A stretch of DNA of 64,000 bases from Mesotoga sp. Brook.08.105.5.1 (GTDB lineage: Bacteria; Thermotogota; Thermotogae; Petrotogales; Kosmotogaceae): the NCBI RefSeq assembly GCF_002752635.1, contig NZ_AYTW01000016.1:62001-126000 (forward strand), read 5' to 3'. Shown in pieces: positions 1-64,000 of this stretch (position 1 is the first letter of the stretch; each line of letters begins with the position of its first letter). The translations under genes and the position numbers were made by a program. The notes under the pieces were generated by a model. It saw only the letters and a program-made list of their open reading frames with translations, had not been told where the DNA came from and did not search any database.

Positions 1-229
1 GGTCGAGCTCTTCTTCAGATTTCTTGAAGTCTTTGTAGAAGGCATAGTCAACTCCTCTATCCAAATAGAAGTCAACGGCCTTTCCGAGGGTGTCTTTCAT
101 GAGGGAGAGAATTTCGTTTTCGGAAGCGACATATCCCTTTCTAAGCAGAGCCTGTTTAAACAGTCTGACCATAGCGGGGTAGGTATTGAAAAGCGAACCG
201 TCGAAATCCCATATCAGATTCTCGATCAT
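1..229 (-). CDS. HAD-superfamily phosphatase, N-terminal part (cut by window edge)
   Basis: Partial gene: only the first 76 or so codons are inside the window. The protein starts MIENLIWDFDGSLFNTYPAM, so HAD motif I (DxDGS) is intact with both aspartates, the nucleophile and the general acid/base. It resembles the gene just upstream in sequence and layout (WDF-G-(S/T)LF-(N/D)TYPA), so the two look like tandem duplicates. Its ATG overlaps the TGA of that gene by one base (TGATG at 231-227), which implies translational coupling. HAD enzymes of this type dephosphorylate small phosphorylated metabolites; the substrate cannot be read from the sequence. Confidence 0.85.
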   Translation of the reverse strand, partial: MIENLIWDFDGSLFNTYPAMVRLFKQALLRKGYVASENEILSLMKDTLGKAVDFYLDRGVDYAFYKDFKKSEEELD

Positions 230-882
230 CAGCTTTCACAACCACTGTATCTGTTGCACACCTGCAAAACAGAAGGAACCTGTTTCAAGGAGGTAACGAC
301 AAAATCAGCTTTTGTGGTTGCTGATGACGAATCTGGATTGAAGAGGCAGGTAGCTATTCCGGCGCGTTTCCCGGCCTCAATATCGATCTCTCGATCACCG
401 ATTGTAATAACTCTTTCTCTCTCAAGCCCATACTTGTCGATAATATACATAATTGCCTGTGGATCGGGCTTTCTGGCAAAACCACCGTCTGCGGATACAA
501 TTTCGGAGAAAAGATCCAGCATCTTGTAGTAATTCAGAAGTTTGGTCATGGAGTAATTACTCCTGTGACTGAAAAGGAAATTACTTCCACCGTTCTTATT
601 AATCTGGATACAGGTATCCTTTGCCCCTTCAAAAGGTGGTTGTCTCTCCGGTTCAAGATGGTTCTCTATACTGTAGAAATCCTCCAGAAATCCACTGTGC
701 AGTCTGTACTTATCCATGAAGTGTTGTGCAGCTTTCGATGTTGATTCCTTAAGCTTTTCAAGAATTTCTTTGACGGAAGCTCTCACCTCGTACTTCTCAA
801 GGACCCTTGAGAATACCTCCGCTGCCGCAGGGTAAGTATCGAAGAGAGTGCCACCGAAATCCCAGATAACGTATTCATACAT
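229..882 (-). CDS. HAD-superfamily hydrolase (phosphoglycolate phosphatase-like)
   Basis: A 217-residue HAD hydrolase of the subfamily with a helical cap. Motif I near the N-terminus is WDFGGTLFDT, motif II is the Ser in FLFSHRSN, motif III is the Lys in FARKPDPQA, and motif IV is ITIGDREIDIEAG. The second motif I aspartate, normally the general acid/base, is Gly here; DFGG variants occur in other HAD branches, so this may mean slower or different chemistry rather than loss of activity. The paralogue immediately downstream keeps the usual Asp. The gene follows pyrophosphatase in the same direction. Substrate unknown. Confidence 0.85.
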   Translation of the reverse strand: MYEYVIWDFGGTLFDTYPAAAEVFSRVLEKYEVRASVKEILEKLKESTSKAAQHFMDKYRLHSGFLEDFYSIENHLEPERQPPFEGAKDTCIQINKNGGSNFLFSHRSNYSMTKLLNYYKMLDLFSEIVSADGGFARKPDPQAIMYIIDKYGLERERVITIGDREIDIEAGKRAGIATCLFNPDSSSATTKADFVVTSLKQVPSVLQVCNRYSGCES

Positions 883-951
883 AATGGATTCTCCTTTCCT
901 GTTGCTAAGTCAATGATATACGCTTTTCGGAATTTCGTCCTGTCGCACATT

Positions 952-1455
952 TTAAGAATTTTGAGTTTCTTCAAGATATCTTATTCTTGATGCAGCGATA
1001 ATTTCCAACGTTTCTTCTCTTCTTACCCAGCCCTCAATACCCGTTTTCTTCTTTTCGAGATCCTTGTATACGGAAAAGAAATGCTCGATCTCCTTAAGTA
1101 GATGAGGAGGAACATCATCCAGGCTTTCTATATAGTTCCAGACCGGATCATGTATCGGAACACAAAGGACTTTCTCGTCAGGGCCCTTCTCATCCCACAT
1201 CTTGAATGCGCCGATTGGCTTTGCCTCAATTAAACACCCGGGAAAAGTCGGCTCCCAGAGCAAAACCATTGCATCAAGCGGATCTTCGTCTTCGGCAAGA
1301 GTATTTAATATGAATCCATAGTCCATCGGGTAATGAACAGCAGAAAACAGAGTCCTGTCGAACCTTATCCTCTTGAGTTTCTTATCATACTCATACTTAT
1401 TCCTACTTCCCTTAGGAATCTCTATCATTATGTCAAGCACGGTTTCTTCCTGCAA
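952..1455 (-). CDS. ppa: Inorganic pyrophosphatase (family I)
   Basis: Cytoplasmic family I pyrophosphatase, hydrolysing pyrophosphate to two phosphates and so pulling biosynthetic reactions forward. The core has the family pattern: MIEIPKGSRNKYEYDKK near the N-terminus (substrate-binding Lys, Glu, Tyr), YPMDYGFI, and the metal-binding run EDEDPLDAMVLL with three aspartates. I chose a TTG start at 1455 because AAGGAGGTGA lies 6-7 bases upstream; this gives 167 residues, normal for bacteria. A longer reading frame to 1518 would run through the upstream terminator. It follows the subtilase gene but is separated from it by that terminator. Confidence 0.93.
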   Translation of the reverse strand: MQEETVLDIMIEIPKGSRNKYEYDKKLKRIRFDRTLFSAVHYPMDYGFILNTLAEDEDPLDAMVLLWEPTFPGCLIEAKPIGAFKMWDEKGPDEKVLCVPIHDPVWNYIESLDDVPPHLLKEIEHFFSVYKDLEKKKTGIEGWVRREETLEIIAASRIRYLEETQNS

Positions 1456-1484
1456 AGCTCTCACCTCCTTATCAATTATGCCAG

Positions 1485-1507
1485 AAAAAAGCCCCCTTGC
1501 GGGGGCT
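1485..1507 (-). terminator. Rho-independent terminator after the subtilase gene
   Basis: Read on the minus strand, AGCCCCC, loop GCAA, GGGGGCT, then TTTTT. A perfect 7-bp GC-rich stem with a U-tract, placed between the subtilase stop codon and the pyrophosphatase ribosome site. Confidence 0.9.
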
Positions 1508-1524
1508 AGATATTGCATACAACC

Positions 1525-3585
1525 TCAGAAGGCACTGAAGTAAAACGACCAGCCGTCTGAAATGAAACCCGTTCCGGCTGGAAGTTCTCTCTCAAAATAT
1601 ATCCTCCTGCCCGGATCGTTGTCGTACTCTACGTAGCCGGTGAAGACGACGGTTTTATCGGCCAGAAAATCTTCTAGTCCCGGGAATGGTTCGCTTGTAA
1701 GCGTATACTGCGGTGCCGGGGCATAGTCCGGGAGCGCAAAAGTTCCTCCGTCGTAGGATATAGTAGAAGAGAACTCCTCGCCGGTGAAGGCGTTGATCGC
1801 GGTCACGATGAACTGCAGAAGCGTGATCTCAGGATCGACTATCTCCGTGCCTTCCTGGAAGACCGAAATCTTTTCTATCACCAATTTCGGACTTGAAGAA
1901 AACTCGACTACATCGGCCCAGACGTAGTTTATCGGGTTGTGAGTGACTTCGTAACTCTCCCACTTCATGCCTTCCTGCTCCTGCACCCTTCCAGAGAAAT
2001 ATAGCAGAGAGCTGGGATCGAAGAGGTCTCCGCTTCCAAAATAGACGTCGTACATCCCCACATCTATGTCAAAAGCCGCCGCTCCTGCCAGTTCGAGATC
2101 GCCTATGCTCTTGATGTATATCGGCGGAAGGTTCCGGTCATGGGGTATCATCGAGACGTACACGCCCGGTATCCCCATCGGATAGTCGCCCTCCAGTTCC
2201 TCATCGTAATAGGTCCTCTTCGTCTGAATCCAGAAGAATGCGTTTCCTCCGGTGCCGAAGGCATCGGGATCTAGCGAGAGCGATTTCTCTACGTTCAGCC
2301 TTCCGTAACCGCTGTCGTTATCCTTTCCAGGAGCCATTATATCGTCGGCTCCGAGCTCGATAAGTTTCCTGTACTGGTAAACGGTCAGTCCCATGTCTCT
2401 GTATTTCTGCTGGAGAATGGCGATCGCGCCCGAGACGTGAGGGCAGGCCATCGACGTTCCGCCGTAATATGCGTACGGCAGGTCGGGATAGGCGAACTCG
2501 GCCACATCCCAGAGTGGAACGGTAGAAAGGATCGAAAAATCGCCGGGAGCGGCCACCGAGAGCTTGACGCTCCTGTTCGAGAAATGGGTGATCCCGTCGC
2601 CCGCTGTGGAGGCGGCCACGACCACGACTCCCGGGTACATGGCAGGACTCTTGACTTCGTTCACATGTTCATTTCCGGCCGAGTTCACAAAGACCACCCG
2701 GTTTTCGGATGCATAAGCGATCGCATCGTACAGAAGCGTCGAAAAGCCCTTGCCTCCCCAGGAGTTGGAAAGTACCGTGGCCCCGTTTTCAATCGCATAC
2801 ACTATACCGGCCGCGACGAACTCGTCGCCTATATAGTCGGGCTGGAAGATCGGTATATCCATTATCTTCGCTCCGGGGGCCACGCCTACGACGCCATGGC
2901 CGTCGTCCTTTGCGGCGATAGTACCGGCGACGTGAGAGCCGTGCGCTCCGAAGGAGTAGTCTATGTCGGGGTCGATCTCCAGATCGAGGAGCGGATCGTA
3001 CCTGTGAGTTATCTGACCCTGGAGATCTGGGTGGTTAGAGTCGATGCCAGTGTCGATTACGGCGACGATTATGCCGGTCCCATCGTACCCGGCGGCCCAG
3101 GCTTGCGGTGCACGGACCTTCTTGACTCCCCAGAGGAATCCTTCAAGGTCGGGGAACGCGTCCTCGGCAAGAACCACGGGCAGTTCGGGCAATTTCAGGT
3201 TATCGTCTTTCACCGGCTTTATAAGTTCTCTTTCGTAGTTCGGTTCTATGTATCTTATCGATGCGACTAGCTCCGGTCTCTCGACAAAAAGCTCCCTGAT
3301 AGCGGCCCTCGCCTCCTCGACCGTCGAGTCGAACCGCAACCCCGCAGCGTTCAAGCGCGGTATATCGATGGTTATCTCAGCATCGAGAAGAGAAACGATC
3401 TCGCTCAAAGCCTCGATGTCGTTGTAACCCACTATAAGTCTTCCTTCAACGTAGGGCGCATCCTGTATCTGCTTCCATACAAGCTCCACATCGGCGCCGG
3501 CGCTGTTACCCGGGGCAACTCTCACACAGGAAGCGAACACAAGGGCCAGCAATACGACACTTATTAACAGTAAGGTTTTCTTCAT
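1525..3585 (-). CDS. Subtilisin-like serine protease lipoprotein (S8 family)
   Basis: Secreted S8 protease, 686 residues from the chosen ATG (SD GGGAGGTGG). Signal peptide with lipobox LVFASC puts the lipidated Cys near residue 20. A propeptide-like region follows. The catalytic domain has Asp178 (VAVIDTGIDS), His218 (GAHGSHVAGT), oxyanion Asn305 (NSAGNE) and Ser378 (YGGTSMACPH), so the triad is complete. About 230 residues of beta-rich C-terminus after the protease match nothing I recognise. The gene begins 17 bases after the stop of the upstream lipoprotein gene, so the two probably form one operon and act at the same cell-envelope site. Confidence 0.92.
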   Translation of the reverse strand: MKKTLLLISVVLLALVFASCVRVAPGNSAGADVELVWKQIQDAPYVEGRLIVGYNDIEALSEIVSLLDAEITIDIPRLNAAGLRFDSTVEEARAAIRELFVERPELVASIRYIEPNYERELIKPVKDDNLKLPELPVVLAEDAFPDLEGFLWGVKKVRAPQAWAAGYDGTGIIVAVIDTGIDSNHPDLQGQITHRYDPLLDLEIDPDIDYSFGAHGSHVAGTIAAKDDGHGVVGVAPGAKIMDIPIFQPDYIGDEFVAAGIVYAIENGATVLSNSWGGKGFSTLLYDAIAYASENRVVFVNSAGNEHVNEVKSPAMYPGVVVVAASTAGDGITHFSNRSVKLSVAAPGDFSILSTVPLWDVAEFAYPDLPYAYYGGTSMACPHVSGAIAILQQKYRDMGLTVYQYRKLIELGADDIMAPGKDNDSGYGRLNVEKSLSLDPDAFGTGGNAFFWIQTKRTYYDEELEGDYPMGIPGVYVSMIPHDRNLPPIYIKSIGDLELAGAAAFDIDVGMYDVYFGSGDLFDPSSLLYFSGRVQEQEGMKWESYEVTHNPINYVWADVVEFSSSPKLVIEKISVFQEGTEIVDPEITLLQFIVTAINAFTGEEFSSTISYDGGTFALPDYAPAPQYTLTSEPFPGLEDFLADKTVVFTGYVEYDNDPGRRIYFERELPAGTGFISDGWSFYFSAF

Positions 3586-3602
3586 CTGCACCACCTCCCC
3601 TC

Positions 3603-5573
3603 TCAATTATCTCCACCGGTGGTGAAGCGGTTGTAGTAATCGGCGTCGTTGAACCACCTGTCGAAATGGTAGCCCAGGTCTATGGTGGTCGAATAAGCGA
3701 CCGAATCGAAGAAGCCGTCTCCGTCTTCATCATCTCCAAAGTAGATGGCCACCGCGTAATCCAGACCCCACTCATAGGTCTTGAAGGCCTCGAGCTGATC
3801 GAAGGGGTACAGGTACGCCTGCCCGTTGAGAATGAAGATCCAGTTCATCTCTTTCCCAAGCCAGAACGGATCCAGAAACTTCACGGAGACCTGTTGTGGG
3901 CCGTAGGTGGAGAAATCGAAAGTTTCGAATTCGCTGTCGACTGCCAGCAGATGCTGGTAGTCGCTCTGAACAGTGTCGTATATCCAGGGCGTATAGTGAT
4001 AGGTGATCTCGCTCTCGTCGAGGAGACCGCCGCCCAGTACAGGCACTTTGCTAGAATTGACTTTGTCGACGGGCGCCCACTTCAGTACCGGTCTTCTCGA
4101 AACTCCCGTCGAGTTGTTCGCCGGGGAGTTAAGCTTGACCTTGAAGATATCGAGCGGTACCACCGAGGCGACGTTGCTGTCCTCCGACTCGCTTCCGTCG
4201 GCGTAAACCGATCTGACCTTGTAGAAGTACCTGTTGCCTGCCTCGATCCCGATTCCGCTATCGAAACCGGAAAAGGCGGTCTTGAAGGCTATCTTCTTGT
4301 AGTTAACACCATCACTGGAGCGGTAGATGTTGAAACCCACTAACCCCGCAAGGTTCTCGGGGGGGTCCCAGGCGATCTGAACGATTATGTTGCCCTCTGC
4401 CGGGGCTCCCGCAAGATCCTCGAAGGTCTCCTCATCGAGGTGTAGTTTTCTGCCGTTGATCTCTTTCGGTAGCGAGTAGTAATTGACGTTGGCGTCCGAC
4501 GTCCACGACCAGAGCCAGACTCCTAATGGAGGGAACGTCTCGGCCGGTTCGGCATTTTCGGCCGTGAAGTTGAGGTTTACAACCCGGTCGAGCCTGGCCC
4601 TGTTGTAGTTGTAAACTACGACATGAATCGGTACATCTCCGTTGAAGATCTCCGCCGGGATAGGGAAAGTGGCTTCCGACATGCCAAAAGACGCGAAATC
4701 TCTAACTCCGGCCCAGGGAACGTATCCGATGCCCACGTATAGAGCATCCCAGACATCGTATTCCAGATCGCTTGCATACTCGATATTCAGATAAACGTTG
4801 GTGGATACATCTGTCGGATCTATCTCGTTGCCGTTGCCGTCCAACAGCATGATCTCGATTTCGGGGTAAGAACCGTCGAGAGGATCGATCATGGCCCTGT
4901 TGATCGCCATGTCAACAGGCAAGGGGCTGCCTGCTGAGGCCAGTTCGTTGGACGGAATCAGCGGTACAGCCAGTCCCTCGAGAACGCTCGGAGCAAGACC
5001 GGTTTTTTCTGCCTTTAACGTCACTTCCCTGACCTCTAGAAGACCCGGGGACAGGAACCAGAGAAGATCAATCTCGGTCTTTCCCTCGAGATCGGTCTCT
5101 CCGGAACCCAGGAGCACGCCTGTTTCACCGTCTAAGACCTCCAGGGAAACTCCTGCGGCGGCCGGTCCCGTCATGTACTCCACCAGGGTTACCAGGATCG
5201 TGTTCCCGTACTCCTGCAAGATTTCCACCGTCTTCGTTTCAGATTCCACGTGAACGGCCGGTTGTCCGTAGGTGGCTTCGTATTTGCCCTTTATCTCTCC
5301 TTCGACCTTCACCTGATGAGTTCCGGCCGCGAGAGTCACGGTTTTGCTGGTTTCCTGGCTTTCATACTCGGCCTCTCCAACGTGAAGAGTGTAACTGGCC
5401 GATACTATCTCCGCAGTTGTGTTGAGCTTCCAGCTTATAGTGGCTTCATTGCCCGAAACGACGATCGAAGTTATCTCGAGAATCGCTTCGGTCGGTTTGA
5501 GTGGTTTGATACAAGAAGTAACTACAAGCATGGCAGCAACGATCGCTACCAGTAACAATATGCTTTTCTTCAT
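3603..5573 (-). CDS. Surface lipoprotein with fibronectin type III-like domain
   Basis: 656-residue lipoprotein: signal peptide with lipobox LVVTSC, then several beta-sandwich segments. The clearest is an FN3-type domain in roughly residues 390-470 (PPENLAGLVGFNIYRSSDG through YFYKVRSVYADGSESED). It is followed by an Ig-like stretch with the pattern LNSPANNSTGVSRRPVLKW, common in bacterial surface proteins. No catalytic motif was seen. SD AAGGAGGT precedes the ATG. Its position directly upstream of the subtilase lipoprotein suggests a shared role in binding or breaking down extracellular polymer, but that is inference. Confidence 0.8.
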   Translation of the reverse strand: MKKSILLLVAIVAAMLVVTSCIKPLKPTEAILEITSIVVSGNEATISWKLNTTAEIVSASYTLHVGEAEYESQETSKTVTLAAGTHQVKVEGEIKGKYEATYGQPAVHVESETKTVEILQEYGNTILVTLVEYMTGPAAAGVSLEVLDGETGVLLGSGETDLEGKTEIDLLWFLSPGLLEVREVTLKAEKTGLAPSVLEGLAVPLIPSNELASAGSPLPVDMAINRAMIDPLDGSYPEIEIMLLDGNGNEIDPTDVSTNVYLNIEYASDLEYDVWDALYVGIGYVPWAGVRDFASFGMSEATFPIPAEIFNGDVPIHVVVYNYNRARLDRVVNLNFTAENAEPAETFPPLGVWLWSWTSDANVNYYSLPKEINGRKLHLDEETFEDLAGAPAEGNIIVQIAWDPPENLAGLVGFNIYRSSDGVNYKKIAFKTAFSGFDSGIGIEAGNRYFYKVRSVYADGSESEDSNVASVVPLDIFKVKLNSPANNSTGVSRRPVLKWAPVDKVNSSKVPVLGGGLLDESEITYHYTPWIYDTVQSDYQHLLAVDSEFETFDFSTYGPQQVSVKFLDPFWLGKEMNWIFILNGQAYLYPFDQLEAFKTYEWGLDYAVAIYFGDDEDGDGFFDSVAYSTTIDLGYHFDRWFNDADYYNRFTTGGDN

Positions 5574-5663
5574 CCCTCTACCTCCTTCATGAGGACATCA
5601 GAGTTTTTTAGTTCCATCTGATCATTATGATTATACATATTTCATTTCCTTCAAAGCAAGAAA

Positions 5664-5698
5664 TCTCTCTTGAGTAGATTTAATTATGATGCATTACG
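5664..5698 (-). repeat. Dispersed 35-bp element, copy 1
   Basis: On the minus strand this 35-bp stretch is identical to 43562-43596 and, over 33 bp with one mismatch, to 31765-31797. The shared core is AATTAAATCTACTCAAGAGA. It lies between the lipoprotein gene and a decayed acyl-carrier-like reading frame. Function unknown. Confidence 0.85.
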
Positions 5699-5759
5699 TC
5701 GAAGAGCTCCAGAACAGGCTGTTTGTAATAAGTGGGAAGGGCACGCCTGAGAAGACTTC

Positions 5760-5975
5760 TCAAAGATTGACACGAACGTACAAAACTGTCTGGAAGGTAT
5801 CATTTGAAATCGAAATTATTGCTTCGTCTGGAATGTCAAAACCCATCTCTTCGTTCTCCCGATTCTCGAATCTCAGCAGATCTTCAAGAGTTGCAATGAG
5901 TAGATTTTTAGATAATTTGCAGCCAGTTGAGTCTTCGGAAAGTTTGCAGTACTGGCGAATGACGTAGCGGAAAGA
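5760..5975 (-). pseudogene. Decayed acyl-carrier-protein-like fragment
   Basis: The minus-strand frame reads ...CKLSEDSTGCKLSKNL..., LEDLLRFENRENEEMGFDIP, DEAIISI..., then stops at 5760. Spacing and residues such as the GFDIPDEAI block resemble the second half of acyl carrier proteins, where an acidic helix is followed by F-x-I-P-D-E. The phosphopantetheine attachment motif DSL is not recognisable and no start codon fits, so it is either dead or only superficially ACP-like. Low confidence. Confidence 0.35.
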
Positions 5976-6122
5976 GTCTAAATTTCCCCTAATCTGCAGG
6001 CACTATGAACAAATGGGAGGCCTCTTTCACTCTCAAATCACATATAAAGAGAGCTCCTGTTGCCGGATGGTTCTCTTGGGCGGACAATGCAAATAAATAC
6101 AATTCAAATTGTGGGGTTGAGA

Positions 6123-7300
6123 ATGAGACGTCTTTCTTCGTTGCTACTGATTTTCTTTTCAATCATTGTACTAAGCTCATGTTTTAAACAGAATAATTCA
6201 TCAGTTGATTTCTTGAATACTTAGGTAGAGTATTCTTCGAAAAACGTAACAGTCTCCTGGAAACCAACACATGGTATCAACAATCTATACCTATACTCTG
6301 TTGAGGAGGTGAATTCATCGAGACTTCTGAAACAGAGATCGTACTCACAGATCTAGAAGAAGGGTGGCACATTGTTGAAGTCAAGGTTATTGATTCGATC
6401 AGTTTGCCTGATAGGTACATCCACGGTGCCTTTTCGGAAGATTTCACTCCCTTTGGAAGATATGTTTTTCTGGAATGGGAGTTCTCCGAGAAAGTATCCA
6501 GGGTCGAGTTTAGGTTTGTCTAAACAAACACGGAAGATTTCGAATATATAACCGATTGGCTTGACTGGAAACCCAGTAGCACTTCCATCCTCATAAGCGA
6601 CGCAGGGCTGACAGCAACCCTGAAGGAGGGGAACATAGTTCTGGGCATTTTCGAGGTCGGTAAGATATACAGGATGTACATAAGGGCTTACGACAGACTG
6701 GGAGCACGCGCTACTGCGATCAGTACCGACCTTCTGCTGTTTTCAGGCTAGATGAAAGGTACGCCGGCGAAGACAAACCCCTGATCTATCTGGAAGCGGG
6801 AAAGATTCTGTTTTCCGACGGAGAGAGTAAAGGTTCAATAGAAGTGGCCATCGTAGCACCCAACGTCGCACATTATGTGCACAGCAAAAAGGAATACTTC
6901 GCACCCGATAACAGCCTGAACGGAGAACTCATGTACCTTCAGTTTTCCATAGTCCGTGACGAGGGTCGGGTATTTGAAGAGGCTTACTTCCAACAGTTTC
7001 TCGAAAACAGAACCAGTTTTGATGGTGTCATCCCTTCGAGCAAAGAAGCAGTAGTCGTCAGGGGTTTTTTAGACCAAGCGCCTGGTATCTCTCAAGTGAG
7101 TGACATCGTTGCGGTTCTAAGATTCAGTTTCTCTGAAGAAATGAGCGAAGAAAGAGTGAATTTTGGAATCGGGTTACAACATGAATCTGATCCTACAGGT
7201 CCGAGATATTTCATAAGAGACGAGAAGGACAGAACTATTGATGGCATCACAGTGGACAATAATCCGATAGAGATCCAGCTGCCCGAACTTACGGAACGGG
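6123..7300 (+). pseudogene. Broken surface lipoprotein gene
   Basis: An ATG at 6123 opens a lipoprotein signal peptide (MRRLSSLLLIFFSIIVLSSC), followed by beta-sandwich-like sequence in three successive pieces. Lesions seen: TAG at 6222-6224, a frameshift near 6315, TAA at 6521-6523, and a frameshift near 6745 where the frame resumes as VFRLDERYAGEDKPL and continues through VAPNVAHYVHSKKEYF to about 7300. Restoring these gives a roughly 390-residue lipoprotein similar in kind to the FN3-type protein at 3603-5573. The multiple independent lesions make a true pseudogene more likely than sequencing error. Confidence 0.75.
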
Positions 7301-7320
7301 AATGTGAGGGGGAGATCTGT

Positions 7321-7479
7321 ATGAAGAGACTCCTACTGGTTCTAGCTATGCTTCTGGTTGTCTATATATCTTTCTCGAATGTGCCGCGAAAGATGGTTTT
7401 CTGCAAGAGAGAGTCCAACAAGGAAATCTTGTTATTCATAACTTTAACAGGGAGCTGTCCAGGTTATGAATTCAACTGA
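7321..7479 (+). pseudogene. Truncated exported-protein start
   Basis: After the broken lipoprotein frame, an SD (GAGGGGGAG) precedes an ATG at 7321 and a convincing signal peptide (MKRLLLVLAMLLVVYISFSN). The frame closes after about 52 residues with no recognisable domain. It is probably the remaining 5' end of a following surface-protein gene whose body is lost. It reads in the same frame as the end of the preceding pseudogene, so the boundary is uncertain. Confidence 0.45.
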
Positions 7480-7567
7480 TCGGTTGTCAGAAATTCGGTA
7501 ACACTGGCATGTTATAATCCATCTAAGTTGCTTTTCTCAAGCTTTACACTCATTCGGGAGGTAGCAC

Positions 7568-9943
7568 ATGTACGATTTCAGGGTGATTGAAAGGAAATGG
7601 CAGGATTACTATGCGAAGGAGAAGCCATTTAACATAGATCTCAAGAAAGCGGAGAAGCCTTTCTACAATCTCATGATGTTTCCATATCCCTCCGCTGCCG
7701 GTCTCCACATAGGAAACATGTTTTCCTTCATCGGATCGGATGTATATGGAAGGTTCATGAAGCTCAAGGGCTACGACGTCTTCGAACCGATCGGTTTCGA
7801 TGCTTTCGGTATACACAGCGAGAACTATGCCTTGAGAGTTGGGAGACATCCTGCTGAGCTCACTCCGAAAAGCATAGAGTACTTCAGAGAAGAGCAGCTC
7901 AAAATGATTGGTAATATTTTCGACTGGAACAGCGAAGCGATAACTTCTTCTCCGGAGTATTACAAGTGGACCCAGTGGATCTTCATTCAGTTGTTCAAGA
8001 ACGGTCTTGCTGAGAAACGTGCGTCAAATGTTAACTGGTGTCCTTCGTGCAAGACAGTGCTGGCCGATGAGCAAGTAATTGACGGTCGTTGCGAACGATG
8101 CAATAATGAAGTCGAGAAACGCGAGATGAGTCAGTGGTTCTTCAAAATCACAAAGTACGCAGAGAAACTGCTGTCTAACCTCGAGAAGCTTGACTGGACG
8201 GACACTACTAAGAATCTTCAGCGCGCGTGGATAGGGAAATCTTCTGGAGCCACGATTTCTTTTAAAGTATCTGGAATGAATGAGCAGATAGATGTGTTTA
8301 CAACCCGTCCAGATACGATATTTGGAGTAACTTACATAGTTGTAGCTCCTGAATACGGTCTGGTGAACAAGCTAGTCACGCCTTCAACAGTGGAGACTTT
8401 TGATAATTTCAAAGAAGAAGTGAAGAGCATGGATCTTGCCACAAGAACTTCTATTTCTCGTCCAAAAAACGGAATATTTACCGGTTCTTACGCCATTCAC
8501 CCTCTTACTGGTGAGGAGCTTCCAATCTGGATAGGAGATTACGTGCTGGCAGAATATGGAACGGGTGCCGTTATGGCCGTCCCGGCGCACGATGAGAGGG
8601 ATTATGTCTTTGCGAAGAAGTATGGACTAGAGATAAGACAGGTCATAGAATGCGATCCCTCACAGTTGCCCTATACTGAGAAGGGAAAGATGATCAACAG
8701 CGAAAAGTACTCGGGTACGCTCAGTGTTGATTTCATCGACAAGATTGACGAAGTGAGCGAAAGCATAAAGGGCTCTGTGAACTATCACCTTCATGACTGG
8801 TGTATTTCCAGACAGCGCTACTGGGGTCCTCCGATACCAATGATCTACTGTGATAAGTGTGGAACTATCCCCGTCCCTGAAGATCAATTGCCAGTGATGT
8901 TGCCAAATACCGATGACTACATACCTGACGGCAGCGGCAAGTCTCCACTGGCCAAGAACAGCGAATTTGTCAACACGACTTGCCCGATTTGTGGAGAGGC
9001 TGCCAGAAGAGAGACCGATGTCTCCGACAACTTCCTTGATTCGGCATGGTATTATCTGCGATATCTCTCACCGAGCAATGACAGTGCACCTTTTGATGAT
9101 GGGCTGGTTGAAAAGTGGTGCCCGGTCGATATGTATATAGGCGGAAATGAACACGCAACTCTCCATCTGATGTACTCGAGATTTCTTGCGATGGCGCTAC
9201 ACGATTTGGGTTTTCTTCCTTTTGAAGAGCCGTTTGCTTCATTTAGAGGACACGGGCTTATCATAAAAGACGGGGAGAAGATGTCGAAATCGAAGGGAAA
9301 TATCGTCAATCCCAACGAGTATTTTGAGAGCCATGGAGTGGATGCCCTTAGAACCTATCTGATGTTTATGGGGACCTTTCTCGAAGGCGGAGATTTCCGG
9401 GACAGCGGAATGGACGCGATGAGAAGGTTTCTGAATCGAGTTTGGGACATCTCAACAATGCCTGAAGGCAAGAGTTCGACAGATCTGAAGATAAAGATGG
9501 CAGAGACTGTGGAAAAGGTCGAATATTCAATCAAGAATATCAAGCCGAACACGGCAATAGCCGCTCTCATGGAGTTCGTCAATGAGGCTTCGAAAGAGAG
9601 CGCTATCGAGAGAAAGCTCGTAGTAGATATGGCAAAACTCCTCTCGCCTTTCGCCCCCTTCATTTGCGAAGAGATATACAGCATGAAAGGCGGGAAGAAG
9701 AGGACTATTCTTGAAGATGGTTTCCCTTCTGGCTATGAGAAATACGCTTCTCTGGCGAAGACTGAATTGCCTGTTCAGATTACCGGTAAGATGAGAGGAA
9801 AGGTTGTGCTTCCTCAGAACGCATCCCAGGAAAAGGCAATGGAAGCGGTAATGGCTGATGAGAAGCTCTCAAAAATGCTTGAAGGAAAGTCAATAAGAAA
9901 GATCATCTACGTACAGGACAAGATAATCAATATAATTATTTGA
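7568..9943 (+). CDS. leuS: Leucyl-tRNA synthetase
   Basis: Class I aminoacyl-tRNA synthetase that charges tRNA-Leu, 791 residues. The ATP signature HIGN is at residues 47-50 and KMSKS at about 571-575. Zinc-type cysteine pairs occur near 157-179 (WCPSC, CERC) and again near 430 and 475. The CP1 editing domain is present (TTRPDTIFGVTY near 245; GTGAVMAVPAHDERD near 335), so it should proofread mischarged tRNA. Where most LeuRS read GWDAFGLPAENYA, this one reads GFDAFGIHSENYA, a distinct subgroup. It is slightly shorter than the E. coli enzyme. SD GGGAGGT precedes the ATG; a terminator follows, so it appears monocistronic. Confidence 0.95.
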   Translation: MYDFRVIERKWQDYYAKEKPFNIDLKKAEKPFYNLMMFPYPSAAGLHIGNMFSFIGSDVYGRFMKLKGYDVFEPIGFDAFGIHSENYALRVGRHPAELTPKSIEYFREEQLKMIGNIFDWNSEAITSSPEYYKWTQWIFIQLFKNGLAEKRASNVNWCPSCKTVLADEQVIDGRCERCNNEVEKREMSQWFFKITKYAEKLLSNLEKLDWTDTTKNLQRAWIGKSSGATISFKVSGMNEQIDVFTTRPDTIFGVTYIVVAPEYGLVNKLVTPSTVETFDNFKEEVKSMDLATRTSISRPKNGIFTGSYAIHPLTGEELPIWIGDYVLAEYGTGAVMAVPAHDERDYVFAKKYGLEIRQVIECDPSQLPYTEKGKMINSEKYSGTLSVDFIDKIDEVSESIKGSVNYHLHDWCISRQRYWGPPIPMIYCDKCGTIPVPEDQLPVMLPNTDDYIPDGSGKSPLAKNSEFVNTTCPICGEAARRETDVSDNFLDSAWYYLRYLSPSNDSAPFDDGLVEKWCPVDMYIGGNEHATLHLMYSRFLAMALHDLGFLPFEEPFASFRGHGLIIKDGEKMSKSKGNIVNPNEYFESHGVDALRTYLMFMGTFLEGGDFRDSGMDAMRRFLNRVWDISTMPEGKSSTDLKIKMAETVEKVEYSIKNIKPNTAIAALMEFVNEASKESAIERKLVVDMAKLLSPFAPFICEEIYSMKGGKKRTILEDGFPSGYEKYASLAKTELPVQITGKMRGKVVLPQNASQEKAMEAVMADEKLSKMLEGKSIRKIIYVQDKIINIII

Positions 9944-9977
9944 GTGTAGTAAGAAATAGTATATTCTCAACATCTAG

Positions 9978-10006
9978 AAGGAGGGCCAGTGGCTCTCCTT
10001 TGTTTT
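9978..10006 (+). terminator. Terminator after leuS
   Basis: AAGGAGGGCC, loop AGT, GGCTCTCCTT, then TGTTTT. The 10-bp stem has one G-T pair. It lies 35 bases after the leuS stop. Confidence 0.85.
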
Positions 10007-10014
10007 CCATCGAT

Positions 10015-10667
10015 TCATCTCCGTTTTGATGTGGGTTTTCGTGAAACGAAGATGCTTGAATTTTCGTATCTTGCATGGTGTCTTACAGTACTGAACACAG
10101 CCTCTTCCAGAACTGCTTGTTGATTATCTATGGAAAGCGGCAGATCAAAGTGGTAAAAACCATCAGGTGCGTCATGCTCGCTTCTCAGAGACTCGTATTT
10201 CTTGCGTAGTCCCATTTCCTCTATCGTGTAGTATCGACCACGTAATCTGCCTCGATATATGTTCCATTACCCGCTAGACTGTGGAGAATCTTCTTGAGCG
10301 ACAACTTCTGTTTGTATCCGAAATGATGCATCGACTGAACCGAAATGGAAATGTCGAATCCTTCCGATGGCAAATCAACTTCGAAGTAGGAACCGGTAAT
10401 CAAGTTCAGGCTGTCCAGTCTGTCTTCATGTTTGATTCTAAGAATTTCGAGCATCTTCTGGGACAAGTCGACACATACTACTCTGGCTGTCGTGTTTAGT
10501 CTGAATATCTCGTCTAGTTCGAGTCCCGTCCCGCAACCGAGGTCAAGTATCCTGATTCCAGCAGTAACTAAAACTAACCTTTCCACTGCTCTGTAGAATT
10601 CAGCAGATTCTTTGATATTGTTCTTCATGTGTGATTCGAATGAATCGGCTCTTCTGTCGAAAACACG
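10015..10667 (-). pseudogene. SAM-dependent methyltransferase, frameshifted
   Basis: Class I methyltransferase fold. The SAM-binding motif ILDLGCGTGLELDEIF is followed by VVCVDLSQKMLEIL and FDISISVQSMHHF. The frame stops at 10221 after EADYVVDTTR, and the family C-terminus continues in another frame to 10015 (EEMGLRKKYESLRSEHDAPD, then LEEAVFSTVRHHARYENSSI). Upstream of the ATG at 10628 the frame stays open and encodes FDRRADSFESH, which looks like the family's conserved N-terminus but has no ATG, GTG or TTG in frame. The gene is therefore damaged at both ends. An (AG)9 tract lies just upstream. Substrate unknown. Confidence 0.75.
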
Positions 10668-10721
10668 AAAAAGGAAGCCATTCTTCCAGTTGATTATTTG
10701 CTTCTTTTTTTCTTTTGTTTT

Positions 10722-10740
10722 TCTCTCTCTCTCTCTCTCT
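10722..10740. repeat. Dinucleotide repeat (CT/AG)9
   Basis: About nine CT units on the plus strand (AG on the minus strand), followed by A-rich purine sequence leading into the N-terminus of the broken methyltransferase. Tracts like this can slip during replication. Confidence 0.9.
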
Positions 10741-10918
10741 ATTCTCTACGATCTCTACGAATCAAAACACACATGTCCCCTTTCTTCAGTCGCTATGATC
10801 TTCTGTATTAATATTGAAGTAGTCAGCAAACGTTATGTTTTTTCGAAATGGCGAATCGAGCTGTGATGATTTTGCACTTGACGAAGATCAAACTGAACAT
10901 TAATCGAAGGAGACAGGA

Positions 10919-11818
10919 ATGATAGTAAGTGCGAGCAGGAGGACAGATATCCCTGCTTTTTATTCAGAGTGGATGATAGAGCGTTTGAAAAGTGGCTTTG
11001 CTCTTGTTAGGAATCCGTTCAATCCCCATCAGGTGAGCAAAGTTATCCTAAATCCAGAAGCAGTAGACTGCTTCGTATTTTGGACAAAGGATCCCCAAAA
11101 AATGCTAGACAAGCTGAATCACTTTGCCGATTACTGTTATTATTTTCAATTCACGATTACGCCCTATCATGGAAGTGTAGAGCCTGGGCTTCGCAACAAG
11201 AGAGAGATTATCGAGACCTTCAAAAAGCTTTCCGGAAAGATTGGAGAAAACAGAGTGATTTGGAGATACGATCCTATTCTGATAAATGCGGACTATAGTG
11301 TCGACCATCATCTACGGGCCTTTGAAAAAATGGCACATTTGCTTAAGGGTTTCACTGAAGAGTGTGTGATTAGTTTTCTCGATTACTATCAGAAGATCTC
11401 ATCAAACCTTCGAAAACTTGATGCAAGGGCGCCTAATGAAATTGAGGTAAGGAAAATTGCCAGCCATTATTCAGAAGTATCATCTTCTGAAGGAATGAAG
11501 CTGAAGACATGTTCAGAGACCGTTGATCTTTCGGAATATGGAATTAGTCACGGAAGCTGTATTGACGGGACGCTAATTAACACGCTGACAGGCAAAAGGA
11601 TTGATCACCCAAAAGACAGATATCAGAGAGCTGCATGCCGCTGTGTCGAGAGTGTCGACATTGGCGCATATAATACCTGTCTTAATCGTTGCCTATACTG
11701 CTATGCAAGCTTTAGTGAGAAAGCGATTCGTAAAAATTATCATTCCTTTAATCCAAAGGCCCCGCTTCTTTGTAGCGAATTGCAGGAGCACGATGAGATT
11801 ACTGAGAGAAAGAAGTAG
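10919..11818 (+). CDS. DUF1848 family protein
   Basis: 299 residues, beginning MIVSASRRTDIPAFYSEWM, the hallmark start of the DUF1848 family. The C-terminal part carries the family's cysteine cluster, CRCVESVDIGAYNTCLNRC followed by LYCYAS, with five cysteines in about 20 residues that could bind a metal or an iron-sulfur cluster. Other family-like blocks are CFVFWTKDP and RYDPI. The function of DUF1848 is not established to my knowledge; the cysteine arrangement suggests a redox or radical-SAM-like role, which is inference. SD AAGGAGA precedes the ATG. No obvious operon partner. Confidence 0.85.
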   Translation: MIVSASRRTDIPAFYSEWMIERLKSGFALVRNPFNPHQVSKVILNPEAVDCFVFWTKDPQKMLDKLNHFADYCYYFQFTITPYHGSVEPGLRNKREIIETFKKLSGKIGENRVIWRYDPILINADYSVDHHLRAFEKMAHLLKGFTEECVISFLDYYQKISSNLRKLDARAPNEIEVRKIASHYSEVSSSEGMKLKTCSETVDLSEYGISHGSCIDGTLINTLTGKRIDHPKDRYQRAACRCVESVDIGAYNTCLNRCLYCYASFSEKAIRKNYHSFNPKAPLLCSELQEHDEITERKK

Positions 11819-12003
11819 AGATATGCTAAATTTGGTAGAAATGATCTATACTAAGTCTGCCTCGCTTGCCAGTTCATTCGAAGAAATCTGTTTTGCCCGT
11901 ATTAAACAAGGTAATCTTTTTCATCATGCTATCCTGAAAGAAGTATCTTATAATTGGCTTGAGAGAAGAGTTTCTATGTAAGAATGCGGTAGGAGGGTTT
12001 CTA

Positions 12004-12588
12004 ATGGAAGAATTCTTGAGTGGCGATCTCTTCAGATGGGTTCTTATGCCTCTGATAATCTTCTTCGCAAGGATCATCGACGTTTCTCTTGGAACCACGA
12101 GAATCATAATGGTTTCGAGAGGCAAGAAAGAAATAGCAAGTGTTATCGGTTTTTTTGAGATTATTCTGTGGTTGCTCGTTGCCAGCAAAGTAATCCAGAG
12201 TGTTGACAATGTACTTTACATTCTTGCTTATGCAGGTGGCTTCGCGGCCGGTAGCTACATAGGAATGCTCATTGATGAGAGGCTTGCAATTGGAACCGTA
12301 TCGGTTAGGCTGATAATTTCGAGAGATCCAACTGAACTTATAGAAAAACTGTGCCAGGCTGGATTTGGAGTTACAAAGATAGACGCTCACGGTGCTCGAG
12401 GAAAGGCTTACATTGTTTACAGTATCATAAACAGGAAAGAAGTGGAAGACTTCGAGAGAATCGCTCTGGAATGCGTTCCAAAGGCGTTCATGTCAGTTGA
12501 AGATATTCGAAAGGTAAAAGAGGGGGTCTTCCTCCCCAAAGATACGATGCGCCTCAGAAGGGAATCCCCCTTAAGAAAGTCCAAATAG
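12004..12588 (+). CDS. UPF0316 family membrane protein (DUF5698/DUF2179)
   Basis: 194 residues from an ATG preceded by TAGGAGGG. Three hydrophobic segments in the first 90 residues are followed by a soluble C-terminal DUF2179-type domain (VRLIISRDPTELIEKL, GFGVTKIDAHGARGKAY, RKEVEDFERI). The membrane motif FFARIIDVSLGTTRIIMVSR is characteristic of UPF0316. The C-terminal domain of such proteins is thought to bind a small ligand, but the biological role is unknown. The gene converges on the ABC ATPase gene and the two share a terminator hairpin. Confidence 0.88.
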   Translation: MEEFLSGDLFRWVLMPLIIFFARIIDVSLGTTRIIMVSRGKKEIASVIGFFEIILWLLVASKVIQSVDNVLYILAYAGGFAAGSYIGMLIDERLAIGTVSVRLIISRDPTELIEKLCQAGFGVTKIDAHGARGKAYIVYSIINRKEVEDFERIALECVPKAFMSVEDIRKVKEGVFLPKDTMRLRRESPLRKSK

Positions 12589-12610
12589 CTTTCCAGAAGT
12601 GTTATTATTT

Positions 12611-12644
12611 AGAGAGATGAGGGGGATGTCCCCCTTATCTCTTT
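12611..12644. terminator. Bidirectional terminator hairpin
   Basis: 13-bp stem with one G-T pair: AGAGATGAGGGGG at 12613-12625 pairs with CCCCCTTATCTCT at 12630-12642. It sits between two convergent genes and overlaps the last codons of the minus-strand ATPase. The T-runs on either side are short. Confidence 0.75.
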
Positions 12645-13321
12645 ATGTCATTGAAAATGTTGCCGTCTCTGATTTCAACTATTCTGTCTGTCTCTTCTGC
12701 GATTCTTCTATCGTGAGTAATTATTACGAATGTTGTTCCGTATCTCTTGTTGAGATCACGCATGAGGCTGAAGACCTTCGCTGAGGTATCGGAGTCGAGA
12801 TTGCCCGTAGGTTCATCTGCAAGTATAATCTTCGGATTGTTGATAAGGGCCCTTGCTATTGCGGTTCTTTGCTGCTGACCTCCCGACATGTTTGGAGCTA
12901 GATTATTCCTAACCTTGCTGATTTCAACGACATCCATTAGTTCCTTCGCCCTTTCCATAATTTCCTTCGAGGGTTTAAGACCTTTAATTCTGTAAGGAAG
13001 AATTACGTTTTCGAAAGCAGTGAACTCGGGAAGCAGATAATGAAACTGGAATATGAATCCAATAGTCTCATTTCTAACACTTGCGAGTTCATTCTTGTTC
13101 ATTTTGTTTGTCTGTTTCCCTGCGATTTTTATTTCACCGCTCGTGGGTTGATCTAAAGTGCCCATAATGTTCATGAGTGTAGATTTTCCGCTTCCAGACT
13201 GTCCGACTATCGAAAGAAACGATGAGTCTTCGATTTCAAGATCCACACCGTGAAGAACTTCTGTCTTCACAACCGTTCCGTAAACCTTTTTTATATCCTT
13301 AAGCTCGATTATGTTAGCCAT
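12635..13321 (-). CDS. ABC transporter ATPase (LolD/MacB type)
   Basis: 228-residue ATPase with Walker A GQSGSGKST, signature MSGGQQQRTAIARAL and Walker B IILADEPTGNLD followed by the H-loop THD. This sequence style belongs to the LolD/MacB group, which powers FtsX-type permeases that extrude substrates or move lipoproteins rather than import. It overlaps the end of the permease gene by 8 bp. In the same operon upstream are a corrinoid-binding protein and an aldo-keto reductase. What is moved is unknown. Confidence 0.92.
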   Translation of the reverse strand: MANIIELKDIKKVYGTVVKTEVLHGVDLEIEDSSFLSIVGQSGSGKSTLMNIMGTLDQPTSGEIKIAGKQTNKMNKNELASVRNETIGFIFQFHYLLPEFTAFENVILPYRIKGLKPSKEIMERAKELMDVVEISKVRNNLAPNMSGGQQQRTAIARALINNPKIILADEPTGNLDSDTSAKVFSLMRDLNKRYGTTFVIITHDRRIAEETDRIVEIRDGNIFNDIKR

Positions 13322-14477
13322 TTCGTATCACCTCAACAGGGCTGAGTTTGGAGGATCTCCTGGCTGGGACCATTGCGGCAATAGTTGAAGCGCCAATGGC
13401 AATGAGCGCGGACAACATTACAAACCCATAACTCAGAGAGATTCTGATGATCGGTTCTCCGTCAGTTCCTACGGCAAAAGTGGAGAACATAATTATAAGC
13501 AGGATTCCGAATGCAATTCCAACTACTGCTCCCACAATGCCGAGAGCGAGTCCCTGAAAGAGAAAAACGAAACTCGTCGTGGAATCCTTAAGTCCCATAG
13601 CTTTCAGGATTCCAATCTGCCTTGATTTCTGGACTACAGTTACTGCGAGCACGCTTGCTATTCCAAGGGAAACGGCTATGATTACGAACACCTGAATCAT
13701 TATGCTTGAGACGCTCTGCCCATTCAGCCCGGAGAGGAGATCTTCGTTCTGAGATTTCCAGTCAGTGACAAGTAAAGCAGACCTCGAAAGACGTTCCAAA
13801 ATGGCAGAGGCGTTTTCATCAGCTCTGAAGACATCGCTCACCTGCATCTCTATCGATGTGACTGCATCACCAAGTTTCCCAACTGACTGAGCGGTGCCAA
13901 TCGTTGAGATCATCCAGTTTTTGTTAAGGCTTGCAATACCCAGATCGAAGACACCGACTACCTTCAGAATCTCAACTGCTCTATCCGGAGTGAAGATTGT
14001 GATTTCTTCTCCAAGGTTCACATCGAGCTCATCCTTAAGACCCTTGCCGATAATGATTTCTCCGTCTCCTTCAGGAAGGCTGCCATCAATGAGGCGACTA
14101 TCCGTCTTGTAAATAACATGTGATTCGGGGAACTGCAGACCTCGGAGCAGAACAGATAAGGTTCTGTCGCCGCTGCTTATGAAGACAGGAACATCTGCGC
14201 TTGCAGAAAGAGCCGTCAGATCTGTTGGCAAATCAAGAGAAGCGATTTCCGAAATTATGCCTTGCCAGTCTTCTACTCTGTTGTTTTCCGATGAGGAGAC
14301 AGTTATCTGCGAAGAGCTTCCGATTGTTGTATCCACCAGGTCTTTTTGGAGTCCCTGGATAAGCGAGCCTATGAATACCTGAACGGAAACGCCTATTGCA
14401 ATTCCCATTACTATGAGAAGAGTTTGGGTCTTGCTGGAAGATAGAAAGCGCATCGCAATTGAAAAAGCCAATCTCAT
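13314..14477 (-). CDS. FtsX/MacB-type ABC transporter permease
   Basis: 387 residues. An N-terminal membrane helix (about 15-40) is followed by a large extracytoplasmic MacB-PCD-like domain (about 45-250), then three C-terminal helices. The helix pattern RQIGILKAMGLKDSTTSFVF and the ending VPARRSSKLSPVEVIRNG are typical of the FtsX family. Genes on both sides overlap it, by 4 bp upstream and 8 bp downstream, so it is translated together with the ATPase as one transporter. One permease per ATPase suggests a homodimer. Confidence 0.9.
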   Translation of the reverse strand: MRLAFSIAMRFLSSSKTQTLLIVMGIAIGVSVQVFIGSLIQGLQKDLVDTTIGSSSQITVSSSENNRVEDWQGIISEIASLDLPTDLTALSASADVPVFISSGDRTLSVLLRGLQFPESHVIYKTDSRLIDGSLPEGDGEIIIGKGLKDELDVNLGEEITIFTPDRAVEILKVVGVFDLGIASLNKNWMISTIGTAQSVGKLGDAVTSIEMQVSDVFRADENASAILERLSRSALLVTDWKSQNEDLLSGLNGQSVSSIMIQVFVIIAVSLGIASVLAVTVVQKSRQIGILKAMGLKDSTTSFVFLFQGLALGIVGAVVGIAFGILLIIMFSTFAVGTDGEPIIRISLSYGFVMLSALIAIGASTIAAMVPARRSSKLSPVEVIRNG

Positions 14478-15127
14478 TTTACATCACCCTTCCCCAGAGC
14501 TAGAATCTCTCTTGGATCTTTCAGGAAAATATCTGCACCGACTTCCTTCCAGTAGTCGGGATTTTTTTCGAATGCATTTCCACCTACGACAACTCTCGAT
14601 TTCCCACCGGCTTCTTTAATTCGCGAAATCATCCTTCGTGTGTTTATTAGGTTGTAGTAGTTTGAAACACTAATCGCAACGTACATTGGACTCAGCTTTT
14701 TCGCAGCCTCAAGGAAGGTGTCCAGCGGGGTATTTGCTCCGACGAATATGGAATTGTACCCAGCGATAGTGAAGATATCCGAAATCATTCTAGCTCCGAT
14801 CTCATGATACTCTTCGGGCGGGCAGAGTACTGCCACTGTCCGATCATTCTTTTCTGATCCATTGTCTCTTCTTTTCTTCACAATATAAGGGAAGCAGCAT
14901 TCCATTACCGTTCTGACAATAGAGCTCCTTATATGTTCGTTCCATATACACAATCTGTCGCTCACGTAGTCGCAATCCCAACTCCTCAATGCGGGTGCAA
15001 GAATATCCAGATACAAATCGATTACTTCAACATTGCCAGACTCAAGCGATTCTATGCACACCATCACTGCCCTCTCTTTATCTTGTGAGTCGAGAGCGCT
15101 TATAAAGTTGCTCTTGATATCGTTCAA
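14474..15127 (-). CDS. Cobalamin (B12)-binding protein
   Basis: 217 residues with a helical N-terminal cap (B12-binding-2-like) and a Rossmann-type B12-binding domain. The cobalamin-ligand region reads CPPEEYHEIGARMISD, with His where the DxHxxG motif places it but Glu instead of the usual Asp. Further motifs are VAISVSNYYNL and VVVGGNAF. Such proteins serve as corrinoid subunits of methyltransferases or as light or B12 sensors; no methyltransferase is adjacent and no DNA-binding domain is present. The start is TTG with SD AAGGAGGG. It overlaps the FtsX-type permease by ATGA, implying tight coupling. Confidence 0.85.
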   Translation of the reverse strand: MNDIKSNFISALDSQDKERAVMVCIESLESGNVEVIDLYLDILAPALRSWDCDYVSDRLCIWNEHIRSSIVRTVMECCFPYIVKKRRDNGSEKNDRTVAVLCPPEEYHEIGARMISDIFTIAGYNSIFVGANTPLDTFLEAAKKLSPMYVAISVSNYYNLINTRRMISRIKEAGGKSRVVVGGNAFEKNPDYWKEVGADIFLKDPREILALGKGDVK

Positions 15128-15137
15128 GATGCCCTCC

Positions 15138-15959
15138 TTATTCTAGTGAATCAAGCATTTTCATATCCTCTCTGTCGAGGACAATCATGCCTGCTTCTAG
15201 ATTTTCTCTCAGGTGTTCAAGCTTGGATGCCTTTGGTATGACCACCACACCATCTTTCCCCAGCAACCATGCAAGCATTACTTGCTGAACAGAGGCCGAG
15301 TATTTTTCAGAGAATCCAGTCAGAAGTTTCTCGGTTGAGGCTTTTAATGCGTTTCTCTTTAGCGGCGAGTATGCGGTTAGGGTAATGCCATGATCTTGGC
15401 AGTATGGTAGAAGCTCATTCATTGCTTGCCGGTCCTCTAGATTGAAGAGAACCTGATTGTTCACAATAGGTTCCTTTGAAATAGATACGGCCTTCTTAAG
15501 GAGCTGCGTGTCGAAATTAGAAACTCCGATATGCCTTATCCGTCCGTTCTTCACTTCTTCATTCATCGCCGAAAGAGTCTCTTCTAGCGGAACTTCAGGA
15601 TTCGGCCAGTGAATAAGATACAGATCAATATAGTCTGTTCTCAGCCTCTTCAGTGTTCTTTCAAGGGCTTTGTGTAAGTCAACACTCCGCAAATGAGTGG
15701 GCCAGACCTTAGATGTGATAAACAATTCTTCTCTACTGAAAATCGAGACTGCCTCTCCAATTATTTCTTCGGTATGGCCACCACCATAGTATTCGGCAGT
15801 ATCTATGTGCTTGTAACCCATTTCAATGGCTCTGGACAATGTGTCAATGTGTTCTCTGTCCCTCGTTTCATCAGGAACGTCTCTTCCTCCGATCTCCCAT
15901 GTGCCTAGACCAATGGCGGGGATTTCTCCTTTGTTATCCTTCAGAGTTCTATATATCAT
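15138..15959 (-). CDS. Aldo-keto reductase
   Basis: 273-residue NADPH-dependent reductase of the aldo-keto reductase superfamily, a TIM barrel. The catalytic tetrad is visible: Asp53, Tyr58 (in DTAEYYGGG), Lys84 (ITSKVWP) and His117 (LIHWPNPE). The cofactor-binding region near the C-terminus is IPKASKLEHLRENLEA. SD GGGGGTGA lies upstream of the ATG. It is the first gene of the operon with the corrinoid protein and the ABC transporter; 10 bases separate it from the next start. Substrate unknown. Confidence 0.93.
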   Translation of the reverse strand: MIYRTLKDNKGEIPAIGLGTWEIGGRDVPDETRDREHIDTLSRAIEMGYKHIDTAEYYGGGHTEEIIGEAVSIFSREELFITSKVWPTHLRSVDLHKALERTLKRLRTDYIDLYLIHWPNPEVPLEETLSAMNEEVKNGRIRHIGVSNFDTQLLKKAVSISKEPIVNNQVLFNLEDRQAMNELLPYCQDHGITLTAYSPLKRNALKASTEKLLTGFSEKYSASVQQVMLAWLLGKDGVVVIPKASKLEHLRENLEAGMIVLDREDMKMLDSLE

Positions 15960-16215
15960 TTAGATCACCCCCATTCCCTAAATTCTACATTAATATTTCG
16001 ATAGTAGTAATCTGCCGATAAATCTAGAACTCCTCCTGGTTAATATAGGTAGACTGCCTTTGATGTATAATAAATGGAACGGGCTGATCACTTTGCAATA
16101 GTGGCTATGAACGGTCTTTCACAAACGGCTTTTCCAGAAATCAGGGTCTACATCTGGTACCTTCCTGTGTTAGTTATGAACAGAATCTAAGAAACCAGAC
16201 GAAGGAGGGAGCGCC

Positions 16216-16539
16216 ATGTACATTGTTTGCGATTTGAGGTACGCTGTTTCTGAAAGTAGATCCACAGAGGCTTTGAAGATGATACTTGAGACGCTCTCAA
16301 AAAAGTTACTTCTGGGAGCCCAAGGTGACACGCTCAACATGAGAGCCGAGACTGAAGATACAATTGAAGTTCAGATCATGGCTCTGAAAGGTTCCTGTTC
16401 CTTTGAAGAAGTGGTGCCAAGGATCAACGAGTACCTTTCACTGATCTCAAGAGCCCTAGAAACAAGTTTTCCAGATTACAGAGTAGTCAGTTCATACATC
16501 TACCCCGATGAAGAAGAGACACCTTACCTACTCTGTTGA
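16216..16539 (+). CDS. Small protein of unknown function
   Basis: 107 residues beginning MYIVCDLRYAVSESRSTEAL, with AAGGAGGGA before the ATG. It appears to be a single small alpha/beta domain (VCDLRYAV; VQIMALKGSCSFEEVV; YRVVSSYIYPDEE). No membrane segment, signal or catalytic motif was recognised. A clear terminator follows at 16546-16576, so it is a one-gene transcript. I do not recognise the family. Confidence 0.75.
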   Translation: MYIVCDLRYAVSESRSTEALKMILETLSKKLLLGAQGDTLNMRAETEDTIEVQIMALKGSCSFEEVVPRINEYLSLISRALETSFPDYRVVSSYIYPDEEETPYLLC

Positions 16540-16545
16540 AGTCAT

Positions 16546-16576
16546 AAAAAGAGGGCCAAGAGCCCTCTTTTTCTTT
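16546..16576 (+). terminator. Terminator after the 107-residue gene
   Basis: AAAAGAGGGC, loop CAAGA, GCCCTCTTTT, then TCTTT. 10-bp perfect stem. Confidence 0.92.
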
Positions 16577-16610
16577 AGAATCAAAACCTCTGTTCGGCAT
16601 AATTGTATGG

Positions 16611-16639
16611 TTGACAAACCAAGCAGCGAAAAGTATAAT
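16611..16639 (+). promoter_or_regulatory. Consensus sigma-70 promoter for peroxiredoxin
   Basis: TTGACA at 16611-16616, a 17-base spacer, and TATAAT at 16634-16639: both hexamers perfect. It lies 45 bases before the peroxiredoxin ATG, so strong constitutive expression is expected. Confidence 0.92.
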
Positions 16640-16683
16640 TATATTGTAGCTAATAAGAATGATTATAAATATGGAGGTGCTTT

Positions 16684-17325
16684 ATGGAGAAAAGGATTCC
16701 ATTGATCGGAGAAGATTTCCCTGAGATGAAAGTCAAGACGACACATGGGGTAATGAACCTACCGGAAGCTCACAAGGGAAAATGGTTTGTTCTATTCAGT
16801 CATCCGGGGGACTTTACACCGGTTTGCACGACCGAATTCGTGGGCTTTCAGAGAAGATATGATAAGTTCAGAGAGTTAAACTGTGAACTCGTAGGTCTTA
16901 GCGTTGACCAAGTCTTCTCTCATATAAAGTGGACGGAGTGGATAGAAGAGAAGCTAGGTGTGAAAATCGAGTTCCCTATTATCGCGGACGAAATGGGCGA
17001 AGTAGGAATGACTCTTGGGCTTATTCATCCTGCAAAGGGAACGAATACTGTCAGGGCGGTCTTCATTGTTGATCCGAAGGGAAAGATCAGAGCTATCCTC
17101 TATTACCCGCAAGAGCTGGGAAGGAATATGGATGAGATTCTCAGAATGGTAAAGGGCTTTCAGGTTGCCGATAAGAATGGAGTGGCTATCCCGGCAGATT
17201 GGCCAAACAACGAGATCATTGGGGATCACGTAATCATTCCTCCCGCATCTGATGTCAAGACTGCTGAAGAGAGAAAGGGCAAGGAAGGTTGTTACGACTG
17301 GTGGTTCTGCCACAAAAGCTTATAG
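16684..17325 (+). CDS. Peroxiredoxin (Prx6/AhpC-TSA type)
   Basis: 213-residue thiol peroxidase that reduces hydrogen peroxide and organic peroxides. The peroxidatic Cys48 is in [11 protein letters not shown]. Two C-terminal cysteines, Cys203 and Cys209 ([10 protein letters not shown]), match the arrangement in archaeal Prx6-type enzymes, where one of them resolves the sulfenic acid. Length and the C-terminal dimerisation domain are normal for that group. SD GGAGGTG precedes the ATG. Expression should be high, given the perfect promoter upstream, which suits oxygen defence in an anaerobe. Confidence 0.95.
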
Positions 17326-17356
17326 AGTAATTGATAGACTGTAAGCAGTTACTACT

Positions 17357-17388
17357 AATGGGATCGGCATTGGCCGATCCCATTTTTA
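17357..17388 (+). terminator. Terminator after peroxiredoxin
   Basis: ATGGGATCGGC pairs with GCCGATCCCAT, followed by TTTT. 11-bp perfect stem. Confidence 0.92.
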
Positions 17389-17570
17389 TAGCTTTATTAT
17401 GCTTAGGATATCTTCAGTGAACTTCTATAATCGGTTTCCTCTGTAGATTGCATAAGATCTCTTGGTTCAAACCATACTCTTAGAGCTAGCTTCTTAGAGT
17501 TATTTCTATCTAATCGATGCTAGATTGACGAGAATGGCAGTGATGGATCCTGATACGGTGTATAGCCTCT

Positions 17571-17598
17571 TTGAACGAAAGAAGAAGTTTGGTATCAT
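17571..17598 (+). promoter_or_regulatory. Probable promoter of the sugar ABC operon
   Basis: TTGAAC at 17571-17576, 16-base spacer, TATCAT at 17593-17598, 36 bases before the start codon. The rest of the gap 17389-17570 shows nothing I can name. Confidence 0.55.
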
Positions 17599-17633
17599 TA
17601 TGGTGAAAAAAATTTCCTTCGGAGGTGGTTAAA

Positions 17634-18929
17634 ATGAAAAAAAGATTCTTTGTAGTATTTCTGGTATTGATGCTTTCGGTAACAATGACTGGAAAACTTG
17701 TTTACTGGCACACTCAGGAAGAAGAATCCAGACAGCAGATTATTGCTCAGTTGATCGAGTCGTTTACAATTGAAACCGGAGTAGAAGTTGATGTTGTGGC
17801 AATCGAGGAGAACGAGATGTTCTCGAAATTGGCTGCGGCTTCTGCGGCTGATACACTTCCAGACCTAATTGAAGCTGGTGCTGAAACTATTCTCGGCCTT
17901 GGAGCTGATGGTCTTCTGGATACTGTGATTCCAACAAGATTCATCAGAAATGCAGGGGATTTCTACACTGGTGCAACAAGATTTGTTATTACTCCGGCTG
18001 GGGATCAGTATTTTGCTATTCCTTATCACGGATGGGTTCAAGGAATTTGGTACAGAAGAGATTGGTTTGAAGAAGCGGGTCTTGCCGAACCAACAACTTG
18101 GGATGCGATTATGGAGGCGGCAAAGTATTTCCACGATCCTCAGAATGGAATGTATGGAATCGTACTTGGAAAGACCAACGATGCCTACGCGGAACAGGTC
18201 TTCACAATCTTTGCTTTGTCAAACGGAGCAAGGATTTTCGACAAGGACGGAAATGTAGTCATTAACTCTCCTGAGATGAGAGAGGTACTTCAGTTCTACA
18301 AGGACCTTGGCGCATATTCAGCTCCAGGACATACCTACTGGCAGCAGGCAAGAGAACTCTATCTTGCGGGTAGGACACCTATGATGTTCTACTCAACTTA
18401 CGTCATGGATGACCTGGCTCTTGCCGAGATTCAGACTCAGTTCATAAGCGACTTTGATCCAGATCTTGTTAAGAACACTGAATTCGCTCCCATGATGACT
18501 AACAGCAGACCTTCCTCCTTTGGACAGGTCTTGTCGCTCGCGATCGTCAAGTCTTCCCAGAACAAGCTTGATGTTCTCAAACTTCTCGATTTCATGTTCG
18601 AGCCGGACAATTACATAAAGTACATACATATGGCTCCCGGTGGAATGCTTCCTACAAGAGCTTCCATAGCTGAAAGCGAAGAATTCCTGAACGATCCAAA
18701 GGGGATTTATAAGAGCTACGGCGCAGAAAAGATCAAGGCAATCATTTATGGTATGGAGAATATTGAGAAGTTCGGTTATGTAGAAGGAAGAGTCTTCCCC
18801 GAAATGGGAAAGATATCCGGAGCCTTCACTATAGGTAATGGCATAGTCATGATGTTCGATAACAACGCAACCCCAGATCAGGTTCTAACCTTCTGGAGAG
18901 AGGATATTAGAAAGCTTATAGGAAGATAA
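17634..18929 (+). CDS. Sugar ABC transporter substrate-binding protein
   Basis: 431 residues from ATG 17634 (SD GGAGGTG). Signal peptide at the N-terminus, then a family 1 solute-binding fold: LVYWHTQEEESRQQIIAQLI is the standard first strand-helix, followed by FTIETGVEVDVVAIEENEMF and WYRRDWFEEAGLAEPTTWD. Captures a sugar or oligosaccharide outside the membrane and hands it to the permeases just downstream. A terminator hairpin between this gene and the permeases would raise its dosage over the membrane subunits. Ligand unknown; the downstream glycosyltransferase suggests a glucose- or mannose-containing compound, as inference. Confidence 0.93.
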   Translation: MKKRFFVVFLVLMLSVTMTGKLVYWHTQEEESRQQIIAQLIESFTIETGVEVDVVAIEENEMFSKLAAASAADTLPDLIEAGAETILGLGADGLLDTVIPTRFIRNAGDFYTGATRFVITPAGDQYFAIPYHGWVQGIWYRRDWFEEAGLAEPTTWDAIMEAAKYFHDPQNGMYGIVLGKTNDAYAEQVFTIFALSNGARIFDKDGNVVINSPEMREVLQFYKDLGAYSAPGHTYWQQARELYLAGRTPMMFYSTYVMDDLALAEIQTQFISDFDPDLVKNTEFAPMMTNSRPSSFGQVLSLAIVKSSQNKLDVLKLLDFMFEPDNYIKYIHMAPGGMLPTRASIAESEEFLNDPKGIYKSYGAEKIKAIIYGMENIEKFGYVEGRVFPEMGKISGAFTIGNGIVMMFDNNATPDQVLTFWREDIRKLIGR

Positions 18930-18942
18930 ACGCCTGACATCG

Positions 18943-18972
18943 AAGGCCCCGGAGCCGGGGCCTTCCTTTTTT
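18943..18972 (+). terminator. Intra-operon attenuating terminator
   Basis: AAGGCCCCGG, loop AG, CCGGGGCCTT, then CCTTTTTT. 10-bp GC stem between the binding-protein gene and the first permease gene; probably a partial terminator. Confidence 0.85.
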
Positions 18973-18985
18973 GGAGGTAGATCTT

Positions 18986-19861
18986 ATGCAGCAAGCAGCC
19001 TCTTCCATATTGAAGAAGGAAAATAGTTTAGGTTGGAAACTTGTTTCGCCAACAGTAATCCTACTGATGATATTGATAATCTATCCGGTGGCGTATAACA
19101 TATACATTTCGTTTTTCGACTACGGGATCACCAGTTCAACGTTCGTAGGATTAGAAAACTATATCCGAGTTTTCAAAGACGCCGCTTTCTGGAAGTCCTT
19201 CTTCATAACTGTTGGTTTCACTCTGATGACAGTTATTGGAAGTATATTGTTGGGTCTCGGAGTAGCGCTGATGATGAACAAGGAGTTCAAGGGGAGGGCG
19301 ATAGTTAGGACGATCATTCTGCTTCCATACATTACCCCACTTATCTCGATAGTCTTTTCATGGAAGTACATATTTGATCCAAGCTACGGGCCTTTTATGC
19401 AGTTATTCAGTCAAAGTCTCGGATGGGTCTCTCCGCAACTTGATCTCCTAAACAACTCGAACAATGCATTCTTTGTGGCATCGATATTCAACATTTGGCG
19501 GAACTTCCCTTTTGTTTACCTGATGCTGCTTTCAAGACTTCAATCTATTCCCGATGAGTACTACGAGGCTGCAGAAATCGATGGAGCAACATCATGGAAT
19601 AAGTTCACGAATATCACTCTACCGGAGATCTATTTCGTCATGGGTGCTGTCGCTCTCATGAGGGGTATCTGGAATTTCTATAAGTTTGACGAGGTTTATC
19701 TGATCAGCAAGAGAGCTGGCACTCTGCCTATCTTTATCTATGAAAGGGTTATCGGTACAACTTCGCCGGAGTACGGAGTGGCCGCGGCAATTGCAACAAT
19801 CCTTATGGTAATTATGCTTGGGCTGATAACTACATACGTGAAGAAGGTGTTGAAATGGTAA
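18986..19861 (+). CDS. Sugar ABC transporter permease (MalF type)
   Basis: 291 residues from ATG 18986, preceded by GGAGGT. Six membrane helices; the first begins near residue 20. The EAA loop that contacts the ATPase reads EYYEAAEIDGATSWNKFTNITLP. Standard length for MalF-type permeases without the large E. coli loop. It overlaps the next permease gene by 7 bp. No ATPase gene is in this cluster, so a shared MsmK-type ATPase elsewhere probably energises it. Confidence 0.93.
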   Translation: MQQAASSILKKENSLGWKLVSPTVILLMILIIYPVAYNIYISFFDYGITSSTFVGLENYIRVFKDAAFWKSFFITVGFTLMTVIGSILLGLGVALMMNKEFKGRAIVRTIILLPYITPLISIVFSWKYIFDPSYGPFMQLFSQSLGWVSPQLDLLNNSNNAFFVASIFNIWRNFPFVYLMLLSRLQSIPDEYYEAAEIDGATSWNKFTNITLPEIYFVMGAVALMRGIWNFYKFDEVYLISKRAGTLPIFIYERVIGTTSPEYGVAAAIATILMVIMLGLITTYVKKVLKW

Positions 19862-21150
19862 GGAAGAAGACACCTTTCAGAAGAGTCATGTTTGCATTGG
19901 GGATCTCTTTAATCTGTTTTTTCATACTCATTCCGTTTTATTTCATGGTTCATGTATCTCTTAAGGCAGACTACGATCCGAACAAAATGACATTCTCAGA
20001 TTTCACAATCAGAAACTATCTGGAGATATTTGGGCTTATTCAAAGTAGTGAGACAGAGTTTTTCGGCGATGAGATAATTAGGGCAAATCTTGAACCTGTA
20101 TTGAAGAGGATAGATGAGTTGGAAGAGAGAACGGCCTCAATTGAAGTGTATACGCGGTATGTTCATGATGTACAGCTCAAGGCCAAGGAAAAAGAACTGA
20201 GAGATATCGTTGATCTTGTGATCGACTTCAGTGGAATTGATGTAACAGACAGGGAAGAGTTTATTGAAAACTCGCTCGTTCCAGGTACAGAGGAGGCTTC
20301 AATAATCGAGGAAAACATGAAAACCATATTCAGTGCAAATGATGTGAAACGGTTTACGGATTTGAGAGCCGAGGTTGACAATGCTCTCTCCGAGGAAGCG
20401 CTTGCTGCCGGTTTCGAAAAGGCAAAGGCTCAACTGGAATTATTCGAAGCGCAGAAGACAAAAATATTGGAAGAGAGAGCTAGTGAATTTCCCTTCTTGA
20501 AATACCTTAGAAACTCGCTGATATTCGCAGGGATTTCCGCTTTGATAAGCCTCTTCGTAGCGATTTTAGGAGCATATGCATTCTCGAGGTTGAGATTCAA
20601 GGGTAGGGGACTTGTTCAGCGTTCGGTTCTTTTCGTGTATCTGTTCGGTGGTACCGTAATAATGGTGCCGCTTTATCAGATGGCGGTGAAGCTTGGAATC
20701 CTTTCTACTCCATTTGGTACCGGAGTTTATCTGATCATGGTCTATGTTATTCAGACACTTCCGGTTTCTCTTTATATGTTGGGAAACTATTTCCGGACAA
20801 TTCCGTTTTCAATAGAAGAAGCGGCGATTATCGATGGCTGTTCCAGAGTCCAGGCGATTTTCAAGATTGTTATTCCTCTTTCGCTTCCGGCAATAGTCAC
20901 TGTATACATCTACGCATTCATGATTGGCTGGAATGAGTATCTATTCGCTTCGGCCTTCCTGGGGCTAAAATCATACAAAGATCTCTTCACTCTCCCGATC
21001 GGGCTGAATGCATTTTCCGGTTCCGCTCATGCAGTTTGGGGAAGGTTGATGTCGGCTTCCGTGGTTTCTGCAATACCAATCATCATAATTTTTACTCTTA
21101 TGCAGAAGTATTTGACTAGTGGATTCACTGCCGGAGGAGTAAAAGAATAG
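19855..21150 (+). CDS. Sugar ABC transporter permease (MalG type) with a large inserted domain
   Basis: 431 residues where the family is usually about 280. Helix 1 (residues 12-32) and the typical LKADYDPNKM are followed by an insertion spanning roughly residues 58-208, rich in charged heptad-like helix (LKRIDELEERTASIEVYTRY, KAKEKELRDIVDLVIDF, FEKAKAQLELFEAQ), before the family sequence resumes at FPFLKYLRNSLIFAG. The EAA loop is intact (EEAAIIDGCSRVQAIFKIVI). By topology the insert lies outside the cytoplasm, where it could contact the binding protein or the cell wall. It is in frame and shows no sign of decay. Confidence 0.9.
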   Translation: MVRKKTPFRRVMFALGISLICFFILIPFYFMVHVSLKADYDPNKMTFSDFTIRNYLEIFGLIQSSETEFFGDEIIRANLEPVLKRIDELEERTASIEVYTRYVHDVQLKAKEKELRDIVDLVIDFSGIDVTDREEFIENSLVPGTEEASIIEENMKTIFSANDVKRFTDLRAEVDNALSEEALAAGFEKAKAQLELFEAQKTKILEERASEFPFLKYLRNSLIFAGISALISLFVAILGAYAFSRLRFKGRGLVQRSVLFVYLFGGTVIMVPLYQMAVKLGILSTPFGTGVYLIMVYVIQTLPVSLYMLGNYFRTIPFSIEEAAIIDGCSRVQAIFKIVIPLSLPAIVTVYIYAFMIGWNEYLFASAFLGLKSYKDLFTLPIGLNAFSGSAHAVWGRLMSASVVSAIPIIIIFTLMQKYLTSGFTAGGVKE

Positions 21151-21161
21151 GAGGTGTAAGA

Positions 21162-22361
21162 ATGTCTGGATTGAATCATACTTCATACGATATTGTAGTA
21201 GGAATACCAAGTTTCAATAACGCAGGTACCATCAAATACGTTGTTGAAACGTCTGTCAGAGGACTTAATCAGTTCTTTCCATCTTTAAGATCCTGTATAC
21301 TCAATTCCGATGGTGGATCAACAGATAATACTGAAGGGGCTTTCTTTTCAGCCTACAGTGACGGGGTGGATTTGCTGTCTTTCAAGTACCGGGGGATTTC
21401 CGGAAAGGGAAGTGCGATGAGGTCAATAATGGAAAAAGCAAGATCGCTGAATGCTAAGGTGGTTGTCTTTCTGGATTCTGATCTGAGAAGCGTCGAACCC
21501 TTTTGGATTGAAAGGCTTGTAAATCCAGTTCTCGAGAAGAACGCAGCGTACGTGACGCCTTACTATGTCCGACACAAGTACGATGGAACGATTACCAACA
21601 GCATCTGCTATCCGCTTACCACGGCTCTCTACGGGAGAAAATTGAGGCAGCCTATTGGTGGAGACTTTGGTGTCGGGAGAGAGATCATAGATTACTGCAC
21701 ATCTGTTCCAGACAACACATGGAACTCAGATGTTTCCAGATTTGGGATCGACATATGGATGACCACTTCGGCTGTGAATGAGGTCAAAGGGGAGATTTAC
21801 CAGGCCGCTCTCGGTACCAAGATCCATGATGTCAAAGATCCCGGAAAGCAACTAGGGAGAATGTTCCGAGAGGTAGTAGGGACTCTCTTCTCCCTTATGC
21901 AGAAGTATGAAAGCAGATGGAAGCATGTGAAGGGATATACTGAATCACCAATTTACGGTGATGCGGTGGTGGGAGAGCCGGAACCGCTTGAAGTAGATCT
22001 AGGAAACATGATTTTGAAGTTCTATGAGGGCATAGAAAACCAGAAGAGTTTTGTCAAAGAGATTCTTGGCCCGGAGATTTTCGAAGGCTTGTTTCTTCTA
22101 CGAAAGACCGATGCGATGATCGAAGACGATCTATGGGTTAGAATTGTTTACTCAATTGCATCTAGTTACAGAGATGAAGCGTTGAGAGAGAGACTTATAG
22201 AATTGCTTGTTCCGCTATATTTCGGCAGGGTTGCTTACTTCGTTTCGAAAACGGAATCACTGGTCCAGGAAGATGCAGAGAAAGAAACGGAAAAGCTCCT
22301 TGAGAAATTTGTGGAAACAAAGGGTGAGTTGATATCGATATGGGAGAAGAATTTGGGATAG
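21162..22361 (+). CDS. Glycosyltransferase, GpgS/GT81-like
   Basis: 399 residues with a GT-A fold: IVVGIPSFNNAGTI at the N-terminus, SDGGSTDNT, and the metal-binding DSD in VVFLDSDLRSVEPFW. The block VRHKYDGTITNSICYPLTTA followed by LRQPIGGDFGVG closely resembles glucosyl-3-phosphoglycerate synthase and mannosylglycerate synthase families, which make compatible solutes. The C-terminal 150 residues are helical. The gene sits 11 bases after the MalG-type permease and overlaps the RpiR gene by 22 bp, so it belongs to the operon. Exact donor and acceptor are not decidable here. Confidence 0.82.
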   Translation: MSGLNHTSYDIVVGIPSFNNAGTIKYVVETSVRGLNQFFPSLRSCILNSDGGSTDNTEGAFFSAYSDGVDLLSFKYRGISGKGSAMRSIMEKARSLNAKVVVFLDSDLRSVEPFWIERLVNPVLEKNAAYVTPYYVRHKYDGTITNSICYPLTTALYGRKLRQPIGGDFGVGREIIDYCTSVPDNTWNSDVSRFGIDIWMTTSAVNEVKGEIYQAALGTKIHDVKDPGKQLGRMFREVVGTLFSLMQKYESRWKHVKGYTESPIYGDAVVGEPEPLEVDLGNMILKFYEGIENQKSFVKEILGPEIFEGLFLLRKTDAMIEDDLWVRIVYSIASSYRDEALRERLIELLVPLYFGRVAYFVSKTESLVQEDAEKETEKLLEKFVETKGELISIWEKNLG

Positions 22362-23161
22362 TCGAGAAGCTTAGGGCGATGATCAAGGGACTAAACCCTG
22401 CAGAAAAGAAAGCGGCTAGATACATCATAGATTTTCCAGATGATGTCATTCATCACTCGATAAGTGAGCTCTCTGTTCTAGCAGGGACGAGTGAGACCAC
22501 GATCTTCAGGCTGTCCAAAAAGCTGAATTTCAATGGCTACCAGGCATTCAAGATTCAGTTGGCCAGAGAGCTCTCAAGAGAGTCGCCGCCGATTTCGGCC
22601 GATAAAAACAAGTTGATCTCGGATTTGATTGACGCTCTTAATCAACAGAATCACTTAATAGATGATGAACAGCTAGATAGGATAGCAAAGCGAATGGTGA
22701 AAGCAAACAGAGTGATCTTCTTTGGAGTTGCATCAAGTGGTATAGTGGCAGAGTTTGGGGCAACTCTATTCATGAGAGCGGGTTTTTCGACCGCATTTTA
22801 CACTGATCCTCATCTGCAGATAATGACCGCAGTTTCTCTCAACTGGGATGATATTGTCTTCGGTATTTCCGCAAGTGGGAACATAAGAGATACTGTCAAG
22901 TCTATTGAAGTAGCCTCGGATTCGGGGGCTTATACTGTAGCCATTACAGGTGGCATCGGATCGAGAATTGTCAGCGTTTCGAAAGAGACTATCTACGTGG
23001 CGCAAGGTGGTCATGAGACGGGGATACCGTTGCTTCAGCCTAGAGTGTGCCAGCTTGCTGTAATTCAACTTCTGTTGGAGAAATCTATTAAACTCAGAAA
23101 TGGAACGATGCAGACTCTGGAGAAAGTAGACAGGACACTTGATAAGAAGAGATACTTATGA
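22340..23161 (+). CDS. RpiR-family transcriptional regulator
   Basis: 273 residues: an N-terminal helix-turn-helix (HSISELSVLAGTSETTIFRL, SKKLNFNGYQAFKI) and a C-terminal SIS sugar-phosphate-binding domain (VIFFGVASSGIVAEFGATLF; VFGISASGNIRDTVKSIEVA). Such proteins sense a phosphosugar and control the surrounding catabolic or transport genes. It is the last gene of the ABC-transporter/glycosyltransferase operon and overlaps the glycosyltransferase by 22 bp, so it is probably the operon's own regulator. Confidence 0.93.
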   Translation: MGEEFGIVEKLRAMIKGLNPAEKKAARYIIDFPDDVIHHSISELSVLAGTSETTIFRLSKKLNFNGYQAFKIQLARELSRESPPISADKNKLISDLIDALNQQNHLIDDEQLDRIAKRMVKANRVIFFGVASSGIVAEFGATLFMRAGFSTAFYTDPHLQIMTAVSLNWDDIVFGISASGNIRDTVKSIEVASDSGAYTVAITGGIGSRIVSVSKETIYVAQGGHETGIPLLQPRVCQLAVIQLLLEKSIKLRNGTMQTLEKVDRTLDKKRYL

Positions 23162-23308
23162 CTCGAATATCAACGGAAGAATATCTCTATGAAGTCTATC
23201 ATTGCGACAGTGAGTTCGTTTGCATGAATTTTAGAAATTGAGTCAATAATCACAATCAACGCGGAGTGCCACATGCAGGTCGTATCTTCCTCTCAGCCTC
23301 TCCAAAAA

Positions 23309-24468
23309 CTATACTCTTGAGGAATCACCATCGAAGGCAAACCCCTTACTAAAAACGTTGGAACAGGCTTCTGCTACTTCGGTCCTGTACAGTGAACCGC
23401 AATTGGTAATAATCTCGCTCAGAGCATATTCTGTTCCGTACTTCTCTCTGTAAGGTCTGTAGAAGCTCATCGCGGCGACTACCTCGGATACAGCGATGAT
23501 GCTGCCTTCAAGGCTGATCTCCGATCCCTTAAGGCCGTTAGGATAGCCTGACCCATCTACCCTCTCGTGGTGGTGAAGGATTGCATTAGAGACCTCTTCA
23601 GAAAGGGGACACCCTTGCTGATTTCGAATCCCGTACTGGGATGTTCTCTAAGAAGAACCTTCTCAAAACTGTGTAAGGGGCCTGGTCTGCTAATCATGTC
23701 GAGAAACAGCGAAGTCATTCCTATGTCGTGGATTTTTCCTGCCATTTCGAGACAAGCCTTTGTGAAAGAATCAAGGCTCATTTCATCTGCTATGGCTATC
23801 GCAAGATCTGAGACGTTCTTCTCATGATTCTCAACATAGATACTCTTGATCCTGAACAGCCGTAACAAAGAGTCTGCAGTACCCCTGCAGATATCTAGAC
23901 GGCTTGCCCCACCAAATTCAACAGATTTTCGGGACAAGGAATAGTAATCTTCATTCACTGAAAACTCCCCCGTTCGATGAACATATGGATGGAGCCTGGA
24001 AATTTCGAGAACACTTTTTTGGTCCATTCTAGAAGGGTTGTATAAACAGTTTGCAATAATGGGCAATTTCTCAATCAAATCATTAACCGCTGCTTCATAG
24101 CGAATCATCTTGCAGAGTGGAATCGCCGAGTCCAAAAGGGCAGTACCTTCCCCCGCTACGCAGAGACCATTGAACCCCTCTTCAAGAGCTTTTAGAGCGA
24201 AATCTTCAAGAAACTTGACCTGTCTCTCCGGATCGAAAGACCCGTTACTAAGGTACGCACGACGCGGATCTATTATCTCTATTGCTTTTTCACGAACCAA
24301 ACCCTCCACGGTATGCTTTCGACTGAGAATCACGCTCCTCAGAGAGGCGACATCTTTCTCTGGCATCAAGTACAAGAGCTTATAGTTATTCGAAAGGCCC
24401 GCAATCAAAAAGGAACCGATCGCACTTTCAAAATCGTGATTCGATTCATAGAGAGTAATCCCATGCAT
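23309..24468 (-). pseudogene. MEDS-domain/HD-GYP protein, interrupted by one frameshift
   Basis: The N-terminus (MHGITLYESNHDFESAIGSF) is a MEDS sensory domain, residues 1-180. The C-terminal half is an HD-GYP phosphodiesterase, which degrades cyclic di-GMP. The HD pair is in MAGKIHDIGM. The first frame stops at 23557 after FLKRSLMQSFTTTRG, but the other frame continues exactly where the domain requires: EEVSNAILHHHERVDGSGYP, then stop at 23309-23311. One base indel near 23600-23612 therefore separates the halves. Either a recent pseudogene, an assembly error, or a slippage site. ATG at 24468 has GGAG upstream; an ATG at 24480 is possible. It follows phoR in the same direction but has its own promoter. 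Confidence 0.8.
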
Positions 24469-24534
24469 CCGTGACTCCATATGGCAACAGCTCCAAAATC
24501 CGTTATGAATTTACAAGAGAATTGTGCTTTCCGA

Positions 24535-24564
24535 ATTATAGCACGGACCCTGAGTTCGTCCCAA
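24535..24564 (-). promoter_or_regulatory. Promoter of the MEDS/HD-GYP gene
   Basis: On the minus strand: TTGGGA, 18-base spacer, TATAAT. It lies in the 160-bp gap after phoR. A small hairpin (CTGTCT, CGAA, AGACAG) precedes it. Confidence 0.7.
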
Positions 24565-24640
24565 ATACGATATCCTGTCTTTCGAGACAGTCTGTCTTAT
24601 TCAATCTTTAGGTTTTTCCTAAATGTACTGCTGGGTGTCT

Positions 24641-25618
24641 CTACATGTTCTTTGGAAAGGCGATAGTAGCTGTAGTTCCCATCATGTATCTCGACCTAAC
24701 ATCTATTGTACCGTTTATGAGGTTAAGTGCATGTTTGACGAGCGAGAGCCCCAGTCCAAGCCCTGATGATCCGGAAGTCCTTGCGTTGCTTGCGCGATAG
24801 AATCTCTCGAAAATCCTCGGCAGCTCTTCGCTCTTTATTCCTATGCCGTTGTCTTTAACAGACACATATACCTTTGATCCATTCTCACGAGAACTCACTT
24901 CTATCGTGTTTCCTACGCTAGAATACTTTACCGCATTAGAGATGAGATTAGATATGACTCTGAAGAGGAGCATGGAATCCACCGCAGCGTATATGTTTTG
25001 AGATACATCAGTGATAATCTTAAGTTTCTTTCGACTCCACTTGCCTTCGAGGTCAAATACAGCTTCGTCTACCAATTCTCTAAGATTAACCGTTTCGATT
25101 TTCACCCTATAGTTCTGTAATTCAAGATTCGACAGAATACCGAGCTCCTCGACAAGTCTAGAAAGCCTGTTCGTCGACCTTGCAATCCTATCAATCGTTT
25201 CCGATACTTCAGCTGGTAGCTCTTTGTTCTTCTCAATCAGTAGCTGTACATATCCGTTAATAACTGCCAAAGGTGTCGAAAACTCGTGAACAATAGAATT
25301 TACAAAGTCCATCTTGGCACTCTCAAACAACTTTTCACTTGTTATATTTCTGGCAATCACGTAAGGCGGTGAGACTTTGATCTTCAAATAGTGGGTTGTC
25401 TCGTCTTTAACAAATACCGTATCTGTACAGTAATGAGATCCAGAGATGAAGCTGTCTACTATGTTCGAAATCCCCTGAACATGAAGAGCATCGGGAAGAG
25501 CCGATCCCTCGATTTCGCCTAGTAACTTTTTGGCCGATAAGTTCGCATACGATATAACCAGGCCTTCATCGACCATTAGGATTCCTTCACTGAGTTCGTT
25601 GAGCAATGATTCGTTCAC
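24641..25618 (-). CDS. phoR: Phosphate-responsive sensor histidine kinase (PhoR-like)
   Basis: 325-residue kinase: a PAS-like domain (residues 5-90), dimerisation/phosphoacceptor helix with His111 (SIVHEFSTPLAVINGYVQ), and an ATPase domain with N box (NLISNAVKYS), G1 (VKDNGIGIKSEELPRIFERF) and G2 (GSSGLGLGLSLVK). No membrane segment is present, so it is cytoplasmic; it probably learns phosphate status from the PstSCAB-PhoU complex. Overlaps phoB by 4 bp (ATGA). The H box reads HEFSTPL instead of HELRTPL. Confidence 0.9.
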   Translation of the reverse strand: MNESLLNELSEGILMVDEGLVISYANLSAKKLLGEIEGSALPDALHVQGISNIVDSFISGSHYCTDTVFVKDETTHYLKIKVSPPYVIARNITSEKLFESAKMDFVNSIVHEFSTPLAVINGYVQLLIEKNKELPAEVSETIDRIARSTNRLSRLVEELGILSNLELQNYRVKIETVNLRELVDEAVFDLEGKWSRKKLKIITDVSQNIYAAVDSMLLFRVISNLISNAVKYSSVGNTIEVSSRENGSKVYVSVKDNGIGIKSEELPRIFERFYRASNARTSGSSGLGLGLSLVKHALNLINGTIDVRSRYMMGTTATIAFPKNM

Positions 25619-26289
25619 TTCTGATCCCCTAGTGCAAATTTGTAGCCCACTCCCCTTACTGTCCGAATGAACCCTTCTCCGATTTTTTCTCTTAGTTTGC
25701 TGATGTGTACGTCTACAGTTCTAAAGTCTCCGAAGAAATCAATCCCCCACACCTTATCCAGCAGCTCTTCTCGTGTGAAAACCCTCCCGGGATTCTCCGC
25801 TAGCAACTTTAGCAACTCGAATTCACGTCTGGTGAGTTCTTCGGTCCTGCCGTTCTTGGTAACGGTGTACGATTTCAGGTTCACAATGGCCTCGCCTATT
25901 GCAAGATTCTCGTCCAATGTGCCGGATAGCTCGCTTCTCCTCATTACGGCCTTTATTCTCGCTACGAGAGCCCGCGGATTAAAAGGCTTTGTGACATAGT
26001 CATCGGCACCTAGTTCCAATCCGAGTATCATGTCAAGGTCCGATTTCCTTGCAGTCAAGAAGATTATAGGAATTCTTGGATGCTTAATCCTGATCTTCTT
26101 CACAAGATCAAGACCGTTTGCATCGGGCAGCATAATGTCAAGTAATATTACGTCTGGTCTTCCTGCCCGAAGAGCTGCCCAGAGTTCCTCTGCACTTGCG
26201 GCTGTGAAAGTCTCCATACTCTCGCTTTCGCAAGCTGTCCTAACAATGTTCAGAATATCGATGTCATCGTCTACAATCAATACCTTCAA
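25615..26289 (-). CDS. phoB: Phosphate response regulator (PhoB/OmpR family)
   Basis: 224 residues: receiver domain with the acidic pair DD (residues 8-9), phosphoacceptor Asp51 (VILLDIMLPDANG) and Lys in DDYVTKPF, followed by an OmpR/PhoB winged-helix DNA-binding domain (LTRREFELLKLLAENPGRVF; RTVDVHISKLREKIG; IRTVRGVGYKF). It should bind 11-bp direct repeats upstream of phosphate-starvation promoters; candidates lie before pstS and before the phosphatase gene. Overlaps both phoU and phoR by 4 bp. Confidence 0.93.
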   Translation of the reverse strand: MKVLIVDDDIDILNIVRTACESESMETFTAASAEELWAALRAGRPDVILLDIMLPDANGLDLVKKIRIKHPRIPIIFLTARKSDLDMILGLELGADDYVTKPFNPRALVARIKAVMRRSELSGTLDENLAIGEAIVNLKSYTVTKNGRTEELTRREFELLKLLAENPGRVFTREELLDKVWGIDFFGDFRTVDVHISKLREKIGEGFIRTVRGVGYKFALGDQK

Positions 26290-26972
26290 CGTCGCATTTC
26301 CTCCTTAAGACTCTCACCCTTTTTTATGTAGTAGATCTCTTCAGCGATATTCGTTGCATGGTCTCCGGCTCTTTCCAGAAATCTTGATACTAGCAACAGG
26401 TCAAGAAGCTGACCAATTGCGCCGGAGTCAGACATGCTTATCAGCTTGTCTCTCACTTCCCTCTTGATGTAAAGATAGTATTCGTCAACCTTACTGTCTT
26501 CAGTCCAAACTCCCTTGGCAGCTTCCGTATCCTTGTCGTAATAAGCGTCAATTACCTCTTCCAGCATCTTTTCTACCACGGCAGTCATCTTCTTTATGTG
26601 AATGAGGGGCTTGACCAGAGTCTGGTTCTCGTACCTAACTGCAACTTCAGCAATATTTACAGCAAGATCGCCTATCCTTTCTAGATCAGTAGCCAATTTC
26701 ATCATCGTCAGAACATACCTGAGGTCTTCTGCCAGAGGTTGAAATCGGCCAATGTAATTGCAGATTTCCGTATCCATTTTTCTCTGCAAGTCATCAATAA
26801 CTTCATCGTTTTCGATAACAGTTCTTGCAAGGTCGCCATCAAGTCTATCCAGCGCATCGATGGCTTTCTGAATACTGGATCTTACGTTCTCCATCATGTC
26901 AGAAAGCATTGATTTGAGCCTGTTAAATCCCGCTTCAAGATGTCTTTGTCTTTCTGGTGTCATCAGAACCAA
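26286..26972 (-). CDS. phoU: Phosphate signalling protein PhoU
   Basis: 228 residues of two three-helix bundles, with the PhoU pattern LERIGDLAVNIAE in the first and FLERAGDHATNIAEEIYYI in the second; the acidic and Asp residues bind metal. PhoU links the Pst transporter to the PhoR kinase and represses the phosphate-starvation response when phosphate is plentiful. It sits between pstB and phoB with 6 bases before it and a 4-bp overlap after it. Confidence 0.95.
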   Translation of the reverse strand: MVLMTPERQRHLEAGFNRLKSMLSDMMENVRSSIQKAIDALDRLDGDLARTVIENDEVIDDLQRKMDTEICNYIGRFQPLAEDLRYVLTMMKLATDLERIGDLAVNIAEVAVRYENQTLVKPLIHIKKMTAVVEKMLEEVIDAYYDKDTEAAKGVWTEDSKVDEYYLYIKREVRDKLISMSDSGAIGQLLDLLLVSRFLERAGDHATNIAEEIYYIKKGESLKEEMRR

Positions 26973-26978
26973 CTCCCG

Positions 26979-27731
26979 TCAACTAAAGATTCCTCTCAGA
27001 TAGTCGCTTGTCCTTTGATCCTTGGGATTTGAGGTAATCTTTTCCGTCGTATCAAACTCCACTAACTCTCCAACATAAAAGAACATAACATAATCCGAGA
27101 TCCTCAGCGCCTGCTGCAAATTGTGGGTTACTATAACAATAGTATACTTCTCAGAGAGTTCTTCTATTAACGTTTCTATTCTCTGAGTAGCAATAGGGTC
27201 AAGAGCGCTTGTCGGTTCGTCCAACAAAAGGACGTCGGGTTCTACAGAAAGAGCCCTTGCTATGCAGAGTCTTTGCTGCTGACCTCCCGACAGATTTGCT
27301 GCATTCTTCTTCAGTTCATCTTTGACTTCGTCCCATAGAGCAGCTTGCTTTAGTGATTTCTCGGTTATTTCACGCAGAACTTGGCGGTTCCTAATGCCAT
27401 GAATTCTTGGGCCGTAAGTGACGTTTTCCTGTATTGTCTTCGGAAAGGGATTTGGCTTCTGAAATACCATTCCGATATGTTTCCTGAGTAATACAGGATC
27501 CATATCTAGAATCTCATCGCCTAAGAGCTTGACAGAACCGGTATGCCTGTATGAAGGAATTAAGTCGTTCATTCGGTTTAGAACTCTCAGAAAGGTCGAT
27601 TTCCCACAACCTGACGGACCTACTACTGCAGTTACCTTTCTCTGAGGTATATCACAGGTAACTTCTTTAAGAGCATGCTTCTCGCCATAGAAGACATTTA
27701 GGTTTTTTATTTTGAATATTGGTTCAGTCAT
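26979..27731 (-). CDS. pstB: Phosphate ABC transporter ATPase
   Basis: 250 residues from ATG 27731 (SD GGAGGGATGAG). Walker [10 protein letters not shown], signature [15 protein letters not shown], Walker [14 protein letters not shown]-loop VTHN. Strong PstB features are [31 protein letters not shown] and [20 protein letters not shown]. It drives phosphate import through PstC/PstA. Begins just after the pstA stop codon. Confidence 0.97.
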
Positions 27732-27732
27732 C

Positions 27733-28569
27733 TCATCCCTCCATCTTCCGAGATTCCCTTCTTCTCCTGATTGCAACCGACATGAACAGCGCCACCACGA
27801 TGATCAAGAGAACTGATACGCTTCCCTCCAACTTCGGAGTTACATTGTCAGGATAAATCGCAGATAAAACAAATATATGTGTAGGCAGAGCCATCGCTGG
27901 TTCAAAAGGACTTGAAGGATTTCTAGTTATATAGAAGGCAGCTCCCGTGAAAAGCAACGGTGCGGTCTCACCAATTATTCTTCCAATTGCGATGATTACT
28001 CCGGTAAGTATTCTTGAAGAGGATGCAGGTATAACAATTTTGAAGGTTGTTTCGGCTTTATTGGCGCCCAAGGCCATCGATGCTTCTCTGTATGACTTCG
28101 GGACCGCTACAAGACTTTCATGAGTATTGGAGATTATATACGGAAGTGACATAATTCCGAGTGTCAGGCCTCCTGCAATGAGTGAAGTTCCGAATCCAAA
28201 GGTGATCGAGAAAAGCGACAAGCCGAACATTCCGAAGACGACGGAAGGTATTCCGGCAAGAATGTTGTTTGCTGTCAACACTAGGCGCTGCAGACGATTC
28301 TCCTTACTATACTCACTGAGATATACTGCTGCGAGTATCCCAACAGGTACCGAGAAAAGAAGAGCTATCGACAGGAAATAAACAGTCCCCAGTATTGAAG
28401 GCCAGATTCCGCCTTCGGTCATTGAGTTTCTTGGAAATGAAGTCAGAAACTCCAGGTTTATATCATCTAGACCAGACAGTATTAGGAATCCTACGATTAA
28501 AAGAATTATGGTCACCAGAAGATAGGATATGATTCCGAAAACTATCTTCGCAATTCTATCTATTATCAT
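27733..28569 (-). CDS. pstA: Phosphate ABC transporter permease PstA
   Basis: 278 residues, six membrane helices. The family motifs are [30 protein letters not shown] and the ATPase-contact loop [20 protein letters not shown]. It overlaps pstC by 4 bp and pairs with it to form the phosphate channel. Confidence 0.95.
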
Positions 28570-29441
28570 CTTCTCATTCCTCTCTTTAAGCGCATTGCCG
28601 TAACTGTGAAGATAAGAGATATCATCAGAAGGACTACTCCTATCATGAAGAGGGCGAAGTAATGAGTACTTGCTAGCTCCACTTCTCCCATTTCACCTGC
28701 TATTGCAGCTGTTAGGGGTCTTACAGGATCGAAGATTGATTGTGGAATCATGGTTGCCCCCCCAGCAATCATCAAGACAACCATTGTCTCTCCAATTATT
28801 CTATTCGTTCCAAGAATGATTGCGTTGAGAATTCCGCTTCTGGCCTGGGGAATGAGCACCCTGAAAAGAGTTGAGGTCATATTGGCGCCGAGTGCCAGTG
28901 AGGCTTCTTTCTGATCCACTGGGACGGCTTTCAACGCATCTTCTATCAGAGTTACGAAATAAGGTATTGCAAGAACAGAAAGCATCAAAGAGGCATTCAA
29001 AATATTCAGTCCGGTCCACACTTTCATCGGGAATAGGTCCATCAACCATTTGGAAATATATTTGAGACCAAAACTTCCCAGTACTACTGAAGGTATTCCC
29101 GCCGTAAGTTCAAATACATACTTCAGGAAATCGTGTGTCTTCCTATTTCCGAACTCCGCAAGGAAAATAGCGGATATGAACCCCAACGGGATAGAGATAA
29201 GCAATGTAAGCCCGGTGACTGCAAGCGTTCCGGATAAGAGAGCGAGGATGCCGAATTCGGCATCCTCGTACGTTGGGTACCAGCGAGTGCTGAGAAAGAA
29301 CTCTCTCAAAGATATCTTTCCAAAGACTCTGACTCCATCAGATATCAGAAAGAAGAATATTCCGAACAGAATAACCATTGTCAGTAGGGCAGCGCCCGTT
29401 ACCAACACTCTTGAGAAAAGGTCAATTCTCTTCCTACTCAA
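28566..29441 (-). CDS. pstC: Phosphate ABC transporter permease PstC
   Basis: 291 residues, six membrane helices. Motifs: FLAEFGNRKTHDFLKYVFEL, TAGIPSVVLGSFGLKYIS and the EAA-type loop VDQKEASLALGANMTSTLFR. Partner of PstA in the phosphate importer. It begins 16 bases after the pstS stop, in the same operon. Confidence 0.95.
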   Translation of the reverse strand: MSRKRIDLFSRVLVTGAALLTMVILFGIFFFLISDGVRVFGKISLREFFLSTRWYPTYEDAEFGILALLSGTLAVTGLTLLISIPLGFISAIFLAEFGNRKTHDFLKYVFELTAGIPSVVLGSFGLKYISKWLMDLFPMKVWTGLNILNASLMLSVLAIPYFVTLIEDALKAVPVDQKEASLALGANMTSTLFRVLIPQARSGILNAIILGTNRIIGETMVVLMIAGGATMIPQSIFDPVRPLTAAIAGEMGEVELASTHYFALFMIGVVLLMISLIFTVTAMRLKRGMRR

Positions 29442-29457
29442 CTCGCTTCATCCGTTC

Positions 29458-30282
29458 CTACTCTATGCCGTAAGCGTTTACATAGCCCACACTGAGAACC
29501 GCCGACTGGCCTTCAGGTGAAAGAGCGAATCTCAAGAAGTCTCCTGTAACACCGGTGGGGAGTCCGTTGGTTGCATCAACAAACATGAATAGCGGCCTTG
29601 ATATTGGGTATGCACCGGAGTTTACGTTAGCTACGGTCGGTTCAATATTCTCTACTGTAAGAGCTTTCACATCTTCGGTGATGTATCCCATTCCGATATA
29701 ACCAATGGCGTAGCGATTTTGCATAACCTGTTCAACTTCGGCCCTCGTCGATGCAAGCTGCTGAACCTGTGGCGCTAACTTTTCGCCTTTCATTACGTGC
29801 TCAACGAAGTACTCGAATGTTCCCGATGCATTGTCTCTGGACAGGGGTACTATTCGCACTTTTGGCAGCGAAGAATCGATTTGATTCCATGTGGTCACCT
29901 TACCCGAGTAAATGTCGTAAAGCTGTTGAACAGTTATGTTTTCAATCTCAAGAGACTTATTGACAACTATTGCTATTCCATCGTATGCAACGATGAAGGG
30001 AATGAAGTACTTACCTTCTTTGTTCATCTGCTCGATCTCCGAGCTCTTGATCCATCGACTGGAGTTTGCGATGTCCGTCTGCCCGTTGAACAGAGCTTTT
30101 ATACCGGTTGAAGACCCCGCACCCTCAATCGATATCTCTGCATCCGGGTTGATTTCTTTGTAGGCTTCGGCCCACAGCTGTGCGACAGGATAAACAGTGT
30201 TTGAGCCCTTAATAACAAGAGTAGAACCAAATGCCGTTCCGACTAACATGAGCAAAACAAATACAGTAACGAAACTCTTCAT
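29458..30282 (-). CDS. pstS: Phosphate-binding protein PstS
   Basis: 274 residues from ATG 30282 (SD AGGAGGTG). Signal peptide MKSFVTVFVLLMLVGTAFGS, then the phosphate-binding fold: IKGSNTVYPVAQLWAEAY, SIEGAGSSTGIKALFNGQTD and SRDNASGTFEYFVEHVM contain the expected Ser/Thr/Arg ligands. First gene of the operon, preceded by a candidate PHO box and a -10 element, so phosphate starvation should raise it. Confidence 0.95.
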   Translation of the reverse strand: MKSFVTVFVLLMLVGTAFGSTLVIKGSNTVYPVAQLWAEAYKEINPDAEISIEGAGSSTGIKALFNGQTDIANSSRWIKSSEIEQMNKEGKYFIPFIVAYDGIAIVVNKSLEIENITVQQLYDIYSGKVTTWNQIDSSLPKVRIVPLSRDNASGTFEYFVEHVMKGEKLAPQVQQLASTRAEVEQVMQNRYAIGYIGMGYITEDVKALTVENIEPTVANVNSGAYPISRPLFMFVDATNGLPTGVTGDFLRFALSPEGQSAVLSVGYVNAYGIE

Positions 30283-30315
30283 AGCCACACCTCCTAAAGT
30301 TTTTTCCACATTTTA

Positions 30316-30350
30316 TTTATACACAGAAGGTGTTATGGGGGTTTTATAAG
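30316..30350 (-). promoter_or_regulatory. Candidate PHO box and -10 element upstream of pstS
   Basis: On the minus strand, two adjacent 11-mers, CTTATAAAACC (30350-30340) and CCCATAACACC (30339-30329), match at 8 of 11 positions. Seven bases later comes TATAAA (30321-30316). Tandem 11-mers just upstream of a -10 are how PhoB sites are built. Confidence 0.55.
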
Positions 30351-30553
30351 AGTATTCCTATTTGTCCTTGCTGCTGAAATGTGCTGCTAGAGAAGAATTT
30401 CCGAGCAATAAGTAGTGCAAGTTCAGATTCTTGAAGTCTTCGGCAGTCGCACTATATTATAAAATCCTTACCAGTAGGTGCTTATGAACGACAACGACGA
30501 TTATTATCGGTGGTTTAAGAACTTTATGCTTACTGAATTGCAGTAAAGAGCCG

Positions 30554-31603
30554 TTAATCTCGTCTCTGGATATAGAAACTGTCGAGAATCAATCCCTTTG
30601 CCGTCTTCGCATAACCAAACAGACCATCAACGGTATAGTTGAACAACATGTAGTGATATGCATTTGCAGAGGCGATCAGGTCTTTTCCTGAGCCAATGTC
30701 ATAGAGCGGTGCACCACCACCGGCTGAAATAACGTAGGTCACACCGTTTTTCTCGACCCTCTGGTAACCGTGATCATGCCCGTTTAGAACTAAATCTACT
30801 TTGTAATCTTCGAATACCGGCACAAGATACTGCTGTATATAGAGATGGTCGCCATGAGGGCCGAAACTATAGGGGGGATGGTGGAAGTAGACTATTATGA
30901 ATGCAGGGTCTCCCTCTTTCGCCTCTTCGAGTTCTGTCAACAGCCAAATGTACTGCAGTGAATACTTGTCGAAAGCTTCATTCGTATTTAGACAGATAAA
31001 GAATACGTCACCGTACCAGAAACTATAGTATCGCTTATTGCCGGGAAAAGCAAAGAACTTTGTGTAGTTCTCGGCAGATGCCTCGTGATTACCAATTGTA
31101 CTGTAGAAGACGCTATCCGATAAGATGTCAATTACATTGAAAAAACTTGTCCATTCATCGAGAGTGTCGTCTGAGGATACGAGATCTCCTGTATGTATGA
31201 CCAGCGGAACATTTTCACGGGCAATTCCATGGGCAATTTCGAGATGCACCGAATGGTTGCTCCTGCTGTCTCCATAGACTGCAAAGCTAAATGGGGTCCT
31301 TTTCAAAGGAGCTGTTGTAAGTATGCCGCCATTCCTGAAGATTACTTTTCCGTCCTTTTCGCTTTTTACAGTGTATGCGTAACTCATTCCCGGTTGAAGA
31401 CCGGAGACTTTGAATCTGTGCAACGTAACTTCCTGCTCGGAATAGATTGATTCATTTGAACCATCGTATACTATCAGGAAAGAATCGGAGGGCTCCTCGG
31501 TAAACCAGTTAATCGTTACCCCATCCCCAGAAACATCATTAAGATAGAGAGAGAAGAGCTGAGAGATTACCAGAAGAAATATCAGAATTGTGTATTTTTT
31601 CAC
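30554..31603 (-). CDS. Secreted metallophosphatase (purple acid phosphatase-like)
   Basis: 349 residues from a GTG at 31603, chosen because AAAGGAG is 9 bases upstream; ATG 31612 has no room for a ribosome site. Signal peptide (KKYTILIFLLVISQLFSLYL), an N-terminal FN3-like domain to about residue 95, then a calcineurin-type metal site: FAVYGDSRS, HTGDLVSSDD, STIGNHEAS, YFHHPPYS, NGHDHGYQRV. This layout is that of purple acid phosphatases. It probably frees phosphate from extracellular esters for the Pst system next door, consistent with a shared promoter motif. Confidence 0.92.
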   Translation of the reverse strand: MKKYTILIFLLVISQLFSLYLNDVSGDGVTINWFTEEPSDSFLIVYDGSNESIYSEQEVTLHRFKVSGLQPGMSYAYTVKSEKDGKVIFRNGGILTTAPLKRTPFSFAVYGDSRSNHSVHLEIAHGIARENVPLVIHTGDLVSSDDTLDEWTSFFNVIDILSDSVFYSTIGNHEASAENYTKFFAFPGNKRYYSFWYGDVFFICLNTNEAFDKYSLQYIWLLTELEEAKEGDPAFIIVYFHHPPYSFGPHGDHLYIQQYLVPVFEDYKVDLVLNGHDHGYQRVEKNGVTYVISAGGGAPLYDIGSGKDLIASANAYHYMLFNYTVDGLFGYAKTAKGLILDSFYIQRRD

Positions 31604-31764
31604 TTTAGTCATCTCCTTTGGTCTGTTGTAGCTGTTAAGACTGATCCAACTCATAAGAGATTATAACGAAAAAGCGGTTTTGTATCTCGTTATAAAATCT
31701 CGCGAATTCCATTTTATTTTAGATGGCAGACAACTATCCGGCGGTTCAAAGAATTTTGGATCAC

Positions 31765-31797
31765 CGTAATGTATCATAATTAAATCTACTCAAGAGA
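31765..31797 (+). repeat. Dispersed 35-bp element, copy 2
   Basis: 33 bp matching copies at 5664-5698 (minus) and 43562-43596 with one mismatch. It lies in the divergent gap between the phosphatase gene and the corA leader, about 30 bases upstream of the leader's -10 element. Confidence 0.85.
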
Positions 31798-31826
31798 TTA
31801 CGAGATAGCAATGATTAATTGCGTGA

Positions 31827-31963
31827 TATAATCTCAAAGCGGAGGTGAGCCAAATGGAATTATACAGTAGTGAGAGTGAACCGCCACTTTGATTTGTCTC
31901 GCCCATTGAAGCCTCCCTCTATCTAATCGGAGTTGTTTTGCTACTAGAAGAGGAGGTGTAGGT
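31827..31963 (+). promoter_or_regulatory. corA leader: promoter, EPP leader peptide and SD-sequestering stem
   Basis: TATAAT at 31827-31832 marks the likely -10. GGAGGTGA at 31841-31848 then drives a 12-codon open reading frame. Further on, CCTCCCTCT at 31912-31920 can pair with AGAGGAGG at 31949-31956, the ribosome site of corA (8 pairs, one bulged C, loop of 28 bases). Translation of the leader could therefore decide whether the corA site is open. Confidence 0.7.
31854..31892 (+). CDS. Putative corA leader peptide (12 residues)
   Basis: Sequence MELYSSESEPPL. It has a strong, well-spaced ribosome site (GGAGGTGAGCCAA before ATG). The peptide is acidic and ends in Glu-Pro-Pro, the kind of acidic/proline stretch that destabilises ribosomes at low magnesium in the E. 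coli mgtL leader. It lies 71 bases upstream of a magnesium channel gene. No homology can be claimed at this length; the evidence is position, ribosome site and composition. Confidence 0.6.
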   Translation: MELYSSESEPPL

Positions 31964-32899
31964 GTGCGAGAGATACTGATTTCAGAGAATGGAAAAATGA
32001 AAGTCATAGAGTCACCGACGGAAGGCTGCTGGATCAATGTTATTGCACCTGACAGTGGTGACATAGCTTTTCTCAGAAGTTTGGAGATCGACGAGGACTT
32101 TGTGTATGATGCTCTTGATCAGGAAGAAAGGGCAAGGTTTGAGCAAGACGAAGAACTCATCTACGTGATTACTAAGCTTCCATACTTCGATATCAACGAC
32201 GAGGCGGTTCCTTACAGAACGACCACACTTGGTATCGCTATGAAGTCCGGTTATTTTGTTACCATAAGTGGTTTCGAAAACGCCATTGTTTCTGACATAG
32301 TTGAAGGCAGAGTTAGGGACATATCAACCAAGAAGCGTAATCGTTTTCTTCTGAGAATCTTCGATAGGGCAACGGTTTATTACCTTAGGTATCTGAAGGA
32401 AATCCGAAGACTGTCAAATGAAGTCGAATCAGAGTTGCACAGATCGACTAGGAATCAAGAACTGGTGGCAATGTTGAATCTTGAAAAGTCTTTGGTCTTC
32501 TTTACCACATCTCTTAGGTCCAACGAGTTGATGTTTGAAAAGCTGAAGAGAGCCAACATCCTAACTTTATACGAGGAGGACGAAGAGCTGTTTGAGGATA
32601 TTTCCATTGAGAACAGACAGGCTATAGAGATGGCGAATATTTACAGCGACATTCTGACGGGAATGATGGATGCCTTCGCGTCTGTTATTTCCAACAACCT
32701 CAACGTTGTAATGAAGATACTGACAATAGTGACTTTGTCTCTTCAGATTCCGACACTGGTTGCATCGATGTATGGAATGAATGTCAAACTTCCTTTTATG
32801 AACAACAGTTCTATCTTCTACTGGTCAATGGGTCTCTCGGGAGTTGTGGCGTTTCTTGTTGCCATAATTCTCTTCAAAATTAGATGGTTTAAGAAGTAG
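31964..32899 (+). CDS. corA: CorA family magnesium/cobalt transporter
   Basis: 311 residues. A large cytoplasmic alpha/beta domain is followed by two C-terminal membrane helices with the signature YGMN (SMYGMNVKLPF), the selectivity loop of CorA channels. The long helix (VYYLRYLKEIRRLSNEVESE and on) forms the stalk. The start is GTG with AGGAGGTG upstream, a site that can be masked by the leader stem. Its 3' end overlaps the convergent GT4-type transferase gene by 11 bp. Confidence 0.95.
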   Translation: MREILISENGKMKVIESPTEGCWINVIAPDSGDIAFLRSLEIDEDFVYDALDQEERARFEQDEELIYVITKLPYFDINDEAVPYRTTTLGIAMKSGYFVTISGFENAIVSDIVEGRVRDISTKKRNRFLLRIFDRATVYYLRYLKEIRRLSNEVESELHRSTRNQELVAMLNLEKSLVFFTTSLRSNELMFEKLKRANILTLYEEDEELFEDISIENRQAIEMANIYSDILTGMMDAFASVISNNLNVVMKILTIVTLSLQIPTLVASMYGMNVKLPFMNNSSIFYWSMGLSGVVAFLVAIILFKIRWFKK

Positions 32900-33788
32900 T
32901 TCGTAGAGACTTAAGAAGGAAGATCTGAGTCAACGAAGTCAACAGTAGTACGGGGGGAATTAGCGCAACTGGAAGAAATAGCCCTAAGACTGCATAGAAG
33001 AGAGCCATGCCGGTAGATATTAAGAGCGTGACTCTCTTTTTCTGTCCAAAGAGCTTGAATATTTTGTCGTAATAGTGATCTCTATCACCTGTGAAAGGTG
33101 ACTTCATTGCAATAGATCTTCTCAAGAAACCCACGAAAAGGTCAAGTACTACGGGCCAGCAAATAGCTGCAACTCGAACGAAATTCTGACTTCCCCAAGA
33201 CTGTATGAGTAACGTTCCCACAAATGTTCCGGCGATGTATGATCCCTGGTCCCCCATAAAAAGCCTTGCGGGGGGAAAATTGAAGATCATATATCCGGCA
33301 TAAGCGCCAGCGACTGCAAGAGACATAAGAGGCACAAATCCCGTGAAGAAGGCGAAGATTCCGAAAACAATCATATTAGTTGAGCATATTCCGTCAAGTC
33401 CATCCACCATATTATAGGCGTTAACCGTTCCTGCAAAGATGATTGAGAGTATTATCGAATCGACTGTCGAGAAGCCGTAGATTACGAATGCAACGGAGAA
33501 TCCGACAAGAATTTCCACTACCAGTCTGATCTTTGGTGATATGCCTCTTATGTCGTCCGCAAAGCCCAGAGTCCACATAATGATTATTGCGGGTAAGAAC
33601 TCCGGACTCTGAATTAGCCATGGAACAAGCGCAAGTAGAATTGCAGTTCCACCCATAAAGCTAATCGGTTTTTCGTGGGGCTTTAGAGTCCCCGAAGGCC
33701 TGTCTACCAGATCTAGCTTAATGCCCACTCTACGAAAAAGGAAACATAGTACGGCCGAGAGAACGAGAGCGTAGACAAAAGCCATCAT
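32889..33788 (-). CDS. Undecaprenyl-phosphate sugar-1-phosphate transferase (WecA/TagO-like)
   Basis: 299 residues, about ten membrane helices. Family motifs: DLVDRPSGTLKPHEKPISFM-type first loop, the metal-binding AYNMVDGLDGICSTNM, and LFMGDQGSYIAGTF. These enzymes load an N-acetylhexosamine phosphate onto the lipid carrier, the first membrane step in making surface polysaccharide or teichoic-type polymers. Last gene of the glycan operon; the preceding gene ends at its start base. Confidence 0.92.
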   Translation of the reverse strand: MMAFVYALVLSAVLCFLFRRVGIKLDLVDRPSGTLKPHEKPISFMGGTAILLALVPWLIQSPEFLPAIIIMWTLGFADDIRGISPKIRLVVEILVGFSVAFVIYGFSTVDSIILSIIFAGTVNAYNMVDGLDGICSTNMIVFGIFAFFTGFVPLMSLAVAGAYAGYMIFNFPPARLFMGDQGSYIAGTFVGTLLIQSWGSQNFVRVAAICWPVVLDLFVGFLRRSIAMKSPFTGDRDHYYDKIFKLFGQKKRVTLLISTGMALFYAVLGLFLPVALIPPVLLLTSLTQIFLLKSLRTTS

Positions 33789-34948
33789 CAGTTATACTCC
33801 AAAGCCTTTTCAATAGTGTGAGCAACGAACTGCTGTTCTTGTTCAGACAGATTATTGAAGAAAGGAATAGCAACCGTTCTTCTTGCGAGCTCTTCAGTTA
33901 CGGGAAACATGCCATTCTTGAATCCAAACTTTGTCATATAAAAGGGTTGAAGGTGTATAGGTCTGAAATAGTCTCTGCACTGAACACCATTGTCATTGAG
34001 GTATTTCATGAAGTTGTCTCTCTCTATCTTTTCATCAAGCCTTATGACATATACGAACCAGCCGATACTTGTAGCGTAGTCTGCTACAAAGGGAGTCTCT
34101 ACTCCATCAATCTTTGAAAGCAATTTCGCATATCTGTCGGCAACTCTCTGCCGCTTTGCTAGAATTTCATCAATTCTCTTAAGCTGCTCTAAACCCAGTG
34201 CTGCCGACATCTCGTCCATCCGATAATTGTAGCCCAACCTCACATGTTCAAGCCAATTTTCTGATGTGCCTCTTCCCTGATTCCGCATGCTTTTCGATAA
34301 TTCGGCAATCTTGCTGTCGTCAGTAACAATTATTCCACCCTCTCCAGTTGTGATTTGCTTGTTTGGATAGAATGCAAATGCACCTGCGAGACCGAAAGTG
34401 CCGGTTCTCCGCCCCATAAAGGAGCTTCCCAGTGCCTCACATGAATCCTCTATGATTTTTACGCCGTGTCTGTTACAGACACCTTCTATCCCGTCCCATT
34501 CAAGGGGATGACCAAAAATATCGACCGCCATGAAAACATCTGGAATGAAGGGTCCTAACTCAATTTGACCTGTATTCAAACCGTTTTTCGAATAATAGGC
34601 AAGAGCATCTTCCAAAGTCTCTGGAGAGATGTTGTATGTTGCCTCGTCAATATCTGCGAAAACAGGAACGGCGCCTTCGTATACTGCAACATTGGCTGAG
34701 GACACAAAAGTGAAGGAGCTTGTGATCACCGTCTGGTCCTGTTTCAAGTCGAGAGAGCGAACTATAAGATGAAGAGCGCTGGTCCCGCTGTTTACTGCAA
34801 CTGCGTGCTCGACACCAATATATTCTGCAAACCTTTCTTCAAATTCTGCGACTTTTGGGCCGATGGATAGAATTCCGCTACTCATGAGTTCAGTAACAGC
34901 GGATATCTCTCTTTCAGTTATGTCGGGTCTGGAAAGGGGTATAAACAC
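33788..34948 (-). CDS. Sugar-nucleotide aminotransferase (DegT/DnrJ/EryC1)
   Basis: 386 residues from a GTG at 34948 (SD AGGAGGTGA), matching the family start FIPLSRPDITEREI. PLP-dependent: Lys197 in FAFYPNKQITTGEGG forms the Schiff base, SGTSALH binds the phosphate, EDSCEALGSSF holds the ring-contacting Asp. It would add an amino group to the 4-keto sugar made by the upstream dehydratase, giving a 4-amino-4,6-dideoxy sugar. Its GTG shares one base with the TAG of the upstream gene. Confidence 0.93.
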   Translation of the reverse strand: MFIPLSRPDITEREISAVTELMSSGILSIGPKVAEFEERFAEYIGVEHAVAVNSGTSALHLIVRSLDLKQDQTVITSSFTFVSSANVAVYEGAVPVFADIDEATYNISPETLEDALAYYSKNGLNTGQIELGPFIPDVFMAVDIFGHPLEWDGIEGVCNRHGVKIIEDSCEALGSSFMGRRTGTFGLAGAFAFYPNKQITTGEGGIIVTDDSKIAELSKSMRNQGRGTSENWLEHVRLGYNYRMDEMSAALGLEQLKRIDEILAKRQRVADRYAKLLSKIDGVETPFVADYATSIGWFVYVIRLDEKIERDNFMKYLNDNGVQCRDYFRPIHLQPFYMTKFGFKNGMFPVTEELARRTVAIPFFNNLSEQEQQFVAHTIEKALEYN

Positions 34949-35487
34949 TACTTCACCTCCTGGGGAGACTTTGAAAATAGAGAAAGCATTAGTCCCAGCA
35001 TGAACGACCATAATGCGGCAAGACCAATCTGGAAGTCTTTTGGCAGTAAAAAGGTCAATGTGTGTGCTGGAAGCCAGAACCATATCAGAGAGAATAAGGC
35101 TTTATCGACGTTTTTCCAGTTCTTAGCATGAAGAATAAGATTATCGAGCAACCTGTGAAATAGAACCAAGAAGACTCCAAACTGAAGATTCATTGATGCA
35201 GAGCGCGTGACTGCATTCAGAAATGAGTCTTCAGCGAAGGATGTCGGCAGAATTCTGTTGATTACCAAAGCAGAAACGAATCCCTCGTAGCCAATGAAGG
35301 CAATCTTTATGAAGATTGACAGGAAAGCCCATTCAAGCGCCTTCAAAACCATTACGGAAGCAGAGAGGTTTCCCTTAGAACCTGCAATCTTTACGCTGAC
35401 ATAATCGCCTAGAGTTCCGAGAATCGAGAACTGAATCATTGCAGAAACAAAGGGGAAATCTCTGACAAATTCCACATACCATCTCAT
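34948..35487 (-). CDS. Small membrane protein, possibly Mpv17-like
   Basis: 179 residues with about four membrane segments. I do not recognise it with confidence. The C-terminal part (WFWLPAHTLTFLLPKDFQIG, then ALWSFMLGLMLS) has the spacing of the Mpv17/PMP22 signature of eukaryotic organelle membrane proteins, a loose match. It is locked into the glycan operon: 4 bp overlap with the dehydratase gene and 1 bp with the aminotransferase gene, so a role in glycan export or membrane handling is plausible. Confidence 0.7.
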   Translation of the reverse strand: MRWYVEFVRDFPFVSAMIQFSILGTLGDYVSVKIAGSKGNLSASVMVLKALEWAFLSIFIKIAFIGYEGFVSALVINRILPTSFAEDSFLNAVTRSASMNLQFGVFLVLFHRLLDNLILHAKNWKNVDKALFSLIWFWLPAHTLTFLLPKDFQIGLAALWSFMLGLMLSLFSKSPQEVK

Positions 35488-37355
35488 CGAAAATCACACC
35501 CTGCACTTATTTTGACTGTGGCATCGTCAACTATTTCGGCCGTGATTTTGTTCAGCTCTTCAAAATCGTTGTTATCAACGGCTGCCCTAAGACGACTAAC
35601 TATCGAAAATAAGGTCGTTTCATCCATTGCTTCCTTTGTCTTCAGACGAAAAATCTTTGGATGCTTCGTCTGAATAAATTCTTCGTTCGTAAGGACAAGT
35701 TCCTCGAATAATTTCTCGCCCGGTCGAACTCCCGTGTACTTTATTTCTATTTCTTGCTGCGGTACGTATCCTGCCAGTGTGATCATCTCGTTTGCAAGAG
35801 AAGAGATCTTGACGGGTTCTCCCATATCTAGCACGAAAACGTCTCCGCCTCCGGAGTAAGCTCCTGCCTGAAGCACAAGCGATACAGCTTCTGGGATAGT
35901 CATGAAATATCTAGTCATTCTTGGGTCCGTTACGGTAACGGGACCGCCCGACTGGATTTGCTTCTTAAAGAGGGGGATCACGCTTCCTCTGCTTCCCAGG
36001 ACATTGCCAAATCTGACTATGCCGAACCTTGTTTTACTTCTCGATGATATAGACCTAACGAACTCCTCTGCGATCCTTTTTGAAACGCCCATTACAGAAC
36101 TCGGCTTGACGGCTTTATCAGTAGATATTACCACCATAGTCTCCGCACCGAACTCACTGGCAAGCATAGCAACGTTGTAAGTGCCAATGGAATTAACTTT
36201 GAACGCTTCCGTCGGGTTCTCCTCCATCAGAGGTACATGTTTGTGAGCCGCTGCATGAAAGATGACTTCGGGTTTCATCGTCTCGAAGATATACCTCATT
36301 CTTGATGAATCGGCAACGTCGCAAATCAGCTGACAGAGATCGAGATCGGGAAACAACGACCCAATCTCCTGTCTGATCTCATAGATACTGTTTTCTCCCT
36401 TACCCGCCAGCAGCAGTCTTCTGGGCTTCAGTGGAGCTATCTGCCTGCAAAGCTCACTTCCGATGCTTCCTCCGGCACCGGTTACGAGTACAGTTCTTCC
36501 GACAATGTAACCCTTAAGTGAATTCACATCGATGCGCACGCTCTCTCTGCCAAGCAAGTCCTCGATGTTGATCTCTCTCAAGTATCCTAGCTTCGCTTTG
36601 CCATCCATTATCTCTGTAATGCTAGGCAGTGTCTGAGCTTTTACCTTTCCCACATCGATCTTTGAGAAAATCCTTCTCAAAGTAGCTGCATCAGCAGAAG
36701 GGATTGCGATTATGACTCGCTTCACATCCATCTTTTCAACCAAGGCCATGATTTCGTCTGTGTTTCCCAAAACCGGGACTCCCCTGATCCGTTTTCGAAG
36801 CTTTCTTGGGGAATCGTCGATAAACCCTATAACCAGTCCGTTTTCTGGGCGGCGAGACAATTCCTCCGCTATTGAAGTTCCCGCATCACCGGCGCCCACT
36901 ATCAGTACTCTCTCTGCAGAGGAAACGACATGATGATTTCTACTCAATATGCTCAGCCAGAATATCCTTGACCAGATAATCAAAAACACAGAGATAATGG
37001 CAGCCATAGTCGATACCGTGAATGGTACCGTAAGAAACCTAACGCCAAAAAGATTCAGAAGTCTTCCGGTAGCAAACCCTACTGCATAACCTATGACGAC
37101 CGCCCTGAGAATAATCAGATAATCTCTGAAGTAGCTGTAGCTCCAGGCTATTGTATAGACTCCATTCAGAATCAGAGAGACTACTATGAATAAGCTGAAG
37201 TAGACTCCATTGAGAAAGAACTGAGGTTCGTCCAAAGTGAAGATTCCGTATCTGAAGTACATACCTAAAATGAATGCGAAATAGACCATCAACGAATCGA
37301 AAACCAGAAGTGTCAGATTTCTTCTGAAGCCACTTAGATCACCGTGTCTTTTCAA
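35484..37355 (-). CDS. Membrane-bound UDP-sugar 4,6-dehydratase (WbpM/CapD/PglF-like)
   Basis: About 623 residues. Four N-terminal membrane helices, a first Rossmann domain (VLIVGAGDAGTSIAEEL, near 155), then the catalytic NAD-binding domain (VLVTGAGGSIGSELCRQI, near 290). The active site has TDK (STDKAVKPSS) and VMGVSKRIAEE, where Met replaces the usual catalytic Tyr, as in WbpM and PglF. Converts UDP-GlcNAc to a 4-keto-6-deoxy sugar. TTG at 37355 has the better spacing from GAGGTGA; GTG 37364 is an alternative. First gene of the glycan operon. Confidence 0.93.
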   Translation of the reverse strand: MKRHGDLSGFRRNLTLLVFDSLMVYFAFILGMYFRYGIFTLDEPQFFLNGVYFSLFIVVSLILNGVYTIAWSYSYFRDYLIILRAVVIGYAVGFATGRLLNLFGVRFLTVPFTVSTMAAIISVFLIIWSRIFWLSILSRNHHVVSSAERVLIVGAGDAGTSIAEELSRRPENGLVIGFIDDSPRKLRKRIRGVPVLGNTDEIMALVEKMDVKRVIIAIPSADAATLRRIFSKIDVGKVKAQTLPSITEIMDGKAKLGYLREINIEDLLGRESVRIDVNSLKGYIVGRTVLVTGAGGSIGSELCRQIAPLKPRRLLLAGKGENSIYEIRQEIGSLFPDLDLCQLICDVADSSRMRYIFETMKPEVIFHAAAHKHVPLMEENPTEAFKVNSIGTYNVAMLASEFGAETMVVISTDKAVKPSSVMGVSKRIAEEFVRSISSRSKTRFGIVRFGNVLGSRGSVIPLFKKQIQSGGPVTVTDPRMTRYFMTIPEAVSLVLQAGAYSGGGDVFVLDMGEPVKISSLANEMITLAGYVPQQEIEIKYTGVRPGEKLFEELVLTNEEFIQTKHPKIFRLKTKEAMDETTLFSIVSRLRAAVDNNDFEELNKITAEIVDDATVKISAGCDFR

Positions 37356-37432
37356 GCACCTCACCTCATGGAGATTCTAGCATACTTAGCGCAATCTCAG
37401 AATCCGGAAGCCATCTGAAAATGATCTCAGCT

Positions 37433-38341
37433 TCAACACCCCTTAGTAACACGAGAAAACCTCTCGTCTGTCTGGGCAACGCGAATCGCAGATTGAGCAG
37501 ACAGCTCCTTGTCTTTGATCTCGAGCATTATGTCAAAATCATATGAACTGCTTACTCTAAGAAAGTCTGAAAAATGCTCAAGATCGATGCTCTCCGTGTG
37601 TTTACCCTTTCTTGCTCCACCTTGTTGAGTGCTGTAGTCGACAACGGGGATGCCGTCTTCAGGAAGCCATGTCCACTGAGAAAGCTTCAGCGAATCCAAT
37701 TGAGTTATTCCATCGCCGAGAATTGAGTGATGGAATACGTCAAGAAGTACGGGAATACCAGTAGAGTTATGTATCGAGAGACAGTCCACCAGCGAGTAAA
37801 GCCTCTCATCGTTTTCAATGACTAGCCTTTCGCGAACGTTTTCGGGCAAATATTTGTACCGATCAATGAATCTTTCCATAGCTTCTTTCTTCTTTCCGTA
37901 AACTCCACCAACGTGAATCTGAATCTTCGCACTCTTGTCAAGCCCCATAAGATCCAGAAGCTTGGCATGATACTTAAGCTCAGAAATACTGTTTTCCAGA
38001 ACTTCACGCTTGGGTGAGTTAAGTAAGACGAACTGATCGGGGTGCATTGAAATCCTCATATCGTATGTTCTTATCATCTTCCCGATTCTGTCGAAGTCAC
38101 TCTTGAAATGCATCTCCCAGTCAACCCTACAAACAGGGTGGGATGCAAACGGAATCAAGTCTGAGGTTATTCTGAAGAAGAGGATACTCCTCGCTCTGTT
38201 GAATTCAAGGATCTTTTCAAGGCACATGAGATTTGCCGCTGTAGTTTCAATCAATCTCTCTTCGCTGTATGATGAAAGCCTGAATTTCCTCGCAGAACAG
38301 CACTTTACGGTTCTGTTGATGCATGGGTATCCAATCTTCAT
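37433..38341 (-). CDS. uvsE: UV damage endonuclease
   Basis: 302-residue TIM-barrel endonuclease that nicks DNA 5' of UV photoproducts. The family is recognisable from MKIGYPCINRTVKCCSARKF at the N-terminus, RISMHPDQFVLLNSP, IQIHVGGVYGKK, VIENDER and LLDVFHHSIL, which supply the His, Glu and Asp metal ligands. SD AGGAGGT precedes the ATG. It is divergent from the GerMN gene and not clearly linked to the glycan operon. Confidence 0.93.
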   Translation of the reverse strand: MKIGYPCINRTVKCCSARKFRLSSYSEERLIETTAANLMCLEKILEFNRARSILFFRITSDLIPFASHPVCRVDWEMHFKSDFDRIGKMIRTYDMRISMHPDQFVLLNSPKREVLENSISELKYHAKLLDLMGLDKSAKIQIHVGGVYGKKKEAMERFIDRYKYLPENVRERLVIENDERLYSLVDCLSIHNSTGIPVLLDVFHHSILGDGITQLDSLKLSQWTWLPEDGIPVVDYSTQQGGARKGKHTESIDLEHFSDFLRVSSSYDFDIMLEIKDKELSAQSAIRVAQTDERFSRVTKGC

Positions 38342-38425
38342 CTTCTACCTCCTACTATAGTATTTTAGCTGAGTTTCGGATAGAGAATGTATAATTGATT
38401 CGATATTGATTGAGAGGTGAGTTCT

Positions 38426-39022
38426 TTGAGGGTTAAGAAGCAGCAATCTTTCCCATTTCTTAGGGTAGCCGTTGTTGTTTTTTTGGGGCTTTCAATCCTT
38501 CTTCTTGTGCTTTTTGCTGTTCAACTGGGAAAGGTGAAGAATCTTGCGGACAAGATTGCGAACTTCGAAAAGCATCAGGCGGCACTTGAACTGGAGATAA
38601 GTGCTGTAACGGGTGTACAGAGAACTATGAACGTTAATCTTTACTATTACAACGAGCTTCTAGACAGATTGATGAACGGTGAAATAGCTTGCGATATAGA
38701 AGCTGTTATCCCTGTAGAAAGAACAATTCCGGTTTCTCAGTCTCCAATTAACGACGTTGTACGTCTTCTTATAAGAGGTGAACTGACAAAGGCAGAACGA
38801 GACCTCGGGTTCAAGACGGAATTCCCTGGTAGAGAGCTTCAGTTTCTTGGAGCGAAGCTGGAAAATGGAGTTCTCTATCTGAGATTCTCGGATCCTTCGG
38901 GATTCACTTCAGGTGGATCGTGCAGAGTGAGCCTCCTGAAGGCACAGATTGAGAAGACTGCACTGCAGTTTGATACCGTCAAAAGTGTTGTCTTAGAACC
39001 CGAAAACATCTTCCAACCCTAG
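38426..39022 (+). CDS. Membrane-anchored GerMN-domain protein
   Basis: 198 residues from a TTG at 38426, chosen for its distance from GAGAGGTGA; GTG 38417 is the alternative. One membrane helix (residues 13-35), a short coiled segment (KVKNLADKIANFEKHQ), then a GerMN domain of about 80 residues (VVRLLIRGELTKAERDLGF, VLYLRFSDPSGFTSGG, FDTVKSVVLEPE). GerMN domains occur in envelope proteins of non-sporulating bacteria too; the role is unknown. Extracytoplasmic orientation is expected. Confidence 0.75.
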   Translation: MRVKKQQSFPFLRVAVVVFLGLSILLLVLFAVQLGKVKNLADKIANFEKHQAALELEISAVTGVQRTMNVNLYYYNELLDRLMNGEIACDIEAVIPVERTIPVSQSPINDVVRLLIRGELTKAERDLGFKTEFPGRELQFLGAKLENGVLYLRFSDPSGFTSGGSCRVSLLKAQIEKTALQFDTVKSVVLEPENIFQP

Positions 39023-39073
39023 AGTGAGTGCGAGCTGAAACTGAAGTTTACTATGTGGTAATGCGCCAAGCAA

Positions 39074-39102
39074 TTGACTTTAACAAATATCCGTGGTACA
39101 AT
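39074..39102 (+). promoter_or_regulatory. Sigma-70 promoter running into a terminator
   Basis: TTGACT at 39074-39079, 17-base spacer, TACAAT at 39097-39102. No open reading frame follows on this strand; the terminator hairpin starts only 10 bases downstream. Confidence 0.65.
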
Positions 39103-39111
39103 AACTACTAA

Positions 39112-39136
39112 GACGTCCGAAGATGGGCGTTTTTTT
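39112..39136 (+). terminator. Terminator downstream of the GerMN gene
   Basis: GACGTCC, loop GAAGAT, GGGCGTT, then TTTTT. 7-bp stem with two G-T pairs. It can end GerMN transcripts and also any transcript from the promoter at 39074-39102. Confidence 0.8.
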
Positions 39137-39170
39137 CGTTGTCTATCTTTGCTCTGCTATTCCTTTTCAT

Positions 39171-39803
39171 TCAGAAAAAGACAAGTATTATGAGAGTCGT
39201 ACCTATGATTCCTACTATTCCAAGACCGTATTTCTCCCACTTTGCGAGTCCAGTATGATAATGGAAAGCTCTCATCTCTCTAATCCACCTTGGGACAGCT
39301 GCTATCTGGGCTACCGTGAATCTCTCTTTTTTTCCGAAAGTTATCCATGCCCTTCCGGAACCTTCAGCCTCAATTTCAACAGAATAGATCCCCTCTTTAG
39401 TGAGCTCTGAGTCGTGCCTGACGTAAAGATATGAGTAAGTATCGCCAAAAAACTCGTACATTATCTCAGGTTCTGTGCTTTCGAGGAAGAAGTCTTCGAG
39501 AACCTCTCGATCTGGACCATAAAATGTCAGATTCGGTCGGAAATCTGCAGTTGATTTCATATTGTCAGCTTCCTTTGGTACTCCAAAAAGCATATGAAAC
39601 TGTTGGCCGGCGGTCCCTTCGAAAACAAATCTGATCTTCTCCGCTGATGAGAAAATGTAGTAATAGATTTGGGAAAGATCGATTTCTTTTACAAGATATG
39701 ATCCTTCCACAAAGTCTTCAGGAGTAAGGAAAAAGGGAATGTGTGAAAAAGCCGAGCTGGCAAAGACAATCAGTAGTGACACCAAAATCAGTGTCTTCTT
39801 CAT
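39171..39803 (-). CDS. Exported protein of unknown function with C-terminal membrane anchor
   Basis: 210 residues from ATG 39803 (SD TAGGAGG). Signal peptide MKKTLILVSLLIVFASSAFS, a beta-rich extracytoplasmic part (residues 20-185), and a single C-terminal hydrophobic helix (YGLGIVGIIGTTLIILVFF). No catalytic motif was recognised; the middle (RFVFEGTAGQQFHMLFGVPK) loosely resembles carbohydrate-binding or pre-peptidase beta-sandwiches. It stands alone. Confidence 0.78.
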   Translation of the reverse strand: MKKTLILVSLLIVFASSAFSHIPFFLTPEDFVEGSYLVKEIDLSQIYYYIFSSAEKIRFVFEGTAGQQFHMLFGVPKEADNMKSTADFRPNLTFYGPDREVLEDFFLESTEPEIMYEFFGDTYSYLYVRHDSELTKEGIYSVEIEAEGSGRAWITFGKKERFTVAQIAAVPRWIREMRAFHYHTGLAKWEKYGLGIVGIIGTTLIILVFF

Positions 39804-40063
39804 AGAAAGCCTCCTAAATTGGAATGAATACAAGTAAGTTTACCAGCAATTGCCTTACTTTCTTTCAGCTGGAAATAGTGGGGAAGCCTAAATCATGGAC
39901 ATCTTTAAGGCAAGCATATAAGACCAGAGAGTTAACTGAGTTGATCGGAGCAAATTTCGTTTAACCATATTCACAGGCAGTTAGAGCTGTCTTTGATAGC
40001 AATCGAGTATCAAGGCAAAACAACAAGTTTAGTCTCGCCGGGTAATTTCAACTTCAGGAGGAG

Positions 40064-41407
40064 TCACAATATTCTTTCAAACGATGAAATCTCCAGTGAG
40101 TATTCCCACTCATTTGACCTCAAGTTTCTAGACTCGGTCTCAATTTCCCCTACCTGGTTATCGTAAGGATCAGATCTATAGAATCTCTTGGCAGGCACAA
40201 GGGGAGACATGAAAGCTGAGTTAGAAACCATTCTGAATGCATCGAGATTACCAAAATAGAATTCTCTGTATGCCGGTATATCTTTTCTTGACCCTCCAAA
40301 TGAACAGTCTACAGGCAGCCAGCCGAAAGGCTCAACCCAGAACATCGCCCAGTCAAGAGGGCTGGCACCCAAAGGAGCTGCAAACCATCCGGACTGCCAT
40401 CTGGCAGGAATACCTTTAATCCTGCAAAGGGTAATGAACAAGAGAGCCTTCACTCCGCAGTCGCCTCTAAGATTGACGGCTGCGAATTCGGAGAGATTCG
40501 GATAGAGTGCATACTCACTCATAAAAGTGGACTTGACGTTTTCACATATCCAGTCGTAAAAACTCTTCGCGATGAAATAAGGGTTATTTTCGCTCCCGAC
40601 AATTTCCTCCGCCAAAGATCTGAGTAGAGGCGAAAAGACTACATGAGGAGCTTGTTCGCATAGATAGCCCGAGAATCTCTTTGTGTCAGGTTCTACACAG
40701 CTAAAGGGGTCTAGGGAAGTAGATATTTCGGAGATTTCGTATTCATATTCGATGCTGAAAACCGTATCGTTCTTTGCAGCCGCTTCCATGTATACAGTAC
40801 GCTGAGAGTAGTCAGCCGGTGATAGAAAATAGCTGTGGCTTGAACTCAAGATCCTCGTTGAAGACACCTGATCTCCAACTCTGGATACAGGTAACCAGCA
40901 ACGATAGACACTTTCATCGGAACCTTCGACGGAAATCGATGACTTTGCAACTACTCTGAATCTTGCGGGTTGCCTTTCACTTATCAGTCGATCTATTTCT
41001 TTGTGAAGAGAGACTCTGGTCGCTTCCCTTTCTGTGTTCTTGCTTTTCAGTCGCTTCTCGTATTCTGGCATCGTGAATAGGAGGTTCTTATCGAATCTCT
41101 TCTCGAATTTCTCTTCACCGTCGAAAATCATGGAGTCGAGCTTTCTGGCGCTGTTGAGAGAATCGAATTCCCCTCCAGTGAATCCTTCAAGATCTCTTGA
41201 GAGAATCCCCAGAGCCTCTGAAGCCGAATAGGGATAGTTGTTTTTGAGCCTTACGATTCTCTCTCTTTCCCACCTTAGTCTTTCAATCACTATCGAAGGG
41301 AGATAATCATCAAGTTGGATCTCTATCTCCTTTAAAGCGCCGTCATAATCCCCAATACTTTCGAAGAAGCTTATCTTCTCCGGAAGTTGTGCCGCAAGAA
41401 ACTTCAT
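40064..41407 (-). CDS. Transglutaminase-like cysteine peptidase domain protein
   Basis: 447 residues from ATG 41407 (SD GGGGGGA). No signal peptide; the N-terminal 150 residues are helical. The transglutaminase-like core is at about 270-400: the Cys is in NLRGDCGVKALLFITLCRIK, followed by GIPARWQSGWFAAP, the His/Asp part being in DWAMFWVEPFGWLPVDCSFG (the usual His is not obvious: WAMFWVEPFGW has Met where His is often seen). If that His is missing, the protein may be non-catalytic. Function unknown. Confidence 0.8.
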   Translation of the reverse strand: MKFLAAQLPEKISFFESIGDYDGALKEIEIQLDDYLPSIVIERLRWERERIVRLKNNYPYSASEALGILSRDLEGFTGGEFDSLNSARKLDSMIFDGEEKFEKRFDKNLLFTMPEYEKRLKSKNTEREATRVSLHKEIDRLISERQPARFRVVAKSSISVEGSDESVYRCWLPVSRVGDQVSSTRILSSSHSYFLSPADYSQRTVYMEAAAKNDTVFSIEYEYEISEISTSLDPFSCVEPDTKRFSGYLCEQAPHVVFSPLLRSLAEEIVGSENNPYFIAKSFYDWICENVKSTFMSEYALYPNLSEFAAVNLRGDCGVKALLFITLCRIKGIPARWQSGWFAAPLGASPLDWAMFWVEPFGWLPVDCSFGGSRKDIPAYREFYFGNLDAFRMVSNSAFMSPLVPAKRFYRSDPYDNQVGEIETESRNLRSNEWEYSLEISSFERIL

Positions 41408-41472
41408 ATCCGTCCCCCCATTCAGTACGACCTGTGAACTCAAGATGATTATATCAGCTGCAAGGTCTTTCC

Positions 41473-41502
41473 AAAAAAAGGCGGTCTCCGTTCTGAGACC
41501 GC
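41473..41502 (-). terminator. Orphan minus-strand terminator
   Basis: On the minus strand: GCGGTCTC, loop AGAACG, GAGACCGC, C, TTTTTTT. A perfect 8-bp stem with a strong U-tract, but no protein gene lies upstream of it on this strand. Confidence 0.85.
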
Positions 41503-41966
41503 TATTCTTTTGAGATATTAGGGGTGGAATTTTCTCCACTGAATAAGCCTAAGCAATTCTGTGCCAGAAAAACTGCCCATCGAGTGAGAATCAGCATGCC
41601 AAGTCAATGTAAGCCTTTTGAATTTACGTTGAATGCTGTCAATGAACGGATTATGTCATTGAGCTCGCAAGGGAATAATCCTGTGAAAGACGATTACCCC
41701 GAAACGGAAATCAGTGTTTCTTTTGTCTTGAATTGCCGAATTCTCACTTTCCGTTTTTTAAATACAAGCACTGAACTTGATACGCTCACTAAACCTAAAC
41801 AATCATTGATTCTCCTTGGATTTCGGGGGAAGTTCGATTCATGCCATTGTTTTGATCTTGTATGTGCGCCGCATTCATTCACAGATCACTAGAACGTATT
41901 CTAGACTGGTAGAGATCCATGCTCAGGGTACTCTTTCGTTATAATACAGGTTCCTGCGACAGTTAA
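41503..41966 (-). ncRNA. Candidate non-coding RNA or decayed gene
   Basis: The gap 41408-42164 has no convincing protein gene. On the minus strand a promoter-like pair, TTAACT (41966-41961), 17-base spacer, TATAAC (41943-41938), could start an RNA ending at the terminator at 41473-41502, about 460 bases. Inside it AAACGGAAA (41702-41710) can pair with TTTCCGTTT (41748-41756). Reading frames across it are short and match nothing I know. A lost gene is the alternative. Confidence 0.4.
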
Positions 41967-42164
41967 TAGAAGGCATTCTTAATTGATCAGTATAGGATGA
42001 ATGTAACTCGAGAACTCAAATAATGCCGAGCAGGAAAAGAGAGCTCCGCGTTCGGAAAGAGTAGGGGAATTTGTCATATAATGGTTGTTGAAGAGACGGC
42101 GCCTAGCTTTGGTCAAGTGAAGAGTATGTAGTTGGCAGCCAATATGAATTCCGGAGGTGCTAAT

Positions 42165-42635
42165 GTGGCAGAAATCGAGTTGAACAAAGCTGTTCCCGAT
42201 TTTTCTTTGCCCGATCAGACCGGAACTGAAGTGTCATTGTCGGATTTTTTGGGCAAGAGAGTCGTTCTATACTTCTACCCAAAAGACAATACTTCGGGTT
42301 GTACTCTTGAGGCGGAAAACTTCAGAGATCTAGCGGATCAATTTGCCAGTAACAATGCGGTTGTAATAGGAATCAGTAGGGACAGTCAAAAGTCTCATCA
42401 AGGCTTCGCACTCAAACTTGATCTAAACTTCTCCATTCTAAGCGATAAGAATGAAGAGATACACAAGCTGTTTGACGTGATTAAGCCGAAGAAGATGTAC
42501 GGTAAGGAGTATCTGGGAACTGAGAGATCGACGTTCATTATTGACGAAGAAGGGGTTCTCATTAGGGAGTATAGAGGCGTTAAAGCAAAGGGTCACGCAC
42601 AAGAAGTCCTGAATTTCATAAGCAAGTTGAAGTAG
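42165..42635 (+). CDS. bcp: Thioredoxin-dependent peroxiredoxin, Bcp type
   Basis: 156 residues from a GTG at 42165, preceded by CGGAGGT at the right distance; in-frame codons further upstream have no ribosome site. The peroxidatic Cys46 is in FYPKDNTSGCTLEAENFRD. The resolving Cys five residues later, found in E. coli Bcp, is Glu here, so this is a one-cysteine type that relies on another thiol. Later motifs are VIGISRDSQKSHQGFALKL and GTERSTFIIDEEG. Confidence 0.93.
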   Translation: MAEIELNKAVPDFSLPDQTGTEVSLSDFLGKRVVLYFYPKDNTSGCTLEAENFRDLADQFASNNAVVIGISRDSQKSHQGFALKLDLNFSILSDKNEEIHKLFDVIKPKKMYGKEYLGTERSTFIIDEEGVLIREYRGVKAKGHAQEVLNFISKLK

Positions 42636-42639
42636 TCTG

Positions 42640-43507
42640 TAGCAAACCTTGCTATACATCTTTTCGAAACCCTCTTTTAAATAGAGAGATAGAGCCTTTT
42701 CATTTGCCGCATGCACCGAAAGGGCACTTTCAAGTTTGTGTTTCAGCGAAAGCCGTAATGCCTTTCGCATTAATAACCTACCGAATTCATGCCCCTGAAA
42801 GCGCGGCAGAGCTGCTATGGGAACGATTTCCAGATATCCACGTTGATTTCTTAGAAGAAGAGCCCGATAGGCTCATTCCCCTTAAGAAGAAGCTGGATAC
42901 CGGAATCAGGTACCTTTCTGTTTGAAGTCAATTCTCTCAGTTTGTCCTCGGTGATGTCTAGGTGACCTGCAATTTCAGCGAAGGCCGAGTTGATAATACG
43001 ACAGTATGCCTGTCCACGAAGGTCAATCGAGAAATCTGTGAATTGATTTCCTTGGGAATGTCGAGTGAAACGTGCTCAAGCCCTCCTTTTAGGACGAAGA
43101 AGTATCTTTCTATGGAGAAACCGATTTCCTCAAGGATTTTCTGAACCGGTCGCCCGGGTGAGACGAAGAGATATACTTCGTCAACTTCGGAAATCATACC
43201 GGAAATGAAATTCAGAAGCGACCTGTAAGCACCGACTTGCGAAGTTTCTGAATGAAAGATCATGAACCTTCCCTTTCCAGCCTTTCTATAAGGTTCTTCA
43301 AGGATCAGTGAAGCTGCTCCAATTACTCTCCCGGTACTTATATTCTGCAGCAAACATCCCATCTTCACTTAAGAGTACTACAGAGGGAAGTCTCTCATCT
43401 GCAACAAAGTCGTCGGAAGGAAGATATTAATCGTCGTGTTCTGGTCCCACACGACGACTGTATTCTATGAAACTCTTCAGGATTGTGTCGTCTACCTTCT
43501 TTATCAC
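42640..43507 (-). pseudogene. Decayed two-domain GNAT acetyltransferase
   Basis: Reading down the minus strand from a GTG at 43507, the frame is VIKKVDDTILKSFIEYSRRV, interrupted by an in-frame TAA at 43427-43429. It continues DDFVADERLPSVVLLSEDGM, then shifts frame to STGRVIGAASLILEEPYRK and on to KLQVT at 42958. After a second shift it reads LDITEDKLRELTSNRK to IGLFF. After a third it reads RGYLEIVPIAALPRFQGHEF followed by GRLL, which is the acetyl-CoA-binding motif, and ends near VCYRLL. One stop and three frameshifts: a clear pseudogene of about 290 codons. Its 3' end abuts bcp. Confidence 0.85.
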
Positions 43508-43561
43508 GCGACACCACCGTCATTCAAGCGTATAACGCATATTCTATCTCAGATCCGGCGT

Positions 43562-43627
43562 CGTAATGCATCATAATTAAATCTACTCAAGAGAGAGTTA
43601 ATGCATCAAAATAGAATCTACTTAAAG
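43562..43627 (+). repeat. Dispersed 35-bp element, copy 3, with a diverged tandem second unit
   Basis: 43562-43596 is identical over 35 bp to the minus strand of 5664-5698. It is followed at once by a diverged copy at 43597-43627 (shared blocks AATGCATCA and GAATCTACTT versus AAATCTACTC). It lies between the GNAT pseudogene and a transposase remnant. Confidence 0.85.
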
Positions 43628-43712
43628 TCGAGTGTTTCTGGCATAACAGGCAAAATAGAACACTCCTTTCTTACTTATTGAGGAAGAGCCATTTCCTACT
43701 TGCCAAAAACAG

Positions 43713-43959
43713 GTGAAGGGCCACATAATGATCTGTTTCCTTGCGCTTGTAATGGAGACTGCCTTATGCAGAAAGCTGAAAGAGATTGGAAGTGCTTTCT
43801 CTTACGCAGAAATACTCGAAGACTTGAAAGAGATAAGGGCAGTTGAGCTAACGGTAGAAGGCAAACGCTTTCTTGCAAGGAGAAATGATGGGCAATGCTT
43901 ACGACGCTTTCAAAGCACTCAAAATAAGACCCCCGGATCTACTCAAAGAGATTGCATAA
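43713..43959 (+). pseudogene. Transposase C-terminal remnant (IS1634/IS4-type)
   Basis: VKGHIMICFLALVMETALCR followed by KLKEIGSAFSYAEILEDLKE and RAVELTVEGKRFLARR is the typical C-terminus of IS1634-type transposases. A frameshift near 43888 moves the ending to GNAYDAFKALKIRPPDLLKE and a TAA at 43957-43959. The catalytic core is missing, so the element cannot move. Just downstream is a palindrome, TACCACTGTGGTGGTA. Confidence 0.8.
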
Positions 43960-44348
43960 TATACCACTGTGGTGGTACGTCTGTTTTACTTTTCATTTTT
44001 CCCCTTGTTTAGCTGTTTTTAGATTCGTTGCTGTCAAAGTTGAGTCTAAGTTCTCATTCCTGCAATTATCTGCTTCTTAAGTGGGGCAGCGATTTCTAAA
44101 CTAACTCTTGAAAGGTCTGGCGATGGAGCACTTCAAAAGCAATGAGAGCACTAAGTTCAGGTTTTCTTGGACCACAGTATAATCTGCAAAGCGCAACAAT
44201 TGCAGCAAACTTCGAAGCCTTTTTCTTGCGATTGTTGTCGTCTGGTGAACTTAGATGCTATCTGACGTCAATATCTCCGATCATTCAACGTATCGATATG
44301 CTTGTTATTATATGATGCCAGGCTCGAGCACTCGAAAATAGGTGAATA
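43960..44348. other. Remnant DNA between transposase fragment and the surface operon
   Basis: No intact gene. A minus-strand frame at about 44108-44254 reads SSPDDNNRKKKASKFAAIVA, LCRLYCGPRKPELSALIAFE, VLHRQTFQELV and stops; it looks like real but decayed coding sequence that I cannot assign. Confidence 0.4.
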
Positions 44349-47300
44349 CTATTTTTTCTCGACTGAAATCGTTAGATCACCGTTCTTACCAGGTTCGAGC
44401 CATATCGTCCTCAGATTTTCTGAGACAGTATATCCCTTTGGCAAGTCTGTTATTTCGATGGAGTGTTCCCCAAAGACAAGTCCTACCAGTTCGATCATTC
44501 CAAAGACCTGGAATTCGATTCCATCGACATTCAGACTAACCACTTCATACAAATAATCTCCTGTCTCGTCAATCAAAGATATGTTCAGTGAGCTCCTTTG
44601 AGCGAATCCAATCGCGACCAGAGTATCGCCCGTTTCGTTCACTTCTATTGTTTCAATAGGTGTAGTCCGAGAAAACAGTCTTTCAAAGCCCCTGTCCATA
44701 GTCAGACTTGCCCTGCTGACACCGGCAGGAACACCCTCAAGGACCGTTTGGGAACCTATTCTAAAGGGCTTTCCGCCTATGGTTAGAATACCTGAAGCAT
44801 CCAGAAGGGGCTCGTCGCTCTCTCTCAGACCGTTCGCGTTCAGGTCTCTGAAGAGGACCACTTCGATTTTCCGCTGGAAGGCGACACCAAATTCGACATT
44901 CTTCCTCTCTCCCGGCTTCAGCTCTAGCTGTCTGTTCAAAGAACCGGTCGTGATACTGACACCCGAACCGAGCGAGGCCAGATCCAGCGAGATTCTTATA
45001 ATTCCCGGCGAGACCGGGATGGTAAGTGTTCCGTCTTCTGTAAACACTACGTCCTCTCCTATGTTGATAGAGAAGCTCTTCAGGTATTCCTCTTCCTTAT
45101 CGTATGTGCCCGAAGAATTCGAGTCGACAAAGATACGTATGTCCACGTACGCCGGTGACTCCATAAACGGCCAATAGAAGTCTCTGGATCCGTACTCTGT
45201 TACATGAAGCTCCGGAGAATCCTTAAGCAACGAAACAAGTGAATCGGGGTATTCGACGAGTTCGACTCTGTAAAGACCGACGGGCAACTCGACAGATATG
45301 ACTCCATTTTCATCGCTCTCGTACTCTTCTCCATCTATTCTCACCTTGACACTTGTGGGCATCTCACCTGTATCGAATTTTGTATCGAGATCCTTGTCGA
45401 GAAAGAAGTAGAGGTTCAACTTTCCGGTGTTTCTGCTCTTGAAGAACCAGCTGTCGTCTAATTTGATTTTTACTCCAAAGTAGAAACCGTCCCTTCTCAA
45501 ATTTCCAAGGAAGCTCTCCTTTAGCGAACCGAAGCCATAACCAGCGTAGACAACTGTATCCGGCCACAGGGTGAGACCGGCCTGGACTATGAATCTGTTA
45601 TAGAAACCGCCTCTATTGTCGTTTACAAGATATCCGGCACCGGTGATATAGAAGAGATCTGCAAAAGACTTCTCTGCTCTGAGTCCGTTTATTGTGTAAA
45701 CCATGTTTTTCTTGAGATATATCTCCCCGGTCAGAGCGAAGTTGAAGGTTCTATCATACCAGAAGACAGTGTCAAGAGTCAGTCGGCCTTCGGAAGTCGT
45801 TTCTTCTCCGTTTCTGCTTATATAGTAAGCTCCCTCCGCAAGGAGAGCCAGAGGGCTCCTCAACTGGGGAACATATGCGAGGCCGGCCTGGACTTCAAAT
45901 CTGCTGCTCTGGGTCTTCAGGTCGTTCGTGAAGAGAATGTGATATGCCGGTCTAAGCCTATCAAGATCGAGATACTCTCCCCGGCTCTCTATAAGAAATC
46001 GCGACAGGGCGAATCCGGTGTCAAATCTTAGATCTGTATCCAGCCTGAGTTTGAGGGACTCAATCTCACGGTTCTCTATACCTACATGCAGGGCGTAGAA
46101 GTCCTCGGTGTTCGAGCCAACGAGAGTGTGTCTGCCCTGTAAGAGGAAATCCAGATTGACGATGCCCGGAGAATAGGAGGCAGTGTAACCGGCTCCAATC
46201 GAGACCCTGTCCGAAAGAATCGCCTCGAGATCTATCTTCCCCGTATCCAGCGTATAGCCAAAGCCGATAATTGTGGTGAACCTTAGATCCGGCAGAAACT
46301 CTATCTTCTCTTTTGCTGTTATAGAGACCTTGCCAAGTTTCTTCAATATGTATGGAGTCAGCGACAGTTTTACCCTGCCCGCTCCGGAATAGTCAAATAC
46401 TACATCTCCTCCTGCAAAGAGAGACTCGCCGATACCAAAGTCGGTCCTCAAAGAGAGACCCGCGACCGGACTGACTCCTCTAAGTCCCAGACTGATTTCC
46501 CCGCTGAGCCTGGTCTTGTCCAGCGATAACCTCGGTCTTGCGGTGAGCCGGACTTCATTTTCCAGACCGTCCTGCTTATGTATCAGAGACTCCTTGAGCG
46601 AGACTTCAGTCATAACCTGACCTGCTTTGAAGTCTCTCAGCAGCTCAAGCGAGAGGGTTCCCGTCTTAGCCTTTTCATCGAAGCTGTATCCCGAGAGCAG
46701 CTTCAGCTCAAATACCTTTGGATTGAGTTCAAGACTGAAACCGAAGCCTGAAAAGGGTCTGGAATTGCCCGGCGCCTTGAAGTCTCTGTCCAGGTGAGCT
46801 TCCAGATTACCGACGACCGTCTTGCTCACAAACTTCAGCGCCCCTGCGGCCCGAAATCCGAAGTCTCCGGTGTCCGAGGAGACCAGCAGTTCCAACGAAG
46901 GCGAAAGGCCTTCGGAAATGCTTCCGTCCACCTTCAAAGACGCAAACCGGTAGCCTTCACTTAGGCCTCTGAATAGTCCGGTCAGGGTATACTTCCAGCC
47001 CGAAGAAGAGTAAGTTAGATACGCCATCATGTCGAGATCTCCCGGCGAGGTCGAATCGGTAGAATAAACTGCCTCGATCCACACCGGGTTGAAGTCCAGA
47101 TCGAAATAAGGAACAGGTTTACTGAAGATCAGCAGTCTATTCGAATTGTAGAGGGTGTAGTCTTCTCCCCTTCTCAAAACCCGTCGAGTGATTATCTCGC
47201 CTTCGCTGTCTCTGGTGATTAGGCTTATAGTCTCGCCCCCCGAAGCCGGTACTTCAGACAGGTAATAAGGACCTCGTATACCCTCTCCCCTGAACTCCTC

Positions 47301-50300
47301 GGTCCTCTTTCCCCTGTAAACTGGATTCACGAAGAGTTTGTAGGAAAAGACATCGCCGCTGTATTCGCTGGAAAGACCCGTTCCACTTGACAGAAAGCCC
47401 GTGCTTCCGCGGGTTTCAAACGTATAGTCTCCAAGTTGAACGTTGAAATGCCCGATTTCATAGCGCAGAAAATACGGGCGAGATGAGGGAGCTAGCGTAC
47501 CCTTTATCGATTCGTCGCCATGGGTGATATACGTATCGAAATCGGCCGACGATTCTTCACCGAAACGGAAGGTAAGCAAACCTTTATCGATATTGAGGCG
47601 ACCGAAAACACCGCCTTCAAAGGACAGCGAACGATCTTTTAAGCTGTACTGAAGCTGTGTGCTTCCTGTTATAAGCGGTGGACGCGATTCGACTGCATAC
47701 TCCAGACGAACATCTTTAGACAGATCACCGTACCTTACAGAGAAGTCTACTGCATAAGCCTGAGCCGTGGGCTTCAATTTAAGTTTAGAGACGCCATTTT
47801 CGAGCTTCAGTCTCGTTCCGTCCCAGTCGGAGGGTTCCAGGACGATATGCGAATCGAGACCTTCAATAATGAGAGTTCCACCGACCGATGATGGGACGCC
47901 CCTTTCATCGACCAGCGAGATTACGACCAGTACCTCTGTCACACCGTCGGCGGTGAGTATAAGTGGCTCGGTCGAGACTCTGAATTCAAAGGGCTCTCCG
48001 GAGAGATATACCTCTATCTCCTTGCTGCCTTTTGCAGTTCCATCCTGCCAGTCTAGCCTTATTCTATTCCTTCCGGGATTCAACTTCACATTGAAGTACT
48101 TCACAAAAAGCCAGAGGCCGTCTGCGTCGTTGGCCTTCTGACCTATCTGGCTCTCGGGAACGACAATATCGTTTACGTAGAGAGTGTGGCGGCTTTCTAT
48201 GGGCATTGCCACCTCTACCATGAGTCTGTCAACGCCGACAAATTCCTGTCCGTTCAACGGTGTGACTATATAACCGTAATCGGAGAACATGGAGGGATCT
48301 AGACTCTGATTTCCAGAGACTATTAGCGACGCGGCGTCAAAGCCTTTGAGAGTCAGCGGATTTCTATATGTTATCGTCTCAACGATTCTCTCCCTGTGGA
48401 TCAGCGGTATATCTATGATAGTGTACATTCCCGGCAGCGTCTCGATCATGAAAGATCTGTCGTCTCCAAGCGATCGGCTATCCTGATTCGGCGAAAGCCT
48501 GTAAGGCGTCACGTCAATATCTACCTTGACGATGTGGAGCCCCGGTTTCAGCCTGTCGAAATGAAACAGTCCGTCCTTATCCGTAACGACGAAGGAACCG
48601 TCCTGAAGGAGCAGTCTGACGGGCAGAGGTTTGCTGTCATCTTTATCGTAGAAGCCGTTTCCATTTTCATCTACATAAATCCTGCCTATGATTCCAGTGC
48701 CCGTATTCATAGGCCTGAAGACGCGCACGTCGACGACAGAGGGTTCTGTTACCACTTCCGTGCTGTACTCTTCGGATAAAATCGTACCGATAGCCCTGAC
48801 CATGTTTTTCAGGAATTCTCCGGTAAACTCGTCGAGTCTCAGACGGTAAACTACCCTGGACTTCTCTCCAGGCTTCAGGTCTCTAAGATTATCGAAGATC
48901 AGCATATCTTCAAGTATCAGAGGCTCTACGGGTTCGCCGTCGATGCTTCCGCTTCCCTCGACGTAAGAGGTCCCCGGCGGGATTCTATCCTCCAGCCTGA
49001 GTTCAGTTACAGTTGCTATGGTACTGGGGTTTGACACCTCGATAGTGTAGGTAATCTCCGACCCCAGCTCAACGATCGAAGGAGAGGCCAGCTTCACGAG
49101 CTCCAGACTACCGTGGAAGATCTTCACGGAGACCCTTTCTGAGTCTTCGAAAGTTCCATCGCCGGAGACGGTTGCCGTGTTCTCAATTACGGTCCCTTCA
49201 GCGAGACCGTCAACCGTAGTGCATTTAAAGGTAATCTCCACACTCTCCAGAGGATCAAGAGAGTCGAACTCGACCGTGAGTATTCTCTCTTGACTGTTGA
49301 ATGAAACCGTAGCCTCTTTTGAAACCTCAATTTCGTACGGAGCCGAAAGGAGCGAGGAAATAGGATCGCTAACCGTGATCTTTCCGGTCGAACTTTCAGA
49401 CTCGTTCTCCACCGAGATAAGGAAACGCACTTCGGCCTTTGGCATTAAAAGCGAGCTCGAGAGAACGACTTTGGATATGCTTAGACTGTCTGACTTCCTG
49501 ATATGTGGAATTATATCTATCGTTCTGTTCTCCTCGTTGCCCATTACGGTTTTGGGTATGAACTTAAAGCCTTTCTCGAAATTACTGCCGCTAACGCCTT
49601 CGGGAATAGTTGCCTCCAGTATTATATCTACCTCTTGCCCGGGAGCAACGACCCCGACATCCACATAACCGCTTCCGTCTGTGTCCGTCAGAGGAACTCC
49701 CGTATCGTCTTTGAAGACGAATCCCCAGCCGTCTAGCTGAAAGTTGGCACTTTCGATAAGCAGATCCATTACACCCGGCGCGTTTCCGTCGTTCTTCAGA
49801 GTATGACGGAATATGACAGTATCACCATCGAAAACCGTAATAGTGCTGACCGTAGTGTCCTCAGGAGTCATTTCCGGCGCGTCCGGGTATCCGAAAGGAC
49901 CTAGAAGAGGGACTCCCAGAGCCGGAATGGTGAAATCGACAGTATTTGTCTTTGAGGACCATGTTGTTCCAAGCCTCGAGTAAGAAACACTGGCGGTGTT
50001 GTAGCGCCTGCCTGCCGCAACGTTCTTTGGGAAGAAGACATCGAAAGATATTTCGACAGACTGCCCTGGACTAACCGGACCGAAGGTGAGCTCGAAGCCC
50101 TTTATCTCTTCATCGTTCTGTGGCGGCTCGGGCAACCAATCCAGACCATCGAAGTAGCGGGCGGAGAAATCGTAATTTGAAAAGAGAGAAGCGGAATCGA
50201 GAACTCCGTCAACCAGGTTGCCCCCGTAGTCTATGAAGTCTTTGAGAACGAGGCTGTCCAATTCGTACTCCGAATTGTTTGTGAGGCTCACCGAGAAGGA

Positions 50301-50945
50301 CTGCGAGCTACCCGGGAGAACGGTCTCCAGGAGTCTGGATTTTGTGGAGACGACAATCTCCTTCTCTTCCACCTTTATCTGGGCTATGTTGTCGTCATCG
50401 GTGTTGCCGGCCGGGTCTATTCCGACTATGTTGATAAAACCTTTATCGGTCAAATCACCGGTCTCTTCGAGGATAACTCTTACTATCAGCTTTTTTGAAC
50501 CATCGATTTCGAGGTCGACACTATTTACCGGTGTTTTTGCCTGTCCCGAGATACCCTCTTCTCCTTCATCGAGATAAATACCGATAACTCTAAGCACCGG
50601 GGTCCCCGAGGGGCCGTCTCCAAAGATCTGAGAGGCTGAGAGCGAGATGGTTGTCGGGCTGTTTCCAAAATTTCGTGCCACGTAGTTTAGATCAACTGTG
50701 CTTCCTTCGAAACCCTCTCTTTCCTGACCGGGTTTCTCGAATGTCCCGTCGGGCTTTATCGTGAAACCATAGACGGGCAATACCGTAGTGACGACCTTAT
50801 CCGAGAAGATCGTAATGTGATTGCCATCGATATCTCTGTATCTGGCAAAGGCAAAGTTCTCTATCTTAGAACCGGCAGCCGGTGCCGGGACAATCACAGT
50901 TGTCACAAAGATTAATATAAGAAGCATTACGATCTTCCTGCGCAC
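44349..50945 (-). CDS. Giant surface protein: DUF11 repeats, SdrD-like domains and a predicted beta-barrel
   Basis: 2198 residues. Signal peptide ending PAPAAGS. Residues 25-70 (FARYRDIDGNHITIFSDKVV, TTVLPVYGF) are shared with the 830-residue protein upstream. DUF11-type domains fill about 200-730. An SdrD B/carboxypeptidase-regulatory domain is near 752 (YVDENGNGFYDKDD). Around residue 1225 comes VLRRGEDYTLYNSNRLLIFS, a motif found in large outer-membrane proteins. From about 1090 to 1830 the sequence is dense alternating beta strands, as in an outer-membrane barrel. Three more SdrD-like, calcium-type repeats close the protein (FLDKDLDTKFDTGE; VDSNSSGTYDKEEE; RDLNANGLRESDE). Last gene of the operon. 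Barrel assignment is inference. Confidence 0.85.
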   Translation of the reverse strand: MRRKIVMLLILIFVTTVIVPAPAAGSKIENFAFARYRDIDGNHITIFSDKVVTTVLPVYGFTIKPDGTFEKPGQEREGFEGSTVDLNYVARNFGNSPTTISLSASQIFGDGPSGTPVLRVIGIYLDEGEEGISGQAKTPVNSVDLEIDGSKKLIVRVILEETGDLTDKGFINIVGIDPAGNTDDDNIAQIKVEEKEIVVSTKSRLLETVLPGSSQSFSVSLTNNSEYELDSLVLKDFIDYGGNLVDGVLDSASLFSNYDFSARYFDGLDWLPEPPQNDEEIKGFELTFGPVSPGQSVEISFDVFFPKNVAAGRRYNTASVSYSRLGTTWSSKTNTVDFTIPALGVPLLGPFGYPDAPEMTPEDTTVSTITVFDGDTVIFRHTLKNDGNAPGVMDLLIESANFQLDGWGFVFKDDTGVPLTDTDGSGYVDVGVVAPGQEVDIILEATIPEGVSGSNFEKGFKFIPKTVMGNEENRTIDIIPHIRKSDSLSISKVVLSSSLLMPKAEVRFLISVENESESSTGKITVSDPISSLLSAPYEIEVSKEATVSFNSQERILTVEFDSLDPLESVEITFKCTTVDGLAEGTVIENTATVSGDGTFEDSERVSVKIFHGSLELVKLASPSIVELGSEITYTIEVSNPSTIATVTELRLEDRIPPGTSYVEGSGSIDGEPVEPLILEDMLIFDNLRDLKPGEKSRVVYRLRLDEFTGEFLKNMVRAIGTILSEEYSTEVVTEPSVVDVRVFRPMNTGTGIIGRIYVDENGNGFYDKDDSKPLPVRLLLQDGSFVVTDKDGLFHFDRLKPGLHIVKVDIDVTPYRLSPNQDSRSLGDDRSFMIETLPGMYTIIDIPLIHRERIVETITYRNPLTLKGFDAASLIVSGNQSLDPSMFSDYGYIVTPLNGQEFVGVDRLMVEVAMPIESRHTLYVNDIVVPESQIGQKANDADGLWLFVKYFNVKLNPGRNRIRLDWQDGTAKGSKEIEVYLSGEPFEFRVSTEPLILTADGVTEVLVVISLVDERGVPSSVGGTLIIEGLDSHIVLEPSDWDGTRLKLENGVSKLKLKPTAQAYAVDFSVRYGDLSKDVRLEYAVESRPPLITGSTQLQYSLKDRSLSFEGGVFGRLNIDKGLLTFRFGEESSADFDTYITHGDESIKGTLAPSSRPYFLRYEIGHFNVQLGDYTFETRGSTGFLSSGTGLSSEYSGDVFSYKLFVNPVYRGKRTEEFRGEGIRGPYYLSEVPASGGETISLITRDSEGEIITRRVLRRGEDYTLYNSNRLLIFSKPVPYFDLDFNPVWIEAVYSTDSTSPGDLDMMAYLTYSSSGWKYTLTGLFRGLSEGYRFASLKVDGSISEGLSPSLELLVSSDTGDFGFRAAGALKFVSKTVVGNLEAHLDRDFKAPGNSRPFSGFGFSLELNPKVFELKLLSGYSFDEKAKTGTLSLELLRDFKAGQVMTEVSLKESLIHKQDGLENEVRLTARPRLSLDKTRLSGEISLGLRGVSPVAGLSLRTDFGIGESLFAGGDVVFDYSGAGRVKLSLTPYILKKLGKVSITAKEKIEFLPDLRFTTIIGFGYTLDTGKIDLEAILSDRVSIGAGYTASYSPGIVNLDFLLQGRHTLVGSNTEDFYALHVGIENREIESLKLRLDTDLRFDTGFALSRFLIESRGEYLDLDRLRPAYHILFTNDLKTQSSRFEVQAGLAYVPQLRSPLALLAEGAYYISRNGEETTSEGRLTLDTVFWYDRTFNFALTGEIYLKKNMVYTINGLRAEKSFADLFYITGAGYLVNDNRGGFYNRFIVQAGLTLWPDTVVYAGYGFGSLKESFLGNLRRDGFYFGVKIKLDDSWFFKSRNTGKLNLYFFLDKDLDTKFDTGEMPTSVKVRIDGEEYESDENGVISVELPVGLYRVELVEYPDSLVSLLKDSPELHVTEYGSRDFYWPFMESPAYVDIRIFVDSNSSGTYDKEEEYLKSFSINIGEDVVFTEDGTLTIPVSPGIIRISLDLASLGSGVSITTGSLNRQLELKPGERKNVEFGVAFQRKIEVVLFRDLNANGLRESDEPLLDASGILTIGGKPFRIGSQTVLEGVPAGVSRASLTMDRGFERLFSRTTPIETIEVNETGDTLVAIGFAQRSSLNISLIDETGDYLYEVVSLNVDGIEFQVFGMIELVGLVFGEHSIEITDLPKGYTVSENLRTIWLEPGKNGDLTISVEKK

Positions 50946-50964
50946 CTAATCACCTCGCTGTCCT

Positions 50965-51035
50965 CATCTCTGTGATCTCCAAAGAGCTGTCCCCGAGATC
51001 ACAGAGATGAAGAGCCATGGCCCGAAGGCCATGGC
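50965..51035 (-). promoter_or_regulatory. Structured intergenic RNA: long inverted repeat and UUCG hairpin
   Basis: A perfect 15-bp inverted repeat (CATCTCTGTGATCTC at 50965-50979 with its complement at 50995-51009) and a separate 9-bp hairpin, GCCATGGCC with loop TTCG (minus strand) at 51014-51035, fill the 97-bp gap between two operon genes. There is no U-run, so processing or mRNA stability is more likely than simple termination. Confidence 0.75.
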
Positions 51036-51042
51036 AATTAGA

Positions 51043-53535
51043 TCAATAACCGTCTATCAATACCGGGAAGACAACCGTGCCTGACTGACCGGCCGTCAAT
51101 GTTCCGATTATCCACTTGACGGTGGTTACAGAGGCAAGAGTGCTTTTGTCGAATGTTGCCCAGTCCTCCCATGTCACTCCGTAATCGGTGCTAACCTGAG
51201 ACGGTTCGGTGAAGTTGACCGTGTCGGTTACTATTACAGGATCAAGAGAGGTGTAGAACGGAATCGTATCGTAGATGATCAGATTATTGATTGGTTCCGT
51301 TCCGGTGTCGGCATAGGTTATAGTGTAGATCAGCTGTTCGCCGGGCTTTGCATCGGTCTTATTGACGGCCTTCTCCAGAGTGACCTTTTCCGATACAACG
51401 ACCGTGATATCTATAACAGTTGCCGTAACGTTAGTATCCTCCTGAACCTCGGCCTTCAGATAAGCAACATCAGTCACGCCAAGAGGTTCATCACTCGGGA
51501 CCTCAAGCCTGAATATTCCTGTTATGCTAACGCCGGGCTCGAGTGTCCAAGTTGCATCCAGATTTACTGGGTTTCCGCCCTGAAGGAAAGTGAAGTCCCA
51601 GCCTCTCGTCGAGCTTGGATAGAGCTTTACAGTCACCGCTACATTACCCGTGTTTGTCAGAGTGTGCTCGTAGTCGATATTCTGCCCGGGTGCGGCCGAT
51701 CCATTTCTGGATGGCAAAAGTGTAATGTGCCTGACAGCATTCACAGTGATCGTGTTTATTTGCGAGTCCTCAACTGTGGGTCTCGTCAAAGAAGTCGCAA
51801 AGAACTCCACGGGAACTGCTACTCCTGTGTAAAGGGCTCCTTCGGGGACGGTTACTCTCGCTATGATTCTGATCCCACTGTTTGGAGATACCTGACCAGT
51901 ATTTGTTATAGGTATCATCTCATCTGGATCGAGAACTCCGTTTCCGTTGGTATCGATATAGAACCTCACCGTATAGCCATCAACAAGATCGGCCGAGAGG
52001 CTGAAAGTATCGCCAGCATCGGAGTTATTTACGACGTCAAGCGGGAAATATGCATAAGAGCCGGGATCGGCGTCTTTGTTTACCGAAGTCTTATCTACAG
52101 TAGTATCGGTGGCCGTTCCAGACATATTTCCGATCTTTACGGACGGGAAGGTTATTGGCTCGACCATGTCTGTTGTTGTATCGAAAGCGGCTGGAGATAT
52201 CGAGGAGATCGCTTTCACGAGAGCGGTAATCGAGGTGACACCTACATCAATATCTGCGGGTATGAAGATCTTGAGTGTAATGTCGAAGGTCTCTCCCGGT
52301 GCAAGCGGACCGGTGTCCTGCATCCCGTTGTCGTCGGTATCTGGTAGTGGAGTAAGGTTCTCGGTGAAAAAGGAGATAGCGACAACATTATCCAGGCCCG
52401 CAGGAAGAACTCCAGCGATTGTAATGTTTATTATGTCCGTTGAGAGACCGGCATTCTTTACTGTATTAGTGAACTCTACCAGAGTACCGGCAACACCGGG
52501 CTTTATCGTGATATCGTTCGGATCTTCCGCTTCGGGATTGTCTTTGGGACCGATCCAGACCTTAGTCGTCTCGTTGCCCGGTCCCCCAACCATGATAGTG
52601 GAAACGTTTGAGCTCCTGCTCACAGTCTCCAGTGCAGTCGTCTTGTAAGTCATCGTCGCCACGTTCTCGATGATACTTGCAAGAGTATTGTCTTTCACCT
52701 TCACTCTCAGTCTAATCCGGAAACTCGAGCCTGCATTAAGACTGGCGATATCCAAGGTCACGGTATTGCCTGTTACATCAACAGTCATACCTGCCGGTAC
52801 TTTGTCAAGGAAGCCAAGATATTCAAGACTTGCCGGCAGAACGTCGATTATGGTTATGTCTGAAGCTGCCTTGTTACCTACGTTAGCTCCGGAAATCGTG
52901 TAAACGACTTCGTCGCCGGCCTTGACTTCCTGCGGGGTGGCAGATTTGAAGAGAGTCAGCACGGCATCGTTATAGACCGTTGTGCGCGCCGCATTGTTGT
53001 GATCGAAAGCATTTACCGGATCGCTTGCCGAGTCAACATCAAGATAGACTGTGGCGGTGGTTCCGGCCGCAGCCGCGCTCGGCACCCTGTACCTGACTAT
53101 GACGTACCTGAAGTCACCCGATGGTATCGGGATTGTTTCTTTCCAGAGCTCTTCACCGGGGTCAACGACGCCATTGCCATTTTCGTCGTAGAAGACTTCG
53201 ATATTTTGCGGAGTAAATGTCGATGCGGTGTCGATATTCACAATCGTTTTGAAAGTATCGACAGTGTTTGCGAGATTGTCGATCCTGAACTGAAACTGCA
53301 TAGTCTGTCCGGCGGCACCTGGTTGTTCTATTAGATCGGGTGTGACAAGTACCGAATAGACCGGTAGTACCGTGGTTATTACCTGGTTCGATAGGATTGT
53401 TCTGGTTACTCCCCTGCCATCGGTATATGTAGCCGCGGCCTGGTTCTTGATTTTGGTGCCGGCGGCAGGTGGTGCGGCAATCGCGGCAACAGCTATCATG
53501 ACCGCGAGGAGCACCAGTAGAAGTTTCTTACTCAT
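51043..53535 (-). CDS. DUF11 repeat surface protein
   Basis: 830 residues. Signal peptide (MSKKLLLVLLAVMIAVAAIA), then KIKNQAAATYTDGRGVTRTI and NQVITTVLPVYS, the N-terminal module shared with the 2198-residue protein. The rest is repeated beta-sandwich DUF11-type domains, several carrying a calcium-binding-like loop (YDENGNGVVDPGEE; TDDNGMQDTGP; IDTNGNGVLDPDE). There is no anchor or catalytic motif at the C-terminus, which ends in VFPVLIDGY. Likely exported and held at the surface by interaction with a partner. Begins 21 bases after the stop of the preceding gene. Confidence 0.85.
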   Translation of the reverse strand: MSKKLLLVLLAVMIAVAAIAAPPAAGTKIKNQAAATYTDGRGVTRTILSNQVITTVLPVYSVLVTPDLIEQPGAAGQTMQFQFRIDNLANTVDTFKTIVNIDTASTFTPQNIEVFYDENGNGVVDPGEELWKETIPIPSGDFRYVIVRYRVPSAAAAGTTATVYLDVDSASDPVNAFDHNNAARTTVYNDAVLTLFKSATPQEVKAGDEVVYTISGANVGNKAASDITIIDVLPASLEYLGFLDKVPAGMTVDVTGNTVTLDIASLNAGSSFRIRLRVKVKDNTLASIIENVATMTYKTTALETVSRSSNVSTIMVGGPGNETTKVWIGPKDNPEAEDPNDITIKPGVAGTLVEFTNTVKNAGLSTDIINITIAGVLPAGLDNVVAISFFTENLTPLPDTDDNGMQDTGPLAPGETFDITLKIFIPADIDVGVTSITALVKAISSISPAAFDTTTDMVEPITFPSVKIGNMSGTATDTTVDKTSVNKDADPGSYAYFPLDVVNNSDAGDTFSLSADLVDGYTVRFYIDTNGNGVLDPDEMIPITNTGQVSPNSGIRIIARVTVPEGALYTGVAVPVEFFATSLTRPTVEDSQINTITVNAVRHITLLPSRNGSAAPGQNIDYEHTLTNTGNVAVTVKLYPSSTRGWDFTFLQGGNPVNLDATWTLEPGVSITGIFRLEVPSDEPLGVTDVAYLKAEVQEDTNVTATVIDITVVVSEKVTLEKAVNKTDAKPGEQLIYTITYADTGTEPINNLIIYDTIPFYTSLDPVIVTDTVNFTEPSQVSTDYGVTWEDWATFDKSTLASVTTVKWIIGTLTAGQSGTVVFPVLIDGY

Positions 53536-53555
53536 AAACTCACCTCCTGTGTGTT

Positions 53556-54065
53556 TTAATTGGACACCTTAACTCTGTAAAGCACTTTCAATATATCTGA
53601 TGGCATAAACTGTCTTTCATAGACCCACATGATGTTTGTATAAGCCGTAGGATTGACCAATCTCCTTACTGCCATCCCCCCCCTCACTTCTTCAAAGAAT
53701 AACGGTGGTTTTCCGAAAGTCTCCCCTCCATCGAAACTGAAGTAGAGCTCTAGTTCTCGACTCTCCCAGTCCAGATGTTCACGCTTCTCTCCAGTTGCGC
53801 TTCCCCTTATATAGAAAGTGCCTTCGGGGATCAATGCGATCATCTGGAGACCTTCGATCGTAGATTCCGATACGTTTTCATATGTGAGAACATAAAGAAT
53901 CTCATCACCCGGAAAGACCTCGTCGGGTTCTTCGTATGTCTCTGTCGCACTCTGAGAATCCCAGACCTTATAACTTTCGATACTGACCTTTATAGGTTCC
54001 TCGTTGGCAAACCCCAGTAAAAAGAGTGCTGAAAGAAAAACGATTGTAAGGAAACACTTCTTCAT
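53556..54065 (-). CDS. Small DUF11-like exported protein
   Basis: 169 residues from ATG 54065 (SD GGGAGGGGA). Signal peptide (MKKCFLTIVFLSALFLLGFA) followed by one DUF11-type domain (EVFPGDEILYVLTYENVSES, MIALIPEGTFYIRGSATGEK, ILKVLYRVKVSN). It starts 17 bases after the preceding stop and ends 21 bases before the next start, so it is clearly part of the surface operon. Its single domain could cap or bridge the larger partners. Confidence 0.85.
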   Translation of the reverse strand: MKKCFLTIVFLSALFLLGFANEEPIKVSIESYKVWDSQSATETYEEPDEVFPGDEILYVLTYENVSESTIEGLQMIALIPEGTFYIRGSATGEKREHLDWESRELELYFSFDGGETFGKPPLFFEEVRGGMAVRRLVNPTAYTNIMWVYERQFMPSDILKVLYRVKVSN

Positions 54066-54081
54066 CTGTATCCCCTCCCGA

Positions 54082-57000
54082 TTATCTTCTAAGTTTCGTT
54101 TTGAATATAAGCCAGCCAGAGGAGCCTGGCTGCAACGCACCGAGTATCTTTGTGATATTAACCGTCAGAACTCCCCCCTCGCAGAAGGCCCAATCAAGAT
54201 TAGCGTCGCCACCGTCTTCGGCGACCAGCAGATGCTCGCTGCCATCGACAGAGAGAATCACGTTACCGTGTGAACTGCCCATAGAATAACTGCTCTGAAG
54301 TAACTGCAAATCTCTATCCAGAGGATCGGTAATCACGACCGAAGGAATCGAAAGAGTTCCATTGTTGGCAAATGAGATCCTGTACTCGATTATCTCCCCG
54401 GGCTTTCCTTCAGATGACAATCCCCAGTCACCCGAGATCGAGAAATTGCGGGTCTCTTTGCGTATCGAGAGGCCCTCGGCTCCAACGGTAATTGTATCGT
54501 AAGTCTCGGCGCTATCGCTTCCCGCAGAATTAGACCAGTCTTGAACTGCCCTGACTTTTATTGCGTCGAACGTGCCGCTGATGGCTTCAGTGGGTATGTT
54601 GACTGTTAATCTAAAATAGTACCTTGCCGGAGACCTTGCGATATTGTTATCCCACAGACCCAGCACATTCCCTGCCGAATCGAGCTCATAAACAGCGATA
54701 CTAAAGCCTTGAGATGAAATGGTCTCCAGAGAAACGCTACCATAAGTTGCAACGAACAGAGAATGATCGATACTGACGGTGCTTCCCGGAAGTCCCGAAA
54801 CGGTGTTTATACCTTCGATGAGCAGTCTCTTCACATCTGCAAAATTGTTGAAGGCAAAAGAATCAACACTCGAGTTTATCGTTATAGTATTTCTCTCTTC
54901 AAGAGGGGCAGACCCGTCGCTATCATGGTCGCCCGTTGATGTATATGCCGGAAGATCCGTCTCTCTTATTACGATTGGATAGACAGGATCTCCGGAGACG
55001 AAGAATCTATAAAGACCGTCCTGGTCTGTGTATCTTGTAAATTTGTCCGAACCGTTTGTCAGTGTAACCAACACTCCCGGTATTCCCGCCTCTCCCGGAT
55101 CTCTTGTAGCATTATTGGCCTGAGAGATGACGCCTGCACCGGTGTCATCGAAGACAAAACCTTTCACAATAAAACCTTTGAAATCACCGAAATCGGCCGT
55201 TTTGTTTACTGTATCTACTATCACTTCAACCCAGTTCGGAGTCGTGGATATGTATCCAACAGGATCAGATCCTTCAGTTGATGAATTGAAGAGATTCTGG
55301 GCGTCTTCCACAACTCTGAAAGTTCCCTGCGAAACATCGAAGCTATAAAAGCCTTCATTGTCCGTCTGAGTGTAAGACTGGAAAGTCCAGCCGCTTCCAT
55401 CAAACTTCCAGAGCTTCAGCCTGACTCCCGCAATACCGGGTTCGGCATAGTCGCGGGTCCTGTTGAAATTGAGATCTTCATAGACGTAACCGCTGATCTT
55501 CAGACCCGAACCAACTGATTTATTCGGACCGAACTCGGAAGTACTGTAAGCAAAAATACCGAGAACGTTACTGAAGCTTTCGTGACGGGTTATAGCTGTT
55601 ATGACTTTTGTGTCCTCAGAGACAGGGGAGACATTGCCCTCAAAGTTTCCCTGAGAATCTACTGTAAATGACCCGATATACTTTATTCCTTCACCGTAGT
55701 CCTCTCCCGAATAAGAGTCTCCGTCCCCTGCTCTTGCAGAGTATATCTCAACGACAGAACCGGCGAAGACTGCGCTGGGAGTGTTCTGACCTACAAATCC
55801 CTGAATAGACAGAGCGCTACCGCTTCGCGTTGCCAGAGCTATTACAGGGTGATCGATACCCGTATTACCATAGCTTTCATTGAGAAGCCCGTCGTTTGGA
55901 TTCACACCCTCAATCATGTCCGAAGATGGCGCTCTGAGAAGATCAATCGCCAGGCCGCGATTATCACCAAAAGAGTTTAGCGAAAAGTCGCCATAACTTG
56001 AATCGCTGCTAACCCTTATACCGGAACCGCCAAAAGAGCCGTTGATGATTGACTTTCTGATAACCGCTCCCACAGAATCGTTGAGAGATATGGCCGAAGC
56101 GGTTGAATCGACGATCGTTGTATTCTCCAGAAGCGTCAGTTTGTCTCCCTGTGTATAGACACCGTTTCCGTGAGTCACGCCGGCGTGGCTTCCGCCATTC
56201 GCTTCTACGATAGAGTTTCTTAAAGTAACTGAACTCGCCGGAGAGACTATCGAAACGCCATTTCCGTCGGTTCCCGAAGGACCGATGCCGTTGTCCAGTA
56301 CAATTACCCTGTTTACATCTATGGTATTTCCAGTCAGCAGAAGACCGGAGCCGTTGTAAGCGATATACGAGTCTTTTAGAGTTCCGCTTGCGTTGATAAC
56401 CAGACCGTATCATCTGTTTAGATTGCTATCTTCAGGTCTAGATCCATCGGCTCTCGCCCCGCTCACAATATTATCAAGATTGAAGTTCTGGCCATTAATG
56501 ATTACCGGAGCGGTAGCGTCGCCGACAGTGCCGCCACCGTTAAAGAAGGCGATGTTCTTCAACGAGAATCCTCCCGCGGTTGCCGAAGTTCTCAGAACAT
56601 ACTCTAGACCGTTACAGTCTATCTCGATCTCTTTGCCGTTGAGTTGGGGTATGGCAATTTTATCGATTCCGGCAAGACCGCCCCCAAAGTTTGAGACGTT
56701 ACTGTTTATGATGTTCCCCTGCACAGTGTATACAGTGCCATCAATGGTTGTCTGGGTGTCGGTAATGTCCGGCAAGGCTGCCTGAGTCTGTATCGTCCAC
56801 CAGCTGTTGCTTCCGAAAGATGAATTTTGAGGAGTCTGCATGACGAATCTCGCCGCATTGGCTCCGGCAATTGCATTTGAGTTCAGCACGAACTGTCGCA
56901 GCGTTCCCTGATTGCCGGCAACTCTGAAGCCATTATCTCCAGTGTCGTTAGTGTTGACAATCACGTTGAACGAGAAGCCATGATCGATCCCGCTTACGGA

Positions 57001-59274
57001 TTGAGTGCTTTCCGAAAGGTCAACTGCAGACAAATGCTGAAAGGTGCTCTGACTGACGGACTTACTCCAGGTCGCGAATCTGTCTGAGATTGAGGGATCT
57101 AAACCGCCAAAGGCCTGTACATCATTGTAAGCACCGTCTTTGAACTCGCGTTTGAAGGTCTGTTCGGCCCAGGGAGTCGCAGGTGGAAATCCGGAATTGA
57201 GTGCTGTCGGAGCGACACTCTTCGAATCCACAACGACGTAGTATCTATATTGAGGCAAAGGTCCGAAAGAGTAGTTGCCATTGGAATCGGTATTAGTCTC
57301 CGCGACAAACACGTCACCATTACTGATCGCGTCGTTACCGTCGGCCTCTCTGTAAATTCTCACCCTAACGTTAGTCTTTGGCAGATCGACACCCGAAACA
57401 AAAGGCCCACCATTGTCTCCTCGGTCTTCAAAGGCTTTTCCGGAGACTGTCAGCGAGATACTGCTACAAGTATTTTCCAAGAGCGCTACTTCTCTGAGTT
57501 CGCCGCTATTGTACTGCACATACGAGTCCATTGTATTGCCTTGATCGTCTCTCACTACTGCCTTAATTATGTAGTCTCCCTGAGGAACCTGAGAATTATT
57601 CCACTGCAACCTCCAGGGGTTAAACTGGTCCACGGCCGTTGCGTCTCCGATCAAGACCCACTCGAAACCGTCGTCGGCAACTCCGTTACCGTTATAGTCA
57701 AAATAATAGTAGAACTTAACGCTTGTTACCGTCGAACGTATTACTCCTGAGACGGCGGTATGCGAATCGAGCACAAAAGCCTCGATCGTGGAAGGACCGC
57801 AGCCGGAAACGCTGATCCTGGATGTCAGAGGAATCTGCGAAATATGCCCACATGAATTCACAAGGTCTCCAAAGGGGATAGGTTTATTAAGAGCCATCGT
57901 ATAGGTCCCCTGGAATGCAAGGTCTTTCTGTAAAGGATTGTTAGTGTTCGAACTTGTAGTGAACGCAAGCTGGAAGATATCGTCTGCAGTGAGTTTCGGT
58001 CCGCCTCTGGAAGTAGCGTCTAGAGCTGCCAGGGGTACCTGGATATCCAGAAGATAAACAGTGCCGAGCGAGGGATCTACGTACTTGATCACTCTGGTCC
58101 TTCCAAAATCCCATACCAAAGGCGAGGGATCGCGGTCCCAGTCTGCCGGTCTACCGGGTTCGCCGTCGGCGTTTGTCGGACTAATCAAGTGCTTTGCGCT
58201 GTCCTGTTTCCAGATCAGATCATTATCGTAGAGATACTGGTCTTTGATTGTGCTGAAATATACCTTTATATCGTCGGGCGCAATTCCTTGGTCGGTTCCG
58301 TCGAGTTCAATCGCGAAGTCTCTATAACCGTCGCCGTCTATATCTATAAGTATGTTCCATGTAGAAGATTTATAGGGAGTCCCAGAACCTTGTAGTTGTA
58401 GAGGGTTTTTGGCAAGCACCATTCTGAACATGAGATTGTCGCAGTCGGCGAAGAACTGTATCGCAGGCAGATTATGAGAACTGACGAAATCTGCTTCCTG
58501 CCTGGGACTGGTCCCGCCATTAGAATTGTCAGTATTGCCTGAAGCGTCGTAAATCGGGTCTCTCGAGTAAGTGTAAGGGATCCACTCGTTGGTTGCCGAA
58601 GTGCTTTCATTCACTCGAACATAGTCAAATTCGACCTGTGTCGGTCCCCAGGATCTGAGACCAACTCTTCCGTTCATGAAAGGGTTATCGCTGTCAGTGT
58701 ATCTCAAAACCTCAATTCCATCGACAAACATAGTGAATGTATTACCCATGGCCACTATGGTTACTTCATGCCATTCCAGCCAGTCGAAATCTGCGGCAGG
58801 CGTTCCCGAGGCTAGAACGCCGGACTCTCTACCATCTGTGACCTTTCTCAATGCGAATTTATTCCCAAGTCCCGGATCGACCTGAAAAGCGTAGGCGTTT
58901 ATGTTCCTGGCAGTACCTGTAGCCCTGACATATATCGCATAACCGGAGCCGCCGGACTGAATCCCGTCGGTGATCCTGCCAAAGCTCCTCACAACGTAAT
59001 CGCCCCAGCCTTCGTTCCCATCAAGTATCGCTCTGCGCTCGCCAGAAGCGGTAAGCGATAGAATACCGCCGGCTACATTCCAGGAATTCGTAGGGTAGTA
59101 ATCTATAAGGTCGTTGAGACTGTTGAACTCATAAGAAGCTAGCGGCTGGCTTGGATTATCCGGCCAGGGAGCGGGAAATCCCACCGGGTCTACGTAGCTT
59201 GTTATAGCTAGAGACAGGCTAAAAACTCCCGTCAGGAACAGGGCCATTGTAAAAAGCAGCCTCTTTTCCATCAT
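54082..59274 (-). CDS. Large surface protein (about 1730 residues) with one in-frame TGA
   Basis: From ATG 59274 the frame runs 954 codons to a TGA at 56410-56412 (after SNLNR). It then continues uninterrupted in the same frame (YGLVINASGTLKDSYIAYNG) for 775 codons to 54082. Part 1: signal peptide, a laminin-G/concanavalin-like domain (residues 45-220), a further beta domain, an SdrD-like repeat (AFEDRGDNGGPFVSG) and a right-handed beta-helix-like region beginning near 860. Part 2: the rest of the beta-helix, two SdrD B-type domains (YVYEDLNFNRTRDYAEPG; FDDTGAGVISQANNATRDPG) and a final DUF11 domain. The stop falls inside the beta-helix, so the two parts were one protein. First gene of the surface operon. 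Confidence 0.8.
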
Positions 59275-59451
59275 TCACCCACAGTCGAGTAGAGAACATA
59301 CTCAGTCTTGTCTCAGAAGTATTATTGGCTAGAATGAGTAAATACTTTTAAATCATTCTAATTTATAATTCAACCAACGCACAAACATGTTACATACCTA
59401 TTCTATCTCAACTCAGGCTGATAAGATACTAGAAATGGAGTCTGAATTTAC
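59275..59451. other. Upstream region of the surface operon
   Basis: AT-rich gap that should hold the promoter of the 15-kb operon. The minus strand has TTGAAT and TATAAA-like hexamers near 59345-59375, but no pair with good spacing that I would commit to. Confidence 0.35.
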
Positions 59452-59725
59452 TTAGCCGTTGGCCGGCCTCTGTTCTCCGAAGAAACAGCTTTTACGGAGA
59501 ACGGAGAACCGATGACGGTCAACATGGTCTTCATCAGAGTCCCCGGACGTTTCTCCGGGCATCACTTTCTGCGCAGCAGCATCAATTCTTGACGAAGTCG
59601 GCCTTGCGTCCGCCGATGTTCTCCGGCGTCTTGCGTCTAATCTTTCGTTCTTCTTCGTGCCTAGAGTTCGCAACTTGGAACTGGCAACTTGCAACTGTTC
59701 TTGGCCGCGCCGCGTGACTGGCTCA
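59452..59725. repeat. GC-rich island with repeated short motifs
   Basis: About 270 bp unlike its surroundings. The 7-mer TTCTCCG or its complement CGGAGAA appears five times (tandem as CGGAGAACGGAGAAC), and a second motif, GCAACTTG/CAACTG, recurs in tandem near 59670-59695. The open frames here do not look like real protein. Confidence 0.6.
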
Positions 59726-61336
59726 TCAATCACCTTCTAAGTCCGCGAGCCTCTCCCTTTCGTCTATCTTCCTTCCTTGCTCATCGACCGCGCAGGACTG
59801 GCCGTCGATAATGGCTGTTCGAACTGCCCCTTTGGCTACTGACATCTTGCTCAAACCCGGGGCATCGAGGATGCCCAGTTTGATTGCCGTGTAAATTGTC
59901 TCGGGCGATGTGAGCTCGCCTGTTTTGATCTTCTCCATTGCCTCTATGATCGTTGCAGATTCACTCTTGAGGTATTCCTTGTGGTTCTGAATCTCCTTAT
60001 CCTGCTTGAAGTCGGGAATCCCTTTGATCGCCTCGTTTATCGCCTGTTTGGCCATCTTCGCGCTTTCTATGATCTCTACATCTGAGGCCCTTCTTGTCGC
60101 TTCACAGTAAGCGACAACATGAACAATCTCCGGGTCAATGTTCATAGCAGTATAAACGGATGTTACCAGCTGACCCATAGCCAGATTTGGGTCGGCTGGA
60201 AGAGACATAAGTCCGGGCCTTACCATCGTAACTGGCGTGAAGTTCTCATCCTTCAAAGACTCGATCAACTCTTTTTTTGCGAGCGCCTTTGCCAGATCCA
60301 TTCTTGGAGAGATCCCCGGTGGCGTGTTAAACATGTACTGCGCAACGTACACTTCTACGCCGAGGCGCTTAGCGCAGAGGGCGGCAAGATAGGCGGTAGT
60401 CACTTCGACTGCAGCATGGCAGTATCTTAGCGCCCACTGATGGGCCTCGTTTATCTCGACCGGGATGCCCTTTCCTCCGTTCCAGGCGATCGCTCCCTGA
60501 TTGTCTCTTATCGCTTCGAGCAGTTCGCGATCCGATCTCCCATCTAGCTGCGAGTACCAGGTTAGAGGAATCGCCGCCCAGGCGTTGTTCAGCGTCTCTT
60601 TGAAGAGAAGAGAGAACTTCAGAAGATCTCTTGTTCCTGAGTAGCAGCGCATCAAGGGATAGTTCCCTGTTCGGCTTGCCTCATACATTCTTTCAAAATC
60701 CTCTCTAGTTCTGAAGGGAGCGCCGCCGGCTCCGTCTTCGGAAGAGATCATATCCTCCTGCTGAAAGAACCATTGCTGGCAGTTCTGATCCGGGGCAAGT
60801 GAGATGATATCCAGCAATCCGGATTCGGCGAGATTCCGGACGGCCTTCTCAGTTGCTTCAACGGTTTCCAGGCCTATATGATGCCTTATCAAAGGATAGG
60901 GCTTCTTAGATGTTATTCTTTCGAGAAGCGACTGCGGGTAATCAACCTCGCCTTTTGCATCTGTCGTGCCCCTGAGGAACATAACGACTTCTTCCGGCAT
61001 CTCGCTGCCATCGAAGACCTTCTCGAAGAGACCGCTTCTCTCTGCTATTTCAGCAGTCTCAACCGTTCCACCGAAGATCAGTCTTTTCTCGATCCCCCTG
61101 TTCTCCAGAGACAGTTTCAGTTCGCGCAGTAGCTGCTCGCAAGACTCCTTGCCCAATCTGTAGCTCACCGCAACTATGTCAGGCGAAGCCTCTTCCACAC
61201 TGTCCAACAGCTTGTCTATGCCGATTACACTTCCAATGTATGTCGTCTCGTAGCCTTCCCTTTCGGCCAGATGGAGGAAATTCAGAATGCCAGCAGTGTG
61301 TATGTCGCTCCCGATAGCTCCCGCCAGTATCTTCAT
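59726..61336 (-). CDS. B12-binding, mutase-like fusion protein
   Basis: 536 residues from ATG 61336. The N-terminal 130 residues are a cobalamin-binding Rossmann domain: AGAIGSDIHTAGILNFLHLA carries the DxHxxG motif (DIHTAG), and RLIFGGTVE supplies the later glycine motif. The remaining 400 residues look like a TIM-barrel catalytic unit (AWNGGKGIPVEINEAHQWAL, YVAQYMFNTPPGISPRMDLA, VRPGLMSLPADPNLAMGQLV), loosely like glutamate mutase large subunits. Both parts on one chain suggest an adenosylcobalamin mutase acting on an amino acid or acid. The start lies 1 base after the stop of an opine dehydrogenase gene, so the two are tightly linked. Substrate unknown. Confidence 0.75.
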   Translation of the reverse strand: MKILAGAIGSDIHTAGILNFLHLAEREGYETTYIGSVIGIDKLLDSVEEASPDIVAVSYRLGKESCEQLLRELKLSLENRGIEKRLIFGGTVETAEIAERSGLFEKVFDGSEMPEEVVMFLRGTTDAKGEVDYPQSLLERITSKKPYPLIRHHIGLETVEATEKAVRNLAESGLLDIISLAPDQNCQQWFFQQEDMISSEDGAGGAPFRTREDFERMYEASRTGNYPLMRCYSGTRDLLKFSLLFKETLNNAWAAIPLTWYSQLDGRSDRELLEAIRDNQGAIAWNGGKGIPVEINEAHQWALRYCHAAVEVTTAYLAALCAKRLGVEVYVAQYMFNTPPGISPRMDLAKALAKKELIESLKDENFTPVTMVRPGLMSLPADPNLAMGQLVTSVYTAMNIDPEIVHVVAYCEATRRASDVEIIESAKMAKQAINEAIKGIPDFKQDKEIQNHKEYLKSESATIIEAMEKIKTGELTSPETIYTAIKLGILDAPGLSKMSVAKGAVRTAIIDGQSCAVDEQGRKIDERERLADLEGD

Positions 61337-61337
61337 A

Positions 61338-62417
61338 TCAATTCCCTTCCTCCACGTACCTGGTAAGTTCTTCAATAGACATTTTATCGACACCGAGACT
61401 GGCCAGACTTCTACCCCCGCTCCAGAAGTCTCTCTCCATAACCGCTCCAGCAATATTGATTATCGAATCTATGACTTTAGTCTCTATTTTGAGCTTCTTT
61501 CCGAAGCAGCTGATCGGAACGAGGCTCATCGGCACATCTTCCATTATGTATCTGTTCTCTATGCTTATCGGGGCCATTATCCCTCTGTAGCCTTCGTTGC
61601 TGTGAATGGCCGTATATAGGTCTTCGCCTTTGACGTCATAAGCATAGTCAAGCCACTCCTTGGCGCCCATTGCCTCAACGCCAAGAGTTTTCGTGACCTC
61701 GCAGCGCTCTCTGTCCAGCGCTTCCAGAGCTCTCGCGACCGATGGGCTTATGCCTTCTAAGTAGAACTGGAAGTCTCCGTGTTTTGTCTCAATCCAACCG
61801 GCGTTCATAAGTATCGCACCGGGATGAAAGACTGCGCCTATGTTGTTGAAACTCGTGTAAAGTACGTTCTTCGCCAGTGTAAACTCGGGCATGATCTCGC
61901 TTATTATTGGCATGATCGCCTCGTTTTCCTTTGAAGGCAGAACAGAAATCGGAACGGCGTTCTTTATCCTGAATATCCTTACCATCCCTGGACCAGAAAT
62001 TCTCGAAGCGAAGACGAAGGTTTGGGCCTCGGCAATTACCACTTTCTCTCTAACGCCCTTCTCCCTGAAGATCTTATCGAACTCCAGCGCCCCTCCGGTT
62101 CGGCCCGGATTCAGAACTATGATTTGCCCTTCCGTAACGCAGTCGGCCAGACCGGCGGCAATCTGAGCATGAGCAAAGGCAGGCACGACCACCATGATTG
62201 CCTCTGCCCCATTTATCGCCTTCTTCATATCCGTTCCGACGTACTTGAGTTTGGCCTTTCCGCTGGACTCACCTTCAACTCTTATTTTCCGGTCATCAAG
62301 TATCGGTAGTATTCTCTTTTGACTCCTGTTGTAAAGCGAGACATCATGTCCTCGCATCGCAAGGACCGCCGAAAGAGCTTGTCCACCGTTGCCAGCTCCA
62401 ATTACAGCTATCTTCAT
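61338..62417 (-). CDS. Opine (octopine/nopaline-type) dehydrogenase
   Basis: 359 residues from ATG 62417 (SD GGGGAGGTGG); the longer frame to 62624 is not translated, having no ribosome site. Rossmann fold with MKIAVIGAGNGGQALSAVLA, then the family's C-terminal helical domain with the catalytic His in NNIGAVFHPGAILMNAG. These enzymes reversibly join an amino acid and a 2-oxo acid through a reduced imine. Within the pair it could feed or drain the B12-dependent mutase's amino acid. Confidence 0.88.
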   Translation of the reverse strand: MKIAVIGAGNGGQALSAVLAMRGHDVSLYNRSQKRILPILDDRKIRVEGESSGKAKLKYVGTDMKKAINGAEAIMVVVPAFAHAQIAAGLADCVTEGQIIVLNPGRTGGALEFDKIFREKGVREKVVIAEAQTFVFASRISGPGMVRIFRIKNAVPISVLPSKENEAIMPIISEIMPEFTLAKNVLYTSFNNIGAVFHPGAILMNAGWIETKHGDFQFYLEGISPSVARALEALDRERCEVTKTLGVEAMGAKEWLDYAYDVKGEDLYTAIHSNEGYRGIMAPISIENRYIMEDVPMSLVPISCFGKKLKIETKVIDSIINIAGAVMERDFWSGGRSLASLGVDKMSIEELTRYVEEGN

Positions 62418-62713
62418 AGAACCACCTCCCCAATCCCCTGTGCAGAAAAAGAATAAGAAACAAATGATAACCTGCAAAGAACAGATACTCCAAAGCGAAT
62501 GGAATGTCTGCACTCCCATTATACAGAAATCCTCCTTGTGAACTAAGTGAATGAAGCCTTCTGAGCTAGTTGGAACGCGATGCGCGGACCTGGCTTCAGA
62601 AATGAATTTTGGAGATTTCCTCACATGATATAATTATTATGTGTCAGAATAGTAATGATCCCAGAAGTAGCTTCAGGTAAGTCTTCGCATGGAACAAAAT
62701 GGAGGGATTTTTG

Positions 62714-64000
62714 ATGAGCGGAATCGCTGTATTCTATAGGGGCGAGAGAGAAATGATAGAAGACTCGCTATCTTTCCTTGCACACAGGGGGAGCGAGCCA
62801 AGAGTCCTCGCGGCAGGCGGAGAGGTAGTTATGGGCGCTGTGTTGAGCAATGCCTATGAGGATAACATGAATGTCTTTGAAGGGCATGGTGAGTACGTCG
62901 TTTTCGACGGTTTTCTCAGAAACTGCTCCGATGCGCCCTGGCCGGAGAAGATACTGAGTCTTCATAGGAAGTATGGAAATCGATTCATAGATAGACTGGA
63001 CGGCTCTTTTGCCTTCGCAATTCATACAGCCGGAGAAACTCTGATCGCCCGAGATCCTTTAGGACTGAAGCCTCTTTACTACTGCTTCATAAACGGGTCG
63101 ATCGCGTGTGCTTCCGAACTCAAGGCTCTGACCGCCTTCTGTAGTGAGGTAAAGGTCTTTCCGCCGGGTTACTACTTCTCTTCCATCGAAGGGTTCAAGA
63201 AGTACTCCTCACTCGAAGACCTGCTTACAGATGAGTCAGATGCTCGAAACGAAGAAGAGGCAGCTGAACTGCTGCGGAGTTCTCTTGAAGAGGCCGTTGA
63301 AAAGCGACTCTCAGCAGTTAAGTCTGACGCGGTAGTCTTCTTGAGCGGCGGTTTGGACAGCAGTTGTATCGCAGCCGTTGCTAGTTCGCTGAGCGGGTCC
63401 TTGAGAACATTTACTGTTGGAAGCGGCGACGGGGAAGACCCGGAATACGCAAGGGAGGTTTCCGAGTATCTCGGCACGGATCATAGAGAGTACACCTATG
63501 ATTTCGATGAGATGCTCGAAGTCTTGCCCGAAGTAATCTATCATCTCGAGTCGTTCGATCCTCCATTGGTCAGAAGCGCTATTCCCAATTACCTCGTTTC
63601 GAAGCTGGCAGCCGATGAAGGCAGTTCCTTCGTCTTCATGGGAGAGGGGGCCGACGAACTCTTCGCCGGCTATGAGTACATGAAGGATCTGCCCACTGCA
63701 GAGTCTATAGACAAAGAGTCGATGAGGATTACAAAAAACGGTTATCGCTCGGGCTTCCAGCGGAACGACAGAATGAGTCTTGCATTCGGAATCGAATTCG
63801 ATGTACCCTTTATGGACCCTTCGGTGTTGAACCTTGCCTTCTCCATACCCGCTGAATGGAAGATCCACGGACCCGAGAAGACAGAGAAGTGGATTCTCAG
63901 AAAGGCGTTCGAAAACGAGCTGCCGGAGAGCGTCGTGTGGCGGAAGAAGAGCAAGTTCAGCGTGGGTTCGGGCTCATCGCATCTGATGAAAGAGTATGCG
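62714..64000 (+). CDS. Asparagine synthetase-like protein, N-terminal Ser instead of Cys (runs off the window)
   Basis: 429 codons inside the window, no stop yet. The N-terminus reads MSGIAVFYRGERE; canonical enzymes read MCGIAGF, Cys2 being the glutaminase nucleophile. The rest of the glutaminase domain is present (RLDGSFAFAIHTAGE, ARDPLGLKPLYYC), and the synthetase domain has the ATP pyrophosphatase loop FLSGGLDSS near residue 210, VGSGDGEDPEYAREVSEYLG, and MGEGADELFAGYEYM. Ser2 could still act as a weak nucleophile, or the enzyme may use free ammonia. SD GGAGGGA precedes the ATG. Divergent from the opine dehydrogenase gene. Confidence 0.9.
   Translation, partial: MSGIAVFYRGEREMIEDSLSFLAHRGSEPRVLAAGGEVVMGAVLSNAYEDNMNVFEGHGEYVVFDGFLRNCSDAPWPEKILSLHRKYGNRFIDRLDGSFAFAIHTAGETLIARDPLGLKPLYYCFINGSIACASELKALTAFCSEVKVFPPGYYFSSIEGFKKYSSLEDLLTDESDARNEEEAAELLRSSLEEAVEKRLSAVKSDAVVFLSGGLDSSCIAAVASSLSGSLRTFTVGSGDGEDPEYAREVSEYLGTDHREYTYDFDEMLEVLPEVIYHLESFDPPLVRSAIPNYLVSKLAADEGSSFVFMGEGADELFAGYEYMKDLPTAESIDKESMRITKNGYRSGFQRNDRMSLAFGIEFDVPFMDPSVLNLAFSIPAEWKIHGPEKTEKWILRKAFENELPESVVWRKKSKFSVGSGSSHLMKEYA

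Follow-up and report, generated by a model that had tools for sequence, protein, structure and literature searches.

The window, a stretch of 64,000 nucleotides from Mesotoga sp. Brook.08.105.5.1, is part of a 134-kb contig in a 2.99-Mb Thermotogota genome. It contains four co-directional genes, all on the minus strand: gene 1 (54082..59274), gene 2 (53556..54065), gene 3 (51043..53535) and gene 4, the giant (44349..50945). The intergenic gaps of 16 (54066-54081), 20 (53536-53555) and 97 bases (50946-51042) agree with those reported in the earlier note, and all four proteins start, by inspection, with Sec-like signal sequences. The four genes are supported as a real operon-like unit.

Gene 1, a putative tip or adhesin, spans 1730 codons including an internal stop. 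Its product comprises a signal peptide, a LamG-like domain (3keto-disac_hyd, aa 62-221), SdrD-like repeats, a right-handed beta-helix and a DUF11-type C-terminal domain. The stop is an in-frame TGA at codon 955 (56410..56412, minus strand), which stands between stretches of 954 and 775 codons that share one frame, while the counterparts in two related genomes are single open frames of 1736 aa (G023) and 1716 aa (G029). As four relatives (G023, G024, G026 and G029) carry arginine at this position, recoding of TGA was ruled out, and the codon is either a nonsense mutation of the window genome or a sequencing error. If gene 1 is truncated in this genome, its full product is probably dispensable here.

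Gene 2 encodes a small secreted protein of 169 aa, which the family profile describes as a lone domain of the DUF11/SdrD kind, while gene 3 encodes a secreted protein of 830 aa with multiple DUF11 domains, as found by domain and profile searches. The gathering score for DUF11 (PF01345, 24.6 bits) is passed by gene 3 (66.7 bits) and gene 4 (61.2 bits), with gene 2 scoring below it; the NCBIfam match of gene 2 to TIGR01451 (E 0.0065) is also below the cut-off. The statement that all four proteins carry DUF11 or SdrD-type repeats thus holds for genes 1, 3 and 4, which score above or near the curated cut-offs, but gene 2 misses them. The N-terminal module said to be common to the 830- and 2198-residue proteins was recovered, as one profile matches both (E 9e-45 and 5e-43, respectively) and a direct search aligned the two modules over about 430-450 residues at 27-28% identity (E about 1e-16); in gene 3, this module contains AGTxIxNQAxAxY. 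The last domain of gene 3 resembles gene 2. A C-terminal sorting domain common to all partners was considered and left unproven, as internal DUF11 domains often score like the C-terminal ones.

The giant, of 2198 aa, is composed of a DUF11/SdrD arm (aa 25-830, 48456..50873), Ig-like domains, a predicted outer-membrane barrel (aa 1090-1835, 45441..47678) and SdrD/Ig-like repeats (aa 1840-2198, 44352..45428; weak matches and inspection), all on the minus strand. The central run of alternating strands that had been described is indeed there: among the parts of the protein, residues 1090-1835 have the highest mean alternating-amphipathicity score, and their count of strong windows gives a z of 3.8 against shuffles, although this score distinguishes known barrels of E. 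coli from controls only imperfectly. The predicted barrel ends in a porin-type terminal-strand motif, GFYFGVKI (aa 1820-1827, 45465..45488, minus strand). Such a motif (GxYLRLxF-like) is found at the end of the barrel profile in 18 of 23 homologues, against a background of 6 of 229 internal windows and 5.7% of shuffles, and it also lies near the end of the protein in most barrel homologues. The giant has the module GPYxL...RGxDYxLxNxxxLxF (about aa 1218-1296; 47058..47294, minus strand) in common with SprA-like outer-membrane proteins; over 232 columns, hhalign relates the giant's family to these proteins with a probability of 98.8% (E 9e-17). One stand-alone barrel homologue scores above the Porin_4 gathering score, while the window's own barrel matches no barrel family in Pfam and is linked to these via its relatives. 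Against solved structures, the barrel profile retrieved nothing but Ig-like domains of glycosidases and, weakly, a porin (E 0.02). Viral contigs scanned with A2 and with L061 yielded no additional barrel sequences, and a more distant alignment (A3) is too poorly conserved throughout to offer a search stretch. Taken together, the central part of the giant looks like an outer-membrane barrel: homology and the terminal-strand motif speak for the barrel proposed in the earlier note, but the single-sequence fold prediction, with a pLDDT of 33, adds no structural support. Loci L101-L106 encode an outer-membrane-type family of about 1100 residues whose profile has the 232-column module in common with the giant; it has no Pfam match above cut-off, and most of its members match the SprA model weakly.

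With regard to orientation, three relatives of the giant (L067, L094 and L096) carry OmpA domains ahead of the barrel, above the gathering score, and one (L064) has a weak OmpA match after it (E 0.00085). As OmpA domains bind peptidoglycan, which lies in the periplasm, the simplest assumption is that both arms flanking the barrel are periplasmic as well, such that the giant's own repeats are probably off the cell surface. The display role that had been assigned to the giant is thus narrowed: its DUF11 arm is probably periplasmic, and only the separate partners are candidates for being displayed.

Judged by homology, the gene set is not a peculiarity of Thermotogota, nor does the cassette look like a quirk of one genome. 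A core set of a small lone-domain protein, a DUF11 protein, a DUF11/SdrD arm and a barrel recurs in Thermus, Deinococcus, two cyanobacteria, Pacificitalea, Acinetobacter and further genomes, mostly with the gene order retained. Three profiles (small protein, N-terminal module, barrel) mark this core in Deinococcus QL22, Synechococcus NIES-970, Kovacikia, Pacificitalea, Acinetobacter, G363, G383 and G206. A protein search revealed relatives on plasmids of Thermus, Deinococcus, cyanobacteria and proteobacteria, and the loci that were read contain the same gene set; in Thermus and Deinococcus, the cassettes reside on megaplasmids. Broken copies are found in Deinococcus radiodurans, in Novosphingobium and, for the DUF11 gene, in Acinetobacter. 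The cassette at L060 (Deinococcus radiodurans MP1) seems, in the R1 record, to have frame breaks both within the arm gene and ahead of the barrel.

The closest comparison is with TTH_RS10905-TTH_RS10925 on plasmid pTT27 of Thermus thermophilus HB8, where a small protein, a DUF11 protein, a DUF11/SdrD arm, a barrel and a large end protein follow one another in this order. Compared gene by gene with Thermus, gene 2 gives an E of 1e-11 and gene 3 one of 1e-56; the giant matches the arm gene with residues 8-867 (E 1e-36) and the barrel gene with residues 891-1381 (E 2e-15), and gene 1 matches the end protein with its C-terminal half (E 9e-21). Unlike in the window, the giant of Thermus, and that of Deinococcus, is split into two genes at about aa 870-890, the boundary of arm and barrel. 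By these matches, the window's giant is thus the counterpart of two genes that are distinct in other bacteria. The Thermus genes are annotated as hypothetical or DUF11 proteins, with no named system. Gene 2, which has homologues in Thermus (WP_081481500.1) and among the partners in Deinococcus, cyanobacteria and proteobacteria, is a marker of the cassette: the full-length small protein is present in 8 of 390 genomes, all eight of which have a strong barrel match, the barrel itself occurring in 12. Outside the genus, the five genomes with the small protein all fall within the six with the barrel, out of 380 (hypergeometric P 9e-11, a value that assumes independent genomes, an assumption that holds only roughly). 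In two genomes, G345 and G364, the small protein and the barrel are not adjacent in the data. We found no account of the four-gene set in the literature, which is weak evidence as few subscription journals were covered.

Within Thermotogota, our analysis considered 103 genomes, and the giant was found only in the window's genus, in seven of its ten genomes, with gene 3 in three of these seven. All four genes occur in order in G000, G023 and G029, while G024, G026 and G027 have matching pieces on small contigs, cut at contig ends. In G028 (L043:1834-3501), all that is left is a remnant of the giant's last 587 residues, broken in frame, which adjoins a gene that also borders the operon of G029; this is a case of operon decay in place. 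A contig scan also revealed a locus of 94% identity in 'Thermotogales bacterium Thermo_02', seen as one near-identical fragment. The operon is absent from G025, a genome that is 99% complete, and from the 93 Thermotogota genomes outside the genus. This distribution bears on the suggestion that the operon serves to build the toga. While the proteins are of an envelope type and the phylum is toga-bearing, the toga genes ompA and ompB occur across the order (PMC3387000), and an operon restricted to one genus of the phylum does not fit such a role, which we regard as highly improbable. The earlier note had also asked whether the genes occur independently in relatives; this was not observed in any complete genome of the genus, though in some distant genomes the barrel stands alone.

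The interior of the operon appears to have a different ancestry from its surroundings. Between positions 44772 and 59125 (14.35 kb, minus strand), most of the operon shares 91-96% identity with G023 and about 60% with G029, while the two longest aligned stretches of the surrounding genome share 67-71% with G023 and 81-84% with G029; the giant gene's final 200 bases are nearer to G029. The simplest reading of these identities is that a distant lineage of the genus donated the interior, a foreign allele having replaced that of the resident operon through recombination within genes 1 and 4. Contamination is an unlikely source of the block, as the contig has native flanks and a mosaic end. The neighbours of the operon differ among G000, G023 and G029. 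Surface loci are often imported laterally, and a replaced block would mean that the locus is exchanged between lineages as are other surface antigens. In G025, the genes for B12-binding proteins of the kind that adjoin the operon are two diverged neighbouring copies (L112:3331-7555 and 13390-17630). Elsewhere in the window, at 31754-31800, a stretch of 35-45 bp has matches of 86-97% at many scattered sites in related genomes and is a dispersed repeat.

We propose, with a probability of about one half, that the operon's products form an outer-membrane platform for exporting and/or anchoring its own DUF11 surface proteins. The giant would form the beta-barrel, which would be preceded by long DUF11/SdrD/Ig arms in the periplasm and followed by repeat domains, a topology that we infer from homology and motifs. 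The small, the multi-DUF11 and the LamG/beta-helix proteins would pass the inner membrane via ordinary signal peptides and then be exported and/or anchored at the cell surface by the barrel. There, the partners may build a fibre or coat based on DUF11, at whose binding end the LamG/beta-helix protein probably sits; export and fibre formation are the more conjectural parts of the proposal. The mode of action could be like that of an usher or an SprA-type translocon, in that a large barrel with periplasmic arms would serve a few dedicated, co-encoded beta-sandwich subunits. The block replacement fits a surface locus and is counted in favour of the platform, which is weakened by the existence of barrel-only homologues, the truncation of gene 1 here and the lack of a Pfam barrel-family match. 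A broader and more tentative proposal is that the cassette, found in at least four phyla and partly on plasmids, may be an outer-membrane secretion or assembly system distinct from ushers and T9SS, in which the giant barrel exports DUF11 subunits with the lone-domain protein as an assembly factor.

A serious, though less probable, rival is that the barrel and its periplasmic arms only tie a surface coat to the outer membrane or cell wall, as SlpA-like connectors do, with the partners being exported otherwise. The peptidoglycan-binding OmpA domains of the relatives, a weak, sub-threshold hit of one homologue to the SlpA_C barrel (E 9.6e-07) and the host range of Deinococcus and Thermus all agree with such an anchor, but the window's own giant lacks an OmpA or SLH domain in the Pfam scan, and a dedicated small protein in a conserved gene order suggests more than a tether. 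Pilus-like assembly, with the small lone-domain protein as chaperone or pilin and the giant as the usher of a donor-strand system, would explain why a small dedicated subunit, a single domain of beta-sandwich type like the last domain of the DUF11 protein, accompanies a giant barrel. We consider it unlikely, as Pfam scans of all gene products found no usher or PapD-like chaperone domain, and as the model of gene 2 from a three-row alignment is a low-confidence one (pLDDT 52) that retrieved no similar fold at E<=0.001. It is slightly more doubtful still that the four genes encode surface adhesins that lie side by side and form no joint machine. Many genomes do have barrel-only and DUF11-only loci (the barrel without the other cassette genes, e.g., in L097, L099, L107 and L108), but the order kept across phyla, the fusion and fission of the giant, the co-occurrence of the genes and the block transfer uphold the functional link claimed by the earlier note.

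When the proposed platform is compared with known systems, the resemblance to the T9SS protein SprA/Sov (TIGR04189) consists of a GPYxL...GxDYxxDYxxGxIxF module beside a large barrel and passes through SprA-like proteins of about 1100 residues, themselves weak on TIGR04189 (23-33 bits). The giant has no match to TIGR04189 even at E<=10, where membership is taken as more than 200 bits, and NCBIfam detects no T9SS C-terminal sorting domain in genes 1-4. The likeness to chaperone-usher systems is a functional analogy of a large barrel, periplasmic domains and dedicated co-encoded beta-sandwich proteins. Pfam scans gave no C-terminal barrel domain of autotransporters (type V), and while intimin and invasin have an N-terminal barrel followed by Big_1/Invasin Ig domains, the Ig-like domains of the giant precede the barrel. 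SlpA-type connectors share a barrel and a periplasmic link to peptidoglycan, the latter seen in the giant's relatives, but the window's operon has no SLH domain and is a multi-gene DUF11 set. A paper on type 11 secretion that appeared relevant was set aside, as it deals mainly with DUF1194 and mentions DUF11 in passing. DUF11 domains do form surface filaments in the grappling-hook proteins GhpA/GhlA, as beads on a string (PMC13319060), yet these are single proteins of about 6000 residues, whereas the window's operon has several shorter proteins and a predicted barrel.

In diderm bacteria, DUF11 proteins are widespread and for the most part unexplained, and the cassette links them to a dedicated, predicted outer-membrane barrel. 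As the cassette is also present in the genetically tractable hosts Thermus thermophilus and Deinococcus, the export or retention of DUF11 proteins at the cell surface becomes testable.
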